This document shows, one piece after another, positions 1-64,000 of a DNA stretch of 64,000 nt; the first letter of the stretch is position 1, and every line of letters begins with the position of its first letter. Both the position numbers and the translations under genes were made by a program. The DNA lies in assembly GCF_000024205.1 (NCBI RefSeq), contig NC_013216.1, forward strand, positions 3,100,001 through 3,164,000, read 5' to 3'. The stretch comes from Desulfofarcimen acetoxidans DSM 771 (GTDB lineage: Bacteria; Bacillota; Desulfotomaculia; Desulfotomaculales; Desulfofarciminaceae). The notes under the pieces were generated by a model that saw only the letters and a list, made by a program, of their open reading frames with translations, did not search any database and had not been told where the DNA came from.

Positions 1-152
1 GAACCGGAAGATCCCATGATGGCTGCCATTTCTCCTTCCCGTATGGCCAGATTAATGCCTTGCAAGGCTAAAATTTGCGTTTCTCCCATGTCATATACTT
101 TTTTTACATCTTTCAGCAAAATCGCTGTTTTTTCGGACATTGACAGCACCAT
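1..152 (-). CDS. ABC transporter ATP-binding protein, MacB/LolD type, N-terminal part
   Basis: Only the first 50 codons lie in the window; the gene runs off the left edge. They read as the start of a MacB/LolD/YknY-class ATPase: a short beta strand (AILLKDVKKVYDMG), the A-loop tyrosine in KVY, and the opening of the Walker A loop (MGSSG) at the cut. ATG at 152 is taken as start; an in-frame ATG at 140 is equally possible, as neither has a clear Shine-Dalgarno site. It lies downstream of the membrane fusion gene on the same strand, so it probably energises the same exporter. A dispersed repeat separates the two. Confidence 0.8.
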   Translation of the reverse strand, partial: MVLSMSEKTAILLKDVKKVYDMGETQILALQGINLAIREGEMAAIMGSSG

Positions 153-186
153 CCCAAGCTCTGTTTTATACTATCTTTTTATTACC

Positions 187-299
187 AGAAAGTCGCTTAA
201 AGCGATTTTCGAGCAGCCACAGGCATTCGTTGGAAATTATGCAATAGCAGCCTTAACTTATCCGCGGATTCATAATAAGCACAATTTCCAACGAGTATA
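187..299. repeat. Dispersed intergenic repeat, copy A
   Basis: It opens with the small hairpin AGTCGCTTAAAGCGATT, then a conserved GCAGCCACAGGCA stretch. The rest is bounded by inverted arms TCGTTGGAAATTATGC and GCACAATTTCCAACGA. Related copies occur near 11890, 20091, 23583, 31390 and 39775. This copy sits between the fusion-protein gene and the ATPase gene of one operon. No coding potential is evident. Confidence 0.75.
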
Positions 300-307
300 A
301 AAAACTT

Positions 308-1825
308 TTACCGCGGAGGCCCTCCGCCTCCCAGCAAACCGCCGCCGCCACTACTGCTCTTACTGGTGCTCGCAGTCCCGGTACTTGTTGCGCTGCTGTC
401 CCCTACTATTACAATGTCACCTTCGTTAAGACCTTCCAATATTTCATAGTTTTTCGAATCCGACAAGCCTAATAGCACTTGATGAGAAACCGGTTTACCC
501 GATTCATCTTTACCGATTATAGTGGTCTGTGTTTTTTGACTGCTTTCCTTGGCCGCTCCTGAAGTTGTAGCTGCCTGGCCGCTGCCGGATCTAATTGAAC
601 CTTTTGAGCTGCCGGAATTGTTGCCGCTGTTGCTGCTTTTGGTTTGATTGCCTGTTGCTTCCGTTTTTAAAGCAGTGCTCTGTTCATTTTTACTGAGATA
701 GCTGGTGGCATAAGTAACTGCTCCTTTAGGCACAGTCAATGTGTTTTCTTTTTTATTAATTATTATGTTTAGGTTTGCAGGCATACCGGCTTTCAATTCC
801 TGCTGCTCACCCTCTAATTGAATAATTATATTGTAAACCTGCACATTAGATACAGTTTCTGCCTCCGGAGAAATACTGCTTACCTTTCCGGTGAAAACTT
901 TGTTTGGATAAGAATTGACCGTAAATTCCGCTGTCTGGCCAATTTCTAACTTGCCAATATCAGCTTCATTAACTTGAGCTTCAACCTGCAGAGATTTCGA
1001 AATCAGAACTATAAAGCCTGTCCCGCTGCTCGTACTGTTATTGTTGGCCGTTGCCCTCTGCCCTTCCCCCCCATTTACTTCGCTTACTATACCATCCATA
1101 GGACTGATCATTTTTGTACCAGCCAGGTCTTTTTGAGCTATTTTAAGCTGTGCATTACTGCTTTCAACCTGAGCCTCAGCTTGTTCTATTTCTTCTATTC
1201 TGTTTCCTTTTTGCAACGATTTTAAGGCTTCCTCAGCCTGTTTTAAATTACCCTCCGCGCTGATAAATTCATTGTTTATATCGTCAAAATCAGTCTGTGA
1301 TATAACCTTCTCAGCAAGAAGTTTTTGATTCTTATCAAGTTTTGATTTTACCAGTTCATACGCTGAACGAGCCACCTTTACACTTGACTCAGCCTTAGCT
1401 ATCTCCTCTTCAGTAGAACCTTTTTTCAGAAGTGCCAGTTTAGCGGCATTTGACTTTAAACTTGCTGAACTCTGAGTCAACTGAGCTTGCAGGCTATCTT
1501 CTTCCTGCTCAGCCAGCAGTTGTCCGGCAGTAACCGGATCCCCTGTTTTTACATATATTTTCTTTATTACCTCAGCATTCTCAAAACTTAAGGATACTGT
1601 GCTTACCGGCTCTATGGTACCGGTAGCCGGAATGGTATTGGTTACAGATCCCTTTTTAACAGTATCAGTAATATAACTTACCTCAGTTTTATTAGATCTC
1701 TGAAAAAAATAGGCGCCAACCAATCCTACTGCCAGAATGGCTAATAAACGAAACAGAAATTTTTTACCTTTTAAAAGAGCTAGAATTTTATTTGGTTGCT
1801 TAACAGCGGAATCCGTATTATGCAA
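308..1825 (-). CDS. Efflux periplasmic-adaptor-like membrane fusion protein (MacA/YknX/HlyD family)
   Basis: A 505-residue adaptor of the RND/MacA family that links an ABC exporter to the extracytoplasmic side. One N-terminal membrane anchor covers residues 23-41. A split lipoyl-like domain follows (TIEPVSTVSLSF and later SPMDGIVSEV) around a long coiled coil (about 105-240), then beta-barrel strands. A low-complexity Ser/Gly/Asn linker (about 385-440) and a tail with two GGGG runs are unusual. The start is TTG at 1825, behind AGGAGG-type sequence; no better ATG is nearby. The ATPase gene follows on the same strand. Upstream boxes suggest control by an OmpR-type response regulator. The substrate cannot be read from sequence. 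Confidence 0.88.
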   Translation of the reverse strand: MHNTDSAVKQPNKILALLKGKKFLFRLLAILAVGLVGAYFFQRSNKTEVSYITDTVKKGSVTNTIPATGTIEPVSTVSLSFENAEVIKKIYVKTGDPVTAGQLLAEQEEDSLQAQLTQSSASLKSNAAKLALLKKGSTEEEIAKAESSVKVARSAYELVKSKLDKNQKLLAEKVISQTDFDDINNEFISAEGNLKQAEEALKSLQKGNRIEEIEQAEAQVESSNAQLKIAQKDLAGTKMISPMDGIVSEVNGGEGQRATANNNSTSSGTGFIVLISKSLQVEAQVNEADIGKLEIGQTAEFTVNSYPNKVFTGKVSSISPEAETVSNVQVYNIIIQLEGEQQELKAGMPANLNIIINKKENTLTVPKGAVTYATSYLSKNEQSTALKTEATGNQTKSSNSGNNSGSSKGSIRSGSGQAATTSGAAKESSQKTQTTIIGKDESGKPVSHQVLLGLSDSKNYEILEGLNEGDIVIVGDSSATSTGTASTSKSSSGGGGLLGGGGPPR

Positions 1826-1945
1826 AACCTTCTCCCTCCTATAAACTTTATTTCGATCTATCTTATAGAAGTTTCATCTGTATAGATCTACAAATAGCAC
1901 TTCTCCGGTCATGTTAATATTTATTTCCTCTGCTGTCTGGGCCTA

Positions 1946-1988
1946 ATTATAAAGGGCAATTGTGAACATTATGTGAACGAACGGTGAA
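1946..1988 (-). promoter_or_regulatory. Activator-type promoter with three 11-bp-spaced direct repeats
   Basis: On the minus strand three TTCACA-like hexamers (TTCACC, TTCACA, TTCACA) lie exactly 11 bp apart at 1983-1988, 1972-1977 and 1961-1966. The last is 9 bp upstream of a TATAAT -10 box (1946-1951). There is no good -35 hexamer. This is the layout of PhoB/PhoP/OmpR-family operators, placed to drive the membrane fusion gene. The regulator itself is not visible. Confidence 0.5.
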
Positions 1989-2064
1989 ATGTTCAGGAAC
2001 ATGTTAATATAACTTAACCTGAGGTTTATGGCCTTTTTTATCAGACTTTTTGTTCTGAAATCAA

Positions 2065-2092
2065 CAAAAAAAGTCGCTTTACGCGACTTTCA
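2065..2092 (-). terminator. Rho-independent terminator after the LUD gene
   Basis: Read on the minus strand, AAAGTCGC-GTAA-GCGACTTT is followed by a run of T. It lies 8 bp past the LUD stop. The stem sequence is almost the same as the hairpin that opens the dispersed repeats. Confidence 0.75.
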
Positions 2093-2099
2093 GGTGTTT

Positions 2100-2750
2100 T
2101 TAAAACCCCAGATCTTCATTGACCACTAAAACATGTATATCTGTAAACCTGGGTTTGTATTCTATAACACTGGTTATCCGGCAGATTCTATCCGGGGAGC
2201 TGCAGTCTGCACAAAAACCGGTAACAGCACAGGGAGTATTGCACTTCAACCGCTTGGCATTAGGAGGTGCCGCATAATCCTTAATTCTATGCAAAGCACC
2301 TTCAGTATCACTGACCAACTTATTGCGACCGGCCACTACAATTACCTTCCTAGGTCCAAAAATCATAGCCGCAACTCTGTTTCCGGCACCATCTGTGTTA
2401 ACCAGACAACCTGTAAGTGTCAGGGCGTTTGTACCGGTCAAAAATAAATCGCAGTTTAACTGACGGCGCATAATTTCCAGTCTTTCTTCCTGGGATAAAT
2501 CAGCCACTCCATGGTTTAAAAGCTGCTTGCCCATTTCCTTTAACTTGTCACCCAGTTGTAAACCTGTCACAGACATAGAACCGCCAAAGCCAATTGTAAC
2601 AGCCTCTCCGGACTCTTTTAAAATATAGTCAACCGCTTTCCCGGAGTCAGCACAATAAACAGCTGTAAATCCCTTTTTATTGAGAGCTTCCACTGCCTTC
2701 ATACATCTCTGTTCATATTTCCAATTATTCATTTCCCACGTTAAACTCAA
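2100..2750 (-). CDS. LUD-domain protein (LutC/YkgG-like, lactate utilisation family)
   Basis: About 216 residues with the LUD (DUF162) fold: the glycine-rich core GFGGSMSVTG, an LTGTNALT segment and GPRKVIVVAGRNKL. Unlike plain LutC it has a C-terminal cysteine cluster, C-x3-C-x5-C-x2-C-x6-C, that could bind a metal or Fe-S centre. TTG at 2750 is chosen because GGGGGA precedes it by 7 bp; TTG 2765 and ATG 2732 are in frame but lack good spacing. LutA/LutB partners are not adjacent, so lactate oxidation is not implied. A terminator closes the gene. Confidence 0.8.
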   Translation of the reverse strand: MSLTWEMNNWKYEQRCMKAVEALNKKGFTAVYCADSGKAVDYILKESGEAVTIGFGGSMSVTGLQLGDKLKEMGKQLLNHGVADLSQEERLEIMRRQLNCDLFLTGTNALTLTGCLVNTDGAGNRVAAMIFGPRKVIVVAGRNKLVSDTEGALHRIKDYAAPPNAKRLKCNTPCAVTGFCADCSSPDRICRITSVIEYKPRFTDIHVLVVNEDLGF

Positions 2751-2800
2751 ATTTAATTCCCCCAAATAATAAAATACAAATCATTCAATTATTTTACAAA

Positions 2801-3025
2801 TTACTGTTTTTCTATAGTAATATCATAAAACAATTTATTCTTGCAAGTAGAATCGCCTAAAAGACACATGATATCACCGTTTTTGCGAGTTACACCCTGG
2901 CTCAGCATTTCCTTAATTACCGGTTCTAAATTAAGTTTGCCTGCACCGGTTTCTTTTAATTTATTACATTCACGAAAAAAACAGTCAAATGATATATTTG
3001 CCGAAGAGTATATTTTTGTTTCCAT
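2801..3025 (-). CDS. Hypothetical 74-residue protein
   Basis: A small ORF between the LUD gene and the 165-residue gene, same strand. The start at 3025 has no convincing ribosome site. It has a cysteine pair near the middle (CFFREC) and another near the end (CLLGDSTC), with no membrane segment or known domain. It could be a small accessory protein of its neighbours or chance coding; a longer ORF on the opposite strand over the same DNA looks no better. Confidence 0.35.
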   Translation of the reverse strand: METKIYSSANISFDCFFRECNKLKETGAGKLNLEPVIKEMLSQGVTRKNGDIMCLLGDSTCKNKLFYDITIEKQ

Positions 3026-3132
3026 ATCAGGATCAGGGAAACAGGTCTGCCGGTATTCAACATATACCTTGATTTCTTATACCCCCCAACCAGCATCAGA
3101 TTGCAGATATGAAATTTTTACCGGCCTAATAC

Positions 3133-3630
3133 CTATAAAGGGCACGGCTTCATCAGATCCTCCAAAAATTTATTGTATTGCTGTTGTACCTGTTCTTCAA
3201 TATGTTTGTTTATATAATACTCAAGGTACTTACTGTTTATAGTTTCACAAACAGTTTTTGACCAATTTTCCAGATCAATTCTGTCAATTCGCTCAAGGTT
3301 TTGCTGTTTCAAATACTTTCGAAATTCCTCAGCTTGAATCGCATCCAACAGCGCGAAAATAGTTTTTTCTACTTCCTGTTCATAATCCCAGGGGTCAAAC
3401 CTTGAGAAACTAAAAATAGCGACCGCCTGACCCAGCCATACATCTAAAGGACAATAATCCTGGTGGTTTTCATATTGTTCCACTGCCCCATACATATTGA
3501 TCTTTGCGTCTTCCGTATATTCTTTCGGTCCACTTGAACCACAAGCATTTTTAAAGGCCCGACGTCCTGCCTCCAAAATTTCTCCCTCGTTGGCTCTAAT
3601 AAGTTCCAGCCAGTTAATCTCTATTTGCAT
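3133..3630 (-). CDS. Hypothetical soluble protein, 165 residues
   Basis: I do not recognise the family. ATG at 3630 follows AAGGAG with 7-bp spacing, so it is preferred over the upstream in-frame start. The product is acidic, rich in aromatic residues and mostly helical by composition, with a charged C-terminal helix (YINKHIEEQVQQQYNKFLED) and no signal peptide or membrane span. Isolated cysteines are scattered without a metal-site pattern. No conserved neighbour points to a role. Confidence 0.6.
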   Translation of the reverse strand: MQIEINWLELIRANEGEILEAGRRAFKNACGSSGPKEYTEDAKINMYGAVEQYENHQDYCPLDVWLGQAVAIFSFSRFDPWDYEQEVEKTIFALLDAIQAEEFRKYLKQQNLERIDRIDLENWSKTVCETINSKYLEYYINKHIEEQVQQQYNKFLEDLMKPCPL

Positions 3631-3663
3631 GCAATTACTCCTTCTTATTTTCTGTATAGCCAT

Positions 3664-3925
3664 GTATAGTCATAAAATTGATTATACATAGTTCAATATG
3701 CAAAAACGTTTTTCCTTTGTGATCAGGTAATTCATTATAATAAATCTTAACCCCAAAAAGAAGAAACACTGTATAAGAACTGTTGACAAATCTCTATTCA
3801 AAGCCGGTATTAAAGAAAAGATGACTGATAATCCCGCTTTCGAGGATGTTCAGTCACCTTTCTTAAAACATTTAGCTAAAAACTAATTGTCAAATTCTTT
3901 AATAATAAAATTCTACCGGACAGTC
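3664..3925. other. Intergenic stretch with a possible gene remnant
   Basis: No complete gene is seen. A plus-strand open stretch ending with TAA at 3884-3886 reads KEKMTDNPAFEDVQSPFLKHLAKN and lacks a start or ribosome site. It looks like the tail of a lost gene whose family I cannot name. Confidence 0.3.
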
Positions 3926-4090
3926 TTACCCTCTTAACCTTTTACTTATAAACCACACGACTGCGCCAATAACAGCTATAATCAAAGCAAACTTAATTAT
4001 ACCGAAAATTAATTTTGAAATTAAAATCACAGCAAAAATCCCGGCAATAATAACCAGTACCTTTTTAAGGGGGTTATTTTGAGGCAGCAT
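3926..4090 (-). CDS. Small single-span membrane protein, 54 residues
   Basis: ATG at 4090 lies 9 bp after GGAGG. The product has a short polar N-terminus (MLPQNNPLKK), a hydrophobic stretch over most of residues 11-48 with one internal lysine pair region, and a basic tail (SKRLRG), so it is probably one or two membrane helices with a cytoplasmic end. It has no recognisable family. The clear ribosome site and membrane composition argue that it is real. Confidence 0.6.
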   Translation of the reverse strand: MLPQNNPLKKVLVIIAGIFAVILISKLIFGIIKFALIIAVIGAVVWFISKRLRG

Positions 4091-4626
4091 ACAGATAATC
4101 CTCCCATATATAAGTTTATAATAACGTTATATTATATTATAACCTTTTATAGAAATATTTTTAACTATGAAATTGTATCAGGTTGCTATTTTCACAAGAA
4201 ATAAATTTTAGCTTAGTATAACCCATGCAGGATTATACGGCATTAGAGACGCTTAAGGCGTCTTTTTTGCACTCCGGCAAATCATGCTTATGAAAGATTT
4301 GCCGATAATTCATTCCTTAATGTAAATACAAATTTATACTAAATAAGCCTATGGCTGCCTCGAAATAGCTTAAAACAACTTTCTTGTCGGATAAAAGACA
4401 TTTTTATGTCATGAAAGTGACATTTTTATGTCGTGAAAGTGACAGACGAATCATCATTGACATGTCATAATATTTATGATAAATAAATATAGCTTTTTAC
4501 TAACATAAATTATATTTATTGTTGTTTGGTTTTGGTATTCATTACCTTAGTTATAACAGATTTATGATCCCCAAAACCGAAACAGGAGGTGGGCTATCGA
4601 AATTTATTTGAGAGAGGGTATGCAAT
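4091..4626. other. Intergenic region with terminator-like hairpin, tandem repeat and promoter
   Basis: It holds a hairpin AGACGC-TTAA-GCGTCT plus T run near 4247-4268 (plus strand). A tandem unit of about 22 bp (GACATTTTTATGTC followed by GTGAAAGTGACA-like sequence) is repeated around 4396-4444. A possible sigma-A promoter follows: TTGACA at 4457-4462, 17 bp, TAAATA at 4480-4485. The promoter would serve the small membrane protein and TauE exporter. Nothing else is seen. Confidence 0.5.
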
Positions 4627-5010
4627 ATGCATCTGGTAAAAAAATGTTTTAGTGGCTTTACTAAAAGAAATCCTCATACTAAAAAAGTTATGGAATTAAA
4701 AACCCAATTAAAAAGTTACCAGGAACTGTCGTCAACAGCTTATACATTAGGCGAGGTGGAGGCTTACAAGGCTGTTCAATCCCTATACAAAGAAACTTAT
4801 ATGGAATTGCTGGCCATTTCCTTCTGTGAAAACCTATACTCTTTATTGCCTCATATATTATGTATCTGGCTGCTTAGTTTTATCTTTAGTGAAATAATTA
4901 TAGGGAGCTACAGGATTGGCATTTTATTATGGTATCCAGCCGCTATTATTCTCTATAAGGCAACTCTTAAATTAATCAGGGCTGTCCTTGTCAAAAACAG
5001 GACGATATAA
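4627..5010 (+). CDS. Hypothetical membrane protein, 127 residues
   Basis: The N-terminal half is charged and helical (about 1-75). The C-terminal half has two hydrophobic spans (about 75-95 and 98-118). ATG 4627 follows GAGAGGG by 8 bp. It lies 45 bp before the TauE exporter gene and is probably co-transcribed with it, so it may be an accessory subunit or assembly factor; that is inference from position. I recognise no family. Confidence 0.6.
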   Translation: MHLVKKCFSGFTKRNPHTKKVMELKTQLKSYQELSSTAYTLGEVEAYKAVQSLYKETYMELLAISFCENLYSLLPHILCIWLLSFIFSEIIIGSYRIGILLWYPAAIILYKATLKLIRAVLVKNRTI

Positions 5011-5054
5011 GATTGCAAGGGACAAAACATCTATATCATAAGGAGGTAAATTTT

Positions 5055-6011
5055 ATGTATTTCAGTGTGGCTGATGTTACAGTAAGCCCGGTATTGCTTA
5101 TACTCTGGTCAATTGTTACAGGCTATGTGTTTTCCTCGGTAGGTGCCGCAGGAGGGATCCTTGGAGGTATAGGCCATATATCTATTTTTGGTATTAAAAA
5201 CGCTAATATAGTTAAGCCTATGAATCAAATTTTAACTACCGTCAGTCCGGTTATTTCATCACCCATGTACATTCGTGAAAAAAGATTGGTTATACAGGTC
5301 TCTATAGCTTTAGCAGTTGGCGGAATTGTCGGTGCTTTATTGGGTTCCTGGTTATCGCACTCATTTCTGTCTGATATGGGTAGTTATAAGCCCTTCTTTG
5401 GTCTGGTAACTTATATAGTGGCAGCCAGACTTTGGTATGAACTGACGCCCGGTTTCCGAAACGGTCAGGCTAAAGTTAAGGAAGCAACAAAAACATTTGA
5501 AGCAAAGGTTAAAGAACTGAAAGCAAGCGGCAGAATGAGTGAGATTAAAAATATCGGTGTTAATTTTATAGAATCCGGTCTGGGAAACAATAAGTTCACA
5601 TTTGCCGGACAAACTTTTGAATATAAAACCGTTGTTCCTTTCCTGGCAGGCTTTGTAGTGGCCATTATATCTTCTTCCATGGGTGTTGGCGGAGGTTTCC
5701 TGCTGGTACCTTTTATCTCAAGCTTCATGGGTTTTCCCATGTATATTGTTGCAGGCACCGTAGCACTATCCATTTTAATTACTTCACTTGCAAGTATTGC
5801 AAATTATATGCAGTTGGGAAGCACCGTGGATTATAATATGTTAGCTTTTGAATTAGTCGGTATTGTTATAGGCTCCTACCTTGGACCCAAACTGTCAAAA
5901 CATGTTAAAGCAATTTATCTTAAAGGTCTCTTAGCAGTAATCTTAACCTATTCCGGCACTCAATATGTGTTTGGCAAATTAATTTTTCAACTAACAGGTT
6001 TTAAAATGTAA
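5055..6011 (+). CDS. Sulfite exporter TauE/SafE family permease
   Basis: A 318-residue polytopic inner-membrane protein of the TauE/SafE (DUF81) family. It has the two-fold repeat with glycine-rich signatures: SSVGAAGGILGG in the first half and SSSMGVGGGFLLVP in the second. A hydrophilic, lysine-rich loop (about 135-185) separates the halves. ATG 5055 has AGGAGG 8 bp upstream. Family members export sulfite, sulfoacetate or other organic acids and are common in sulfate reducers. The exact substrate cannot be assigned. Confidence 0.85.
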   Translation: MYFSVADVTVSPVLLILWSIVTGYVFSSVGAAGGILGGIGHISIFGIKNANIVKPMNQILTTVSPVISSPMYIREKRLVIQVSIALAVGGIVGALLGSWLSHSFLSDMGSYKPFFGLVTYIVAARLWYELTPGFRNGQAKVKEATKTFEAKVKELKASGRMSEIKNIGVNFIESGLGNNKFTFAGQTFEYKTVVPFLAGFVVAIISSSMGVGGGFLLVPFISSFMGFPMYIVAGTVALSILITSLASIANYMQLGSTVDYNMLAFELVGIVIGSYLGPKLSKHVKAIYLKGLLAVILTYSGTQYVFGKLIFQLTGFKM

Positions 6012-6077
6012 TATAATTTAATCCGTAATAGTCATTTAAGCTAATTAGGGTTTAGGAAGGTAAGGAGGTCTTTTTTT

Positions 6078-6668
6078 ATGAAATGTGCCGATTGTAAACA
6101 GGAGCAAAAAAACAGGTGTGACAAGGAAGGTTTTGACTGTACCGGAGGCAAACAGGATTTAACTCCCTATAAGGAAGATTTCAACCAAGGCTGCCACGTG
6201 ATCAGCGGACACCTGCAGGCTGAATTTGGAAATAAATTAACGCGTTTTGAGGAATTGGTTAACTTTGCTTCCAGAATGCAATATAAAAAACTGGGCATGG
6301 CTTTTTGTGTCGGCTTAGCAGACGAGGCAAGCATTCTGGCTAAGATGCTGGGAAATAAGGGATTTAATGTGGATTCTGTTTGTTGTAAGGTTTGCGGTCT
6401 GGATAAAAAAGACTATGAAGTGCCTTATGCTAAAAAAGATAAAAAGTTTGAAGCACTGTGCAATCCGATAGGTCAGGCTATGATTTTAAATAAGGGCAAT
6501 ACCGAGCTGAATATATCTGTGGGATTGTGTGTCGGGCATGATATTTTGTTTCAAAAATACTCAGAAGCACCGGTAACTACCTTTGTCGCTAAAGACAGGG
6601 TACTGGCCCATAACCCCTTAGGTGTGGTATACTCCAGTTATTATAGAAAAAAATTTATTGGCAGTTAA
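6078..6668 (+). CDS. DUF1847 family cysteine-rich, probably metal-binding protein
   Basis: A 196-residue soluble protein. The N-terminus has a CADC motif with further cysteines at short spacing (CDKEGFDC, then GCHV). The core carries FCVGLADEA, VCCKVCGLDK and a late GLCVGHD segment typical of DUF1847. It sits 66 bp after the TauE gene with its own AGGAGG site, so the two are likely one transcript, closed by a terminator at 6735. The cysteines imply metal or Fe-S binding. The function of the family is not established. Confidence 0.8.
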   Translation: MKCADCKQEQKNRCDKEGFDCTGGKQDLTPYKEDFNQGCHVISGHLQAEFGNKLTRFEELVNFASRMQYKKLGMAFCVGLADEASILAKMLGNKGFNVDSVCCKVCGLDKKDYEVPYAKKDKKFEALCNPIGQAMILNKGNTELNISVGLCVGHDILFQKYSEAPVTTFVAKDRVLAHNPLGVVYSSYYRKKFIGS

Positions 6669-6734
6669 CTTTTAGATATTTATATCAACTTTTTCACAGT
6701 CAAATACTTAACACATGCGTAGATATGAATTTCT

Positions 6735-6760
6735 GGGACTGATTAATTCAGTCCCTTTTA
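6735..6760 (+). terminator. Rho-independent terminator after the DUF1847 gene
   Basis: The stem GGGACTGA/TCAGTCCC with a small loop is followed by TTTTATATT, 66 bp beyond the stop codon. Confidence 0.75.
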
Positions 6761-6902
6761 TATTATCTGCATTAGTTTATAATTCATACAAATTAATATT
6801 AACTTTTGTATTAACTATTTCAGATTGTTGTTAAATCAATTAATATGTTGTAGAATATATAATGTCTTAATTTATTGAGCATAAGAAAGGACGATCAGAA
6901 GC

Positions 6903-7601
6903 ATGAAAGACACTAAGAATACAGAATTAATTGAAAACAATAACAATATGGACACATTAGTTTTAGAGGAAGAAGAAACTAAGGCTATAATGCAAACCGG
7001 TCTAAAAATAAATTACCCCAAAGGCCATGTGATTTTTTCCGCCGGTGATAAAGCTAACCAAATATATTATATCGAAAGCGGTTATGTAAAAATATACAGG
7101 TTAAATGCTGACGGCAGAAAGGTTAATGTAGGCAGTTTACGTAACCCGGGAGAAATTATGGGCATAGCAGAGACTCTTTATGAAACTGAAAGAACCTGTT
7201 TTGCCGGTACTATGACTGATGCAGTATTATATGTGGTTACTTACAAGGACTTTCTAAAGCTTATGACTGATCATCATTATCTCTCTATTAAGGTGGCCAA
7301 ACTCCTGGGAACTCGTATGCGTGAGGCAGAATCAATTATTCACGAACTAGTCTGCTGGCAGGTACCGGGCCGGCTGGCTCTCATGCTGCTGAAAATAGGC
7401 GAGCGCTGCGGTATCAACACAGAGAACGGAACACTGATTAAGCTGCGCCTAACTCATGAGGAAATAGCCAATATGATTGGTACGTCTCGACAAACAGTAA
7501 CTTCTTTGATTAATACATTCAAACAGGAACAGAGTATTACTGTAGAGGGTAAGGATATTAAAATTGTTAACCCAAACAAATTGGCCAATTGGGTAGTATA
7601 A
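6903..7601 (+). CDS. Crp/Fnr family transcriptional regulator
   Basis: A 232-residue regulator with a cyclic-nucleotide-binding-type beta roll (about 35-130; GHVIFSAGDKANQIYYIESG) and a C-terminal winged helix (about 160-225; recognition segment IGTSRQTVTSLI). No N-terminal cysteine cluster is present, so it is not a classic Fe-S FNR; the effector is unknown. In anaerobic Firmicutes such regulators respond to haem, CO, NO or redox state. It is transcribed alone and convergent with the Mur ligase gene, with 5 bp between stop codons. Confidence 0.9.
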   Translation: MKDTKNTELIENNNNMDTLVLEEEETKAIMQTGLKINYPKGHVIFSAGDKANQIYYIESGYVKIYRLNADGRKVNVGSLRNPGEIMGIAETLYETERTCFAGTMTDAVLYVVTYKDFLKLMTDHHYLSIKVAKLLGTRMREAESIIHELVCWQVPGRLALMLLKIGERCGINTENGTLIKLRLTHEEIANMIGTSRQTVTSLINTFKQEQSITVEGKDIKIVNPNKLANWVV

Positions 7602-7606
7602 AAATA

Positions 7607-8974
7607 TTATTCATTATTCATTATTTTATTAACTAAATTATTGAAAGAAACCTTCATAGATTTCTTCACCAAGACTATTGTATTATCATCCAGCAAAGGG
7701 CAAATTACTTGATAGGCTTCATCGGCGTCTGCACAAATAAATATATTTTCACTATTCATTCCTTTTTCCAGAGCTCCCCTGGCTATTTCTGAAGCGGCAT
7801 CACCTACTGTTAATAATATATCCAGTCCGATCTCTACTGCCAGGTTACCAATTTCCCTGTGTAATTCCTTTTCCCAGCTATATAGGTAAAACATATCCCC
7901 TAGTATAGCTGCCTTTCTCTTGTTCCCGGAAAGATTTTGCAGGGTCTTCAGCGCTGCTTGCATAGATGTGGGGTTGGAGCTCCAGGTGTCATCAATAATT
8001 GTGCTTCCGTTAACACCTGGAACAACTTGTAAATGACGTTCCAGGTGCTTGTAGGAAGCCAACCTCAGTGCCGCTTCCTTAATACCCAATCCCAATACGT
8101 GAGTACAAGCAATCGCTGCAAGAGCATTATAAATACTATGCGTACCGAAGCCGGGAACAAATATATCATATCTTAATTTCTTATATTCCAGTGAAAATTG
8201 CATCCCCTTGTCTGTCAAACTAATTTCAGATGCTCTAAAATGAGATTTTTTACTCAGTCCGAAATAAATAATTCTTCCTTTATAAGGCTGTAAATCAATC
8301 CTGCTGATGTTTTTATCATCAGCGTTTAATATCAATGTTCCTCTATAACCTAAACCCTCCATCATTTCTGCTTTTGCGTTTAAATAATTATCAAATGTAC
8401 TGCAGCCGGACAAATGATCAACACCAATATTCGTTATAATGCCTATATCAGGCTTGAAATACCGGCAACTCTCAATTAAATCCTCTGGGTATGCCACAGC
8501 AGTCTCGAAAACCGCCGCTTCCGTTGTTTCATCTATTTCAAGCAGATAAGGCAAGTGCATCCTCCACCCATTAATACTTTTGTAAGTGGCTGCTGTTTTA
8601 AAATGCAGTGACAGAATATGCTTGATCATTTCCTTTGTAGTGGTTTTACCACAAGTTCCTGTTACAGCAACCACAGGAATATTAAAGAGATTGCGATAAT
8701 ATTTTACGAATCGCCAGAAAGCCTTTTCTACATCCTCTACCGCAACAACAGTCCATTTACTGTTTTCAACATTATAATGCTCACTATTTATAACCATAGC
8801 ACAATTTTTAAAACTATTAAAATCTACAGGGTCATCCTGCATATTAAAATAAAGTGAATTGTCTTTTAACTTATGCGGTACTATTGCTGCATGATCAATT
8901 AATAGTTCGTCAGTACCTCGTATTATTTTCCCCTCTATTATTGAAAGCATCTCTTTTAGATTCAGGTTTTTCAT
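7607..8974 (-). CDS. Mur ligase family protein (MurF-like)
   Basis: About 455 residues with MurF architecture: a short N-terminal domain, the ATP-binding loop GTCGKTTTKEM near residue 108, central ATPase elements (VDHLSGCSTFDNYLNAKAEM) and a C-terminal ligase domain. Mur ligases join an amino acid or peptide to a carboxylate by way of an acyl phosphate. It stands alone, outside any mur/dcw cluster, and is divergent from a YheC/D ATP-grasp coat gene. A role in a spore-specific amide polymer is therefore as likely as the housekeeping MurF step. ATG 8974 follows a GAGGGTGGGGG stretch. Confidence 0.75.
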   Translation of the reverse strand: MKNLNLKEMLSIIEGKIIRGTDELLIDHAAIVPHKLKDNSLYFNMQDDPVDFNSFKNCAMVINSEHYNVENSKWTVVAVEDVEKAFWRFVKYYRNLFNIPVVAVTGTCGKTTTKEMIKHILSLHFKTAATYKSINGWRMHLPYLLEIDETTEAAVFETAVAYPEDLIESCRYFKPDIGIITNIGVDHLSGCSTFDNYLNAKAEMMEGLGYRGTLILNADDKNISRIDLQPYKGRIIYFGLSKKSHFRASEISLTDKGMQFSLEYKKLRYDIFVPGFGTHSIYNALAAIACTHVLGLGIKEAALRLASYKHLERHLQVVPGVNGSTIIDDTWSSNPTSMQAALKTLQNLSGNKRKAAILGDMFYLYSWEKELHREIGNLAVEIGLDILLTVGDAASEIARGALEKGMNSENIFICADADEAYQVICPLLDDNTIVLVKKSMKVSFNNLVNKIMNNE

Positions 8975-9106
8975 ATTAACCCCCACCCTCTATTATCCAA
9001 GCATTACAATAATTATGCATAATGGTGTCAGATTTTTTGTTTTTCCATATATTATAGATATGCCGTTATTCTTTTTTGGTTCTATGAAATCTACTGGAGG
9101 TATCCC

Positions 9107-11866
9107 ATGTTAGTAAAAATATTACAGGAAAATAATCACCTGATGCTGGATTTAAACCAGAACTATTTTGATAATACCAGTCAAATTTTTTGGGGTATAC
9201 ATAGATGCGATGTTATCTATAACAGTTATCTCAAACATGCAAAGTTTAATAATACATTCTATAAAATAAAAAATTTGGAGCATATAAACATATTTTACGA
9301 TGAATCAGATTGCATGAGAATTGGTCCTTTTTTAGGAATATTAATTTCTGCCGCTAAAAAAGAGCATGTGCTGGAAGGATATCAGGATAATGTTTACATA
9401 AAATTAACTAATCATATGAGGAATCTTGGGGGATTGCTTGTCTTCTTCACTATAGATGATATTGATTGGAATGAATTGCTAATCAAAGGACATTTAATTG
9501 GCACGGATAACCTGTACCATGAGGTATGCGTTCCCTTTCCCAGAGTGATTTACGACCGCTGCTTTGGATCTAAGGGTAGATTAGTAGGGGCTGATTTTCG
9601 GGAAAAGATAAATGAATTTGGATTAACAGATATTAAAATATATAATTGCATGGTTAAATTAGGGAAATTAGAGACCTATGAATTATGTTCAAAGAATAAA
9701 GATCTGCAAAAAATAACTCTCCCCTATTCGGAGTTCAGCTTTCAGAGCTTAACTGGTTTTATGGAGAAATATGATAGTGTTTATATTAAACCAGATCTTT
9801 TATATAAGGGTGAAGGCATTATCAAAGTATCCCGAACCGGTCAATATTTTTCTCTGGAACACCATCGTGATAAGCTTTTCACCAGAAAATCAACCAGTGA
9901 TTTAATGTCAGTTATTGATTTAATGGAGGATTTTGGACATTTAAGTCAAAGATACGTTATTCAAAAAAGCATTAGCCTGGCATCTTTTTTAGGCAATCCT
10001 TTTGATGTGCGAGTTATGCTGCAAAAAAACGGTCTAGGAGAATGGGAGGTCAGCGGGGTATTAGCCAGAGTTGGCCCTGAGAATTGCTTAATTACCAGCC
10101 CACGCAGCGGGGGCCAGGTTATACGTCTCTCAGAAGCTTTATCCAGCGCTTTTCCGGGCCAAATCGGCAGGCAAAGAGAAATCAAGCAAAACATTGAAAA
10201 CTATGCTATTAAGATAGGACTGGCGATGGAAGCGGAATATGGATTAATTGGCGAACTGGGTATCGACATGGGAGTAGATTCAGATGGCTCTATCTGGATG
10301 ATTGAGGTTAACGGAAAACCTCTAAAAGTAAGCATGAAAAGATTAAACAGCAAGCCTGTTGATATTAAAATAAATCGCTATCCTTGCCTCTTCGGAGCTT
10401 TTTTAGATGGCTTTCCGTGCAAAAGTACAGAATCACACTCAGCTGCTGGAACTATGGAATTGATTGAGCTTACCACACTGCCCCCAAAAACTATAACTAT
10501 CAATAAAAGCGAGGTCTTTCAGACAATCGATCCGGGAAAACCTGTTCTGATCAAACTGGGTTCAAGTGAAATTACTGCAGGTGTTCATATCAGCAATTCG
10601 CTGGTAAATCATAAACAGATTGGTATCAGTTCTGATATTATGACCGCAATGGGCTGCTGCTCGGGTATAAAAATAAATATGTTTGCCTGCAGCAATAATG
10701 TTATCTGCCTTGGACCACTTCTGGCAGTCTTGAAGTCACCTATTGAATACAAATATATTAAAAATACCAAATATAAAGAGATCGAATATATTGAAAAAGT
10801 TGCTTACGAACTTGGCTGCACGCTGTTTTATTTCACTGCTCAGGATATAAACTGGTCTGATGAAAAAATGGTTGGGATATTTTTCAACAGAATAACAGGG
10901 AAATGGGAGGATAAATATTTTCCACTTCCTGATATAGTATATGATCTCGGTTCCTTCCCAGAAAAAGTTGTGCGGGAAACGGCCAAAGAAATGATGAGAC
11001 TGCTTAGAAAAAGAGAAAACACAGCTCTAATCAACAGCCGCCGTTTTTTTGGTAAATATCAAACCATTCAGTCTATAAAATTTTTAAATCAAACCAAAGA
11101 TTTAATACCTGCAACGCGCCATTTAACCATTGACAATCTTCAAGAACTACTGCTCAATTGGAAACGTGTCTTTGTTAAATCCGAATATGGCAGCCATGGC
11201 CATGAAGTCACTTATATTGAGGAAACTGATGGAATTTTTAAATGCGAAACCGGCGGTCGAAGGAATAAATACACTACCTTTAAGGAGTTTAAAGAATTAT
11301 TTCAATTCATAGAAACTAAGTATGGCGAAACAATGGCGGTAGTTCAACAAGCTATTAAACTTAGCACCTATAAAGGCAAAACCTTCGACCTGCGTATAGT
11401 GATGCAAAAAGATGATAAAGCAAACTGGCAAATCAATCTGGTTTCCCTGAGGCTGGCTCCATATGGCAGCTTAATCACCAATATAAGCTCCGGCGGAACC
11501 GAGTTTGTACCGCCGCTACATGAACTGGAGCACCATATACCGGGAATGAGTATGCAATACCTGGTTGATTTTGCCCGAAAAATCGCACTGGCTATTGAGT
11601 GCTCTTTTGGCAGACAGGGGATATTAGGACTTGACGTGGCTATTGACACTAAAGGAAGGTTATGGTTGTTAGAGGTTAACAGTAAGCCCAGTATTATGGA
11701 CTATATAGATCTCTGCAGTGAAAGCCAGGCCTATAAATTTTACGCAACACCAATAAAATACAGTTTATATTTAGTTCAACAGACAGCAGGATTAATTTGC
11801 AGTAGACTGGAGCATAAACTGGCAGGAGAAATAGCTGTCTCACAAATACTTCAATCTGAAGATTGA
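9107..11866 (+). CDS. Double YheC/YheD-family ATP-grasp protein (spore coat associated)
   Basis: The 919-residue product is two complete YheC/D units in tandem (about 1-440 and 460-910); single-unit members are about 360-460 residues. Each half has an N-terminal beta domain and an ATP-grasp domain with the lysine strand (VYIKPD; VFVKSE), the segment FDVRVMLQK or FDLRIVMQK, and the metal-binding motif (WMIEVNGKP; WLLEVNSKP). Both halves therefore look catalytically competent. The family is sporulation-associated and found with the coat. ATG 9107 follows TGGAGG. A Mur ligase is divergent from it. Substrate unknown. Confidence 0.85.
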   Translation: MLVKILQENNHLMLDLNQNYFDNTSQIFWGIHRCDVIYNSYLKHAKFNNTFYKIKNLEHINIFYDESDCMRIGPFLGILISAAKKEHVLEGYQDNVYIKLTNHMRNLGGLLVFFTIDDIDWNELLIKGHLIGTDNLYHEVCVPFPRVIYDRCFGSKGRLVGADFREKINEFGLTDIKIYNCMVKLGKLETYELCSKNKDLQKITLPYSEFSFQSLTGFMEKYDSVYIKPDLLYKGEGIIKVSRTGQYFSLEHHRDKLFTRKSTSDLMSVIDLMEDFGHLSQRYVIQKSISLASFLGNPFDVRVMLQKNGLGEWEVSGVLARVGPENCLITSPRSGGQVIRLSEALSSAFPGQIGRQREIKQNIENYAIKIGLAMEAEYGLIGELGIDMGVDSDGSIWMIEVNGKPLKVSMKRLNSKPVDIKINRYPCLFGAFLDGFPCKSTESHSAAGTMELIELTTLPPKTITINKSEVFQTIDPGKPVLIKLGSSEITAGVHISNSLVNHKQIGISSDIMTAMGCCSGIKINMFACSNNVICLGPLLAVLKSPIEYKYIKNTKYKEIEYIEKVAYELGCTLFYFTAQDINWSDEKMVGIFFNRITGKWEDKYFPLPDIVYDLGSFPEKVVRETAKEMMRLLRKRENTALINSRRFFGKYQTIQSIKFLNQTKDLIPATRHLTIDNLQELLLNWKRVFVKSEYGSHGHEVTYIEETDGIFKCETGGRRNKYTTFKEFKELFQFIETKYGETMAVVQQAIKLSTYKGKTFDLRIVMQKDDKANWQINLVSLRLAPYGSLITNISSGGTEFVPPLHELEHHIPGMSMQYLVDFARKIALAIECSFGRQGILGLDVAIDTKGRLWLLEVNSKPSIMDYIDLCSESQAYKFYATPIKYSLYLVQQTAGLICSRLEHKLAGEIAVSQILQSED

Positions 11867-11889
11867 TCAGCAAATACGGAATGCGCTCA

Positions 11890-12048
11890 AGAAAGTCGCT
11901 TAAAGCGACTTTCGAGCAGCCACAGGCACTCGTGCTCGTTGAAAATTATGCAGTGCTGACATTGATTATGCAATATAAATTCTTACTTCATTATGCAATG
12001 GCTTATCCACAAATTCATCATAAGCATAATTTCCCAGAGTGCGAAAAA
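11890..12048. repeat. Dispersed intergenic repeat, copy B (expanded)
   Basis: It begins with GAAAGTCGCTTAAAGCGACTTTC and the conserved GCAGCCACAGGCACTCG block. The right arm GCATAATTTCCCAGAG ends it. The middle is longer than in other copies, with ATTATGCA occurring three times. It lies directly after the double ATP-grasp gene. The small ORF across it has no support. Confidence 0.75.
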
Positions 12049-12086
12049 GCCTAAGAAGCCCTTAGTTTTCAGGAGGCGTATAGATA

Positions 12087-13313
12087 ATGAACGATCAAGA
12101 ACATGTTAATTCTATGAAAAGGGCCAAGGAACTAAAAAGTAAAATAAATGATTATTTAAATGCTCGGGATAATATTCAAACAGGGCTTGAACGGATTGAG
12201 GAAAACTCTCAAACCAAAAGTAAAATAATAACGACTCTCAAGGCCACTGATAAGGACTGGTCAAATTGGAAGTGGCAAATTAAAAACAGGTTCAGTAATG
12301 TTGAACAACTGCAAAAAATCTTAAATACCTGCCCTCAACTGGAAGATATAAAAAAAGTTGAACGAGTATATCGCTGGGCAGTTTCACCTTACTATTTGAG
12401 TCTGTCCGCTGTAGACAACGTCAACTGCCCTATTAGAAAACAGTTTATCCCCAGCATATTGGAACTGCAGGATGAACTGGGCTTGAGCGATCCGGTTGAT
12501 GAAAAGAATACCTCTCCTACGAAAGCAGTGGTAAGGCGCTACCCGGACAGGTTAATTATCAAAGTTACCAACCAGTGCGCCTCCTTTTGCCGGCACTGTC
12601 AGCGCAAAAGGACAATTGGCAAACAGGATTTGCATACAAGCAGCGGGAACATTGAAAAAGCGGTAGACTACATTAAAAAAAATCCTGAAATCAGGGATGT
12701 TTTGATTACCGGAGGTGACGCTCTTTTATTGAGCGACAAAAAACTGGATTGGCTGCTTACAGAATTAGATAACATTAATCACGTAGAAATCAAGAGAATC
12801 GGCACACGTGTCCCGGTGACCCTGCCTATGAGAATTACAGAAAAATTATGCGGCATACTCGGCAATCATCCCCCCCTCTATATCAATACACAGTTTAACC
12901 ACCCGCTGGAAGTTACGCCTGAGGCAGCAACCGCTTGCAATAAGTTGATTCAAGCAGGTGTGGTTCTGAGCAACCAGAGTGTTTTATTAAAAGAAATCAA
13001 CGATAATCCCCATATAATAAAAAAATTAAACCAGGAATTGCTTAAAATCAGGGTAAGACCATATTATTTATTTCACGCCATGCCTGTCAAAGGAACACGG
13101 CACTTTTCCACAAAACTATCAGTAGGCTTGGAAATAATGGAGAAACTAAGAGGTTATACCTCAGGACTGGCTATTCCAAGCTATATAGTAAATGTCAACG
13201 GCGGATTGGGTAAAGTCCCTATTCAACCTCAATACCTGTTTTTCAACGAACATAATGAGATTACACTGCGCACCTGGGAAAATAAACTGGTTGCCTTTAT
13301 TGAAAAAAGCTAG
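12087..13313 (+). CDS. KamA family radical SAM aminomutase, probably glutamate 2,3-aminomutase
   Basis: A 408-residue PLP- and SAM-dependent aminomutase. The radical SAM cluster is C164-x3-C168-x2-C171, and the PLP lysine is K376 in the GGLGK motif. Instead of the lysine-aminomutase segment with its substrate aspartate, it has HAMPVKGTRHF, as in glutamate 2,3-aminomutases. The product would be beta-glutamate, a compatible solute, so a role in osmoprotection is inferred. It has a good AGGAGG site, its own transcript and no AblB acetyltransferase nearby. Lysine 2,3-aminomutase is the main alternative. Confidence 0.8.
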   Translation: MNDQEHVNSMKRAKELKSKINDYLNARDNIQTGLERIEENSQTKSKIITTLKATDKDWSNWKWQIKNRFSNVEQLQKILNTCPQLEDIKKVERVYRWAVSPYYLSLSAVDNVNCPIRKQFIPSILELQDELGLSDPVDEKNTSPTKAVVRRYPDRLIIKVTNQCASFCRHCQRKRTIGKQDLHTSSGNIEKAVDYIKKNPEIRDVLITGGDALLLSDKKLDWLLTELDNINHVEIKRIGTRVPVTLPMRITEKLCGILGNHPPLYINTQFNHPLEVTPEAATACNKLIQAGVVLSNQSVLLKEINDNPHIIKKLNQELLKIRVRPYYLFHAMPVKGTRHFSTKLSVGLEIMEKLRGYTSGLAIPSYIVNVNGGLGKVPIQPQYLFFNEHNEITLRTWENKLVAFIEKS

Positions 13314-13345
13314 ATTGTTTCTCATGAAAATTTTATAATATCTAC

Positions 13346-13374
13346 TTGACATCTGTTTTTATCTAAGGTATATT
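13346..13374 (+). promoter_or_regulatory. Sigma-A promoter of the Rrf2 gene
   Basis: TTGACA at 13346-13351, a 17-bp spacer and TATATT at 13369-13374. A palindrome AAGTATACTT at 13396-13405 lies between promoter and start codon and resembles the site before cooS. Confidence 0.7.
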
Positions 13375-13427
13375 ATTACCAAAGTTCACTCAATAAGTAT
13401 ACTTTAAACCCGCCAAGGGAGACTACA

Positions 13428-13859
13428 ATGAAAATTAATCAGGCAACCGACTATGCATTTAGAGCAGTTTTTTATTTATCTCTTCTCCCCCGCGGCCAAG
13501 TAGTGGAAGCAAAACTCATAGCAGAAGACGAGAATATCCCCACTCGTTTTTTACTAAAAATATTTCCTCAACTGATCAAAGCGGGAATCGTCGAATCCCA
13601 GCGTGGAAACAGGGGAGGTTACTCTCTGGCTAAAAAACCTGCGGAGATCACACTAAAAGATGTGCTGGAAGCGGTAGAAGGTCCGGTTATGGTTAACAGA
13701 TGCCTGCTTTCACCGGAAGGATGCAATAAAAATCATACTGCTATATGCCCAATACACCAGGCTTTACTTAATATACAGCAAACAATGAATACTGAATTAG
13801 AGAAGTATGATTTTGAGACACTGAAAAACAACTACAAGCAGCACTTATCTAAACTTTAA
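13428..13859 (+). CDS. Rrf2 family transcriptional regulator with Fe-S type cysteines
   Basis: A 143-residue winged-helix regulator of the Rrf2/IscR/NsrR class. The HTH (about 10-60) ends in the wing ESQRGNRGGYSLA, the family hallmark. Three cysteines in C-x6-C-x7-C spacing (about 97-112) are placed like the Fe-S ligands of IscR and NsrR, so an oxygen-, NO- or iron-responsive cluster is likely. It directly precedes the CO dehydrogenase operon. Palindromes sharing the core AAGTATACT occur before both this gene and cooS, suggesting autoregulation and local control. Confidence 0.88.
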   Translation: MKINQATDYAFRAVFYLSLLPRGQVVEAKLIAEDENIPTRFLLKIFPQLIKAGIVESQRGNRGGYSLAKKPAEITLKDVLEAVEGPVMVNRCLLSPEGCNKNHTAICPIHQALLNIQQTMNTELEKYDFETLKNNYKQHLSKL

Positions 13860-13911
13860 AGTGAGTGAAAAAAGCATTATCTTATCCACTCATTATTTTT
13901 TTAACACAAAG

Positions 13912-13928
13912 TATACTATTTTAGTATA
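13912..13928 (+). promoter_or_regulatory. Candidate Rrf2 operator before cooS
   Basis: TATACT-ATTTT-AGTATA is a perfect inverted repeat about 30 bp before the cooS start, overlapping the likely -10 region. The AAGTATACT core also occurs at 13396 before the Rrf2 gene. Binding is inferred, not shown. Confidence 0.45.
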
Positions 13929-13956
13929 GTATAAATTCAAGGAGGTATTTATAATA

Positions 13957-15828
13957 ATGAAAATGTGTCCTTCAGCAGATAGTGTTTTGAGCGCTTTTAT
14001 GTCCGCCAAATCAGATGTGGAAACATCCTTTAACCGTGTGCCGGAGCAGTCTTTAAAATGCGGTTTCGGTATGCAAGGCGTTTGCTGCCGTCTTTGTTCC
14101 AACGGTCCCTGCCGGATTACCCCGACTTCCCCGAAAGGAGTTTGCGGTGCCGACGCTGATACCATAGTTGCCAGGAACTTTTTACGTGCAGTAGCCGCAG
14201 GTGCGGCCTGCTATCTTCATATAGTCGAAAATACGGCCAATAACTTGCGTGAGACCGGTTTGGGCAACACCCTGGTGACCCTTAAGGGGCTTGATATTCT
14301 GCAAGAAACAGCAGAACTAATAGGTATTGAGGAAAGTAATCCCAACCTGCAAGCTGTAAAAATAGCCGATAAAGTACTTGAGGATCTTTACCGCCCCCGC
14401 AACCAGACTATGACTCTAACAGAAAAAATGGCATATGGCCCCAGGTACCAACGCTGGCAGCAATTAAACATTTTGCCCGGCGGAGCCAAATCCGAAGTAT
14501 TTGACGCACTGGTAAAAACCAGCACTAACCTTTCCAGCGATCCTGTGGATATGCTCCTGCACGCCTTAAGACTGGGTATCGCTACGGGGCTCTATGGTTT
14601 AACATTAACTAACCATTTAAATGATATCATGCTGGGAGAACCGCAAATAACTCCCGCCAGAGTAGGCTTTTCAGTTATTAACGATGCCTATATCAATATT
14701 ATGGTTACGGGACACCAGCATTCTATTATATCTGTACTGCAAGAAAAACTGGTCAGTCCGGAAGCAAAAAAAATGGCCCTAGAGGCAGGTGCAAAAGGAT
14801 TTAAACTTGTAGGCTGCACCTGTGTCGGCCAGGATCTCCAACTGCGCGGCGTACACTGCAAGGAAGTCTTTGCCGGTCATGCAGGAAACAATTTTACCAG
14901 CGAAGCTTTAATTTCCACCGGTGCAATTGATCTTGTGCTAAGTGAGTTTAACTGTACTCTGCCCGGTATTGAGCCTATCTGTGACAGCTTCCTGGTAAAA
15001 CAAATCTGCCTGGACGATGTTTGCAAGAAAGCTAATGCTGAGTATATACCTTTCGATATTAAAAACGCTGCTGCAACAAGCAATCAAATTATGCTGGCGG
15101 CTGTTTCCAGCTATAAGGAGCGCCGGGGTAAAGTACAGATAGACATTCCTGAACATGGTTATAACGACGTTATCACCGGGATCAGTGAAAAATCACTGAA
15201 AAAATTCCTGGGCGGTACTTTTCAACCTCTCATCGATCTAATCGCTGCCGGCACCATACAGGGTGTTGCTGCAGTAGTTGGCTGCTCCAATCTTACAGCC
15301 AAAGGACACGATGTTTTCAGTGTTGAACTGACTAAAGAATTAATTAAAAGAGACATTATAGTGCTGTCAGCAGGCTGCACCAGCGGTGGTTTGGAAAATT
15401 GCGGGTTAATGTCTCCGTCAGCTGCTGAACTGGCGGGAGAAAACCTCAAAGCTGTATGTAAACAACTGGGCATTCCACCTGTATTAAACTTCGGTCCCTG
15501 CCTGTCCATAGGCAGATTGGAAATAGTAGCCACAGAACTGGCCAGAGCTTTGAATATTGATATACCACAACTGCCCCTGGTTCTCTCAGCCCCCCAGTGG
15601 TTGGAAGAACAGGCACTGGCTGACGGCGCCTTTGGCCTTGCACTTGGTTTGCCGCTGCACCTGGCTATACCTCCGTTCGTAACCGGCAGCAAGCTGGTGA
15701 GCAAGGTTTTAACAGAGGATCTGAAAGAACTGACCGGTGGCAAGGTAATTTTAGAAGGGGAAATTATCCCGGCGGCTGATCAACTGGAAACTATTATCAA
15801 ACAAAAAAGAAAAGCTCTGGGCTTATAG
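13957..15828 (+). CDS. cooS: Anaerobic carbon monoxide dehydrogenase catalytic subunit
   Basis: A 623-residue Ni-Fe CO dehydrogenase, which oxidises CO with water to CO2. The N-terminus has the D- and B-cluster ligands (C35, C43, C44, C47, C52 and the later GVCGAD). C-cluster positions are visible as VTGHQHS, FNCTLPGIEP, VVGCSNLTAKG, SAGCTSGGLENCG and FGPCLSIGR. The GICCTGNE stretch of classic CooS reads GCTCVGQD here, so this is a divergent clade. AAGGAGG precedes the start. There is no acetyl-CoA synthase gene here. The operon continues with cooF and a flavoprotein. Confidence 0.93.
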   Translation: MKMCPSADSVLSAFMSAKSDVETSFNRVPEQSLKCGFGMQGVCCRLCSNGPCRITPTSPKGVCGADADTIVARNFLRAVAAGAACYLHIVENTANNLRETGLGNTLVTLKGLDILQETAELIGIEESNPNLQAVKIADKVLEDLYRPRNQTMTLTEKMAYGPRYQRWQQLNILPGGAKSEVFDALVKTSTNLSSDPVDMLLHALRLGIATGLYGLTLTNHLNDIMLGEPQITPARVGFSVINDAYINIMVTGHQHSIISVLQEKLVSPEAKKMALEAGAKGFKLVGCTCVGQDLQLRGVHCKEVFAGHAGNNFTSEALISTGAIDLVLSEFNCTLPGIEPICDSFLVKQICLDDVCKKANAEYIPFDIKNAAATSNQIMLAAVSSYKERRGKVQIDIPEHGYNDVITGISEKSLKKFLGGTFQPLIDLIAAGTIQGVAAVVGCSNLTAKGHDVFSVELTKELIKRDIIVLSAGCTSGGLENCGLMSPSAAELAGENLKAVCKQLGIPPVLNFGPCLSIGRLEIVATELARALNIDIPQLPLVLSAPQWLEEQALADGAFGLALGLPLHLAIPPFVTGSKLVSKVLTEDLKELTGGKVILEGEIIPAADQLETIIKQKRKALGL

Positions 15829-15833
15829 GGGGG

Positions 15834-16289
15834 ATGGCAGTGAAACAGGGACGGCGCATATTAATAAATAAAGATCTATGCCAGGGATGCAAAAACTGCC
15901 AACTCGCCTGTATGGCCGAACACACTGGAAATAAGTCTGTATTATTGCTGGACTTAGAGAACAGAGCTAACCAGGCCCGCAATTTCATAGAACCAGGAAA
16001 CGATGGAAAACCGGTACCAATATTATGCCGGCACTGCGATGATCCGGCCTGTGTAACCGCCTGCATGTCAGGAGCTATGACGAAAAATCCATATACAGGA
16101 GAAGTATCCTGTGATATTAATAAATGCGCAGGCTGCTGGATGTGTGTTATGTCCTGCCCCTTCGGAATTATTCAACCGGACAGGGTAAACGGTACACGTG
16201 CCGTAAAATGTGATTTCTGCGCCGGCAGGCATATCCCCCGCTGCGTGGAAGCCTGTCCCACAGGTGCTATAACAATGGAGCAGAGGTGA
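15834..16289 (+). CDS. cooF: CooF-type four-cluster ferredoxin
   Basis: A 151-residue electron carrier with four Cys4 sets for [4Fe-4S] clusters: CQGCKNCQLAC, CRHCDDPACVTAC, CAGCWMCVMSC and CDFCAGRHIPRC-VEAC. This matches the HycB/CooF group that takes electrons from CooS. Its start lies 5 bp after the cooS stop and its end overlaps the flavoprotein's ribosome site, so translation is coupled. Confidence 0.9.
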   Translation: MAVKQGRRILINKDLCQGCKNCQLACMAEHTGNKSVLLLDLENRANQARNFIEPGNDGKPVPILCRHCDDPACVTACMSGAMTKNPYTGEVSCDINKCAGCWMCVMSCPFGIIQPDRVNGTRAVKCDFCAGRHIPRCVEACPTGAITMEQR

Positions 16290-16297
16290 GCATTATA

Positions 16298-17566
16298 ATG
16301 AAATATGTAATACTGGGTGCCAGCGCTGCCGGTATTAATGCAGCCAAAACCATACGCGAGTTAGACCCTAATGGTGAGATAACAATTGTCTCCAAAGATA
16401 AGGCAATATATTCACGCTGCATGCTGCATCATGTTATAAGCCAAGGCAGGCAGCCTCGTGAAATAAATTTCGCCGAAGAAAATTTCTTCGAAAAATATAA
16501 CATCAATTGGCTGGCGGGTCAGGAAGTGCTTGGTTTGAACACAGAAGAAAAAACTGTTCTCCTCACAGGTGATTTAAAGATTAGCTATGATCGCCTGCTT
16601 ATAGCTACAGGCTCCTCATCCTTTATACCGCCTATAAAAAACCTGGCTGCCGCTAAGCAAATATTCGGTCTTCGTAACATTGAGGATGCCGTTGCCGTTA
16701 ATCTGGCTGCTGAAAATACCGGTGCAGCGGTTGTTATAGGAGCCGGCCTGATCGGTATGGATGCTGCCTATGCCCTCGCCGATCGAGGACTTGAAGTCAC
16801 TGTAATAGAAACAGCTGAACATATTCTGCCCTTACAACTGGATAAAACTGCAGCACAAAAATATGAAAAACTTTTTCGACAAAACGCGGTTAACTTCTTT
16901 TTTAAGGAGACAACCGTTGAAATTAAACTCGACCAGGACAATAATGTGCGGGGCGTGGTCTTACAAAGCGGTGCCTTTGTTCACTGCGGGCTGGTCATTG
17001 TGGCAGCAGGGGTAAGATCAAATATAGAATTTCTCAAAAATACCAATGTAAAGATTGGCCGTGGCATACAGGTAAATTCATACCAAGAAACTTCCGTACC
17101 TAATATCTATGCTGCAGGTGATGTTTGTGAATCAACGGAAACCTTTACAGGCCAGGTTTCCCTGACACCTATCTGGCCTTCCGCCATACTGCAAGGGCGT
17201 ACAGCAGGTTCCAATATGGCTGCAATTCCCCGGCAATTGGAGATAAACTTTGCTTTTAAAAACTCTATGACATTTTATGGACTGCACACAATCTCTTTCG
17301 GCTTAACCGGGCAGGCAGACAGCGATTCTAAGGAATTAATATACCAGGATGCCGGCAATTATAAAAAGATTATTTTTAAAGACGGGGTTATTAAAGGAGC
17401 TATTTTACAAGGCGATATTTCAAATTCAGGACTGATCGGTAAGCTTGTGCAGGATAAAACTAAAATATCTCACCCTGAACAAATATTTAATATGACTTAT
17501 GCCAATTTCTTCGCTCAAAAAGAAAACGGAGAGTTTTGCTTTGCTTGTAATGACAACTGCCATTAG
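16298..17566 (+). CDS. NAD(P)/FAD-dependent oxidoreductase of the CODH operon
   Basis: A 422-residue flavoprotein of the NADH oxidase/rubredoxin reductase fold. FAD site GASAAGINAA at the N-terminus, NAD site VVIGAGLIGMDAAYAL in the middle, and a second FAD contact (NIYAAGDVCE). A C-terminal domain ends in CFACNDNC, an unusual tail that could carry a redox or metal centre. cooS-cooF-flavoprotein clusters are known, and the enzyme is thought to pass CO-derived electrons to NAD(P) or to an oxidant. ATG 16298 is chosen over GTG 16286 because AGAGGTGA lies correctly before it. Confidence 0.87.
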   Translation: MKYVILGASAAGINAAKTIRELDPNGEITIVSKDKAIYSRCMLHHVISQGRQPREINFAEENFFEKYNINWLAGQEVLGLNTEEKTVLLTGDLKISYDRLLIATGSSSFIPPIKNLAAAKQIFGLRNIEDAVAVNLAAENTGAAVVIGAGLIGMDAAYALADRGLEVTVIETAEHILPLQLDKTAAQKYEKLFRQNAVNFFFKETTVEIKLDQDNNVRGVVLQSGAFVHCGLVIVAAGVRSNIEFLKNTNVKIGRGIQVNSYQETSVPNIYAAGDVCESTETFTGQVSLTPIWPSAILQGRTAGSNMAAIPRQLEINFAFKNSMTFYGLHTISFGLTGQADSDSKELIYQDAGNYKKIIFKDGVIKGAILQGDISNSGLIGKLVQDKTKISHPEQIFNMTYANFFAQKENGEFCFACNDNCH

Positions 17567-17635
17567 AGACTTACTCCCCGCCCCCTTCCATGCTGAGGCT
17601 AATGTTAACCAGTAAAACTATTTTACAATTAACTA

Positions 17636-17665
17636 TTTACATTATTGTGGAATACCTGGTATAAT
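17636..17665 (+). promoter_or_regulatory. Promoter of the AbrB-like gene
   Basis: TTTACA at 17636-17641, an 18-bp spacer and a perfect TATAAT at 17660-17665, 60 bp before the start codon. Confidence 0.5.
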
Positions 17666-17724
17666 ATAATCAACTTTTTTTGTAGCATTTTGTTGTATTT
17701 TGTCATTAAGGGGATGGGATAGTA

Positions 17725-17979
17725 GTGAAATCAACAGGTATTGTAAGAAAGGTTGACGAACTGGGTCGTGTTGTTTTACCCGTCGAGTTGAGAAGGAGTA
17801 TGGGTATAGCTGAAAAAGACCCCATAGAAATTTTAGTTGACGGTGAACTGATTGTATTAAGAAAATACGTTCCCTGCTGTGTCTTTTGCGGCAGCAGTGA
17901 TGGCACTCAGACCTTTAACAAAAAAATAGTTTGTCAGCAATGCGCAACAGAAATATTTGAAAATACTAAAGCGATGTAA
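17725..17979 (+). CDS. AbrB/SpoVT-type transition-state regulator
   Basis: An 84-residue DNA-binding protein. The swapped-hairpin AbrB domain fills residues 1-50 (GIVRKVDELGRVVLP-VELRRSMGI). The C-terminal part has four cysteines as CCVFC and CQQC and probably mediates multimerisation or metal binding, as in the clostridial AbrB group. The start is GTG 17725 behind a GGGATGGG stretch. Such proteins repress post-exponential and sporulation genes in exponential growth. It is monocistronic, with a strong terminator. Confidence 0.9.
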   Translation: MKSTGIVRKVDELGRVVLPVELRRSMGIAEKDPIEILVDGELIVLRKYVPCCVFCGSSDGTQTFNKKIVCQQCATEIFENTKAM

Positions 17980-17993
17980 TCGGGCGCACAGAG

Positions 17994-18024
17994 AAAAAGC
18001 CACCATTAATGGTGGCTTTTTATT
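17994..18024. terminator. Bidirectional terminator between AbrB-like and DUF815 genes
   Basis: GCCACCATTAATGGTGGC is a perfect 9-bp palindrome flanked by A run and T run. It can end transcription of both convergent genes. Confidence 0.85.
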
Positions 18025-19482
18025 CTACAGTTTATTTTCTATTGCTAACTCCCCCGCCAAATGATCAATAAACTGGCGCGCGGTTCTACCTGAACGACCG
18101 TTATGCCACATTTCCCACTGCAGAGCTCGCCTGCGCAAATCCTCTCTCTCTATCTCCAGTCCCTTCTGCAGCGCCAATCCCTCAGCAATTTCCAGATATC
18201 TTTTCTGATCCGGTGTTGTGAATACCACCGTGATACCAAACCGATCAGCCAGAGAAAGCTTCTCTTGCACACTGTCTGACATACGAACCTCATCTGAAGC
18301 AAGCTTGCGATCAGCGAAATACTCCCGCACTAAATGGCGGCGATTGGAAGTGGCATAAAGAAGTACATTATCCGGCTTAACCTCGATACCACCCTCTAAT
18401 ACAGCCTTCATATCCTTATATTCCACTTCATGATCCTCAAAAGAAAGATCATCAACAAACAAAATAAATCTCCCGGCCCGCCGGCGCAAAAGTGCAATTA
18501 TCTCAGGAAAATCAGTCAGAGCATTTCTCGGCACCTCAATCAACTTCAAACCACGTGTAAAATACTTATTCAAAAGTGCCTTTACAGTAGAAGATTTACC
18601 GGTACCGCGATCTCCATATAATAAAACATTATTAGCCGGGTAACCGAGCAAAAACATTTCAGTGTTTTTAATAACCTCCCTCAGTTCCTCGTGATTGCCC
18701 ACCAATTCCTGAAAACTTATCTGATCGGGTTCTTCAACACCGGTTAAATAGCCTTCCTGCCCCTTCTTAACCCAGCGAAAAGCCATATACTTACTCAGAA
18801 TACCGCTTCCTGCGGCAGCATAATAATTAGCCAACTGCTCTAACTGCTCTGACCAGTCGGCAGATGAGGAAAGGCTCTTCTTTATATTATTTCTGAGCTT
18901 CGGTACATTAATGTCAAGAGAAGATAAAAAAGCAATTTCTTTTTTGTTACTTAAAGATTCAAAACAATCCCAAGCAGGTAAAGCCCTCACGGCAGATACC
19001 TCGGTGTCTGAGCAATCCAAATTTATATTCCGATCAATATCTTCCCTGGTTTTACCGTCTGCAATCCCCAGAATATCTGAAACAGCTCTGTTGATTATCC
19101 CTGAATCTAATTTCCAAAGCAGCTGCAGATTGTTTAAATCCGCCATTACAGCCTTTTTCAGAGACTCACCCATACCACCGATGCCCGCTGCTTCAGCTTT
19201 CCTACTAAAAACATTTTCATCCGCCAATACAGCCTCCAGTAAGTAATCCTGCCAGGCATCTCCCATTACATCACCGGTATTCATTTTTTCCTGTGAACCG
19301 GCTAACAAGCCAAAGACCTTATAATATTTCTGCAAAACTTTTGGGACTGAAACAGGCCTGCCGGCAAGACTTTCCAATAGCTCCCGAAAGGCGCAGATAA
19401 CCGGCTGCTCCGATATGTTGCTATATATAAACAGGCATTTTGCAGCACTAATAGCTTCATTGATAAGGATTTTATCTTGCAT
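18025..19482 (-). CDS. DUF815 family AAA ATPase
   Basis: About 485 residues. The N-terminal half is helical and poorly conserved. The C-terminal half is an AAA module with Walker A GDRGTGKSST, Walker B FILFVDDLSF, a sensor-like YATSNRRHLV and an arginine-rich lid. This is the DUF815 group of single-gene ATPases, of unknown cellular role. ATG 19482 follows GGGAGG by 11 bp; an upstream in-frame start adds 26 residues with no ribosome site. Confidence 0.8.
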   Translation of the reverse strand: MQDKILINEAISAAKCLFIYSNISEQPVICAFRELLESLAGRPVSVPKVLQKYYKVFGLLAGSQEKMNTGDVMGDAWQDYLLEAVLADENVFSRKAEAAGIGGMGESLKKAVMADLNNLQLLWKLDSGIINRAVSDILGIADGKTREDIDRNINLDCSDTEVSAVRALPAWDCFESLSNKKEIAFLSSLDINVPKLRNNIKKSLSSSADWSEQLEQLANYYAAAGSGILSKYMAFRWVKKGQEGYLTGVEEPDQISFQELVGNHEELREVIKNTEMFLLGYPANNVLLYGDRGTGKSSTVKALLNKYFTRGLKLIEVPRNALTDFPEIIALLRRRAGRFILFVDDLSFEDHEVEYKDMKAVLEGGIEVKPDNVLLYATSNRRHLVREYFADRKLASDEVRMSDSVQEKLSLADRFGITVVFTTPDQKRYLEIAEGLALQKGLEIEREDLRRRALQWEMWHNGRSGRTARQFIDHLAGELAIENKL

Positions 19483-19737
19483 AATTAAAAACGCCTCCCA
19501 ATATGATCTGAACTGTTTATCACTACGAAACAGTATACTACAGCTTAACCTGGTTAACAATTGATTAATTGCTTTTATAATTCCACTGTTAATTTATTAG
19601 TTTAAAAGAAGGTATTTTAAAAAAAAAGTTGAAATATTTATGATAAAGGCAGCTAAATCTTTGGCATTATTGCTCTACTATTACAAATTATTAAACAAAA
19701 CAGAGAGTTCATACTATTTGGGAAGGAGGTCATAAAA

Positions 19738-20082
19738 GTGAGTATATTTGAGGAAGTAAGACACACCGGTTCCGTTGGCAACACAGGCTTTAGAGGTACA
19801 ATATCTTTTATGCGGCTGTTAATCATGGTCAGTATTGTTCTGGTTAGTGCTGGCTCAATACTAATGCTGGGTCTGCCTGTTCCGGTAGCCGGTATCCTGG
19901 CAGGTATCGCTTTAGCGGCATTACTTGTTGGCAGCAAAAATCTTTTTGATGTGGCAAATACAAACTGCCCCAATTGCTCCACTGAAATACTGACTATTAA
20001 CGATTTTGGCTCATTACAGTGCCCAAACTGCCAGCAAAAGCTGCGAGTTGAAGGAAGAAAAGCATATATGAGCAGCTTTTAA
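19738..20082 (+). CDS. Membrane protein with C-terminal zinc ribbon, 114 residues
   Basis: GTG start right after AAGGAGG. Two adjacent hydrophobic segments (about 24-47 and 48-66) are followed by a cytoplasmic zinc ribbon with CPNC and CPNC knuckles 20 residues apart. Proteins of this shape are membrane anchors or scaffolds; no specific family is recognised. A repeat and a terminator lie downstream. Confidence 0.7.
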   Translation: MSIFEEVRHTGSVGNTGFRGTISFMRLLIMVSIVLVSAGSILMLGLPVPVAGILAGIALAALLVGSKNLFDVANTNCPNCSTEILTINDFGSLQCPNCQQKLRVEGRKAYMSSF

Positions 20083-20090
20083 ACCTTGTC

Positions 20091-20209
20091 AAGAAAGTCG
20101 CTTTAGTGACTTTCTTACAGCCATAGGCACTCTTGCTCGTTGGAAATTATGCAGCACTAACCCTTAACTTATCCACGGATTCATAATAAGCATAATTTCC
20201 CAGAATACC
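20091..20209. repeat. Dispersed intergenic repeat, copy C
   Basis: Opening hairpin AAAGTCGCTTTAGTGACTTTC, then CAGCCATAGGCACTC, left arm GCTCGTTGGAAATTATGC and right arm GCATAATTTCCCAG. It directly follows the zinc-ribbon gene and precedes its terminator. Confidence 0.78.
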
Positions 20210-20213
20210 AAAA

Positions 20214-20244
20214 ACCACTGTCAGTACTGACAGTGGTTTTTTTA
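20214..20244 (+). terminator. Rho-independent terminator
   Basis: CCACTGTCAG-TA-CTGACAGTGG, a perfect 10-bp stem, is followed by seven T. Transcription of the zinc-ribbon gene and repeat C would end here. Confidence 0.85.
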
Positions 20245-20382
20245 GAAATATATCCAGCAAAAGAAACACTTTTGAAAATTGTTTAAAACTCGCCTATAAA
20301 ACAAATGCTTATACTAGAATCCTATCAATATTACAGTTATCATGAAATCAATAACTACATATAATTAAATATTTCTAAAACG

Positions 20383-22374
20383 GTGGTGATTCCAATAACA
20401 CATCGCAGCACTGAAATGCCGGCCATCATTTCAGGAAATTCAAAAATGCTTGTCTGTTTCAGAAAAGACGGCAAATTGTACAAGTTATTCTGGCCTCACA
20501 TTGACTACGGTGAAAATATTGGTATTTTCTTATCCGGCATCAAAATAATGCACGAACCGGTTAATACTCTCTGGCTGGGGGAAAACAGCACACAAAAAGG
20601 CCAGTATTACCTGGACGACACTAATATTGTTGTCACTCATATGACTGTAAATGATTATAATTTAGAGGTTGCTCAAACTGACCTGGTACTGCCGGAGCAG
20701 GATGTACTGGTACGCAATTATGTTATTCGCAATAACAATGAGCGCCCTCTGGAATTATCTTTTTTAACTTATACCCTTTTTGAAATAGAAGAGTCAAGCC
20801 ATTATGACACAGCATATTTCGATCACGATATTCCGGCACTGGTACATTTTCGCAGGAATGCCTTTTTCGCCTTAGCAGCCGATAAGAAACTTTCCGGTTA
20901 CCAGTGCGGGAGAATTAATTCCCCCGCGGATCCTATGATTAATGCTGTTAACGGTATTTTATCAGGTTATCCTAACGGTATCAGGGAAGCAGCAGGTGCA
21001 CTGTCCTGGAGGCTGGGTATTCTGGCACCCGGAGAGGAAAGAGACATAACCTTATACCTTGCCGCAGCCCACACCAGGGATGACGCGGGAAAGCTGCTCA
21101 ATGCCGTAAGGAACCGCGACTACTCCTACTGGTTTAATGCCACACGTGATTTCTGGCAGTCCATGTTGACTTCAAGTAAAGCTATTGATATTACTCAGGA
21201 CAACATTTATCTTTACAATCGATCCCTTTTAACCGTTAAACTTTTATGCGATAAGCAAACAGGCGGTATTATTGCGGCACCTGAATTTGATCCGCATTAC
21301 TCTGCCTGCGGGGGTTACGGTTATTGCTGGGGACGTGACGGTGCACTGATAGCTGCAGCCATGGATGAAGCAGGATTGCACAATATAGCACATAACTATT
21401 ATATGTTTGCTGTAAGGACCCAGGAGCCTGACGGCACCTGGCATCAGAGACATTATATGGATGGTATTTGGGCTTCCAGCTGGGGTAAACAAATGGATCA
21501 GGGCGCGGCTATTCTCTGGGGTTACGCCCATCACTATCGTTTAACCCGGGATAATGATTTTTTGGAATACATCTGGACATCAACTCTTCTGGCAGCTGAG
21601 TACCTGGCTGATCACCTCTCGGAAGATAACGGACTGCCGGAACATACCGTTGATTTATGGGAAGAAGAATTAAGTCAGAATACCTATACCGCAGCCTCTG
21701 TCTGTGCAGGATTGTTGTCCGCTTCAGAGTTGGCGCTGCTAAAAAACGAAACAGTTCTGGCAGCCAAGTGGCGGGCAGCTTCTGAAAGGGTGAAACTGGG
21801 TATTACAAATTATCAATGGTCACCCTATCTTAACCGCTTTTACCGAAGTGTTAACCCGGAAGCTACATTTGAACAATATCAAAATGCCTTGCGGCAAGGA
21901 TTGCCGGCAAAGTCTGCCTCGGACAAACTGGGTCTTTATCCTAAATACTTTGCCGGCTGCAATGAAAAGGTAGATGCCAGTGTGCTTGGCTTGAGTTTTC
22001 CCTATCAAATCTTAAATCCCCAGGATCCCAGAATAGCGGCTTCAGCACAAGCTGTTGAGGAGCACCTGACTAACCGCAAGATTGGAGGTATTCACCGCTA
22101 CCAATGGGACAATTATGCGGGTGGCAATCCCTGGATAATAACAACTCTCTGGCTTGCTATTTATTACTGCCAGGCAGGCAATTTGAGCCGGGCCAGTGAT
22201 TTGTATAACTGGTGCGCCGCTCATACCAATCCCCACGGGCTCCTGCCGGAGCAAGTGAACCGGGATAACGGCCATCCTGCCTGGGTATTGCCTTTAACCT
22301 GGTCTCATGCCATGTTTATCTTTGCCCACCTGGCTTTACAGGGAAAGCTCAGCATTTGCAATCAATCGGAATAA
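20383..22374 (+). CDS. Glycoside hydrolase family 15 (glucoamylase-like) protein
   Basis: About 660 residues, a usual length for bacterial GH15. A beta-sandwich N-terminal domain (about 1-270) precedes an (alpha/alpha)6 barrel with CWGRDGALIAAAMDEAG (the family's RD signature) and a later DLWEEEL segment holding a candidate catalytic glutamate. There is no signal peptide, so it acts inside the cell on alpha-glucans or trehalose-like sugars. The start is unclear: tandem GTG at 20383 and 20386 and ATG 20416 all lack a good ribosome site. It stands alone. Confidence 0.85.
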   Translation: MVIPITHRSTEMPAIISGNSKMLVCFRKDGKLYKLFWPHIDYGENIGIFLSGIKIMHEPVNTLWLGENSTQKGQYYLDDTNIVVTHMTVNDYNLEVAQTDLVLPEQDVLVRNYVIRNNNERPLELSFLTYTLFEIEESSHYDTAYFDHDIPALVHFRRNAFFALAADKKLSGYQCGRINSPADPMINAVNGILSGYPNGIREAAGALSWRLGILAPGEERDITLYLAAAHTRDDAGKLLNAVRNRDYSYWFNATRDFWQSMLTSSKAIDITQDNIYLYNRSLLTVKLLCDKQTGGIIAAPEFDPHYSACGGYGYCWGRDGALIAAAMDEAGLHNIAHNYYMFAVRTQEPDGTWHQRHYMDGIWASSWGKQMDQGAAILWGYAHHYRLTRDNDFLEYIWTSTLLAAEYLADHLSEDNGLPEHTVDLWEEELSQNTYTAASVCAGLLSASELALLKNETVLAAKWRAASERVKLGITNYQWSPYLNRFYRSVNPEATFEQYQNALRQGLPAKSASDKLGLYPKYFAGCNEKVDASVLGLSFPYQILNPQDPRIAASAQAVEEHLTNRKIGGIHRYQWDNYAGGNPWIITTLWLAIYYCQAGNLSRASDLYNWCAAHTNPHGLLPEQVNRDNGHPAWVLPLTWSHAMFIFAHLALQGKLSICNQSE

Positions 22375-22512
22375 ACAATTGTGCATATTTGCTGTTCTGT
22401 CAGATATTTTTAAAATATTTTAATGTTTTACCTTTTACACATTATGAAGGTAAATTACTCCTCTGCGTTGAAATAGATTATTTAAATTTAACAGACAGTG
22501 GAGGATTATACA

Positions 22513-23580
22513 TTGATCAAAATTCCGGCTTTCACAGCAACCGGTATAGGAAGCGTGCCTCATAGCACAGCGCCATTAGCCATGGAAGTAATAAAAAATA
22601 ATTTGCCTGTTATACCTCACTGGCCGCAGCTCCCTAAAATTTCCGCAACAGAAGGTTTAATCGGGCAAAACACTGCGCTTTTATGTGACATAGGTTTAAT
22701 TGTTGACAACGGGCAAAGGGCCCCTTATTTTGATACCGCCCAAGAGGGCTGGGCAGATAAACTAACAGTTTTCTATACTGATTACCTGGAAGCAGTTGAA
22801 TCAGATGAAATACCGCAAAAATTTGCCTACCCGGTTGACTTCGCGGCAGGGCTGTTTTACTTTCTGGAGCATTTTAATCCTAATCTATACAAAGAAGCAC
22901 TATTTATTAAAGGTCAGGTAACGGGACCGTTAACTCTGGCCTTAACTATAACTGATCAGAATAGGAAATCCGCTTATTATGATGATATATTAAAAGATCT
23001 CGTGTTAAAAGTTGTTGAGCAAAATGCCAGGTGGCAGGTAAAAACTCTGCAAAGACTGAACCTCCCTGTAATCGTTTTTGCCGATGAGCCGGGACTCTAT
23101 GCTTACGGCCAATCTACACATATAACTTTAAAAAGCAATGAAATAAGAAATGAGCTAAACCAGGTTTTTAATGCTATTTCAGCAGCCGGCGGCATACCGG
23201 GCATCCATTGCTGTGCCAGCACTGACTGGTCTATTTTGCTTAACTCCAATGCTTCAATTGTCAGCTTCGATGCTTTTGAGTATTTTGATAAATTTGCCGC
23301 TTATGCCAGAGATATTACAGGTTTTCTGGAAAGGGAAGGTTTTTTAGCCTGGGGTATTGTACCTACTTCTGATAAGATTAATGAATATGCAGCAGATGAC
23401 CTGGTTAAATTGCTTTTGGAACAGATTGACTTACTCGTGGCTAAAGGCGTACCCGGAGAACGGCTCAAAAAACAGGCATTTGTTACACCCAGTTGCGGAA
23501 CCGGAACACTTTCTCTGGATCAGACAGAACTGGTATATAAAGTGCTGAAGCAAGTATCACAAAAAATGAAAACAATATAG
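22513..23580 (+). CDS. Short MetE-like (UROD/MetE superfamily) methyltransferase
   Basis: About 355 residues, matching only the catalytic barrel of MetE and not the two-domain 750-residue enzyme. Candidate zinc ligands: H-x-C in GIHCCASTDW and a late cysteine in TPSCGTGTL. The N-terminus TATGIGSVPH resembles core-MetE proteins, which take the methyl group from a methylcorrinoid, not from polyglutamyl folate. TTG 22513 is chosen because GTGGAGG lies 8 bp before it; GTG 22498 is inside that site. It faces a MetH-like gene end to end. Methionine synthesis is a reasonable inference; other thiols are possible. Confidence 0.75.
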   Translation: MIKIPAFTATGIGSVPHSTAPLAMEVIKNNLPVIPHWPQLPKISATEGLIGQNTALLCDIGLIVDNGQRAPYFDTAQEGWADKLTVFYTDYLEAVESDEIPQKFAYPVDFAAGLFYFLEHFNPNLYKEALFIKGQVTGPLTLALTITDQNRKSAYYDDILKDLVLKVVEQNARWQVKTLQRLNLPVIVFADEPGLYAYGQSTHITLKSNEIRNELNQVFNAISAAGGIPGIHCCASTDWSILLNSNASIVSFDAFEYFDKFAAYARDITGFLEREGFLAWGIVPTSDKINEYAADDLVKLLLEQIDLLVAKGVPGERLKKQAFVTPSCGTGTLSLDQTELVYKVLKQVSQKMKTI

Positions 23581-23582
23581 CA

Positions 23583-23675
23583 GAAGAGTCGCTTAAAGCG
23601 ACTCTCCTGCAGCCACAGCCACTCGTGCTCGTTAAAAATTATGCAATAATAACCTTAATTATCCATGGATTCATG
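23583..23675. repeat. Dispersed intergenic repeat, copy D (right arm lost)
   Basis: Hairpin AGAGTCGCTTAAAGCGACTCT, then GCAGCCACAGCCACTCG, the GTTAAAAATTATGC arm and TATCCATGGATTCAT. The GCATAATTTCC arm of other copies is missing. The stem is compensated (GAGTCGC with GCGACTC), so pairing is conserved although the sequence changed. Confidence 0.75.
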
Positions 23676-23684
23676 TTTTGTTTT

Positions 23685-26090
23685 TTATCTGCCAAAAACC
23701 TCCCTTGCTACCGCCACTCCTTCTCTGGCATCACGGGCATAGAAATCCGCCCTGATGTTCTCGGCATATTTTTCATTTAACACAGCCCCTCCCACAACGA
23801 CCTTGCAGTCAGGCTTTTCCTGCCGTAAAAGATCTATGGTTTCCTTCATAAACACAACTGTGGTAGTCATTAAGGCGCTTAAACCTATCAGGCGAATATC
23901 TTTTTCTTTCGCGGCACGAACTATTTCTTCAGGCGGGACATCTTTGCCCATATCGACCACTTCATAACCGTAATTCTCCAAGAGCACCTTGACAATATTT
24001 TTGCCTATATCGTGAATATCTCCTTTTACCGTAGCCAGCAAAACCGTGCCTTTTCCTGAGTCTCCAGCCACCTTCAGTTCCTGTTTCAGCCTGGCAAAAG
24101 CAGCTTGCACAACTTCAGCGGACTGCATTAACTGAGGCAAAAAGAATTCTCCCCGGTCATATTTGCCTCCCACTTCGTCAAGCGCAGGCACCAGCAAATC
24201 ATCCACTATTTGCAGAGGCATCATACCCTGCTTCAAAACCTCTTCCAACAAGGGCACTGTATTTTCTTTAAAACCGTTGATAATATCACGGTATAAACAA
24301 TCAGCCGGTTTCCGGTCCTCTTCCACAGCTTGCTCTTCCAGAACTGCTCCCTGAGCCTCGCCGGCCGCAAAAAGGTTTATATAATTACGGGAATGTTTAT
24401 CCCTGGCTGTCAATACCTCCGAAGCCCGCACAGTATTTACCATATCCTGGTTTTCAACATTAAAAATAACCACATCCACACCGCCGGCCAGACACATGGC
24501 CAGGAATGTATTATCAATAAGTGACCGGTTAGGCAAACCATAAGATATATTGGTAACACCCAGCAGGGCGCTTAAACCGAGTTCTTCTTTCACCAGGCGC
24601 GTACACTCAACACAAGCCAGCGCGGTATCCTGCTGGGCACTGGCGGTAAGCACCAGCGAGTCAATAATAATATCCTCTTTGGGGATGCCTAAAGCCAGAG
24701 CTCTTTGCATAATTTTTTCGGCTGCTGCCAGGCGACCCTCACTGGTTTTGGGTATACCCTTATCGTCTAAGGCCAGTCCCAGTATACAGGCCCCGTATCT
24801 TTTAGCCAGAGGCAAAATTGTTTTTAGACTCTCTTCTTTGCCGTTTACCGAATTTATAATGGCTTTGCCATGATAAGCTTTTAATCCCGCTTCCAAAACT
24901 TTTGGATCGGTACTGTCCAGTTGAAGAGGCACACTTATTACTTTTTGCAATGAATTAACGGCTTTTTCCATTAATGCTGCTTCGTCTATCTCCGGTAAAC
25001 CCATATTCACATCCAGCAGGTTTGCTCCTCTTTCCACTTGCTCAACAGCCTCACGCAAGATCAAAGACATATCACCCTTACGCAGCTGCTCCGATAACTC
25101 CTTGCGCCCGGTTGGGTTAATCCTTTCACCCACAATGCGTACGGGATGACCACTGCCAATAAACAGTGTCTGCCTGGCGGAAGTAATTGCCGTAACCGGG
25201 GTTATATTTCTCGGCAATGGTTTTAATCCGGTTGAGCGTTCTTTTATCACTCTTATATACTCGGGACTCGTCCCGCAGCAGCCTCCAATCAGGGAAGCCC
25301 CTGCAGCCGCCAGTTTGGGAACATATTCTCCCATTTCAGCTGCCGATAAGGGGAAAACAGTTCGATCTCCCTCCAGCATCGGCATACCCGCATTTGGCTG
25401 CACAATCAGAGGTACTCTGGCATACCTGGCCATCTCCTCTATTACTTCCAGCAGTTCCCCAGGTCCTCCTGAACAATTAGCCCCAATAATATCTGCACCC
25501 AGAGCCTGTAAGGTAATCACAGCAGCAACAGGATCTGTTCCCATTAATGTGCGCTTGTTTGGCTCAAAGGTCATGGAACAAATAACCGGAACTCCGGGTG
25601 CCGCGTCTTTGGCTGCCAGCAAAGCAGCTCTGATCTCACCGAGGTCGGACATAGTTTCAATACAAATCATATCCGCACCGGCAGCCGCACCGGCTGATAT
25701 CTGCTCACTAAATACGTGGTGCGCCTCGTCAAAAGTCAAAGGTCCGTTGGGAAACATCAGTTTTCCTGTCGGGCCGACAGATAAAGCAACCAATGCCTGT
25801 CCGTCTGCAGACTCTTTAGCCAGGCGTACTGCCGAAGCATTAATTTCCGCAACTTTATCCGCTAATCCGTATTCAAGCAACTTCAAGCGGCTGCCACCAA
25901 AAGTATTGGTTTCGACTATGTCCGCTCCTGCCTTAACATATTGGCGATGAATATTTTTTACTGTTTCAGGATTCTTTAAGTTAATTAATTCCGGGCACTC
26001 TCCTGCTCTCAGTCCGGCAGCCTGCAGCATAGTACCCATAGCACCGTCAAATACAAGAATTTTTTCAGCTAATTTATCAATAAAACGCAT
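23685..26090 (-). CDS. MetH-like corrinoid methionine synthase without the reactivation domain
   Basis: 801 residues in the order homocysteine S-methyltransferase (about 1-295; zinc cysteines in GANCSG and GGCCGTS), pterin-binding (about 315-570; RINPTGRK), B12 cap (about 590-680) and B12-binding Rossmann domain with the DIHDIGKN histidine (about 690-801). The C-terminal SAM-dependent activation domain of the 1,200-residue E. coli type is absent, as in many anaerobes that reactivate cobalamin by a separate ferredoxin-linked protein. ATG 26090 follows GGGGAG by 6 bp. The gene converges on the MetE-like gene. Confidence 0.87.
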   Translation of the reverse strand: MRFIDKLAEKILVFDGAMGTMLQAAGLRAGECPELINLKNPETVKNIHRQYVKAGADIVETNTFGGSRLKLLEYGLADKVAEINASAVRLAKESADGQALVALSVGPTGKLMFPNGPLTFDEAHHVFSEQISAGAAAGADMICIETMSDLGEIRAALLAAKDAAPGVPVICSMTFEPNKRTLMGTDPVAAVITLQALGADIIGANCSGGPGELLEVIEEMARYARVPLIVQPNAGMPMLEGDRTVFPLSAAEMGEYVPKLAAAGASLIGGCCGTSPEYIRVIKERSTGLKPLPRNITPVTAITSARQTLFIGSGHPVRIVGERINPTGRKELSEQLRKGDMSLILREAVEQVERGANLLDVNMGLPEIDEAALMEKAVNSLQKVISVPLQLDSTDPKVLEAGLKAYHGKAIINSVNGKEESLKTILPLAKRYGACILGLALDDKGIPKTSEGRLAAAEKIMQRALALGIPKEDIIIDSLVLTASAQQDTALACVECTRLVKEELGLSALLGVTNISYGLPNRSLIDNTFLAMCLAGGVDVVIFNVENQDMVNTVRASEVLTARDKHSRNYINLFAAGEAQGAVLEEQAVEEDRKPADCLYRDIINGFKENTVPLLEEVLKQGMMPLQIVDDLLVPALDEVGGKYDRGEFFLPQLMQSAEVVQAAFARLKQELKVAGDSGKGTVLLATVKGDIHDIGKNIVKVLLENYGYEVVDMGKDVPPEEIVRAAKEKDIRLIGLSALMTTTVVFMKETIDLLRQEKPDCKVVVGGAVLNEKYAENIRADFYARDAREGVAVAREVFGR

Positions 26091-26612
26091 ATATTTCTCC
26101 CCTCTTAGTTGTATTATCACAAAACAAAAAAATGTCCTACTAATATATTTCATCCCATAGAAATCTGTTTTTCTAAAAAATTACAGGTTTTAACGGTAAA
26201 GGACAGTCGTCATGAATACTTTCCAACAACAGAACAAATTTCATCTTTTCCTCACCATCATATGTATAAAGGATTTCCTGGCCTTTATACAGCCGTAATT
26301 CCCCTATGCGCAGTTCTCCTGCATCAGTATTCTGATCATTCCCGCCAAAAGAAGAATTACCCCGACACCAACCGATATCATCAACATAAAATTTGTATGG
26401 ATAATTATTCTGTGAACCCAGAGCTTCCTGTACAGCTAAATGCAGATCCGCAAGTTTATGCCTGGAAGCTAATTCAACATGCCTACAGTTATTTTTGTTT
26501 AGACCCTAGTTTGGCGACATATATTGCCAAACCCTGTAATACCAAGGCCTAAAGGGTATCTACTTAAAAAAGTGTAGTCCCAACACTTTTTTAAGAAAAG
26601 TCGACTTAACTC

Positions 26613-26640
26613 TTGATTATATAAGGTTTTTGGGTATAAT
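26613..26640 (+). promoter_or_regulatory. Transposase promoter
   Basis: TTGATT at 26613-26618, 16-bp spacer, TATAAT at 26635-26640, 32 bp before the transposase start. Confidence 0.6.
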
Positions 26641-26672
26641 TATTGTAGTCCCAATAATAATGGAGGGCTACA

Positions 26673-28436
26673 ATGTTTCTAAAAAAATCGATTTTCAAAC
26701 GAAACAATAAAATATACTGTCATTATAAAATAGTAGAATCCTATCGTGAAGACGGAAAGGTTAAACACCGCATTTTATTTAACGTCGGCACATTGTCAGA
26801 TGAACAGGCCGAACGTTTACGAATTACTCTAAATGCTCATAACAATCCAGATATTATTGTTTCAAAACCGGAACAAATTGTTGTGACCAAGCATGCTGCA
26901 TATCTTGATGTAGCAGTACTAAACCATTTATGGCACGAGTGGCATTTTCATCAATTCTTTTCAAAAGATCAGTGGGTAGAAGCACTTGTAATTAACCGAT
27001 GTATCGACCCAAAAGCGAAAATTAATATCAAGGATTGGATGGAGAAAACAGTTATTCCTGCCTATTTGGGTATCGATGATCCTACCAAACTTGATAAATT
27101 TGAAGTTTATCGTACTCTTGACAGATTGCATAAATCAGAAGGTGAACTACAAACGTTCCTTTTCCATCAGATAAAAAACCGATGGCCACATACAGAGAAT
27201 GCGTTTTTTTATGACATCACCTCATCTTACTTGACGGGCAGTCGTTGTGTAATCGCTAAACTTGGTTACTCCAGAGATCACCGACCCGATTGCGAACAAA
27301 TAGTAATTGCCCTGATGATTACTCCTGAGGGGTATCCTTTTTACTGGCGTGTTATGCCGGGAAACACTCAGGACATCACAACAATTAAGCCTTTGATTGA
27401 GGATGTTAAAGCTCGCTTTGCACTAAAAAACTGTACCATGGTATTTGATCGTGGTATGGTATCTACAGACAACATTGTTGCGTTGGAATGCGAAAAATGG
27501 ACGTATGTTTCTGCAATGGATCGGGATGAGATTAAAAAAGCAGATTTTTTCAATACAGCATTACCGGAATCAGTTACCCCAGATAATTATGAACAAATTA
27601 TGGTCATGCAAGAGTTTCTCCCCTTTGACGAAAACGCTTTTTTATATTATCGCGAGTTTATAATTGATGATAGACGTTATATCCTGACCTTTGACGTGGC
27701 TCGTTTTTTTGATGAACATCATGCACAATTAAATAATGTTGCCTATTTTGTTCAATGGCTAACCGTTAAAAATCAGTCACTCCGTGAAGCTAAAAAGAAA
27801 CGTTGTCAAAGTTTGCTTGAACGGGAAGTTGCCGCTATGCTGAAGCGTAAACATTTAAAAAAATGGGTATCCGTCAATATTGAACCATATGATTTTGAAG
27901 TTATCAATAAACGGGGTAACTCACGAACCATTCAATCCTTTCAACTGTCGTACACGATTAATACCGTGGCACAAAAAAATGAGCAAAGAATTCATGGTAT
28001 TACATGCTTTATTACCAATTTGGATGTTACATCACATACAGCAATTGACATTATTCAATGGTATCGTCGCAAAAACAAAGTTGAAGAAGCATTCCATGAA
28101 ATTAAAGATCATCTAGATTTAAGACCAATTTACCTTACCCGAGAACAAAGGGTTATGGCACATGTAATAATTTGTGTATTGGCATACTTCATTTTCAATG
28201 ACATAGAGTACCGGTTAAAGCAAAATGATCTGGCTTATTCTACTGAAGAAGTTATTGGTACCCTAAGAGAATGTCTGGTTAATCGTCTTGCCATTCAACA
28301 AACAAATCGTTCTTGGTTGAGTATTACGCAACCTTCATCTCAATTAAAGGAGATTCTCCATGCGTTGAAATGTGAGGTTGTTATTGATAAAAAGCGTGTC
28401 GAACCAGTTCTAAAAGCAGCGGAGTGTTGGTTGTAG
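26673..28436 (+). CDS. IS1634-family transposase (IS4 superfamily DDE)
   Basis: 587 residues, full length for the family. The N-terminus FKRNNKIYCHYKIVESYRED is typical of IS1634/IS1549 transposases. DDE-fold pieces follow: FFYDITSSYL, then MVFDRGMVSTDN for the second aspartate, and a C-terminal YRRKNKVEEAFHEIKDHL that supplies the glutamate (Y-x2-R-x3-E-like signature). GGAGGGC lies 4-5 bp before the ATG. It catalyses movement of the element that disrupts the pRiA4b-domain gene. Confidence 0.92.
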   Translation: MFLKKSIFKRNNKIYCHYKIVESYREDGKVKHRILFNVGTLSDEQAERLRITLNAHNNPDIIVSKPEQIVVTKHAAYLDVAVLNHLWHEWHFHQFFSKDQWVEALVINRCIDPKAKINIKDWMEKTVIPAYLGIDDPTKLDKFEVYRTLDRLHKSEGELQTFLFHQIKNRWPHTENAFFYDITSSYLTGSRCVIAKLGYSRDHRPDCEQIVIALMITPEGYPFYWRVMPGNTQDITTIKPLIEDVKARFALKNCTMVFDRGMVSTDNIVALECEKWTYVSAMDRDEIKKADFFNTALPESVTPDNYEQIMVMQEFLPFDENAFLYYREFIIDDRRYILTFDVARFFDEHHAQLNNVAYFVQWLTVKNQSLREAKKKRCQSLLEREVAAMLKRKHLKKWVSVNIEPYDFEVINKRGNSRTIQSFQLSYTINTVAQKNEQRIHGITCFITNLDVTSHTAIDIIQWYRRKNKVEEAFHEIKDHLDLRPIYLTREQRVMAHVIICVLAYFIFNDIEYRLKQNDLAYSTEEVIGTLRECLVNRLAIQQTNRSWLSITQPSSQLKEILHALKCEVVIDKKRVEPVLKAAECWL

Positions 28437-29540
28437 GGACAACACTCTTAAACCTATAGGGCTCAAGCCCTTGTCATATCTGCATTTGGCAAATTATGTC
28501 GCCAAACTAGGGTTTAGAAATATCTTAAATACATACGTACCTTCATGAAAATTATTCTCCAGCCTGGGCAGGGTTTTTTGCAGTTCATCCGACGCGAACA
28601 TATTTTTAAAAGGCAGGAAAAAAGGTTCGGATAACTTAGTTTGCCTGGGTGGCACTAGTATCTTGGACCTGTCCTTATAAAACACCATCTCCTTAATAAT
28701 CAAAAGCATTTCTCTGTAGCGTAAGTCTTCCGGCAAGGGAGTTCCGGGTACAGCTTTGTATTCACCATTCCACCGGCGAAAAGGCAGATTCCAGAGCGGT
28801 ATATGCCTGTATTTAGTTAAAATATCCGCCATATGAATACCAAAAGCATTGGCACTTATGGAAAAAGGATAAAAAACACGGCTATTCACTCCATTAATCA
28901 TTCTTTCATCAGGTATTACATCAAGCAAACCCAAATATGATAAGTAGAGATTAATGTAGCTAAGTTTCGAAAACAAATATTCTATACTGAGATGATCTGT
29001 TTTTTTTAAAATTATTGTTTGTCCCGGCCTCATACCGCTTATATAAGCGACTATCACAGGAACATCAAAAATACTGTTCATATCTTTGAGCAAACATTTA
29101 CCGGCATTAATCCAATTAATATCAGTCCAAAAAGTTTCCAGCAAAAAGAAATATTTTTCCGTTACAGTCAATGCTTCATATAGCTTTAAACGTTGATCCG
29201 GCTCTAATACTTTTTTCCCGTCCTTAGCTGTTACTTTTACAAACAACCTTCCTGATAGTACTAAATGATAAAAAAAATTCAAAAGGGGGTAAACTCTCAC
29301 TAGTTTTTCAGTTGACAGGATTTCCGGTTTAGTCATCAGCAAATTCAACTGATAAAGGTCTGTTTTGGATATATAAGAATTTACTTCTGCCAATGAAATT
29401 CTATTAGCCTTGAGATAGTCTGTAAATATGCTAAAATCACGGATTAAGGAAACAGGTTCCTTCTCAGTTATATTTAATCTGGGTGATTTTATCATCCTGC
29501 CAACCTCATTTCTAAACTTATCTCATATGTAGAGACACAT

Positions 29541-30140
29541 TCATCTAACCTTCCCTTTTCTAATTTTTTTACGCACTATATAAACGATTAGCCCGTAAGC
29601 CAAAATATAAGGAACAAACCTGAAAAAGGTTCCCGGATTCTCCAGAACAATAGAAACAGCGCTAAAAAGAATTGATTCAGGGAAAAAACCGACAAAAGAC
29701 GCCAGCAGAAAGCCCCTGTACGAAATACCCGAAAGACCGGCCAATAAAGAAAGTAAGTCAAAATGAACCAGCATGCTGAGACGAAGAAAAAAAATCAATT
29801 CAAATTTGTTCTGTTCTAACATATTCAGGTATTTGGCATCAAGTCTATCGCTTAAAAAGATTTGAATTCTCTCGGAAAAACACCTGGCTGCAAAAAACAG
29901 AACAGAGGCGCTAATAACAGCGGAAATATTTATTAATAACAGGCTCATACCAAACCTGTACATAAGAGGTACGGATAAACCGATGAAAGAAATAGGCAAC
30001 AAAATAAAAGGTCTGATTATGGAAAGAATAAGAATACCGACAGGAGAAAGTAAATGTGAGTGGCGAATAAAAAGCTCAATTTTGTGTAGATGATGAGTTA
30101 AAACGTAAATATTATACATTAAAGTAAAACTATATGCCAT
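29541..30140 (-). CDS. VTT-domain (TVP38/TMEM64, SNARE-associated) membrane protein
   Basis: A 199-residue polytopic protein with the TVP38/DedA-like core: the FIGLSVPLMYRFG entry, the F-[FL]-x-R segment IFFLRLSMLVHFD, and LLAGLSGISYRGFLLASFVGFFPES. VTT proteins are lipid scramblase-like or small-solute transporters in the cytoplasmic membrane. ATG 30140 follows GAGGAG by 6 bp, which excludes the longer reading. The gene is divergent from psd and pssA, consistent with a membrane-lipid role. Confidence 0.75.
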   Translation of the reverse strand: MAYSFTLMYNIYVLTHHLHKIELFIRHSHLLSPVGILILSIIRPFILLPISFIGLSVPLMYRFGMSLLLINISAVISASVLFFAARCFSERIQIFLSDRLDAKYLNMLEQNKFELIFFLRLSMLVHFDLLSLLAGLSGISYRGFLLASFVGFFPESILFSAVSIVLENPGTFFRFVPYILAYGLIVYIVRKKIRKGKVR

Positions 30141-30224
30141 TATTTTCTCCTCAAACAAAAAATAGTTTATCTTATAACAAATGTGCAGTATAATATGAAT
30201 AGAAAAATACACTGGAGGAAAGAA

Positions 30225-30851
30225 ATGATCGTTAAAGACAGTGTGCCATTGATACTGATACTGCTTATTCTGATAATAATATTTTATAATATTTATCAGT
30301 ATCTGGCTATACTACCCGCAATATTATTATTATTTGTACTGTTCTTTTTCCGTAATCCTAAAAGGACTATTGCTTCTGACCGCAAACATATATTATCCCC
30401 GGCAGACGGAACAATTCTAGAAGTAAAGGAGTTGAAAGAAAACAGTTATATAAAAGGCGAAGCCATAAAAATCAGTATTTTTCTATCTATATTTGACGTT
30501 CATATTAACCGAAGTCCTATTAAGGGAGCTATTACATTTACAGAATACAGACCGGGTAAATTTCTGCCGGCTTTCAAAAGCCATGCCTCAGATATTAACG
30601 AGAGAAATACTGTTGGCATAGAAAATGATTGTTTAAAGGTGCTGGTGCATCAAATTACAGGATTTATTGCCAGGCGTATTGTTTGCTACATGAAAAAAGG
30701 TGATCAGTTGGAACAGGGACAAATCTTCGGTTTAATAAAATTCGGCTCCTGTACGGAAATAATCGTACCCGCCAGCGTAAAAGTTTTCGCCGAAGAAGGA
30801 CAAAAGGTTAAAGGTGGATTAACAGTTTTGGGGGTGTTGCTTGATGAATAG
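30225..30851 (+). CDS. psd: Phosphatidylserine decarboxylase family proenzyme
   Basis: 208 residues, the short archaeal/Gram-positive type. A membrane-anchoring N-terminus (about 7-42) is followed by SPADGTILEV, the FDVHINRSP histidine segment and FGSCTEI near the C-terminus. Self-cleavage before that serine gives the pyruvoyl cofactor. The enzyme makes phosphatidylethanolamine from phosphatidylserine. ATG 30225 has GGAGG 6 bp upstream. The last codons overlap pssA, which makes the substrate. Confidence 0.9.
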   Translation: MIVKDSVPLILILLILIIIFYNIYQYLAILPAILLLFVLFFFRNPKRTIASDRKHILSPADGTILEVKELKENSYIKGEAIKISIFLSIFDVHINRSPIKGAITFTEYRPGKFLPAFKSHASDINERNTVGIENDCLKVLVHQITGFIARRIVCYMKKGDQLEQGQIFGLIKFGSCTEIIVPASVKVFAEEGQKVKGGLTVLGVLLDE

Positions 30852-31377
30852 AATTGGCAAAACGCTATTTCCTGTTGCGTTGCTGCCCAATATTCTGACC
30901 TTCTGCAATATCACAATGGGCCTGCTGGCTATTATTGTAGCTGCTTCCGAGCAATACACGCTGGCCGGCACATTGATTATTATAGGAGCTGTTTTTGATC
31001 GCTTCGATGGCAAGCTTGCCCGTAAATTTGAGGTAACCAGTGAGCTTGGCAAACAGCTTGATTCACTGGCGGACGTTATTACTTTCGGTATGGCTCCAGC
31101 CATAACAACCTTCATGCTGAGTTTTAGCGAGCTAAGAGTTCTGGGTTTGATTCTAGCCGTAACTTTTGTTATTTGCGGAGCCTACAGGCTGGCCAGGTTT
31201 AATATTCTTAATTATGATAATGTTTTTGTAGGACTGCCAATAACTGTAGCCGGCTTATTATTGGCCTTGTTTGCTGTATATCAAGCTAAATTTGACATAC
31301 ACCCCTATTTATCCGCTATTGGAATGGTACTTTTGAGTTACTCTATGGTCTGCAAGCACCAGATAAAAAAAGTTTAA
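30844..31377 (+). CDS. pssA: CDP-diacylglycerol-serine O-phosphatidyltransferase
   Basis: 177 residues of the CDP-alcohol phosphatidyltransferase family, with the full D-G-x2-A-R-x8-G-x3-D-x3-D active site (DGKLARKFEVTSELGKQLDS-LAD). Several hydrophobic helices follow. It joins serine to CDP-diacylglycerol, giving phosphatidylserine for the upstream decarboxylase. ATG 30844 overlaps the end of psd by 8 bp, so translation is coupled; TTG 30841 is in frame just before. Confidence 0.9.
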   Translation: MNRIGKTLFPVALLPNILTFCNITMGLLAIIVAASEQYTLAGTLIIIGAVFDRFDGKLARKFEVTSELGKQLDSLADVITFGMAPAITTFMLSFSELRVLGLILAVTFVICGAYRLARFNILNYDNVFVGLPITVAGLLLALFAVYQAKFDIHPYLSAIGMVLLSYSMVCKHQIKKV

Positions 31378-31389
31378 ATAATGGAAAAT

Positions 31390-31497
31390 CACCTAAGGCG
31401 GCTTTCCAACGCTACATGCACTCGTGCTCCGGGAAATCATGCGGTATTAACCTTAAACTTACCCGCAAATCCATAATAAGCATAATTTCCCGAAGCA
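31390..31497. repeat. Dispersed intergenic repeat, copy E (diverged)
   Basis: The opening hairpin has decayed to AAGGCGGCTTTCC. ATGCACTCGTGCTC, GGGAAATCATGCGG and the right arm GCATAATTTCCCGAAGC remain. It lies just after pssA and is followed by a terminator. Confidence 0.7.
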
Positions 31498-31503
31498 TAA
31501 AGA

Positions 31504-31540
31504 AAACCGAATGGTTACTTATGACCATCCGGTTTTTTGT
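31504..31540 (+). terminator. Terminator of the psd-pssA operon
   Basis: AACCGAATGGTTA pairs with the complement in ACCATCCGGTT (one mismatch) and is followed by six T. Confidence 0.8.
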
Positions 31541-31648
31541 GCTTTACAAAGGCCTTCTGTGGATGAATAATAATAATTTATATATATGCACATATTATGG
31601 CAGTAATAAGCACATTATATGCTTTAGCATATAATATGGAGTGATCTT

Positions 31649-32104
31649 ATGCCCTGGTTAATTTATACTTCTGCCATATGTTTACTGGCCTCAATCTTAG
31701 TCGGACGCAGGTTTTATATTCTTTGGGCTAAGAGTTTGCTCGGAGTATTAATTATGGTTATCGTTGATACCTTAGGAACCGAACTGCACTTATATTATTA
31801 TAAACATGGCTTATTATATATAGGCAACTTACCTGTCCTACATATTATAGCTGTTTACGCCACCACCCTATTGTTCTTAAACTGGCTTCCTCAAGAAAAC
31901 CCAAAGAAGATACTCTATACTTTATATTGCTCATTTATTTTCCTATTTTTGGAATCATTAATGTATCGCGCGGAAGCAATTATCTACCCCAATTGGCAAT
32001 TATATTACAGTTTTTTCCTAACATTTAGCGGGCTCCTGGTCTTGATTTATCTATTGAATTTACTAAAAAATAACAACCGCAATTATATACAAAAATCATA
32101 TTAA
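31649..32104 (+). CDS. Polytopic membrane protein, CBO0543-like, 151 residues
   Basis: Four to five membrane helices by hydrophobicity, with a short loop PQENPKKI and a basic C-terminus. The N-terminus MPWLI, length, and the motif ESLM(Y)R-x-E/G-A followed by NW are shared with the protein at 33899-34354, so the two are paralogs. They resemble the CBO0543 group of clostridial and bacillar membrane proteins, of unknown function. GGAG lies before the start. It converges on the oxidoreductase gene, overlapping by 4 bp. Confidence 0.65.
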   Translation: MPWLIYTSAICLLASILVGRRFYILWAKSLLGVLIMVIVDTLGTELHLYYYKHGLLYIGNLPVLHIIAVYATTLLFLNWLPQENPKKILYTLYCSFIFLFLESLMYRAEAIIYPNWQLYYSFFLTFSGLLVLIYLLNLLKNNNRNYIQKSY

Positions 32105-33171
32105 TTAAAAAATTTTTCCACCCTGCCGATTAGTTCAGTCCCCCACCTGGCAAAATCGATATTAGTATTATAAATAAACTGCTTTATTCCGGGCTTACCT
32201 ATCAAGGAAACCAGCCTATTCAAATCGCTATTATCTACACCTTTCAACAACTGCCTGAATGCCAGTGAGTGTTTCATATCCTCCTTTAGCTGCCGCAGCA
32301 GATCCTCATATTTTTTACCTGTAGCAACAGCCCTGCCAGCCAGAGCACCACTCTGAAGTGAAGCAAGCACTCCAAAACCCAAAAAAGGATCTAAAAACCC
32401 CCCTGCCACTCCTACCAATAATATATTCCCGACTTGATGAGGATAAACAAAACCCGCTATATGCTGCACCATGACCTCATAAACAATTTCCCATGGGTGT
32501 TTTTCAATTTCCCAAAACAGCTTCCAATATTCACGCGCTTGCTCAGGTGTGCTATAAGGAACAACCAGAGCCAAGAAAGCCCTGTTCTTTTCTAAAGGCG
32601 CTAAATAGGCGTACGCAGATTTAGCATACCTGGTATTAAGCCACATAACCAGTGTATTTAAATCAAAATCACCAATCACAATAGCTCCGATCAGGTATGT
32701 TTCGTAGGTATTTGACCATATTCCAAGAGTCCTGGAAATATCATACTGGCCATTGGCCACAACCACGTAGTCAAACTGCCTGGCCAGTTCAGCGTAATCT
32801 GCTCTAAAATTAAAATTCACTTTGCTTCTAATGCTCTCAAACAACTGAGTTTCTATGGAAACCGGATCATGCCCCCTGAGGAAAAAGTAGCCTAAATTAT
32901 CGCCTTTAACAGGAACTGTTTTTGTGGGAACATTCATAATAATTCTTTTTATCTTGCTTATTGGTCTGAGATGCAAATTATATTTAGACTGTAAATAATC
33001 CAAAGCATCATAAGGTCTGGTAAATAACTCTAAAGTGGCCGCACAGTGATCAAATAATTCCCCGGATCGATGCTTCTGTTCAAACACTGCCGGTTCAATA
33101 CCATGTCTCTCCAATTCATGTACACAGGCCAGACCGGAGATCCCCGCTCCGATAACAGCCACCCTCATCAT
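32101..33171 (-). CDS. NAD(P)/FAD-dependent oxidoreductase (geranylgeranyl reductase-like fold)
   Basis: About 356 residues. The FAD dinucleotide loop VAVIGAGISGLACVHELE is at the very N-terminus, followed by the acidic residue in FEQKHRSGE. A later GGFLDPFLGFGVLASLQSG is the second FAD contact seen in the p-hydroxybenzoate hydroxylase/geranylgeranyl reductase group. The substrate is unknown; lipid or quinone-like compounds are usual. ATG 33171 and ATG 33168 are both served by GAGGG. The last 4 bp overlap the convergent membrane gene. Confidence 0.75.
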   Translation of the reverse strand: MMRVAVIGAGISGLACVHELERHGIEPAVFEQKHRSGELFDHCAATLELFTRPYDALDYLQSKYNLHLRPISKIKRIIMNVPTKTVPVKGDNLGYFFLRGHDPVSIETQLFESIRSKVNFNFRADYAELARQFDYVVVANGQYDISRTLGIWSNTYETYLIGAIVIGDFDLNTLVMWLNTRYAKSAYAYLAPLEKNRAFLALVVPYSTPEQAREYWKLFWEIEKHPWEIVYEVMVQHIAGFVYPHQVGNILLVGVAGGFLDPFLGFGVLASLQSGALAGRAVATGKKYEDLLRQLKEDMKHSLAFRQLLKGVDNSDLNRLVSLIGKPGIKQFIYNTNIDFARWGTELIGRVEKFFN

Positions 33172-33261
33172 TCTCACCCTCTTATCATAAAGTAATGTAT
33201 TTTATTTTTCGGATTCATATATAATATCTCTACTAAAATATCTTATTTGAGAGGTGATCAT

Positions 33262-33477
33262 GTGACTAATTACTCCAGCTTAAGTGATAAGGACTTTCTC
33301 ACGGCCTTTTTTAAAAAAGCTTCTGTAAGGGAAAAGCACAGGCGCGCAAAATTTCTGGCGCTATCGGAAAACATAACGGACAGGCGGCTGAAAAACCTTT
33401 TCGCAGATTTTGCTGCCGGCTGTGATAAACATCTGATTTTGTTAAAAATAGAAATGGATAATTTAAATATTAAATAG
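33262..33477 (+). CDS. Short ferritin-like helical protein, 71 residues
   Basis: The start is GTG 33262, 5 bp after GAGGTG; the ATG just before it runs straight into a stop. The protein is a two-helix hairpin by pattern (SDKDFLTAFFKKASVREKHRRAKFLALSENITDRRLKNLFADF). Its acidic and histidine positions recall half of a ferritin-like bundle. It probably pairs with the next gene, 18 bp downstream. A metal role is inferred and weak. Confidence 0.55.
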   Translation: MTNYSSLSDKDFLTAFFKKASVREKHRRAKFLALSENITDRRLKNLFADFAAGCDKHLILLKIEMDNLNIK

Positions 33478-33495
33478 AAAAAACCGGAGGGCAAT

Positions 33496-33765
33496 ATGAA
33501 CACTGTTGATCTATTGTATGATGTTCTTCAGGATAAACTGGCCAATCAGAGATTTTATAATGAGGCTATGCTTGTCGTTATTAATCCTTCCGCCAGGGAA
33601 TTGTTTAAAAAATTAAGAGATGAAGAGGAGCAGCACAGCATAGTTCTCCAACAAGAAATACTGGCCATTGAAGCTAAGCCTTTTCCTATCAACAAATTTT
33701 TGGGGTTTAAAAAAGAAAAATACATTTCCAATATAGATATTAATAACAGTTCAGAAGACTCTTAG
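33496..33765 (+). CDS. Short ferritin-like protein, 89 residues
   Basis: CCGGAGG lies 7 bp before the ATG. The first 55 residues form a helical pair with RDEEEQHSIVLQQEI, a rubrerythrin/CotF-like E-x2-H metal-binding pattern, and the rest is a polar tail. It would make a four-helix unit only as a dimer or with the preceding 71-residue protein. CotF-like coat proteins and rubrerythrin fragments are both possible. Confidence 0.6.
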   Translation: MNTVDLLYDVLQDKLANQRFYNEAMLVVINPSARELFKKLRDEEEQHSIVLQQEILAIEAKPFPINKFLGFKKEKYISNIDINNSSEDS

Positions 33766-33784
33766 AGGGTTGTTAAAGCTTTCC

Positions 33785-33871
33785 TTACTTTATGCCGCGT
33801 AAAAACTGCAGCCACAATCCAAATATAATGCTTATGCCCAGCATCAAGAGAGAAAAGGCGGTCAGACTCAT
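33785..33871 (-). CDS. Single-span micro-protein, 28 residues
   Basis: Start ATG 33871 (or TTG 33874), with AAGGAG 8-11 bp upstream. The sequence is almost wholly one membrane helix (residues 3-23, SLTAFSLLMLGISIIFGLWL) with a basic end RGIK. It resembles small transporter or regulator subunits, but no transporter gene adjoins it. It is followed on the same strand by nothing recognisable, because the ferritin-like gene is opposite. Confidence 0.45.
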   Translation of the reverse strand: MSLTAFSLLMLGISIIFGLWLQFLRGIK

Positions 33872-33898
33872 CAATTTACTATCTCCTTAAAATATATT

Positions 33899-34354
33899 TT
33901 AATAAGCTTTTTTTTGTTCTATTGCATTTATAACTAATCCCCCGATATAACTAAAGGAAAAAAAGGTCAATAAGTCTATTCCAAAGCTGGCCAGCAAATG
34001 CCAATTATGATAACTTGCTGCTCCGGATTTGACAATCAAAGATTCCATAGACAAATAGGCCACTGAAAAAACGAGTATATTGGCAACTTGCAGCAGCCTG
34101 TTTGGCTGCAAGAATTGAAAAAACAGGGCACCCATAGTAAATACCGGTCCCCAAATATAGAAGAGGGAACTACCAAAAAAAGGGATAATAAGGTACCTAA
34201 ACTCATACAAACCCATCTGCTGAATGCCCCAATCCACTATCGATGCCAGGGCGGCAAACATAAATCCTCCCCACAGACCAACAGCCATCCTTTTCCTATC
34301 GAAAAACATGAAAAATAATATCCAGCTAAATATGAATACGATCAACCAGGGCAT
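33899..34354 (-). CDS. Polytopic membrane protein, CBO0543-like, paralog of the 31.6-kb protein
   Basis: 151 residues, five hydrophobic segments, N-terminus MPWLIVFIF. It shares length and the SMESLI-x-K/R-x-G/E-A/A-x-Y-NW pattern with the gene at 31649. It lies just upstream of the 28-residue micro-protein on the same strand and divergent from the germinant-receptor operon. Function unknown; spore-former distribution of the family is recalled, not tested. Confidence 0.65.
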   Translation of the reverse strand: MPWLIVFIFSWILFFMFFDRKRMAVGLWGGFMFAALASIVDWGIQQMGLYEFRYLIIPFFGSSLFYIWGPVFTMGALFFQFLQPNRLLQVANILVFSVAYLSMESLIVKSGAASYHNWHLLASFGIDLLTFFSFSYIGGLVINAIEQKKAY

Positions 34355-34484
34355 GATTGTTCTCCCACTCCTTTTGCTATCCCGGCTCGGTTGAATTGTA
34401 TATTTATTATTCCTTTTAAAGCAGGAATAATTCTACGGACTAAGGATAACATATAATTACAAATAAAGAATAGGATGGCATGCT

Positions 34485-36353
34485 ATGAATATGATTAATA
34501 AACTCCTTAAGTATATCAGTTTCCATGAAAGTTCAGCACAGGAAGAGTTTATTCTGTCTGAAAACAATAAAAAAAATAAACTAGGTTCGTCTCACACCGA
34601 AAATGTATCTACAGAATCAGAAAAAAGCTTACCGTCTGATGAACGTATTAAAGAAGATAATAAAAGCGGACATTTAGCCAATCAAAATAAAATAAACAAC
34701 ATCAATAATAAGGATAATATATCAGCTGTCAAGCGTAAGATTAGAAAACCAATCAGCCTTTCTGAGTTGAAAGTGCAAAAAAATACAAAACAAGATCAAC
34801 ATGAAGAACCTGGCGACACTTGTCAGATAAAGATTGACACTTGCCTGGAAACTAACAAAAAAATACTCAAGCTTCTCTACGGCCTGCCTAAGAATAAGGA
34901 TGTTGTTATACGCGAATTCACTTTAGGTACAACACCTGAGATACAAGGTTTTCTGGTTTTTATTGACGGGTTAACAGATAAAGCCCTGCAAGATATGTTG
35001 TTAAAAACTTTAATGCTGCAGACAAAGGAAAAGCATCTCGGCCCTGATGCAAATAATGCCGAATTTATGATAAAGAATCTAATTCCCGGCAATCAGGTTA
35101 ATACCTATAATAATTATCGAAAGGTTTTGGATGCGATAAATTACGGTGAAACAGCCATTTTTTTAGAAAATTTATCTCATGCAATTACAGTAGAAACTAA
35201 AGGCTGGGAGCACCGTGCCGTAAGCAGAACCATGGTTGAGCAAATTGTACGGGGCCCACAGGAAGCATTCACTGAAACACTCAGGGCAAATACTGCTTTA
35301 ATCAGGAAAATGCTTAAAAACGAAAACCTGATCACTGAGATGATTCCTGCCGGCGTGCGAAATCACGGTAATGTAGCCATAATGTACATAAACAATTTGG
35401 CCAACCCAATGCTGGTAAAAGAAGTGAAAAAACGAGTGGCCAGTATAAAAACCGATCTGCTTACAGATAGCGGTCTGCTGGAACAATTTATTGAGGATCA
35501 TCCTTACAACCTCAACCCTCAAGTAATTGCCACGGAAAGACCGGACCGGGTAACAGCACTACTGATAGAAGGCCGGGTTGCTATTATTGTTAACGGGAGT
35601 CCTTTTGTTCTGATAGTGCCTACAACCATGTTTGATTTGCTTCATACAGGAGAAGAAAACTATTTGCGCTGGCAATACGGTACTTTCCTGCGATATATCA
35701 GAACCCTGGCTTTCTACATAGCTTTTTTATTGCCTGGAGTTTACCTTTCCATCGTTCTTTTTCATCATGAAATGATCCCCACCGACCTGCTTTTAGCCAT
35801 TGCAGGCAACAGGGAGAAAGTACCTTTCCCATCAGTAGTCGAGGTACTGCTGATGGAATTATCTTTTGAGATGATCAGGGAGGCGGGTCTTAGACTGCCC
35901 GGTATGATGGGATCAACCATAGGTATTGTGGGGGCTTTGATTTTAGGACAGGCAGCAGTCCAGGCTAATATAGTCAGTCCCATTTTAGTTATTTTAGTTG
36001 CCGTTACCGGCTTAGCCTCCTTTGCTATACCCAATTACTCCATGTCCTTTGCATTGCGCATCTATAGATTTTTTTATATCGTTCTTGGCGCCAGCATGGG
36101 TTTTTTCGGAATAACACTTGGACTGAGCGTCCATATTTTTTTAACGGTTAACATGAAATCTTTCGGCGTACCTTACCTGACGCCAATGGGTCCACGTGTA
36201 GCGCCGGGAACAGACGTAGTTACGCGATTGCCGCTATTCTTCCAGGAAAAAAGACCGGACTACATAAATCCATTGGATAAAATCCGACAGCCGGAAATTT
36301 CTCGCGGTTGGATCAAAAACCGGGAGGCAGGGGAAGATGAAGAAACAAAGTAA
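34485..36353 (+). CDS. Spore germinant receptor A subunit
   Basis: 622 residues. A hydrophilic Ser/Asn/Lys-rich N-terminal extension (about 20-120) precedes the GerABKA domain. Its cytoplasmic part contains VVIREFTLGTTP, and the membrane part has the conserved proline-rich stretches LPGVYLSIVLFHHEMIPTDLL and LRLPGMMGSTIGIVGALILGQAAV. It sits in the spore inner membrane with the B and C subunits and senses germinants. The next gene overlaps by 17 bp, so this is the first gene of an A-B-C-small protein operon. Confidence 0.93.
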   Translation: MNMINKLLKYISFHESSAQEEFILSENNKKNKLGSSHTENVSTESEKSLPSDERIKEDNKSGHLANQNKINNINNKDNISAVKRKIRKPISLSELKVQKNTKQDQHEEPGDTCQIKIDTCLETNKKILKLLYGLPKNKDVVIREFTLGTTPEIQGFLVFIDGLTDKALQDMLLKTLMLQTKEKHLGPDANNAEFMIKNLIPGNQVNTYNNYRKVLDAINYGETAIFLENLSHAITVETKGWEHRAVSRTMVEQIVRGPQEAFTETLRANTALIRKMLKNENLITEMIPAGVRNHGNVAIMYINNLANPMLVKEVKKRVASIKTDLLTDSGLLEQFIEDHPYNLNPQVIATERPDRVTALLIEGRVAIIVNGSPFVLIVPTTMFDLLHTGEENYLRWQYGTFLRYIRTLAFYIAFLLPGVYLSIVLFHHEMIPTDLLLAIAGNREKVPFPSVVEVLLMELSFEMIREAGLRLPGMMGSTIGIVGALILGQAAVQANIVSPILVILVAVTGLASFAIPNYSMSFALRIYRFFYIVLGASMGFFGITLGLSVHIFLTVNMKSFGVPYLTPMGPRVAPGTDVVTRLPLFFQEKRPDYINPLDKIRQPEISRGWIKNREAGEDEETK

Positions 36354-37431
36354 ATTCGGCTCAACTGAAGCTTTTGTTTTACTGACTATGACCATGTCCG
36401 CCAGAATCTTCTTAAGTTTTCCTGCTAACTTAATCGATACGGGAAAAAATGCTGCCTGGATAACACCTATCGGAGGGCTTTTGGTTTGCCTGGGCGGTAT
36501 GTTGATTATGAGCAAATTGTTAAAGCACAATCCGGATAAAAATATTGTGCAAATCACTGAAGAGACATTGGGCTGCTACCTGGGTACCGCGGTTAATCTG
36601 ATATATGTTATATTTTTTATGTCGATAGCGGCTTTATTCACCAGAGAATTTAGTGAGGAAATGACAACAGTCGGCTTGACCAGCACACCGATTAGCATTA
36701 TTACCATTGGATATTTGGCAGTTTGCCTGGTGGGAGCTTACCTTGGTTTGGAGACACTGGCTAGGGCAGCCAGCGTAACTTACCCCTTTGTGGCCATAGG
36801 CATTATAGTTTTATTGATAGCTCTTTACCCTATCTGGGAATACAGCAATATTTTTCCACTAATCGGCAGTTCATTATATGATATTTTTGTCGTTGGAACG
36901 TTCAAAACGGCTGCCGTCAGTGAGATTATTCTGGCCGGTGTAATTGTTAGGTCTTTCGGTGACTATAAACAAATTGTCCGCGTTGGCTACAGCGCCTCAT
37001 TTGCCAGTTTCTTACTCCTAATAATGATGCTTCTGGTTATGATCCTGACACATAGCTGGCGCATAGCCGGAGAAGTAGCCTTTCCCTTTTATAGGCTGGC
37101 TAAAATAATATATTTAAGCATCTTCTTTCAGCGTGTTGAGTCCATATTTATTATCATCTGGTCTTTTATTGCTATTTTGAAAATAGCAATAACACTATAT
37201 GCCGCGGCTTTTACCCTGGCTGAGAGCCTGAAACTTCCTGATCACAGGCCTTTACTATGGCCTTTAGCCATGATTTTGTTTATACTAAGCTTTTTGCCAA
37301 ACGATATGCCGACAACGATATATCTGGACAGCACCTTCCTGCGCCCCGGTGCCCTGATACCAAACTATATTATTCCGATTTTATTACTGCTGATTATAAA
37401 ATTCAAGGGGACAAGACAAAATGTTAAATAA
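36337..37431 (+). CDS. Spore germinant receptor B subunit (GerAB/GerBB-type permease)
   Basis: 364 residues, about ten membrane helices, APC superfamily fold of the spore permease family. The N-terminal FVLLTMTMSARIFLSFP and the middle ARAASVTYPFVAIGI are typical. It is the germinant-binding subunit. GGAGGCAGGGG lies before the ATG, inside the A-subunit gene. The last 11 bp overlap the C-subunit gene. Confidence 0.92.
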   Translation: MKKQSKFGSTEAFVLLTMTMSARIFLSFPANLIDTGKNAAWITPIGGLLVCLGGMLIMSKLLKHNPDKNIVQITEETLGCYLGTAVNLIYVIFFMSIAALFTREFSEEMTTVGLTSTPISIITIGYLAVCLVGAYLGLETLARAASVTYPFVAIGIIVLLIALYPIWEYSNIFPLIGSSLYDIFVVGTFKTAAVSEIILAGVIVRSFGDYKQIVRVGYSASFASFLLLIMMLLVMILTHSWRIAGEVAFPFYRLAKIIYLSIFFQRVESIFIIIWSFIAILKIAITLYAAAFTLAESLKLPDHRPLLWPLAMILFILSFLPNDMPTTIYLDSTFLRPGALIPNYIIPILLLLIIKFKGTRQNVK

Positions 37432-38710
37432 TCAGGCAGCGCCATTTAGACCGGCAAGGCTGGCACTTATTGCATTAGCAATAATAATTCTATTGTTGCA
37501 GAGCGGCTGCTGGGGCAGCCAGGAAACAGATGAGGTAGCTTTCGTGCTCTCCATGGGTTTTGACAAAGGTGAACGGGACAACCTGATTGTAACTTTTAAT
37601 ATAGCCAATCCCAGGGCAATGACAAGTTCCGCCCCGGGGGGCGGAGCCGGCGGCAGCGGAAGCATAACCCTGGTAGGCAGTGTGGAAGCTACCGCCCCGG
37701 TCAGCGCTCTTGACCTGATGAACAGCGCTACCACCAGAAGACTGTCTCTGCTCCATACCAAAGCATATATTTTTTCAGAAGAACTGGCCAGAGACGGTCT
37801 GGCCAAATGGTTGACTCCTCTAAACCGCCTGCCGGAATTCAGGGAAACAGCCAGTGTTTATATTGTTCGTGGTAAAGCTAAGGATTTTTTAAAAAACAAT
37901 CAGCCTCTGCTGGAGATAAGTCCTTCCAAACAGTTCGAACTAATTGCACAAATATCAAATTTTAATTCCTTTTTCATGCCTACACAGTTCTATAAGTTTT
38001 ATGAAAAAACCAAAATTATCGGTACAGAATCCACTCTTCCTATAATTGGCATTCATGAGGGCGGTTTATCCTCTACAAAACCCGGCCCTACCAAGGGGGG
38101 CAACTACGAAGTCGGCCCGTACCTGGCTGGTGAAGTCCCCATAGAGGGTAAAAATATAACTCAGTTTATAGGCACAGCAATGTTTAAGAGAGATAAAATG
38201 ATCGGCACCTTAAACGGCACTGAAACAAGATCATTTTTATTGTTACTGGGACAGTTTAATAAGGCAACTATTAACTTACCGGACCCGATTGCCGGACCTG
38301 AATATTTTATAGGCTTAAAAATCAAACAGGGTCGTTCGCCGGAATATCACTCTAAAATAACCACGGAAGGCAGAGTAATAATCGATATAAATCTATTTGT
38401 AGAAGCTGATATAGCAGCAATATCCAGCGGAATAAATTATGAAAATCATAATAAAACAGGTATTTTAGAAAAAAGCCTGAATCAAATCATTGAGAAAAAA
38501 GCCAATGACCTGATAGAAAAATGCCAGGAAAATGATACTGATATTTTAGGCTTTGGCAATCATATCAAGAAGCATTTTTTGACCAGAAGAGAATGGGAAG
38601 ATTTTAACTGGCCGGAAAGGTTTAAAGATGTTGAGGTCAACATTAAGGCACATACTTCCATCCGAAGAACCGGCTTACAGATAAAAACAACCGGTTCTGG
38701 GGCAAATTAG
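37421..38710 (+). CDS. Spore germinant receptor C subunit, Ger(x)C lipoprotein
   Basis: 429 residues. The lipoprotein signal ends with lipobox LQSGC, giving lipidated Cys30, directly followed by WGSQETDEVAFVLSMGFD, the family's N-terminal signature. A glycine-rich loop (PGGGAGGSGS) is near residue 70. It anchors on the outer face of the spore inner membrane. The ribosome site AAGGGG lies in the B-subunit gene. Confidence 0.92.
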   Translation: MLNNQAAPFRPARLALIALAIIILLLQSGCWGSQETDEVAFVLSMGFDKGERDNLIVTFNIANPRAMTSSAPGGGAGGSGSITLVGSVEATAPVSALDLMNSATTRRLSLLHTKAYIFSEELARDGLAKWLTPLNRLPEFRETASVYIVRGKAKDFLKNNQPLLEISPSKQFELIAQISNFNSFFMPTQFYKFYEKTKIIGTESTLPIIGIHEGGLSSTKPGPTKGGNYEVGPYLAGEVPIEGKNITQFIGTAMFKRDKMIGTLNGTETRSFLLLLGQFNKATINLPDPIAGPEYFIGLKIKQGRSPEYHSKITTEGRVIIDINLFVEADIAAISSGINYENHNKTGILEKSLNQIIEKKANDLIEKCQENDTDILGFGNHIKKHFLTRREWEDFNWPERFKDVEVNIKAHTSIRRTGLQIKTTGSGAN

Positions 38711-38735
38711 CAATAGAGAAAAGAGTGACTCCACA

Positions 38736-38906
38736 TTGAAATGGTTAATTATGGTTTTCCCCCTCGGCATAACCTACTACACTTATACATTCGGACAGTG
38801 GGCCTGGCAAAAAGGGAACCGGAGAGGTGCTGTCGGAATCTTTGCTCTGGCAGCGCTTAACCTGGCTCTGGCGATATACGCCCTATATATCAAAAGATTT
38901 TTTTAG
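38736..38906 (+). CDS. Small two-span membrane protein of the ger operon, 56 residues
   Basis: TTG start at 38736 with GAGTGA 7 bp upstream, 26 bp after the C-subunit stop. Two hydrophobic segments (about 3-20 and 33-52) flank a basic loop QKGNRRG, and the end is KRFF. Some Bacillus ger operons encode a comparable two-span D protein that modulates the receptor. By size, topology and position this is a candidate; sequence homology was not tested. Confidence 0.6.
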   Translation: MKWLIMVFPLGITYYTYTFGQWAWQKGNRRGAVGIFALAALNLALAIYALYIKRFF

Positions 38907-39181
38907 CGGCGCACATAAAGGGGCCCCCGCCATTATTCGACGGGGGCAGGGAGATTAGGAAGGTTCTGAGGTTAAAACTATTATTTCCTGTTCAACAATT
39001 TATATACATTATTCAGGAAAAATAAATGAAAGCACCGCAATTGAAAGGGTGCTTCTACTTCAGATATATTGCTTTTATCAGGTTAGCAGAAATCAACTTC
39101 ACTAAAAAAGCAGTCTTCCCGGAATTAAAGGTTCCAACAATGGCTATAAAACCGGAGCAGCGTTAAATTCAAATTCACTGC
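38907..39181. other. Intergenic region with two hairpins
   Basis: GCCCCCG and CGGGGGC near 38928-38950 form a GC-rich stem without a T run. AAGCACC and GGGTGCTT near 39029-39052 form a second. Either may end the ger operon. No gene is seen. Confidence 0.4.
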
Positions 39182-39673
39182 TCATGGACGGGCACATTCA
39201 CTGCCTTCACCTTTTAGCATTTCCATACCATGCGGTAATGCAGGCAGAATTACTTCCAGGCACTCACGAACAGCTCTGGCACTCCCGGGCAGGTTAATAA
39301 TCAAGGTCTTACCCCTGATACCCGCAGCCGCACGGCTCAACATAGCCCGGTTAGTTTTTGTCAAACTGACAGCCCTCATCACCTCAGGAATGCCCGGAAC
39401 TATGCGTTCCACAACGTCCAGTGTGGCCTCGGGAGTCCAATCTCTGGGTGCAAACCCGGTACCACCGGTAGTAAGAATCAAGTCCACTCCCTTCAAATCG
39501 GAAAACTTAATCAAGGTTTCTTTAATCTGCTCAACTTCATCCGGAACAATTATATAGTGGGTTACCTGGGCCCCCATCCCTGTAATAATTTCCCGAATAA
39601 CTTGACCGCTTTCGTCCACTCGCTCTCCTCGAGAAGCTTTGTCACTGACTGTTACAATGCCTACTTTGATCAA
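39182..39673 (-). CDS. MogA/MoaB-type molybdenum cofactor biosynthesis protein
   Basis: 163 residues. The family signatures GIVTVSDKASRGE, LTTGGTGFAPRDWTPEA and INLPGSARAVRECLE are present. It adenylylates molybdopterin before metal insertion. The start is TTG 39673 with GAGGTG 6 bp before it; the longer ORF start has no ribosome site. A truncated dispersed repeat lies between it and moaC, and the three Moco genes are on one strand. Confidence 0.88.
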   Translation of the reverse strand: MIKVGIVTVSDKASRGERVDESGQVIREIITGMGAQVTHYIIVPDEVEQIKETLIKFSDLKGVDLILTTGGTGFAPRDWTPEATLDVVERIVPGIPEVMRAVSLTKTNRAMLSRAAAGIRGKTLIINLPGSARAVRECLEVILPALPHGMEMLKGEGSECARP

Positions 39674-39774
39674 TAATATCACCTCTTTTTTCCAATATAA
39701 TGGTGCCAAAGCATTTCCGGTTGATTTTAGCACTGCATAACTATATCTATTATAACTTATAAAGCTGAGAATTT

Positions 39775-39817
39775 ATATTAATATCTCCATCATAAGCGTA
39801 ATTTCCAACGAGTATAG
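39775..39817. repeat. Dispersed intergenic repeat, copy F (right arm only)
   Basis: CATAAGCGTAATTTCCAACGAGTATA matches the right end of copy A, with weak similarity upstream to about 39731. It lies between mogA and moaC. Confidence 0.6.
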
Positions 39818-39850
39818 AATGATTTGTCTCATTAAGGACTGCTCACACAG

Positions 39851-40351
39851 CTATAATTGTTCCTCCCATATTGATTCTTCTTCTCTTTTATATATTCCGC
39901 TTTTACCACCTGTTTTACTGACCAGGCGGATATTCTGCAAGGTCATGCCCTTATCCACAGCCTTGCACATGTCGTAGATGGTTAAAGCTGCCACACTGAC
40001 TGCTGTAAGAGCCTCCATTTCAACACCGGTTTTGCCTGTTGTACGTACACGCGCCTCTATTTCCACCCTATTCGGGTGACACAGACGAAAACCAATTCCT
40101 GAACCCGTAATCAGAATCGGGTGGGCCATTGGTATTAAATGCCCTGTCTCTTTTACAGCCATGATACCGGCAACCCTGGCCACACCCAAGACATCTCCTT
40201 TGGACATACATCCTTCTTTGATCAATTTTAATGTTTCCGGTTTCATTATTATTTCGCCTCGCGCCACTGCTTCCCTTTCGGTGTCGGCTTTGCCCCCTAC
40301 ATCCACCATACGGGCCTGTCCTCTGTCGTCAAAATGAGTCAACTGGGACAA
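39851..40351 (-). CDS. moaC: Cyclic pyranopterin monophosphate synthase
   Basis: 166 residues, standard MoaC. The sequence runs from [16 protein letters not shown] through [52 protein letters not shown] and the KSG end. It converts the MoaA product to cPMP, the first stable Moco precursor. moaA lies upstream on the same strand with a 95-bp gap. Confidence 0.95.
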
Positions 40352-40446
40352 CTTATATTCCCCCTAAACTAAGATACCAACTTACCAATATACTGGATTT
40401 ATTTGATTTAGCCTGCTCCTCATGTGATACTTCAAAAGAACAAAAG

Positions 40447-41424
40447 CTAACCGCCAATCTGAGACATAACCCTCTCGCTGTCCCGCCAGCCTTCCATTAG
40501 CTTATGCTTCTCAGGCTTTAAATTTATCGCTTTGATTAAAAGCTTCCTTAATTCCTCTCTTCCAGCTCCCTTACGCAGAGGACCTTTTAAATCTGTTTCC
40601 TTCTCTGCATACAGGCAGGAACGCAGACTGCCCATACTGGTAAGCCTCAGGCGGTTGCATTGATGACAAAAGTGATTGCTTAAAGCAGTGATAAACCCTA
40701 TAGTCCCTAAAGCACCCGGCAGTTGAAAGCTGCAAGCCGGACCGCTGCCGGTTACTTTTTTCTCCTGCATGGGACCCAAATGCTTTGTAATTACCTCCAT
40801 TACCTCTTCGTCTGAGATGTAACGCCCTGCAACCCAGGGATTCTGTGTGCCTATCGGCATCAACTCTATAAAACGCACATGCAGCGGCATTTCCAGGGTC
40901 AGGCGGGCCATATCTATTATCTCATCATCATTTATACCCCTCATGACCACTGTATTGATTTTTACCGGGGTTAAATTCAGGCGTAAGGCCGCACGAATAC
41001 CCTTCCAAACATCCTCTAAAGCACCCAAACGGGTGATTTCCCGAAAACGCTCCGGTTTAAGTGTATCAAGGCTGATATTAACTCTCTTTAATCCTGCAGC
41101 CTTAAGTTCTTCGCCGAAATCGGGAAGCAGTATTCCGTTGGTGGTAAGCGCAATATCGTCTATTGCACGGATATTAGCAATATTCTTGACCAATCCGGGC
41201 AAACCCTTGCGCACCAGGGGCTCTCCTCCGGTAAAACGGATTTTTCTTACACCTACATCTGCCGCTGCTCGAATTACCTGCTCAATCTCCTCCAGTGTCA
41301 GTATATCTTCATGCCGGGCTGCTGCCACACCGCCCGCAGGCATGCAATAAACACAACGCAAATTACACCGGTCTGTAACAGAAACTCTAAGATAATTTAT
41401 TTCCCTCTGATATCCGTCAAGCAC
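40447..41424 (-). CDS. moaA: GTP 3',8-cyclase
   Basis: 325 residues. N-terminal radical SAM cluster CNLRCVYC, FTGGEPLVRKG, and the C-terminal second cluster with CHQCNRLRLTS and a later CLYAE. It catalyses the first step of molybdopterin synthesis from GTP. It follows the sigma-54 regulator gene by 24 bp on the same strand, so Moco genes and the alcohol-dehydrogenase regulators may share transcripts. Confidence 0.95.
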   Translation of the reverse strand: MLDGYQREINYLRVSVTDRCNLRCVYCMPAGGVAAARHEDILTLEEIEQVIRAAADVGVRKIRFTGGEPLVRKGLPGLVKNIANIRAIDDIALTTNGILLPDFGEELKAAGLKRVNISLDTLKPERFREITRLGALEDVWKGIRAALRLNLTPVKINTVVMRGINDDEIIDMARLTLEMPLHVRFIELMPIGTQNPWVAGRYISDEEVMEVITKHLGPMQEKKVTGSGPACSFQLPGALGTIGFITALSNHFCHQCNRLRLTSMGSLRSCLYAEKETDLKGPLRKGAGREELRKLLIKAINLKPEKHKLMEGWRDSERVMSQIGG

Positions 41425-41448
41425 CTCATCACCTTCTTAAATTGTTCA

Positions 41449-42990
41449 TCAAACACTTAACCCGTAATCCTTTATTTTACGATATAAGGTATTACGTCCA
41501 ATCCCCAAAAGCTTGGCTGCCACACTGATATTGCCTTTGCAGCGGCTTAAAGCCCTGGCTACAGTTATTGATTCAACTTCCTGCAAATTCAAGGAGTAAT
41601 TGGCACATACCTCCTGGTCATCACACAGCTTTTTCAATTCCTCTGATAATTCCCGCAAAACAGGAAGCAATTCCGGCAAATTTTCCGTATCTGCAGACAA
41701 AATCTTAATTAGTGAAAGTGAATTTCCCAAATAACTTTTAATTTCATTTACGGGAATATTCTTAACACTGTCATCACCGTTAGCTCCGGAGTCAACGGCT
41801 AACTTCTTACCGGAGAACTTTTTAGACAGGTGTGCGGGCAATATTATTTGACCGTCACACAGAGCCATTGACTGGTCTACAGTATTTGCCAGCTCCCTGA
41901 TATTACCCGGCCAGGCATGTTCCAGCAGCAGTTCCATAGCTTCTTTAGAAAATGTCATATTTTCGCTGCCGTATTTATTTTTGAACTTATTTAAAAAATA
42001 ATTAACCAGTACCGGAATATCTTTCTTATGTTCTCTAAGAGACGGTATCAATAATCTGACTACGTCCAGCCGGTAAAAAAGATCTTCCCGAAAGGTCTTG
42101 TCCCGAACCGCTTTTTCCAAATCCACATTAGTGGCTGCAATAACCCTCACATCAGTATGGATAGGCTTTTCACCGCCTACCCGCATAAACTCGCCTGTTT
42201 CCAATACTCGCAGCAATTTTACCTGTATAGATAAACTGGCTTCCCCTATTTCATCCAAAAAAAGAGTTCCCTTGTTAGCCAGCTCAAAAATCCCCTTTCT
42301 TTGGTTGGCTGCACCTGTAAAAGAACCCTTTTCATGGCCAAAGAGTTCACTTTCCAACAAGTTTTCAGGCAATGCACCGCAATTAACCGCCACAAAAGGA
42401 TATTCTGTCCTGTTGCCTGCTTCATGGATAAAATTGGCCAGCACTTCTTTGCCGGTTCCTGTTTCACCCTGTATCAGCACATTTATATTTTTTCTGGCTA
42501 TCTTGTCCGCCATCGAAACAAGTCTTAACATGGCCGGACTGTTGCCTACTTCGTAGCCTATTCTAGCGGCAATAGGCAACCAATCAGGTTGGGTATCAGT
42601 ATCTCCCAGCATTTTCTTGCCAAATTCCAAGGCTTTTTCAATAAGCTCTTCTATTACCAAAATATCATCAAAAGGCTTTTCTATATAATCAAAGGCACCT
42701 GATTGAATAGCTTTTACCGCTGTCCTTGCAGTACTGTAGCCGGTCATAATAATTACTTCACAGTTTGGCTTTACAGACTTAATTTCCTGTAAAAGCTCAA
42801 GACCGTCAGCATCAGGAAGTTTTAAATCCACCATGGCTACATGAAAATTTCCGGTATTTATTTGTTCACGGGCCTCTTTGCCGGACAATGCAACAGTCAG
42901 ATCATATGCCTTCCTGCGCAGCAGGCGACGAAAGAAATTGCCTACATCCACCTCGTCATCAATAATCAAAATATTAATATTATTTGGCAC
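41449..42990 (-). CDS. Sigma-54-dependent response regulator (NtrC type)
   Basis: 513 residues. Receiver domain (1-120; phosphorylation aspartate in MVDLKLPDADG), AAA+ activator domain (about 155-385; Walker A GETGTGKE, loop GSFTGA where many have GAFTGA, Walker B GTLFLDEIGE) and a Fis-type HTH at the end (AAKLLGIGRNTLYRKI). It drives sigma-54 polymerase open-complex formation. The kinase gene lies 12 bp upstream. A sigma-54 promoter before the first alcohol dehydrogenase is the obvious local target. Confidence 0.93.
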   Translation of the reverse strand: MPNNINILIIDDEVDVGNFFRRLLRRKAYDLTVALSGKEAREQINTGNFHVAMVDLKLPDADGLELLQEIKSVKPNCEVIIMTGYSTARTAVKAIQSGAFDYIEKPFDDILVIEELIEKALEFGKKMLGDTDTQPDWLPIAARIGYEVGNSPAMLRLVSMADKIARKNINVLIQGETGTGKEVLANFIHEAGNRTEYPFVAVNCGALPENLLESELFGHEKGSFTGAANQRKGIFELANKGTLFLDEIGEASLSIQVKLLRVLETGEFMRVGGEKPIHTDVRVIAATNVDLEKAVRDKTFREDLFYRLDVVRLLIPSLREHKKDIPVLVNYFLNKFKNKYGSENMTFSKEAMELLLEHAWPGNIRELANTVDQSMALCDGQIILPAHLSKKFSGKKLAVDSGANGDDSVKNIPVNEIKSYLGNSLSLIKILSADTENLPELLPVLRELSEELKKLCDDQEVCANYSLNLQEVESITVARALSRCKGNISVAAKLLGIGRNTLYRKIKDYGLSV

Positions 42991-43002
42991 AGTCTCACCC
43001 CT

Positions 43003-44676
43003 CTACTCCGTATTGTTTTCTTCTACCGGCAATACCAGGGTGAATTTACTGCCCCGGCCCGTCTCACTGTCTACTTCAATTGTTCCGTTATGAGCCTGAG
43101 CTATGCCAAGACTTACAGATAAACCCAAGCCTGTTCCCTTGGACGCCTCTTTACTGGTAAAAAACGGGTTAAAGATTTTGGTCAAATTCTCCGGTAAAAT
43201 ACCGGGACCGTTATCCCGCACACTTACCATTGCCCACCTGTGTCCCAGCTCATCTTCTCGTACAGAGGTTAGAATTTCCACACATTTCTCTCGTCCCAAA
43301 TCAGTATCCAAAGCGTCACGGGCATTAAGCAAAAAGTTTATTATTACCTGCTCCAGTTGATGGGTGTTAGCAAAAACAGGGGGTATATTTTTTGCCGCAG
43401 CAAAGGTAATATCTATATTATTATTGTTGATCTGATATTTTGTCAAACTCAGTGCATGTTCCACAACATCATTAAGATTAGTTGATGTATAGGGATAGCT
43501 ATCCTGTCGTGAAAAGGACAATAGGTTTTGAATTATTTTCTTACAGCGCAGGCCACAGCTGACAATATCCTGCAGTATTTCGGAAGTGCTGTCATCCTCA
43601 TCTTTTTCATACAATTCTCTTAATAAAAGCTGAGCATTTCCTATCATCACGGTCATCGGGTTATTCAACTCGTGGGCCACTCCGGCTGCCATTTCACCTA
43701 TAGCTGCCAGTTTGGCTGACTGAACCAGTTGAGCTTTCATTTTTTCTCTCTCGGTTACATCTTTAATCTGTTGAATAACCGCATAAATCTCATTATGTTC
43801 ATTAACCACAGGGTAACAAAAAACATCTAAAATAGTACCGCTGTCCAGTTGTTTCTGGTAATAGGCCGCTTTACTGGTTCCGACAACTGTCTCCAAAAAA
43901 CAATCTTCACATTTGGCGGCCTTGCCCCAGAGCAATTCATAACATTTCTTACCCTCTATTTCAGCCGGGCTATTAACAAAATCCGTAAAATGCTCGTTGC
44001 CTCGCAATATATTATAATTCAAATCCACTAAAAAAATAGGCTCACTAACCGCGGAAAAAGTCTCTTCCCACTCACTTTTGCCACGTAAAACCTGTTTATA
44101 CAAACGGGCATTGGCTATACAAACCGCCAATTGATCTGCTAACTGAGCGGAAAAGCTCAAATCAGCTTCTGAATAATGATGCCAGACCAGATTCCCGATG
44201 ATTAAAATCCCTATTACCTTGCCCTGCACGAATAAAGGATTAACCGTCAGTGATCTTAAATCCCATTCACATAATAAGCCATCCTGCACTAAATCACAAT
44301 AAGCCTCAGGCAAATCATAAGCTCTGTTTTCACCGGTATCTATGACTTCCCATAAAACAGAGCTTGCAGGAATAGTTTTGCCCACGTATCCTGTTTTAGG
44401 TGATACCGCAGATAAAACCAACTCATCATTCTCCAATAAAGCTATGGCCAGAAAATCACATTTTATTACAGCAGGCAGTTTATCATATACCCGGTCTAAT
44501 ATATCGGTAAAGGACATATCAATGTTTATATCTTTAGCAAGCTGATTGATTATGGCTAACCTGCTGTTTTGTAATTCGATTAATTTATTGATTTCTTTTA
44601 GTTCCAGATAATAATTTAATTTAGAGGAGTTTACTCCTGTAAGGTTTTCAATCAATTTACGCTTATTTTCAAACAA
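43003..44676 (-). CDS. GAF-PAS sensor histidine kinase
   Basis: 557 residues: N-terminal helix, GAF (about 55-195), PAS (about 215-330), HisKA with VAHELNNPMTVMIG, and HATPase (N-box LLNARDAL, G1 VRDNGPGI, G2 GTGLGLSVS). No membrane span, so it senses a cytoplasmic signal. The PAS core has a Cys pair (KCEDC) that may bind a redox centre. TTG 44676 follows AGGGGG. It lies between the alcohol dehydrogenase and response regulator genes. Confidence 0.9.
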   Translation of the reverse strand: MFENKRKLIENLTGVNSSKLNYYLELKEINKLIELQNSRLAIINQLAKDINIDMSFTDILDRVYDKLPAVIKCDFLAIALLENDELVLSAVSPKTGYVGKTIPASSVLWEVIDTGENRAYDLPEAYCDLVQDGLLCEWDLRSLTVNPLFVQGKVIGILIIGNLVWHHYSEADLSFSAQLADQLAVCIANARLYKQVLRGKSEWEETFSAVSEPIFLVDLNYNILRGNEHFTDFVNSPAEIEGKKCYELLWGKAAKCEDCFLETVVGTSKAAYYQKQLDSGTILDVFCYPVVNEHNEIYAVIQQIKDVTEREKMKAQLVQSAKLAAIGEMAAGVAHELNNPMTVMIGNAQLLLRELYEKDEDDSTSEILQDIVSCGLRCKKIIQNLLSFSRQDSYPYTSTNLNDVVEHALSLTKYQINNNNIDITFAAAKNIPPVFANTHQLEQVIINFLLNARDALDTDLGREKCVEILTSVREDELGHRWAMVSVRDNGPGILPENLTKIFNPFFTSKEASKGTGLGLSVSLGIAQAHNGTIEVDSETGRGSKFTLVLPVEENNTE

Positions 44677-44689
44677 AATCCTAACCCCC

Positions 44690-45856
44690 TTACAAAGCCT
44701 TTCGAAAGATTTCTGTTAAATCTTCTTCTTCGACATCACGTGGATTTGTAATTAAACAAGCGTCATTTAGGGCGGACTTTACTAACTGAGGAATATATGA
44801 ACCATTCAAGCCCAGCGCAGTTAGATTTTTTGGTATGCCAATATCACGGGTTAAGCGCCTCACAGCATGAACTGCCCTTTCAGCCGCCGCCCAAGAACTC
44901 ATCCCGCGCACACACTCTCCAAAGGCCTCAGCGATCCTGACAAATTTATCGGTGCTGGCAATCATATTGAATTCCATTACATAAGGGAGCAGCACTGCAT
45001 TTGTTTTTCCATGGTGCAGGTCTAAAAGCCCGTCAACCTGATGGGTCATGGCATGTGTGGCTCCTAATATGGCATTAGAAAAGGCCAGTCCGGCCTGCAG
45101 GCTGGCCATAGCCATGGCAGATTTGGCTTTCAAATTTGTTCTGGAAGCAACTGAGCTGCGCAGGTTATTAGCTATAGTTTGCAGCGCTTCTATGGCATGC
45201 ACATCTGTCAAAGGTGTGGCAGCCAGGGATGTATATGCTTCTATAGCGTGGCTAAGAGCATCCATACCGGTTACAGCAGTCAATTCGGCATCCTTGGTCT
45301 GCAGCACTACCGGGTCAATTAAAGCTATATCCGGCACCAAGGATTTGGATATGATTGTCATCTTAACTTTGCGATTAGTGTCCACAATCATAGCGAACTG
45401 AGAAACCTCAGAACCTGAACCTGCCGTGGTAGGGACTACCACCATAGGCGGCAGCGGGTGAATAATCCGATTTACACCTTCATAATCATTTATCCTGCCG
45501 CCATTTGATGCTACCGCTGCCACCGCTTTAGCCACATCAATGGGGCTGCCTCCTCCCACCGCCAGAACCGCGTCACACCCGGCAAGCCGATAGGCCTCTA
45601 CACCGCTGGCTACTTCAACATCCTTGGGATTACTGGTACTATCGGAATAGCACTCGTATTCTATACCTACTTCCTTTAATGAATCTAAGGCAGTATCCAC
45701 CCAACCGGCACTGCTGACACCCTCATCGGTAACCACAAATACCTTGCGTGCACCCAGTCGAAGTACGCTGTCGCCAACCTGGCTCAAAGCACCAAGCCCG
45801 AATATAATCTCCGGAGCCACAAACTTTGTAATATGCACAACTTTATCTTCAAACAC
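44690..45856 (-). CDS. Iron-containing alcohol dehydrogenase (second copy)
   Basis: 388 residues of the group III Fe-ADH family. NAD-binding GGGSPIDVAKA, PTTAGSGSEVS, and metal ligands in GMDALSHAIEAY, THAMTHQVDGLLDLHHG. The start is GTG 45856 with AGGAGGT 7 bp upstream. It shares fold and length with the 46-kb copy but is clearly diverged. The kinase gene follows after 13 bp. Substrates are probably short alcohols or aldehydes. Confidence 0.9.
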   Translation of the reverse strand: MFEDKVVHITKFVAPEIIFGLGALSQVGDSVLRLGARKVFVVTDEGVSSAGWVDTALDSLKEVGIEYECYSDSTSNPKDVEVASGVEAYRLAGCDAVLAVGGGSPIDVAKAVAAVASNGGRINDYEGVNRIIHPLPPMVVVPTTAGSGSEVSQFAMIVDTNRKVKMTIISKSLVPDIALIDPVVLQTKDAELTAVTGMDALSHAIEAYTSLAATPLTDVHAIEALQTIANNLRSSVASRTNLKAKSAMAMASLQAGLAFSNAILGATHAMTHQVDGLLDLHHGKTNAVLLPYVMEFNMIASTDKFVRIAEAFGECVRGMSSWAAAERAVHAVRRLTRDIGIPKNLTALGLNGSYIPQLVKSALNDACLITNPRDVEEEDLTEIFRKAL

Positions 45857-45971
45857 AGCAACACCTCCTGAGCGCGTAATATGTAAAAAACAGTATTATA
45901 TTCCAAACATATAGTCATTATATCTATTATTATTATAAATATATAATTGAGAATTGTCCAATAAAGAATAA

Positions 45972-46005
45972 GAAAGGAGGCTGCTGAGTAAAGTAGCCTC
46001 CTTTC
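45972..46005 (-). terminator. Terminator after the first Fe-alcohol dehydrogenase
   Basis: GAAAGGAGGCT and AGCCTCCTTTC form an 11-bp stem with a T-rich tail on the minus strand, 40 bp past the stop. It probably separates strong expression of the first dehydrogenase from the genes that follow. Confidence 0.75.
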
Positions 46006-46044
46006 GATAGATATATTAAGTTAGCTGATGGTTTTCGCTATTTC

Positions 46045-47208
46045 TTACAGAGCGCTGCGATAGATTTCAATTACATCCTGCAGGGTGGCAATACGCGGGT
46101 TGGTGAAACTGCAAGCATCCTTCATAGCATTTTGAGCCATGGTTTCCAGATCCTTTTCCATAACACCAAGGGTTGTTAAACCGCTGGGAATTCCAACATC
46201 ACTGGAGAGTTTTGCAATAGCACTGAGAGCCTTATCAGCAGCGTCACGCACGGATAATCCGTCAACATTTTCACCCATGGCAACTGCGATATCAACAAAA
46301 CGTTCCGGGCATGCAATCAGGTTAAAACGCTCAACGTGCGGCAGCAGGATAGCATTGCAAACACCGTGCGGGAGATTATAGAAACCACCGAGCTGGTGAG
46401 CCATAGCATGCACATAACCAAGGCTGGCATTGTTAAAAGCCATACCTGCCAGGAATTCCGCATAAGCCATTTTATCTCTGGCTTCCATGTTTTGACCGTT
46501 AGCTACTGCATTGCGCAGGTTTTCAGAAATAAGTTTGATGGCCATGAGAGCTGCCGAGTCAGTAACGGGAGTAGCAATGATAGATACATAAGCTTCTACA
46601 GCGTGGGTAAGAGCATCCATACCGGTTGCGGCTGTTAAAGCAGGGGGCATGCCCACCATCATCACGGGATCGTTAATGGCTACATTAGGAGTACATCTCC
46701 AGTCAACGATAGCCATCTTGACATGACGGTCAGTATCGGTAATAATGCAGAAACGGGTCATTTCACTGGCAGTACCGGCAGTGGTGTTAATAGCAATGAA
46801 AGGAGGCATAGCTTTAGCGGACTTGTCCACGCCTTCATAATCTCTAATATTGCCACCGTTGGTAGCCACAATGCCAATACCTTTAGCACAGTCATGGGAA
46901 CTGCCGCCACCCAAGGAAATAATCATGTCGCAATTATTATCCTGGTATACTTTTAAACCGTCATGTACGTTTTTGTCAGTCGGATTAGGTTCTGAACCGT
47001 CATAAATAACAGCTTCCGCTCCGGCTTCAACTACCTGAGCCTTAATTTGCTCGGCCATGCCCATTTTATTTAATACAACATCAGTAACGATAAGAGCTTT
47101 TTTGCCGCCAAGAACTTTAACCTGGCTCTTAACTTCTTTAACTGATCCTACGCCCATCAAATTTACTGTAGGAATAAAATAACCGTAAACCTGTTCACCT
47201 AATGCCAT
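46045..47208 (-). CDS. Iron-containing alcohol dehydrogenase (first copy), sigma-54 controlled
   Basis: 387 residues, close in type to methanol/ethanol dehydrogenases of Bacillus methanolicus and Desulfotomaculum. NAD loop [26 protein letters not shown], and iron ligands in [10 protein letters not shown] and [16 protein letters not shown]. It oxidises primary alcohols with NAD. AGGAGGAG precedes the ATG. The sigma-54 promoter 90 bp upstream and the downstream two-component genes point to alcohol- or redox-dependent induction. Confidence 0.92.
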
Positions 47209-47297
47209 AATAAAACTCCTCCTCTTAATATATTGTGTTTTCTTGTTTTTTTGCGCAAGAGGGATCTGGCACCCTTATTTGCTATAAACAATATAAT

Positions 47298-47313
47298 TGC
47301 AACAATTGTGCCA
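47298..47313 (-). promoter_or_regulatory. Sigma-54 (-24/-12) promoter of the first Fe-alcohol dehydrogenase
   Basis: On the minus strand TGGCACAATTGTTGCA matches the TGGCAC-N5-TTGCA consensus at every fixed base and with exact spacing. It lies about 90 bp before the start codon, and a sigma-54 activator gene is in the same cluster. Confidence 0.85.
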
Positions 47314-47471
47314 AAATTAAAATTAGCTGAATAATATTAATATTAATAGCAGCTATAATATGTTTACCCTAAAAAAATAGAATCTATTCAATATTCTATA
47401 TATAGTTATGTTCCATTCTAAAACAATCCATGTATCATCAGGGACCAACTGCACCACACTTGAACGACAAT

Positions 47472-47503
47472 AAAAAAGGCATTATCCATTAAATGCCTTT
47501 TTT
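47472..47503 (-). terminator. Terminator of the cold-shock gene
   Basis: AAAAAAGGCATT and AATGCCTTTTTT pair perfectly around an 8-nt loop, 18 bp beyond the stop codon. Confidence 0.85.
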
Positions 47504-47520
47504 AAGCTGTTTTTATTTTA

Positions 47521-47718
47521 TTAGATGCGGCTAACGTTAGCTGCCTGAGGACCGCGGTTTCCTTCTACAACTTCAAATTTTACTTTTTGCCCTTCATCCA
47601 GGGTTTTAAAGCCATCCCCTTGGATAGCAGAAAAGTGAACAAATATATCACCGCCACCCTCCTGCTCAATAAAACCAAAACCTTTTTCAGCATTAAACCA
47701 CTTAACTGTACCCTCCAT
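47521..47718 (-). CDS. Cold-shock domain protein (CspA family)
   Basis: 65 residues, one OB-fold. RNP1 is KGFGFIEQ and RNP2 is DIFVHFSAI. It binds single-stranded nucleic acid as an RNA chaperone. GGAGG lies 7 bp before the ATG. A long leader of more than 100 bp precedes the gene and may carry post-transcriptional control, as in other csp genes. Confidence 0.95.
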
Positions 47719-47891
47719 ATTTACAGGGCCTCCTTAATGATTTTTTATTAAAAAGCGAAAAATACCTTATGCATTGCCCTTAGCGTAAAACAAGAGGCTG
47801 TATAACCATTTGCGGTTCTTTTCAACTTTTTAACATTCTACATTAAAGTATGGCCGAAAATATTTATATTATACAAATCAGCATAGAAAAA

Positions 47892-47935
47892 CAAAAACCG
47901 GCTTTCCAGTGCACATGGAAAGCCGGTCTTTTTAC
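47892..47935 (-). terminator. Terminator after the NlpC/P60 gene
   Basis: AAGACCGGCTTTCCA and TGGAAAGCCGGTTTTT form a strong 13-bp stem on the minus strand, about 80 bp past the stop. Confidence 0.85.
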
Positions 47936-48015
47936 ATGATTATATTGAAGATGGTTAGAAATCTCTTGAATAGCTCTGGAAATATCTTCCCTTTCCCTCA
48001 AAAATCTTTACCGGG

Positions 48016-48642
48016 CTACATTATTCGACTGAATCCTAAAAAACGGCTGCCCCAATAAGGACCATGTACAGAAGTAATGTCAATACCGTTACTGGATGTC
48101 GCACTGATAAATTGACTATCGCCAAGATATATCCCAACATGCGAAATATACCCGCCTGTTTTAAAAGCGACCAGATCACCGGGTCTGGCTTCTGCGGAAG
48201 AAACTTTTAGACCCGCATTATACTGTTCTCCAGCCGTTCTGGGCAAGTTTATACCAAAATGACCGAACACATATTTCACATAACCTGAGCAATCAAAACC
48301 ACTTGGCGACGATCCTCCTGAAACATACGGCACACCGAGCAGAGATTTTGAAAAACTTAGTACTGTACTTACCCGGCCCAAACCTCTGGATACCTGCTGC
48401 TGTGGCTGGGCGGGACTCTGGCCTTGACCTCCAATCACTAGCTGCTGTCCCGGGTGCAGCAACGCAGAATTAAGATTGTTCAATGATTGAATATTGCTTA
48501 CGGTAGTACCATAATCCCGGGAAATTTTCCAGAGAGTATCTCCCGGCTTAACTGTATAAGTTTCCGCAAAAGAAATACCCGGTAAAATACAAAGAGATAT
48601 TCCCAGGGCAAGGGAAGTAAACATTATTTTAGCTCTGGACAT
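48016..48642 (-). CDS. LysM-NlpC/P60 cell-wall hydrolase
   Basis: 208 residues. Signal peptide (about 1-26, cut after SFA), one LysM domain (28-71, YTVKPGDTLWKISRDYG), a Gln/Pro linker and a C-terminal NlpC/P60 cysteine peptidase. Catalytic Cys in GFDCSGYV, His in ISHVGIYLGD and a third polar residue near SVHGPYW. It cleaves peptidoglycan stem peptides outside the cell. A c-di-AMP riboswitch precedes it, tying hydrolase expression to osmotic and cell-wall state. Confidence 0.93.
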   Translation of the reverse strand: MSRAKIMFTSLALGISLCILPGISFAETYTVKPGDTLWKISRDYGTTVSNIQSLNNLNSALLHPGQQLVIGGQGQSPAQPQQQVSRGLGRVSTVLSFSKSLLGVPYVSGGSSPSGFDCSGYVKYVFGHFGINLPRTAGEQYNAGLKVSSAEARPGDLVAFKTGGYISHVGIYLGDSQFISATSSNGIDITSVHGPYWGSRFLGFSRIM

Positions 48643-48654
48643 AACGCCTCACTC

Positions 48655-48770
48655 TCCACACCTACGAGGTTAGCTGACGGGTTAGGACCGAAAGTTATAG
48701 CCCCTTGCAAAGAGCAACTCACCCCAAAAATTGGTTCCCCCGCTTGCTTAAAAAGCAACTCGGTGCAAAT
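48655..48770 (-). promoter_or_regulatory. c-di-AMP (ydaO/yuaA) riboswitch
   Basis: On the minus strand the leader has the conserved blocks of this class in order: CACCGAGTTGC, GGGGGAACCAA, TTGGGGTGAGTTGC, AAGGGGCTATAAC, CCTAACCCGTCAGCTAACC and CTCGTAGG. It ends about 15 bp before the NlpC/P60 start. The class is usually an off-switch on c-di-AMP binding and often controls wall hydrolases, as here. Boundaries are approximate. Confidence 0.88.
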
Positions 48771-49050
48771 TATTCTGTTCCTTTTTCTAAATTACTTGGC
48801 ATCGGTGCACACCTTTGTCATTGTACCATTTTTTGACCTAATCAGTCAAATAACTAAGCATCGAATATTGTCGTTTATGGCTTTTATAATCGAAAAGTTC
48901 CTCTATTTAGAGCCAATTACTGCTTATTCATGTTTTATCCATATTAGCCTTTACAAGTTCTAAGAGCGCACCAGCATACTATTAATGACAAGTTTTTCAA
49001 AAATAAGCTGACTAAAAAACATTTCTTACAAAAACACTCATTCATTGACA
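48771..49050. other. Intergenic stretch without recognised gene
   Basis: Lies between the riboswitch and the long hairpin. It would hold the riboswitch promoter on the minus strand. A plus-strand ORF here is antisense to leader DNA and has no ribosome site. Confidence 0.4.
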
Positions 49051-49112
49051 AAAGCCAAGTTGCAACTAACCCGTACCAACTTTATGGTACGGGTTAGTTG
49101 CAACTTGGCTTT
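49051..49112. repeat. Perfect 28-bp inverted repeat (long hairpin)
   Basis: Arms 49051-49078 and 49085-49112 are exact complements around a 6-nt loop. The arms begin AAAGCCAAGTTGCAAC and include CTAACCCGTACCA. There is no T run on either side long enough for a classic terminator. It lies 48 bp after the cotJC stop. Confidence 0.85.
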
Positions 49113-49160
49113 GATTCACAAAAAACTATTTCTGCCGGGTTATCCTTACAGCTTAAAGGA

Positions 49161-49641
49161 TTAAAATATTTTCTTGCCGTATACAAATCCCTGCACATCA
49201 TTTAAAGCTTCCCCAAAACGCTGGAAGTGAACTACTTCTCTTTCCCTTAAAAATCTCAAACCGTCTATTAAGTCACGGTCGTCTGTTAGACAAATCAAAT
49301 GCTCGTAAGTTGTTCTGGCTTTTTGCTCGGCAGCTAAATCTTCATGCAAATCAGTTATAGGATCACCGGTAGCCTGAATGTACGCAGCAGTCCAGGGAAC
49401 TCCATTAGCATCATTATAAAATAACGCGTGATCATGCTGGGTATAATAGCCGGCTAGATCGACTGCTCTCAATTCCTCCGGTGTAGCTCCCTTCAAGAGC
49501 TTATACACCATAGTGGCAATAATCTCAAGGTGGGCAAGTTCTTCTGTACCTATATCTGTTAACAAACCCTTGGTTTTAGCTGTGGGCATGGTGTAGCGCT
49601 GCGTTAAATACCTTAAGGCCGCGGATAACTCTCCGTCGGGC
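49161..49641 (-). pseudogene. cotJC: cotJC, 3' part (spore coat manganese-catalase-like protein), interrupted
   Basis: The frame reads GGPDGELSAALRYLTQRYTMPT and continues through LLTDIGTEELAHLEIIATMVYKL, LHEDLAAEQKA and LRFLREREVVHFQRF to the usual GKKIF end. It matches CotJC from about residue 30 to the C-terminus. The first 30 or so residues, including MWVYEKKLQYP-like start, are missing. Upstream in frame is only SKYN and a stop, and the internal ATG at 49589 has no ribosome site. The break falls in the GG before PDGEL. The gene is therefore interrupted by the recombinase-bearing DNA, or decayed. Confidence 0.85.
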
Positions 49642-49650
49642 CCGCCCGAC
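49635..49650. other. Probable attachment-site junction of the recombinase element
   Basis: GTCGGGC-CC-GCCCGAC is a perfect inverted repeat with a 2-bp centre (49642-49643), exactly where CotJC homology stops and 15 bp from the recombinase stop codon. Large serine recombinases cross over at a central dinucleotide flanked by inverted half-sites. The cotJC-derived half would be the side towards 49635. Confidence 0.6.
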
Positions 49651-49665
49651 TTATAATTTTATTCC

Positions 49666-51240
49666 CTAAATATTAAACCTGACATCTACAATATTACCAT
49701 TGCCGTCTATGAATATATCAGTAAAGTTATTGACTAACTGAAACTTTTCCTCCATTGGCAGGCTATCAATATTATCGATCAAAGCCTTAATATCCTCATA
49801 TACTTTATAAATCTTCTCCTCAATCATATCTATTTGTTCCAGTTTACGGTTTAAGCTGTCTATTTCCTTTTGAGCAGCCAGTTTATTATCTCGAAGTTCC
49901 GCCATTCTCTCTTTATACTCTGCCACCGTGATAATGTCCTGCTCAAAAGCTAACTGCTGTTTTTTTATAGCATTATTTATTTGCTCCAGCAATGTTTTTT
50001 TGACTTCACGCTTTTTAACTAATTCGCTAAGATCATTTGTAAACAAATCAACATTTCTTCTAATAAAATTTATCATATTTGCCCGATCAGAAAAAATCTC
50101 CGCGATAAAGGCCAATATGGTATTATCGATTTTTTTCATATTCCAAATTTTTATTTTTCCATTGCACTTCCCGTTTCCGCCAAGACAACGATATTTGTAG
50201 GTTATACTTCTACATTGCTTATCCGCAAATCCATATATTTTCCCTTTGCATACATTGCAGCGCAATATACTTGATAACAAATACTTCCTGTCGCAAGACC
50301 ATTCATGATTGTATTTTTCTCTCCTCTGCCGCATTATCGTTTGGACTTTATTGTACTCTTCTTCAGTGATTAACGGCTCGTGTGTATTTTCCCTGACAAT
50401 CCACTCCTCACGTGGCCGCACCACTCTTTTTTGCTGACCCTTGCTGTCTCTGACAAGAGTAGTAGCGTTATAAATAGTTGTGCCCAGATAAACCGGATTA
50501 GACAGGATAGTCCTAACCGAATTGGTGCCCCACAACCCTCCCCTGCGCGTGCGTATACCCTGCTTGTTCAGCCATTTGGCTATTTTCAATTGTCCCCATC
50601 CACTAAGAAATAATTCAATTACCTGGCAAAAAACAGGCGCTGTAACAGGATTTCTTATGAGGTATTGTCGATCATCACTCAACATATAACCAAAGGCCGG
50701 AACAGATACATTGGTTTTGCCTTCTTTGGCCTTGATAATCTGAGTAATTTTTACACGCGAGGAAGTTGTTTTTCTTTCTTTTTGAGCTAATCCGCCATGA
50801 ATAATCAAGAGAAACTCGTCGTCATCTGTACGGCTGTCGTAGCTTTCTTTAATGGATAAAAAAAAGGCACCATGATCAGCCAAGGTGCGTTTAATGGAGA
50901 GTATATCCATTACATCACGGGAAGTCCTGGCTATTTCCTTTGCCACAATACCTTGTATTTTCCCTTCTTCTACATCTTTAAACATAAGCTGCATTTCATT
51001 TCTGAGATACGTATAAGCTCCTGACTTTACATCTGTGTAGTTTTTTACTAAGTTGTACCCGTTTAATTCAGCCCACTGCCGCAGAAGCTTTCCTTGATTT
51101 TGAATACTTGATTTTTGACCGTCTTTTTTTGTAGAAACCCTTATATATCCCCCGATGTTAACATTTTTTTCATCGATGGTGCTTTTCAGATCCTGGTATT
51201 TACCAAGTTTCTGCCCGGACACATGAGGAGGAAGCAGCAT
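49666..51240 (-). CDS. Large serine recombinase (SpoIVCA/phage integrase type)
   Basis: 524 residues. Resolvase catalytic domain (about 30-165; serine in YIRVSTKKDGQKSS, then AKEIARTSRD), Recombinase domain (about 185-290; GYMLSDDR, LNKQGIRTRRGGLWG), zinc ribbon (CNVCKGK, CRS, CLGG, CNGK) and a C-terminal coiled coil (about 400-500). This is the class that excises skin-like elements in the mother cell. ATG 51240 has GAGGG 8 bp upstream; GTG 51255 overlaps the stop of a 36-codon ORF. Its 3' end abuts truncated cotJC. Confidence 0.92.
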   Translation of the reverse strand: MLLPPHVSGQKLGKYQDLKSTIDEKNVNIGGYIRVSTKKDGQKSSIQNQGKLLRQWAELNGYNLVKNYTDVKSGAYTYLRNEMQLMFKDVEEGKIQGIVAKEIARTSRDVMDILSIKRTLADHGAFFLSIKESYDSRTDDDEFLLIIHGGLAQKERKTTSSRVKITQIIKAKEGKTNVSVPAFGYMLSDDRQYLIRNPVTAPVFCQVIELFLSGWGQLKIAKWLNKQGIRTRRGGLWGTNSVRTILSNPVYLGTTIYNATTLVRDSKGQQKRVVRPREEWIVRENTHEPLITEEEYNKVQTIMRQRREKYNHEWSCDRKYLLSSILRCNVCKGKIYGFADKQCRSITYKYRCLGGNGKCNGKIKIWNMKKIDNTILAFIAEIFSDRANMINFIRRNVDLFTNDLSELVKKREVKKTLLEQINNAIKKQQLAFEQDIITVAEYKERMAELRDNKLAAQKEIDSLNRKLEQIDMIEEKIYKVYEDIKALIDNIDSLPMEEKFQLVNNFTDIFIDGNGNIVDVRFNI

Positions 51241-51251
51241 ATTCCCTTCCC

Positions 51252-51362
51252 TCACCCTGTTTTTTTAGCAGACAGCTTAATAAAAAACCTGAGCAAGTTC
51301 TCATAAACCTTCTCTGGGATAATTATTTTCTTATCCCCGTTTAACTGAACTTCTATTTTCAT
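51252..51362 (-). CDS. 36-residue ORF upstream of and overlapping the recombinase
   Basis: AAGGAGTGAGG precedes ATG 51362 closely. The product is basic (MKIEVQLNGDKKIIIPEKV, ending KLSAKKTG). Its TGA overlaps the alternative GTG start of the recombinase, implying translational coupling. It could be a small partner such as a directionality factor, or a leader peptide. No homology is claimed. Confidence 0.5.
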   Translation of the reverse strand: MKIEVQLNGDKKIIIPEKVYENLLRFFIKLSAKKTG

Positions 51363-51560
51363 AATCCTCACTCCTTAGTACAAAATATTCGAAGTCAGGA
51401 TTTTATGAGACACTATAAAATAAAAAAAACACACATTCCTGAATTTATTTACAAATGGCTTCCTTTTTCTTTCTGGCCTCAAAACAACACTGGCGTTGCA
51501 ATATATTATATTTGGTACAACCAGCACAACTAATGGTAATAATGTAATTTGCGCCAGCCG

Positions 51561-52139
51561 CTACCGCCAGGAACCAATAGCTCGTACAATGCCCTCAACT
51601 AAAATGAGGAAACTATTAGAGTGATTTCTACGATAATCAATATAAGGTGCAATAAGCCTCGCACCTTTAAGTTTTTGGTACCTGGGAATTAGCCTTTTCA
51701 ATTCCTGAGCTGCATTACTCAGATTATCCGGCTCTCGAAATTTAGCTTTATTCTTCAGACGTGCAATTTCAGGTTTATTATAGGCCGCAGCCACTGCACC
51801 TAAATCCCCCAAAAACCATGACTCTAATTCGTTACAGGCAATTCTTACAACCGAATCATCTCTTCCGGCATCTACACACAACTGATACAATCTTTTTTTT
51901 AATCTAATGCAGTCAGCACCGTCTTGATCTCGTACAATAATAAATCTCACTCCGGGTTCCCGCCAAGCTCGTAACTTTCGGGGAATTGACTTTTCTAAAT
52001 CCTGTTTCCCTTCATGAGGAATAGTTTTAAAACTAACTTCAGAAGTATCGATTTCCAGAGAAGAGAGCAACCTGGGCAACAGATTATCCAAAAGAACTTT
52101 CATTGAAGGTTCCTCTAAAAGAAAAACTATTTTCTTCAT
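51561..52139 (-). CDS. DUF4276 protein (TOPRIM-like), partner of the AAA ATPase
   Basis: 192 residues. It has a TOPRIM-like layout: an acidic residue in FLLEEPS, then IIVRDQDGAD with the D-x-D pair, then CNELESWFLGD, the DUF4276 signature, and a C-terminal helix. Its ATG overlaps the ATPase stop by 4 bp (ATGA), so the two are translationally coupled. ATPase-plus-TOPRIM pairs resemble OLD and PARIS-type defence systems, where the TOPRIM protein is the nuclease effector. Defence is inferred from this and from the CRISPR setting. Confidence 0.78.
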   Translation of the reverse strand: MKKIVFLLEEPSMKVLLDNLLPRLLSSLEIDTSEVSFKTIPHEGKQDLEKSIPRKLRAWREPGVRFIIVRDQDGADCIRLKKRLYQLCVDAGRDDSVVRIACNELESWFLGDLGAVAAAYNKPEIARLKNKAKFREPDNLSNAAQELKRLIPRYQKLKGARLIAPYIDYRRNHSNSFLILVEGIVRAIGSWR

Positions 52140-53317
52140 CTGGGACCCGCACCATCAAAGAACCCCTGTTTCCATAGGGAGCCAAGCAAATCCCTTTCAT
52201 TTACAAGGTTTCGTACAAGTTCATTATCAGCTGCCCGCTGTACGATACTAAAACCGTCTTTCTTTGTTAACCAAAACAATTCAGATATATCTATTCCATT
52301 TACGAAATCCGGTGAATGCGTGGAAATAAATACCTGACCACCGTTATCACTATAACTTCTAAATTCCTCAGATAACTCGAATAAAAGCTCCGGGTGCAGT
52401 TGGTTTTCAGGTTCTTCGATACAAAGCAATGGATGTGGCTGTGGATCATTTAATAGCAGCAGGTAGGCAAACATCTTAATAGTACCATCTGATACAAAAC
52501 GTGCTACAAAGGGGTCTTTAAAAGATCCATCCTGAAAACGTAAAACGATCCGTCCATCTGCTGTCTCGGTAGCTTGAACATTGGTAACACCAGGCACCCT
52601 TTCAGACATTTTTTGCAAAATACGCTGAAAACTTTCTGGGTAGTGTTCATAAATAAATTGAGCAACCAGCGGTAAATTCTCACCAGTGGGTGATAGGTGC
52701 TCACTATAACCGGCATCCTGACTGGCCCGCGCTGCCTGAATATGAAAATCTGAAATATACCACCCTTCTATTAATCTACGAAAAGCAGCGATCTGAGGAA
52801 ACTTTTGAAACTGACCTAAGCCTTTAATGGCTAAGATTTCAGGCGAATCCAAGTGTTGTTCTTCCCGCTTTGGTTCTGCATTTGGTTTCACGTATTCATC
52901 CTCGTTAACAATAGCCACCCCAATACCCTCGCAAAAGTCCAAAAAGTGCCATGGTTGACCCTTTTGGCCCCTTCTGTATTTAAGAACCTCCCGCTTAACC
53001 ACCGGGATGCCTCTTTTGTTCGGTTCAATTACTAAGATATATGTAACAATAGGATCTCCCGGGTTGGGTCGAAATTTAATCTCAAATTCAATTGGACCCT
53101 TTGCTCCCCGAGAAACAACCTCTTTATACCCCCCGCGTTTAACCAAGGCTGATCTTATGTTATCTGTTAAAGCGTCATGCAAAAAACCGAAAACATCAAA
53201 CAAGGTAGATTTGCCCGAACCATTAGCCCCAAGAAAAACAGCCATATTAGGTAAATCCCGAATGCTTACATCACGAAAAACTTTGTAGTTTTTAATACGC
53301 AATGATTCTATTTTCAT
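52136..53317 (-). CDS. AAA family ATPase (AAA_21, ABC/SMC-like)
   Basis: 393 residues. Walker A FLGANGSGKST near residue 32, Walker B HPLLCIEEPENQLHPEL and D-loop/H-loop VFISTHSPDFVN near 320-340, with an insertion between that carries no known domain. ABC-type ATPases of this group act as sensors or regulators of a paired nuclease. ATG 53317 has GGGG 7 bp upstream, better than the longer start. DUF4276 follows with a 4-bp overlap. Confidence 0.85.
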   Translation of the reverse strand: MKIESLRIKNYKVFRDVSIRDLPNMAVFLGANGSGKSTLFDVFGFLHDALTDNIRSALVKRGGYKEVVSRGAKGPIEFEIKFRPNPGDPIVTYILVIEPNKRGIPVVKREVLKYRRGQKGQPWHFLDFCEGIGVAIVNEDEYVKPNAEPKREEQHLDSPEILAIKGLGQFQKFPQIAAFRRLIEGWYISDFHIQAARASQDAGYSEHLSPTGENLPLVAQFIYEHYPESFQRILQKMSERVPGVTNVQATETADGRIVLRFQDGSFKDPFVARFVSDGTIKMFAYLLLLNDPQPHPLLCIEEPENQLHPELLFELSEEFRSYSDNGGQVFISTHSPDFVNGIDISELFWLTKKDGFSIVQRAADNELVRNLVNERDLLGSLWKQGFFDGAGPR

Positions 53318-53595
53318 AATAATTCCCCACATTTTTTAGAAATAATATACCCCTTTTTAATATGATTATTTTTCATAATCCTTACGGTTTCAAACCCGCA
53401 TGATCTAAGTTCACACACTTCAATGAAAATGTTAATAGCCCTAAAAATTTCAAAAGGATACGATTCTTTATTCTTTTATGGGTGAGCACGTACACCAATT
53501 CACATGCTTCAAGCATAATTTACGTAGTATTGTGGCGCAACCATTCTCTCCCTTTTATATAGATATCATATCTCGTCTTTAAGGGAGGTGCAACA
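53318..53595. other. Intergenic stretch upstream of the ATPase pair
   Basis: AT-rich DNA with no gene seen. It should hold the minus-strand promoter of the ATPase-DUF4276 pair and the former 5' flank of the IS110 relic. AAGCATAATTT near 53512 resembles the right arm of the dispersed repeat, but nothing else matches. Confidence 0.35.
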
Positions 53596-53700
53596 ATGAT
53601 TCCATCAATTCATGAGATTTGTGCCGGTCTTGATGTTCACAGATTATATCCTTTAGGGAATTTTCTGCTTTTACTCCCGATCTTATTGAACTTGCTAACG
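53596..53700 (+). pseudogene. IS110-family transposase N-terminal relic
   Basis: AAGGGAGGTG precedes ATG 53596. The first 16 codons read MIPSIHEICAGLDVHR, the start of IS110 RuvC-like transposases. The match then stops, and FSAFTPDLIELAN follows in another frame, which is the next conserved IS110 stretch. About 20 codons between are lost, and nothing recognisable follows. It is a fossil of an insertion in this accessory region. Confidence 0.7.
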
Positions 53701-53861
53701 TGCGCCGCAGGTACCGCCACATATATCCACTATTATTAAATTATTACGGTGATAGATGTTGGTGGCTGCACCAACGACATTTATTTTTTTACCGGCATAG
53801 AGATTTCCGTTACTCACTCAGATTAATGTACATTTTTCCACTTTTAATCCTCTGAATTAAT

Positions 53862-56036
53862 CTAATACGGAACTGAATGAGCCAGCTTTCTTATCCGCCG
53901 TACAATTTTATCCGGCTCAGGGTTTGAGATTAACTCCTCCACCGCAGCAGGCCAGTGAACAAAGTAATTTGTCAGGGAGATTAGCAGCCCCTCTTTGGAA
54001 AGAAGTTTATTTAGACTATCTCTCAAAGCCTTTAACACTGACTTATACTCATTCTTATACTTAACTCCGCCCTGTGCCAGGATAGCAGCCTGCTCTGCAA
54101 GTATGCCCACGCCTATGGTATAGAGGGTGTCATTTTCTTGGCTGGCAAAGCATATTTTAAGTGCGCGGGCGTGTTTTTCCTGACCTGCTTTAATACTGCC
54201 ATTTACCAGAAGGTAGCTGCCCCACTTCCAGAATAATATTTCAGCGGGGTGCTCATCACTGCCGGAAACTAAAAATGGATGATTCTCTAAATGATACTCA
54301 GTCCAACCCTTATATAGCAAGCCAGCTAATTTTTCCTCTCCGTCCAAAGCGGATCGGGCCATAAGGCGGCTGTAGTGCATAAGAGAAAATAATTTCTGCC
54401 CCTCGGGATCAGCCGATAAACTTTCTGCTATTATCTTTATTTCAGACTTAGGGCCCAGGCCCAAAGATTTAGCCAGCCAGTCCAAAGCATCAGCATAATT
54501 TCCACTGTCTGTTTCAATATAGCAGCGATAGAGGTAATGCCTGGCTAAGTCATCCCATTTTTCAAACTCTGCGATAGCCAAATCTGAGTCATATCTGGCT
54601 CTTTGGTAGTAATCAGGGTCACCGCGTCCGAGAAAAGCATAAGCCTGCAGCCGGCACCCAAGAACCTTTCCTTTAAAATCTGATTTAAAGCCTTCTCCAA
54701 ACACCTGGGGCAGCGCAACCGGAAACAACTCGATAGTTTCCTCTATAAATTTATACATAACATTCATCAGCTTAATTGTACCCCAAAAGTCGTAGGAATT
54801 GGTAAGGTGCACGGCCTCCCTGAGGAAAAACTCAGAAATTGCATTCAAGTTTTCCCATCTTGAAGCCATAACCGGCAGCAGTCCACGTATATGTTGTACC
54901 TGCTTCTCCGCCATGGAAAGGTTGCCACGATGGGTGGCAATAGCCAGGTTAATCACCCTCAAATCAAACTCTAAAGCATCAATAGCAGCCCCTTCCGAGT
55001 CAGGCAACTTCTCTTTTAACGGCGGAATTAATAACTCCTGTACCAACTCAAGCAACTGCCGGCCCCGATGCAAGTCTCTCTCTACATGGACAAGGTAATA
55101 AAACCTCTCTCTCAATGTGGACAACTGGTGCGCCCGGCCATAACTTGACATGCCGGCTAACCGGTCTACGCAATCCCGAAGAAGTTCTTTTAATTTTTTT
55201 CCCAGTATCTCCTTATGAACCTGAGTCGAACCAAGGGCCAGAAGAGATGTAAAAGTCTCAAACATAGCCTCTCCAATAGCCCCCTCGCCCATTAGACGGG
55301 CTACTGCCCCGGTGCTGCCGTGCTCAAGAACCGTGTAGTAGAATCTTCCGACCTGTATTTCCATTTGATCTCGCTGACCGGGGACAATCCTTTTTTCGTT
55401 ATTCCGGTTATACCAGGCATTACAGACTACGTCCGCCAGCATAAGCCTCTCATCTTCTCTGGCAGATCCAATATCAAAGGAGCTAACCTGCCAGCTGCCG
55501 TAGCCTTGCATAAGCCCCTTTCGGACCCAGGACCAGTGCAGCCGTTCATTAAGACGGGAACTATATTCTTCCTGCGCCAGCACGCGCTTATAGCCGGGAT
55601 ACTTTTTATCGTCTGCCAGCCGCCTGGCAGCCAGCACATTGAGACACACCTTTTTATTAACTGCACCAAGATGCTCAAACAGCCGGGTAATGCCTTCAGC
55701 CAAAATATTTAAAAATGTAACATCCGGATCAACTATAAGTACCCGCTCATTGTTTTCAATTAGCACAGGCTGCAAATTATTTTCTCTAAGCAGGTTAAAA
55801 ACTGATAGAACAAAAGGACTTACTTTATCAGCAGGCATATCCGTCATATGCACCAGTTTTTGTCTGGGCAGCTCAACCTCATCAAAGGCACGATCAAAAA
55901 TACTCTTTGCCAGGCCTGCTGTTAGCAAGCCTGCCGGTGCAAGCACTCCCCCTACCAGTGAATTGCGTTTCTCCCCAGAATACCGGTCAGCAAAGTCGCC
56001 ACTCTCGTCTAAAAAAAGGCCAAAACTAAGGGTCAT
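53862..56036 (-). CDS. DUF3800 domain protein with long helical-repeat C-terminus
   Basis: 724 residues. DUF3800, an RNase-H-like fold, fills about 1-250: LFLDESGDF at the start and ERLMLADVVCNAWY with the second aspartate pattern. The remaining 470 residues are helix-turn-helix repeats of TPR-like character (for example ALDWLAKSLGLGPKSE). Ordinary DUF3800 proteins are about 250 residues, so the extension is notable. GGAGG lies 8 bp before the ATG. It follows the CARF effector gene by 49 bp on the same strand and is probably co-transcribed. A nuclease effector or regulator of the type III system is inferred. Confidence 0.7.
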   Translation of the reverse strand: MTLSFGLFLDESGDFADRYSGEKRNSLVGGVLAPAGLLTAGLAKSIFDRAFDEVELPRQKLVHMTDMPADKVSPFVLSVFNLLRENNLQPVLIENNERVLIVDPDVTFLNILAEGITRLFEHLGAVNKKVCLNVLAARRLADDKKYPGYKRVLAQEEYSSRLNERLHWSWVRKGLMQGYGSWQVSSFDIGSAREDERLMLADVVCNAWYNRNNEKRIVPGQRDQMEIQVGRFYYTVLEHGSTGAVARLMGEGAIGEAMFETFTSLLALGSTQVHKEILGKKLKELLRDCVDRLAGMSSYGRAHQLSTLRERFYYLVHVERDLHRGRQLLELVQELLIPPLKEKLPDSEGAAIDALEFDLRVINLAIATHRGNLSMAEKQVQHIRGLLPVMASRWENLNAISEFFLREAVHLTNSYDFWGTIKLMNVMYKFIEETIELFPVALPQVFGEGFKSDFKGKVLGCRLQAYAFLGRGDPDYYQRARYDSDLAIAEFEKWDDLARHYLYRCYIETDSGNYADALDWLAKSLGLGPKSEIKIIAESLSADPEGQKLFSLMHYSRLMARSALDGEEKLAGLLYKGWTEYHLENHPFLVSGSDEHPAEILFWKWGSYLLVNGSIKAGQEKHARALKICFASQENDTLYTIGVGILAEQAAILAQGGVKYKNEYKSVLKALRDSLNKLLSKEGLLISLTNYFVHWPAAVEELISNPEPDKIVRRIRKLAHSVPY

Positions 56037-56085
56037 TTATATATCCTCCAGACATTAACAAATAATTAAATTATCTTTTAATTAT

Positions 56086-57357
56086 TTAGTTAAAAATGAT
56101 TTCTCTTGGAAATTGTATTTCTTCATTATAACGGTCTTTTAGCTTTAGAATCTCACCGACCTCATTAATAAGTAATTGAACCGGTTCATACATATCCTCG
56201 TAGTCCTTTTTACTCAGGGGGGTGATGCCATGGGCAAGAATTGAGGTGTTCCTTTTTTTCGTCTCATTGATTAATTGATTACGGTATATAGCAATTACTT
56301 CACTGATAGGGCCCTTAAGATCCTTAATTAATTCAAAATTTGCCCAGAGCCCGATCTCAATCTTTCCGCTGCGCGTGTTTCTCATGGCCTCATATTTATC
56401 CCGTATACTTTCCGGTAAAAGCTCGACTTGGATGTCGCCACTTTTCAACGAGGGGCTGTTGTTCAGCAGGGTAATTTGCCCCAGCATTTCCAGTGCCCGG
56501 TACATGCGGGCCACGCCATCATCATATTGACCCCGGAAGGCCCGCCTTTGGGCATTCAGCAGCAGGTCAAAAACTATATTGTAGCCTACCTTTCTTGTCA
56601 GTTCCTCCTCAGATTCATACGATTCCTTATCTCGCCTGACATTTATAAAAAATCCAAAATGGTCCTTTATATAAGCTGCATAAGATTCAAGAAAGCTATA
56701 TGCCTTGTCATGGTCAAACTTATCCCAGGCATCCAACCCTTTGCTAATCACCTCATAGGCTTGAATTTCAGGCTCTATATCCTTAGGCAGCTCGAAGTCC
56801 GTAAGCTCAAGAATTAAGCTTATACAGCCCGAGTAGTCATATTTGCTGAAAAGCTCTTTAATCAACTTAAACCTTTTGTATATATATAAATCAGCACTAT
56901 ATTTACTAACCCGTTGGGTCCCGTCCCGAACCTTAACCAGGTCAGACCGGACTCCCTTAACAACACTGAGTAAACACCTGCCATCATCCATTGCTGCTGC
57001 GGCCAACCCGGCACTCATTGATTTCGTTCCACCGGTGTAGTCAATAATCAGCTGGCTGCCAGGGTACTCCAGGCGAACCCTTTGAATTATTCCAGCAGCG
57101 GTGACATAACAGTGATTAAGGTTATCAATCTCTTTAATTTTAATAATCTCATATTCTGAACTGGCCAGGCCTGTCCGCAAGGCAATTGGTTTTTCCCCAT
57201 CCTTCCCCTCATTAACCATTATGTAGCTGCCCTTGTTTTTTGGCGTCTGCGTATCATCAGAGCAAAGGAAATAAGTAAAATCAGGCTTGTTCTGGGTAAT
57301 CGAGGTAAATATAGGCTCAATAGAACCACCCACAGTAACAATTAAAACCTTATCCAT
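56086..57357 (-). CDS. CARF-domain CRISPR ancillary effector, TIGR02710 (Cas02710) family
   Basis: 423 residues. N-terminal CARF Rossmann domain with VTVGGSIEPIFTSI and IIDYTGGTKSMSAGLAAAA, the ligand-binding loops. A helical linker follows, then a C-terminal HEPN-like part with R-N-T-S-I-L-A-H (an R-x6-H motif near residue 375). Such proteins are type III accessory RNases switched on by cyclic oligoadenylate from Cas10. GGGGG lies about 7 bp before the ATG. Cas10 itself is outside the window. Confidence 0.82.
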   Translation of the reverse strand: MDKVLIVTVGGSIEPIFTSITQNKPDFTYFLCSDDTQTPKNKGSYIMVNEGKDGEKPIALRTGLASSEYEIIKIKEIDNLNHCYVTAAGIIQRVRLEYPGSQLIIDYTGGTKSMSAGLAAAAMDDGRCLLSVVKGVRSDLVKVRDGTQRVSKYSADLYIYKRFKLIKELFSKYDYSGCISLILELTDFELPKDIEPEIQAYEVISKGLDAWDKFDHDKAYSFLESYAAYIKDHFGFFINVRRDKESYESEEELTRKVGYNIVFDLLLNAQRRAFRGQYDDGVARMYRALEMLGQITLLNNSPSLKSGDIQVELLPESIRDKYEAMRNTRSGKIEIGLWANFELIKDLKGPISEVIAIYRNQLINETKKRNTSILAHGITPLSKKDYEDMYEPVQLLINEVGEILKLKDRYNEEIQFPREIIFN

Positions 57358-57801
57358 ACTCTTGCCCCCTTTATCTATAATTTAACTTAAATTTCTTGAT
57401 AAACTTCTGCATGTTAACAATGAAACTCCTGCTTCATGTAGATTATCTTACACTTTAAAGCTCTCACCGGGCATTAAAACTAAATCATATATCAAGAAAA
57501 TGTTTATCTCTGATTTTTCAAAGGATATGTATGGGTTTCTACTAAATATCTAAATTTTCTGGGTTTTCTATCATTCCTACTAATTGTCTCATTTCAGGCT
57601 AATTGCACCTGCCATCTATAAAAATCTTCTTCTTTTACTTAATCGCTAAACCATTACTGATAGATATTTAAATAAATTGGTTTAGTATGATATATTTTTC
57701 ATGAACCTAAATGTTTGGTAAATACATTCATTTTATCATGCACAGGCAAAATAAAATTTTCCTAATATAATAAAAAAACCAACCTAAATGGTGGTTGCTA
57801 A
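57358..57801. other. Intergenic region upstream of the CARF effector
   Basis: About 440 bp of AT-rich DNA with no gene. It contains an imperfect hairpin AACCAACC...GGTGGTT near 57779 just before the decayed CRISPR repeat. The effector promoter should lie here. Confidence 0.35.
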
Positions 57802-57838
57802 TCTTTAATTCCCTGCAGGAATTATTCTGTTTTCAGAC
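57802..57838 (-). CRISPR. Solitary decayed CRISPR repeat
   Basis: A 37-bp match to the array repeat with about six changes, keeping CAGGAATTATTCTGTTTTC-like core and the GTCTGAAAAC end. No spacer or second repeat follows. The leader-like cassette lies immediately upstream, so this is the single remaining repeat of an emptied array. Confidence 0.8.
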
Positions 57839-58035
57839 GACTCCGCCCTCTACAACCCTTGAAATACAAGGCATGTAAATTCATTTTACGAGCGTCTAAA
57901 AAACTTCATATTTTTATCCATTTTACATCAAATAAATCATCATTGTAAACTCCTCTAAGCCGCATATTTAAAGAAATTTTTCAAGATCGAGCAACCCCCG
58001 GCTTTTTTGCACACCAACGACGCTCGATCTTTTAC
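57839..58035 (-). promoter_or_regulatory. CRISPR leader-like cassette behind cas6
   Basis: Nearly 200 bp clearly homologous to the leader at 62075-62270. Shared stretches include CTTGAAATACAAGGC, GAGCGTCTAAAA, TTTTACATCAAA and ATCATTGTAAAC. At its far end is a 49-bp block (57983-58031) bounded by AAGATCGAGC and its complement, which could terminate cas6 transcription. Confidence 0.75.
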
Positions 58036-58068
58036 ATTATAAGCCTAGCTAGAAATCACTAGTATGAG

Positions 58069-58890
58069 CTAACGCCTTATATGCACCGCCCTCGACTGCC
58101 CCATGCCCATTGTAGTTTTATATCCCACTCCGGCATAAAAGGCATATTCCGCCAGCATATGCAGTACGCTTATTATAATATCCTCCTCCTGCCGGCGTAT
58201 CCTAAAGGTACAGGTACCGGTAAAGCCCACCTGCTTGTATTTGTCAAAGTGCATTATCCTGGTCTGCAATTTATACGAGCCGGGGAAAACGTTTTCCCGG
58301 ATAAAGTCAATAAAGTTATCACCCAGGTTAATCGGGGAGTAATAATTCCATTTCTGCAGCAGATTCAAAAACACTTTCTGGGGGTCCGGCAAAGGATAAT
58401 TGCTGCCCCTGGCCCTAAAGGTTGTTGGTGAATAAAATTCTATTGTAATCCTGTCACCGGCCCCGGGGCAGGATATAATATTGCTATATAGCTCTTCATA
58501 ACTTGTGCTGCCTGCCCAAGAGTGAGCATCTGTGTTTAACGACCAGCCAGCCACCTCTAAACCAGCCCCTGCCAGCCCAATCTCTCCCGACAGCGAGGGG
58601 GCCCAGCTGTCAGTAAGCCACCTGGAGAATTCGGGATCTATAGAAGTTACACGAAAGGCATAAGCCTCCCCGGGGAACAATCTCCACCTGTTATCTTCAT
58701 AGATAACCCTGCCCAAAAGAGGTGAGACACTAAAAGGTTTTAAAGGTGTGGGGCTGTGCAGCTGACCTGCTAAATCCGGGTTCAGGAGCCTGACCCTATC
58801 CAGGAAGAAAGCATGCAACACCTGTCCCATTGAGGGTGGTACCAGCACCTCCCTGTTAACTTTTAGAAAAACAACACAGCTAGCTAACAA
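58069..58890 (-). CDS. cas6: CRISPR pre-crRNA endoribonuclease Cas6
   Basis: 273 residues, double ferredoxin-fold RAMP. The C-terminal glycine-rich loop GVGYKTTMGMGQSR is diagnostic. It cuts the repeat transcript 8 nt before the spacer, leaving the ATTGAAAC tag. The start is TTG 58890, 9 bp after GGAGG; no ATG fits. It stands as its own transcription unit between two decayed leader-repeat cassettes. Confidence 0.87.
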   Translation of the reverse strand: MLASCVVFLKVNREVLVPPSMGQVLHAFFLDRVRLLNPDLAGQLHSPTPLKPFSVSPLLGRVIYEDNRWRLFPGEAYAFRVTSIDPEFSRWLTDSWAPSLSGEIGLAGAGLEVAGWSLNTDAHSWAGSTSYEELYSNIISCPGAGDRITIEFYSPTTFRARGSNYPLPDPQKVFLNLLQKWNYYSPINLGDNFIDFIRENVFPGSYKLQTRIMHFDKYKQVGFTGTCTFRIRRQEEDIIISVLHMLAEYAFYAGVGYKTTMGMGQSRAVHIRR

Positions 58891-59381
58891 AAATATTTTC
58901 CTCCATTGTTATTCATAAATATTTTACATATAGTGTTGTTAATAGCGTCACGTATTAATTTGTTCATTTGACTTAAGCATTATTTCTTCACTTTTCATCT
59001 GAACACAACTCCAAGACAGCCCAACCCAGTGGCAACTTTGGCCTGTCTCCCTCCTCAATTGTATTATATGGTATAAGTATAAGTTCTACTGCATTGTTAC
59101 ATTATCCTGCAAAAAACTGCATATTCTTCAACAATTCCGCCGGCATCACAGGTTTTAGAGTAAATAAGTTACCCTTTTAAAATTATAGACTGGAGAGCAG
59201 GAAAAAAAGTTTCCGGTAAAATTGCAGAAGAAAGCCTTAGAGATATGAAAGACACTGAAATATAAAAACCAGAGGCCTATGACACTCCGGTTTTTAATTC
59301 TTTTTTTCAAAACCACTGCCAATCACTTGGGGCAAGTGTATTTTGACACCAAGAAAACAGATAAAAATATCTGTAAGACTA
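58891..59381. other. Intergenic region between cas6 and the second decayed repeat
   Basis: About 490 bp. A plus-strand open stretch near 59185-59264 reads KKVSGKIAEESLRDMKDTEI, with no start codon, like the tail of a lost small gene. A hairpin with a T run follows at about 59262-59300 (AAAAACC...GGTTTTT). Nothing else is seen. Confidence 0.4.
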
Positions 59382-59418
59382 TATTCAATTCCCTATGAGA
59401 ATTATTTTGTTTTTTGAC
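59382..59418 (-). CRISPR. Second solitary decayed CRISPR repeat
   Basis: 37 bp differing from the array repeat at five or six positions. No spacer follows. A shortened leader cassette lies between it and the cas2 stop. Confidence 0.78.
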
Positions 59419-59498
59419 GAGAGCCTTAACAGATTCCGCACCTTTTTATAATATTGAGCAACCACCCGATTATTTGCATAACAACGATGATCATTATT
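59419..59498 (-). promoter_or_regulatory. Truncated CRISPR leader-like cassette behind cas2
   Basis: It keeps a degenerate form of the 49-bp hairpin block (ATTGAGCAACCACCCG and ATTTGCATAACAACGATG) but has lost about 110 bp of leader compared with the other two copies. It directly follows the cas2 stop codon. Confidence 0.6.
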
Positions 59499-59777
59499 TT
59501 ACACTATATATATGCCATCGCTAAACGGTTCCGGACTTGCACCCAAACGTATAATATCTTCCTCACATCGACTACACTGGCGATAAAATATAATACTGTC
59601 TTCATTTTTTCTCATTAATCGCTCCAGTTTGTAGCGCAACATTATATAATTTTCTTCTTTTAAACAAGCTTCAAATACACTGAGCTGAACAGGGATTGCA
59701 TAATTACGCAAAGTTTTATATATTGCGCTGCGCCTTTTATCATCCTTGATGTCATAGGTTATTATAAAATGCTTCAT
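59499..59777 (-). CDS. cas2: CRISPR adaptation protein Cas2
   Basis: 92 residues, ferredoxin-like fold starting MKHFIITYDIKDDKRRS, with the conserved aspartate in the first strand, and the late DSIIFYRQC strand. With Cas1 it forms the spacer integrase. GGTGAG precedes the ATG, which lies 6 bp after the cas4/cas1 stop. Confidence 0.95.
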   Translation of the reverse strand: MKHFIITYDIKDDKRRSAIYKTLRNYAIPVQLSVFEACLKEENYIMLRYKLERLMRKNEDSIIFYRQCSRCEEDIIRLGASPEPFSDGIYIV

Positions 59778-59783
59778 CCCAGC

Positions 59784-61421
59784 TCACCTCACCATAAAAG
59801 GCTTGTATTCATTCAATTCCCCCCTTAATACCTTAGCAAAAAAGCGGGCTTGCAGTTCAAAAACACGCATATAAGATATTCTGTAACCAAACAACGGATG
59901 TGAGATCATCTCATGCCTCCGTTCTTCATAGGCACGGTAAAATTTCTTGCGACCACTGTCGTTTAAAAAACAACCACCCATTTTGTATTCAAAATCATCG
60001 GTATTTATCATACCCTTGTTTAAAACGGTCAAAACAACTGAATCTGCAACAATTGGCCGAAATTCTTCTATAAAATCCAGTGCCAATGCTGGTCTGCCAT
60101 AATCCGAGCGGTGCAAAAAACCAATATACGGATCATAGCCCACGATAGACACAGATGCAATCATGTCTTTAGTCAAAAGAGTATAAGCAAAACTAAGCAA
60201 AGCATTCACAGGGTCTCCCGGAGGTCGCCTGCTGCGCTGTTGAAAATTGAAGGGCACATGCTGCTTGATCATGTAATTAAAAACTCTGAAATATTCACGG
60301 GTAGCAGCACCTTCTATACCCATTAAGCTATTTAATGAATCTGCTTTATATAAATTTTTGCTCAAAGACTTAAGTCTACAAATAGCTTCTTCTAATTGTT
60401 TTTCTTTAAGATCCCTATTATAACGAAGCAGTATTGTACGCATATTGGCCAGCTTTCCCTGCACAAAAAGAACGGCATACTTTAAGCGCAATTCCATATC
60501 CTGATATGCTTTATGTTGTGCTATGCGCAGAGCAGAATTTTTCGTCAGTGCCGGCTGGAGTGAACCGTAATACTTACCTGCGCGTGAAACGAAATGCACT
60601 TCTGTTCCTCTATCAAGTAAAAGCTTGATTACCTGCGCAGATATATTAACTGTACCGGCCAGCACCAATTGCTCCAGATTACACAAGGGTATATCAACCA
60701 GCACTTCTTTATCTCTGGTCACCTGAACTCGTTCACCTTTCTTACGTACATATGCACCCGGTTCATCAACATATAATACCCTGCCAAGATTTAATGACGG
60801 TAGTGGGCGGGCAGGTGTTTTATCATCTGCTCCGGTTAGATAATTCACCTCATAAGGCAAACAGCGACCGGCAAGAGAACAGCCATAACAGCGGAAATCT
60901 GCCAGCGGCTGAGGTATTTGCCCCGAATAGATTATTTCATAAGCCCTTTTAATCGTATTCTCCACCAATTCACGCAGTGATCGATCAAAGACCACTACAC
61001 GGCGGGCATGTGATTGGCTGTAATATATGTAACCACGGAGAATTTCCCGACCTAATTTTTCCTCCAAAAGCATGGCCTGAGCACAAACCTGAACGTCATC
61101 ATTCAGACTTTCCTTGAGTTCACCTTTTTTATACTCTACAGGATAAATATCCTCTCCTTCTTCAACCGCATCCAATACTCCGATTAGCCGCAGTCTTTCA
61201 GAAGAGACCATAACAGACTTATTCTGTTGGTATTCTTCTCTGCTTATTGCTAAACGATTGTTCCGTTTTTCTTCTTGCAGTTGCCCTTCTAAAAGGTGAG
61301 CGTTATACTCTTTAGCGCCCTCCACAATACGATAATAAAAGTTTCTCGGACAATAAAGAATTTCCGCTACAGCTGAAACAGGTAGATATTTATACTGTGA
61401 ATCGCAACACATTTCATCCAT
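59784..61421 (-). CDS. Cas4-Cas1 fusion protein
   Basis: 545 residues. Cas4 part (about 1-205): a first cysteine in EILYCPRNFYYR, nuclease core VEYKKGE and the Fe-S cysteines CYGCSLAGRC. Cas1 part (about 220-545): RVLYVDEPGAYVRKKG, the metal glutamate in EGAATREYF, and H...D in FLHRSDYGRPALALDFIEEFRP. Cas4 trims prespacers for PAM selection before Cas1-Cas2 integration. The fusion is best known from type I-G loci; here it adjoins type III-B genes. ATG 61421 follows AGGAAG by 8 bp. Confidence 0.93.
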   Translation of the reverse strand: MDEMCCDSQYKYLPVSAVAEILYCPRNFYYRIVEGAKEYNAHLLEGQLQEEKRNNRLAISREEYQQNKSVMVSSERLRLIGVLDAVEEGEDIYPVEYKKGELKESLNDDVQVCAQAMLLEEKLGREILRGYIYYSQSHARRVVVFDRSLRELVENTIKRAYEIIYSGQIPQPLADFRCYGCSLAGRCLPYEVNYLTGADDKTPARPLPSLNLGRVLYVDEPGAYVRKKGERVQVTRDKEVLVDIPLCNLEQLVLAGTVNISAQVIKLLLDRGTEVHFVSRAGKYYGSLQPALTKNSALRIAQHKAYQDMELRLKYAVLFVQGKLANMRTILLRYNRDLKEKQLEEAICRLKSLSKNLYKADSLNSLMGIEGAATREYFRVFNYMIKQHVPFNFQQRSRRPPGDPVNALLSFAYTLLTKDMIASVSIVGYDPYIGFLHRSDYGRPALALDFIEEFRPIVADSVVLTVLNKGMINTDDFEYKMGGCFLNDSGRKKFYRAYEERRHEMISHPLFGYRISYMRVFELQARFFAKVLRGELNEYKPFMVR

Positions 61422-61527
61422 AATAGTCACTTCCTAATTAACATATAGTGCCAATATAATTGCCTTTATGGATGTTTAATATACTTAGGGAATATAATTT
61501 TCTACTCACAGAACCTATAAGACGGAC

Positions 61528-62074
61528 GTTTCAATTTCTTGTGGAAATGTTTGTATAGAGGTGATAATCTTGAATTAGAGGATGAGGAGGTTTCAATTCC
61601 CTTGGGAATTATTTTGTTTTCAGACATGAAGAGATGGATTTCATTAGACGGATAAATGGTTATGTTTCAATTCCCTATGGGAATTATTTTGTTTTCAGAC
61701 CGTCAGCGAAGATTAAAGGCTCTTGGATTTTATGTCCAGTTTCAATTCCCTATGGGAATTATTTTGTTTTCAGACGATTGTAAAAGCTAAAATTGTTACA
61801 TATAAAACTATTGAGTTTCAATTCCCTATGGGAATTATTTTGTTTTCAGACTTTACTATCCGATCTTGAATATCAAGTAGCATTATGTAGTTTCAATTCC
61901 CTATGGGAATTATTTTGTTTTCAGACATAGAGGTGAGGAACCGCCTAAATGAAGGCGGTTTTAGTTTCAATTCCCTATGGGAATTATTTTGTTTTCAGAC
62001 ATAGAGGTGAGGAACCGCCTAAATGAAGGCGGTTTTAGTTTCAATTCCCTATGGGAATTATTTTGTTTTCAGAC
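61528..62074 (-). CRISPR. CRISPR array, seven repeats plus a decayed terminal one
   Basis: Repeats of 37 bp at 61664, 61739, 61815, 61890, 61964 and 62038, plus a 36-bp variant at 61590. They begin GTTTCAATTCCC and end GTTTTCAGAC on the plus strand, so the transcribed (minus) form ends in ATTGAAAC, the usual crRNA tag. A strongly diverged repeat at about 61528-61564 closes the array. The six spacers are 37-39 bp. The two next to the leader (61927-61963 and 62001-62037) are identical. Transcription runs towards cas4/cas1. Confidence 0.95.
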
Positions 62075-62270
62075 CCTGCCCGCTATAAGCCTTGAAATAC
62101 AAGGCCTACAAAGCCATTTTGCGAGCGTCTAAAATAATTTCATATTTTCATCTATTTTACATCAAACAAGTCATCATTGTAAACCCCTATAACCCGCATA
62201 ATTAACGATATTTTTTAAGATCGAGCAACCCCCGGCTTTTTTGCACACCAACGACGCTCGATCTTTTTAG
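62075..62270 (-). promoter_or_regulatory. CRISPR leader
   Basis: AT-rich DNA upstream of the first repeat in the transcribed direction. It ends with a 49-bp block at 62217-62265 flanked by AAGATCGAGC and GCTCGATCTT, with a T run, directly downstream of cmr6; that block may terminate the cmr operon. Homologous cassettes occur behind cas6 and cas2. The 100 bp up to the cmr6 stop holds nothing else recognised. Confidence 0.8.
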
Positions 62271-62372
62271 TATCTTTCTACTATTGGTTAAATCTCTCCT
62301 CCCCTTTAAAATACATACCAGCATTAATCCAGCTGTAATGATCAAGAGCAATAATCTGTGCAATCTCGTATT

Positions 62373-63548
62373 TCACATTAATACCGATTTTATTTTCTCC
62401 ACTTTATCTTTGTTTTTCCCTTTCGGTTTTTTCCAATCGTTCGGCTTATTTTTCCGGTACCACTCAGCCAGTATAGCTGCAATTTCAAGACGCTCTGCAG
62501 GCTCAGCTTCCTCCAGGCGGGGTAACCATTTTTTAGTTAATTGCTCCATAAAATCATTCGGTCTGTCGCTTACCCCGTCCTCTTCCATTTCCCGCCGGAC
62601 CTGGCTCATGGACGCTAATTCATTCAGGCGTTTTTCCGCCAACTCTTTTTCTATTCTTTCTTGCTCTTGCTGCTTTTCTTCTCTCTGCTGTTTTTTTCTC
62701 CTATCTTCCCACATCTGCTCAGCCTGAAGATCTTGCACAAAGCGACCATATCCTACTGCTGTCTTAGCACCGGCACCTTGCCAAGTTAGGGCTTCTTCCA
62801 ACCATTGAAAAACCTTTTGAACATCTTTTTTAGACTGCTCTTCTTCCGGATGACACGGGGCTACTGCGAAAATAAAGGCCTGCCCGGGGGCAACAGTGAG
62901 AAATTGAATAGGCTCGGGTTTTAACCAGTCGGCCGGGGGGGTTTTATCACGGTAATAATCTGAATAATGCGGTGTCATTATTTCCGCTTCAAGCCGCACT
63001 GGATCTACGGGTAAGGCATCAAAAAACAGCACACTGCCTAACTTTTTCTCTGATTTATCCCGGGGACCGAATATGCGGTTTATAACATCCCCCTTTTCAT
63101 CTCCGGGGAGATAATTTTCTTCCTGGTTTTCCACCCATGAACGTATTACTCCTTTAAAAGATGTGCCGGGTAAGTAAGGAGTACCCAGAGTATGATGCCA
63201 GGCAAAACCATTTTCTACCGGGTGTTCCCGCCCCAAGCCGCTAACAAAACGCCACTCCGTAGCCAACACACACATTTTGCCTTTCAAGATCTCAACCATA
63301 TTAACCAATCGCCGGTTCATTTCACTTATTCGTTCTGCTTTCCCAATTTTCATGCCCGTAACTGTATTAATCCATTCGGCCTTAGGATTAATAGTTGTTT
63401 TATTTTGAGGAAAAGATTTTAGATTCCAGTAGCTCCCTCCATTAACTATCCACTTATGGCAAAACTTATCATACCACAGACCGGCATTGCTATCCCCAGC
63501 ATTTAATTCCTTAGGTACATTATGCTCATAATATAAAGGCAGCTTCAT
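62373..63548 (-). CDS. cmr6: Type III-B RAMP protein Cmr6, with C-terminal extension
   Basis: 391 residues. RAMP core in about 1-285: WRFVSGLGREHPVENGFAWH, then the glycine motif LPGTSFKGVIRSW, and the late GAGAKTAVGYGRF. After it comes about 105 residues of highly charged coiled-coil (KKQQREEKQQEQERIEKELA) and a basic tail (KKPKGKNKDKVEK), longer than usual for Cmr6. It is a backbone end subunit of the Cmr complex. Its ATG overlaps the cmr5 stop by 1 bp. Confidence 0.9.
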   Translation of the reverse strand: MKLPLYYEHNVPKELNAGDSNAGLWYDKFCHKWIVNGGSYWNLKSFPQNKTTINPKAEWINTVTGMKIGKAERISEMNRRLVNMVEILKGKMCVLATEWRFVSGLGREHPVENGFAWHHTLGTPYLPGTSFKGVIRSWVENQEENYLPGDEKGDVINRIFGPRDKSEKKLGSVLFFDALPVDPVRLEAEIMTPHYSDYYRDKTPPADWLKPEPIQFLTVAPGQAFIFAVAPCHPEEEQSKKDVQKVFQWLEEALTWQGAGAKTAVGYGRFVQDLQAEQMWEDRRKKQQREEKQQEQERIEKELAEKRLNELASMSQVRREMEEDGVSDRPNDFMEQLTKKWLPRLEEAEPAERLEIAAILAEWYRKNKPNDWKKPKGKNKDKVEKIKSVLM

Positions 63549-63949
63549 TATTTTTCACCTTCCGGATTGTGCAAATACGCTGCTGCAAATTTTTTAAGCC
63601 ACTGCAGCCAGGCCAATGCCTCGGCCTGGGCGCGTATATAGGCATTGCGGTCATTTGAGGTAATGGCCTCCATTAAGTCTTCTCCCTTGTTATAAGGCAC
63701 TACTTCTCTATCACTGCAAAGCCATTCTCTTAAATGCGTATACAAAATATAATGTGCGTCTTTTTTATTGTCCTTAGCTTTAGCCAACAAGGTTGCTGCG
63801 GCCTGGCCTAGGCCATTCGCCAAAATAGTAGCTGGGAGACTCTTGGCATAAGAGGAATATTCAATCAGCAAATCCTTACGTTCCTGTCTCACCTCTTTCA
63901 CTTTTTGCAGGGCATCCGCTGCCCGTTCTTGTTCAAGTGTTTTGCTCAT
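63548..63949 (-). CDS. cmr5: Type III-B small subunit Cmr5
   Basis: 133 residues, all helical. It starts KTLEQERAADALQKVKEV and has SYAKSLPATILANGLGQAAATLLAKA, the family signature. It bridges the Cmr backbone along the target RNA. GGGGGG lies 6 bp before the ATG, which overlaps the preceding cmr4 stop (ATGA). Confidence 0.93.
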   Translation of the reverse strand: MSKTLEQERAADALQKVKEVRQERKDLLIEYSSYAKSLPATILANGLGQAAATLLAKAKDNKKDAHYILYTHLREWLCSDREVVPYNKGEDLMEAITSNDRNAYIRAQAEALAWLQWLKKFAAAYLHNPEGEK

Positions 63950-64000
63950 TTGTTACCCCCCTGTTTCTCCGGCCAAGCTACCGCACACCAACCCTGCCCC
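63946..64000 (-). CDS. cmr4: Cmr4, C-terminal end (cut by window edge)
   Basis: Only the last 17 or so codons are present: GQGWCAVAWPEKQGGNK then TGA overlapping the cmr5 start. Cmr4 commonly ends after a G-x-G-W/I stretch like this, and gene order cmr4-cmr5-cmr6 is usual. The identity rests mainly on position. Confidence 0.55.
   Translation of the reverse strand, partial: GQGWCAVAWPEKQGGNK

Follow-up and report, generated by a model that had tools for sequence, protein, structure and literature searches.

Intervening elements that divide sporulation genes have been described in a handful of genes, which in the literature cited here are sigK, spsM, spoVFB, gerE, and yabG. Excision of the skin element rebuilds sigK in the mother cell, and in C. 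difficile a small protein directs this excision; the skinCd element in sigK uses the recombinase CD1231 and the directionality factor CD1234 (PMC5025042). Excision of SPbeta in sporulation has also been reported (PMC4191935), and vfbin is part of a regulated rearrangement (PMC10747680).

We analysed a locus of Desulfofarcimen acetoxidans DSM 771, whose genome is a single 4.55-Mb contig. The window, a stretch of 64,000 nucleotides, covers positions 3,100,001-3,164,000 of this contig; positions below are those of the window unless they are given as contig positions. An initial annotation of the window had proposed that cotJC is interrupted here by an element with a recombinase at one edge and with the 5' part of the gene possibly lying beyond 64 kb.

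The two pieces of cotJC and their junctions

A CotJC query run against the whole contig matched in three places, corresponding to a 3' piece of cotJC, a 5' piece, and a distant paralogue. We take cotJC to be the gene of a coat-associated manganese catalase, and the 3' piece, on the minus strand at 49161..49635, matches the Mn_catalase Pfam family (2.6e-52) in a frame that is continuous with that of the 5' piece. Upon upstream extension of ORF 49161-49589, the CotJC homology begins at GGPDGEL, codon 30, in agreement with the abrupt start that had been read about 30 codons into the gene. The predicted 5' part was located beyond the window at contig 3,214,174-3,214,275, on the same strand as the 3' piece and with cotJB and cotJA directly upstream (contig 3,214,300-3,214,994). 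This piece, MWIYEKKLEYPVRVSKKDVKMAKYLITQYGGPD, holds codons 1-33, matches amino acids 1-34 of the query (E 2e-11), and lies 64.5 kb from the 3' piece, inside the span of about 200 kb in which the initial annotation had expected it. An intact second cotJC, which that annotation had named as evidence against a split gene, was not found in the genome; the sole further match, at contig 1,129,629, is a 36-38% paralogue.

Both junctions carry the same 11-bp core, GGCGGGCCCGA. The left core is at 49636..49646 on the minus strand, inside the 16-bp palindrome GTCGGGC-CC-GCCCGAC that had been noted at 49635-49650 and is present there, and the right core is an exact copy beyond the window at contig 3,214,178-3,214,188. 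On the coding strand the 5' junction reads CAATAC-GGCGGGCCCGA-TTTATGATTTT and the 3' junction reads AAAATTATAAGTCG-GGCGGGCCCGA-CGGAGAG. Joining the pieces at the common 11-mer gives one 190-aa CotJC frame without stops, in which the peptide across the junction spans QYGGPDGELSAALR; the core-to-core distance, and with it the element size, is 64,542 bp. We are nearly certain that the element is site-specific and that removing it exactly would restore cotJC. There is next to no chance that an assembly artefact displaced part of the gene in this single-contig genome with identical in-frame cores, and the idea is refuted by independent assemblies of many genomes, which contain this junction and its homologous arms.

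The insertion could instead be decaying, with cotJC a pseudogene here and the 36-38% paralogue doing its work. The presence of the paralogue in the genome fits such a scenario. However, the joined frame is intact and is 90% identical to the uninterrupted cotJC of the nearest relative (G001, the one further family member in the comparison), a value that mixes selection before and after insertion. G001, with its intact cotJC, also has a comparable paralogue, and the same arrangement is intact in many lineages. We consider decay very improbable.

The recombinase and related elements

One edge of the element encodes a large serine recombinase, as had been proposed. The 524-aa protein is encoded on the minus strand at 49666..51240, with Pfam matches to PF00239 Resolvase (3.2e-30) and PF07508 Recombinase (6.7e-28), and its stop codon at 49666-49668 lies 15 bp from the palindrome, the distance given in the initial annotation. 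Upstream on the same strand is a small ORF of 36 aa (51252..51362), which matched nothing in Pfam or PHROGs. Similar small ORFs, sharing the motif IPxxxYexxlrxlikk, lie just upstream of many related recombinases; such an ORF was not recognised at every related locus. We regard this ORF as a candidate recombination directionality factor. We considered whether the recombinase had come from a phage recently; this is unsupported, as its best phage integrase matches are only 25-27% identical and the viral contigs searched contain no relative. Recombinase-domain matches in the whole genome number 17, and four large serine recombinase domains occur in tandem at contig 1,578,770-1,583,353. Elsewhere in the window, a 587-aa ORF (26673-28436) is insertion-sequence transposase-like by eye.

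When the element ends are joined they read AAAATTATAAGTCGGGC-GG-GCCCGATTTATGATTTT, an inverted repeat in which 15 of the 17 positions per arm agree. In Pelotomaculum terephthalicicum and Ruminiclostridium papyrosolvens the equivalent arms match at every position. An inverted repeat around a central GG is what a serine-integrase attP would be expected to show, and since the rejoined ends take this form we read the palindrome at 49635-49650 as belonging to the attachment site. We also considered whether the palindromic GGGCCC would permit integration in either orientation. Elements do occur in two orientations relative to cotJC, but the reconstructed attP is symmetric around GG, GG has polarity, and both element orientations keep it in the cotJC sense; the idea was therefore dropped.

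The rejoined CotJC was searched against 113 genomes of the order, and junctions were then read. cotJC is split in 24 of the 88 genomes with a match; a few of these calls depend in part on contigs that end at the core (G071, G098) or on mixed contigs (G109, G014). The splits fall at site A (codons 30-33) in ten genomes, site B (codons 54-59) in nine, and site C (codons 62-65) in one; three more are split at both A and B, and G020 at all three, leaving four pieces. Between the three sites, representative recombinases share only 21-25% identity. By the established chemistry of manganese catalases, the first metal ligand, E35, comes just after site A, and site B falls between E35 and E65/H68; this closeness to metal-ligand residues may explain why the site A and B codons are stable targets. 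In G020 (L074, L075, L076) one middle cotJC piece is only ~12 codons long (L075 near 11565). The site-B element of G036 carries an operon at L080:5448-9193 that resembles a germinant-receptor operon (gerA/gerB/gerC type by eye).

The recombinase found here belongs to a family tied to site A. All eleven recombinases of the order that are at least 54% identical lie beside a site-A fragment, except that of G071, which is at a contig end; the cotJC 3' piece of G071 likewise ends at the core. The nearest relative away from cotJC, the one 42% relative in the order (G056), may split another gene. At this locus (L129:1600-4326) there is a small ORF upstream, and a frame starting at a P-loop (VGKST) comes next. 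Among 84,980 species genomes we found 30 related recombinase loci, and a cotJC site-A fragment lies alongside in 26 of them; of the remaining four, three are truncated where contigs end, and L121 is aberrant. The hosts include Desulfotomaculum relatives, Syntrophomonadaceae, Heliobacteria, Ruminiclostridium, Acetivibrio, and others, and the recombinase tree groups broadly by host lineage. Members of this dedicated family repeatedly split one coat gene in several lineages of Bacillota. Minimal cotJC elements of ~3.2 kb (L107, L108, L113, L115) contain the recombinase, a small ORF, a conserved protein of ~340 aa (MGNKKDINLLPEE...), and little else.

Selection, a promoter-like site, and proposed excision

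The cotJC 3' pieces were compared between pairs of split genomes. The dN/dS values were ~0.03 in Pelotomaculum, 0.04 for G022/G025, and 0.03 and 0.10 in the Clostridium/Herbivorax group. For the last of these pairs, dS is similar for the recombinase and both cotJC pieces (1.10, 0.84, and 0.80), as expected if the insertion was inherited from a common ancestor. Without regular rebuilding of the gene, purifying selection on promoterless 3' pieces would be difficult to account for. Two cases bear on the joined state. In the metagenome bin G014, site A is joined on contig C38 and split on contig C345, and the two contigs agree at all 62 bp between the core and the point where C38 stops, which shows that the sample contains both states, through excision or strain mixture. 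Two contigs of G105 overlap by exactly 141 bp, with the overlap ending at site B, which suggests that both states are present in that sample as well, again through excision or strain mixture.

A two-box motif, GTGACAT-N15-CATAATATA, was trained solely on 40 cotJA upstream regions. It resembles mother-cell promoters, and its first box is also like the SpoIIID site given in PMC5025042. Over the 300 bp before 29 recombinases, the motif gave a mean score of 7.8, compared with 4.86 (sd 0.53) in dinucleotide-preserving shuffles (z 5.5) and 5.44 in 243 control upstream regions (Mann-Whitney p 1.5e-4), statistics that are not fully independent because the recombinase loci are related to one another. 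Many of the best sites lie directly before the small ORF. In D. acetoxidans the promoter-like site is GTCTCAT-N15-AATATTTTG at 51381..51411 on the minus strand, with the AATATTTTG box at 51381-51389, and 2 of 400 shuffles score as high. Strict consensus scans for sigma-E and sigma-K before the recombinases each matched 1 of 29 loci, which is chance level, and the cotJ motif was not enriched before site-B recombinases (z 1.1).

The purifying selection on the fragments, the retention of split loci over long divergence, the putative cotJ-type promoter, and the joined and split forms in G014 together make it likely that the 64,542-bp insertion in cotJC is a sporulation intervening element, with programmed excision in the mother cell during sporulation. 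The cotJ-type promoter would switch on the operon of the small ORF and the recombinase in the mother cell during sporulation, and the small protein would serve as the directionality factor for the recombinase. The recombinase would then pair both element ends and cut at the central GG, releasing the element as a circle, after which cotJABC could be transcribed whole. The forespore would retain the element, so that the spore inherits the split cotJC along with the cargo, both CRISPR-Cas systems included, and the dying mother cell would lose that cargo. Mutants of cotJC-type genes in C. difficile and B. subtilis are reported to have no marked coat defect (PMC11222575, PMC12122855), and the pressure to rebuild cotJC must therefore be judged from its conservation.

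A different account, which we consider unlikely, is that of an ordinary integrative genomic island for which the conserved cotJC sequence is the attachment site; excision would be rare, linked to transfer, and free of sporulation control, and carriers would live without CotJC. Variable cargo, two orientations, and three sites point to repeated acquisition of elements, defence cargo is typical of islands, and the strict sigma consensus scans were negative, all of which suit such an island. It does not account well for promoterless 3' pieces that remain open and under purifying selection in lineages with a common insertion, for elements as small as 3.2 kb that persist in place without a recognised transfer gene, or for the putative cotJ-type promoter that precedes the recombinase operon.

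Element cargo and known intervening elements

All called genes of the element are on the minus strand, like cotJ. The Pfam scan covered 38 element proteins and the small ORF, all but a few of the element's ORFs. The defence cargo named in the initial annotation, a type III-B CRISPR locus, an ATPase/DUF4276 pair, and CARF genes, is present inside the element. Beyond the recombinase operon, in order of rising coordinates, are the DUF4276 protein and AAA ATPase (51561..53332; Pfam, and PADLOC candidate system HEC-01), a 724-aa protein of no recognised family (53862..56036; no match in Pfam, PADLOC, or PHROGs), a Csx1/Csm6-like CARF-HEPN effector (56086..57357; Pfam and PADLOC), and Cas6, Cas2, and a Cas4-Cas1 fusion (58069..61430; Pfam). 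A CRISPR array of 6 repeats (61664..62074) precedes the type III-B Cmr operon, which runs through Cmr6, Cmr5, and then Cmr4, Cmr3, Cmr2, and Cmr1 from 62373..64000 on to contig 3,168,898. A 300-bp stretch including the cmr5 start (63900-64000 onward) is repeated 8.4 kb away at contig ~3,172,273-3,172,572 with 93% identity.

Beyond the window the element continues with a small CRISPR array of 4 repeats (contig 3,171,738-3,171,997), a TerD group with PP2C, von Willebrand A, kinase-like, radical SAM, and M48 proteins (contig 3,177,858-3,188,284), a CRISPR array of 148 repeats (contig 3,189,932-3,199,658), a type I Cas operon whose Cas3-, Cas8-, and Cas6-like roles are assigned only from sequence and position (contig 3,199,833-3,208,202), and a sensor-kinase trio of kinase/CheR/kinase type (contig 3,208,750-3,213,953). 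Pfam also identified a second CARF-type protein (a weak Csa3_N match) and two WYL regulators. Among the 38 proteins scanned with Pfam there were no phage families apart from the recombinase, structural ones included, and no conjugation genes (relaxase, mating-pair), and of six element proteins compared with PHROGs the recombinase was the sole match. The island does not hold all CRISPR-Cas of the cell, as three of the five cas1 genes are outside it. Nor is the kinase/CheR trio specific to cotJC elements, as relatives occur elsewhere in several genomes. The site-B elements of G022 and G025 (L083, L084) carry a trio 56-66% identical to that of D. acetoxidans, and CheR genes related to the trio are also found away from cotJC.

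We moderately favour the view that cotJC serves spore formers as a standing docking gene for islands, with several unrelated recombinase families at three neighbouring sites that can leave one gene in four pieces, and that the two CRISPR-Cas systems of the D. acetoxidans element are a germ-line-only trait, physically removed in the mother cell and retained by the spore. Were this true, every cotJC piece would be joined at the DNA level in each sporulating mother cell. At one extreme cotJC elements carry almost no cargo (3.2 kb), and at the other two CRISPR-Cas systems. With such elements one can test why sporulation genes stay split over time, whether an island can safely be lost from a terminal cell line, and what ties defence islands to their hosts. 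For biochemistry, the recombinases, the near-palindromic attP sites, and the candidate directionality factors form a defined set.

The literature we searched on cotJC with excision, prophage, or intervening elements, a search with most subscription papers and all preprints outside its scope, gave no account of cotJC as a split gene; within that literature, cotJC appears to be a target gene not previously described for skin-type intervening elements. As in D. acetoxidans, a mobile element, the phage phi027 of C. difficile, lies beside a cotJC homologue, but it is described as adjoining that gene without splitting it, and excision in sporulation is not reported for it (PMC11222575, PMC12122855). 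SPbeta in spsM (PMC4191935), and vfbin in spoVFB and yin in yabG (PMC10747680), are likewise site-specific and split sporulation genes. These three are prophage or prophage-like, whereas the recombinase of the cotJC element is only 25-27% identical to its best phage integrase matches. The gin element in gerE of Bacillus cereus (PMC5595907) similarly lacks phage genes and has a serine recombinase and a directionality factor, for which the cotJC element has a candidate. Contrary to gin, which is 28.6 kb with three recombinases (PMC5595907), the cotJC element is 64.5 kb with one, carries CRISPR-Cas cargo, and interrupts another gene. As with skin in sigK of B. subtilis and C. difficile, a sporulation gene is split by an element with a serine recombinase. 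Here the interrupted gene is cotJC in place of sigK, excision is predicted, defence genes including CRISPR-Cas take the place of prophage remnants as cargo, and the small ORF immediately precedes the gene of the recombinase.
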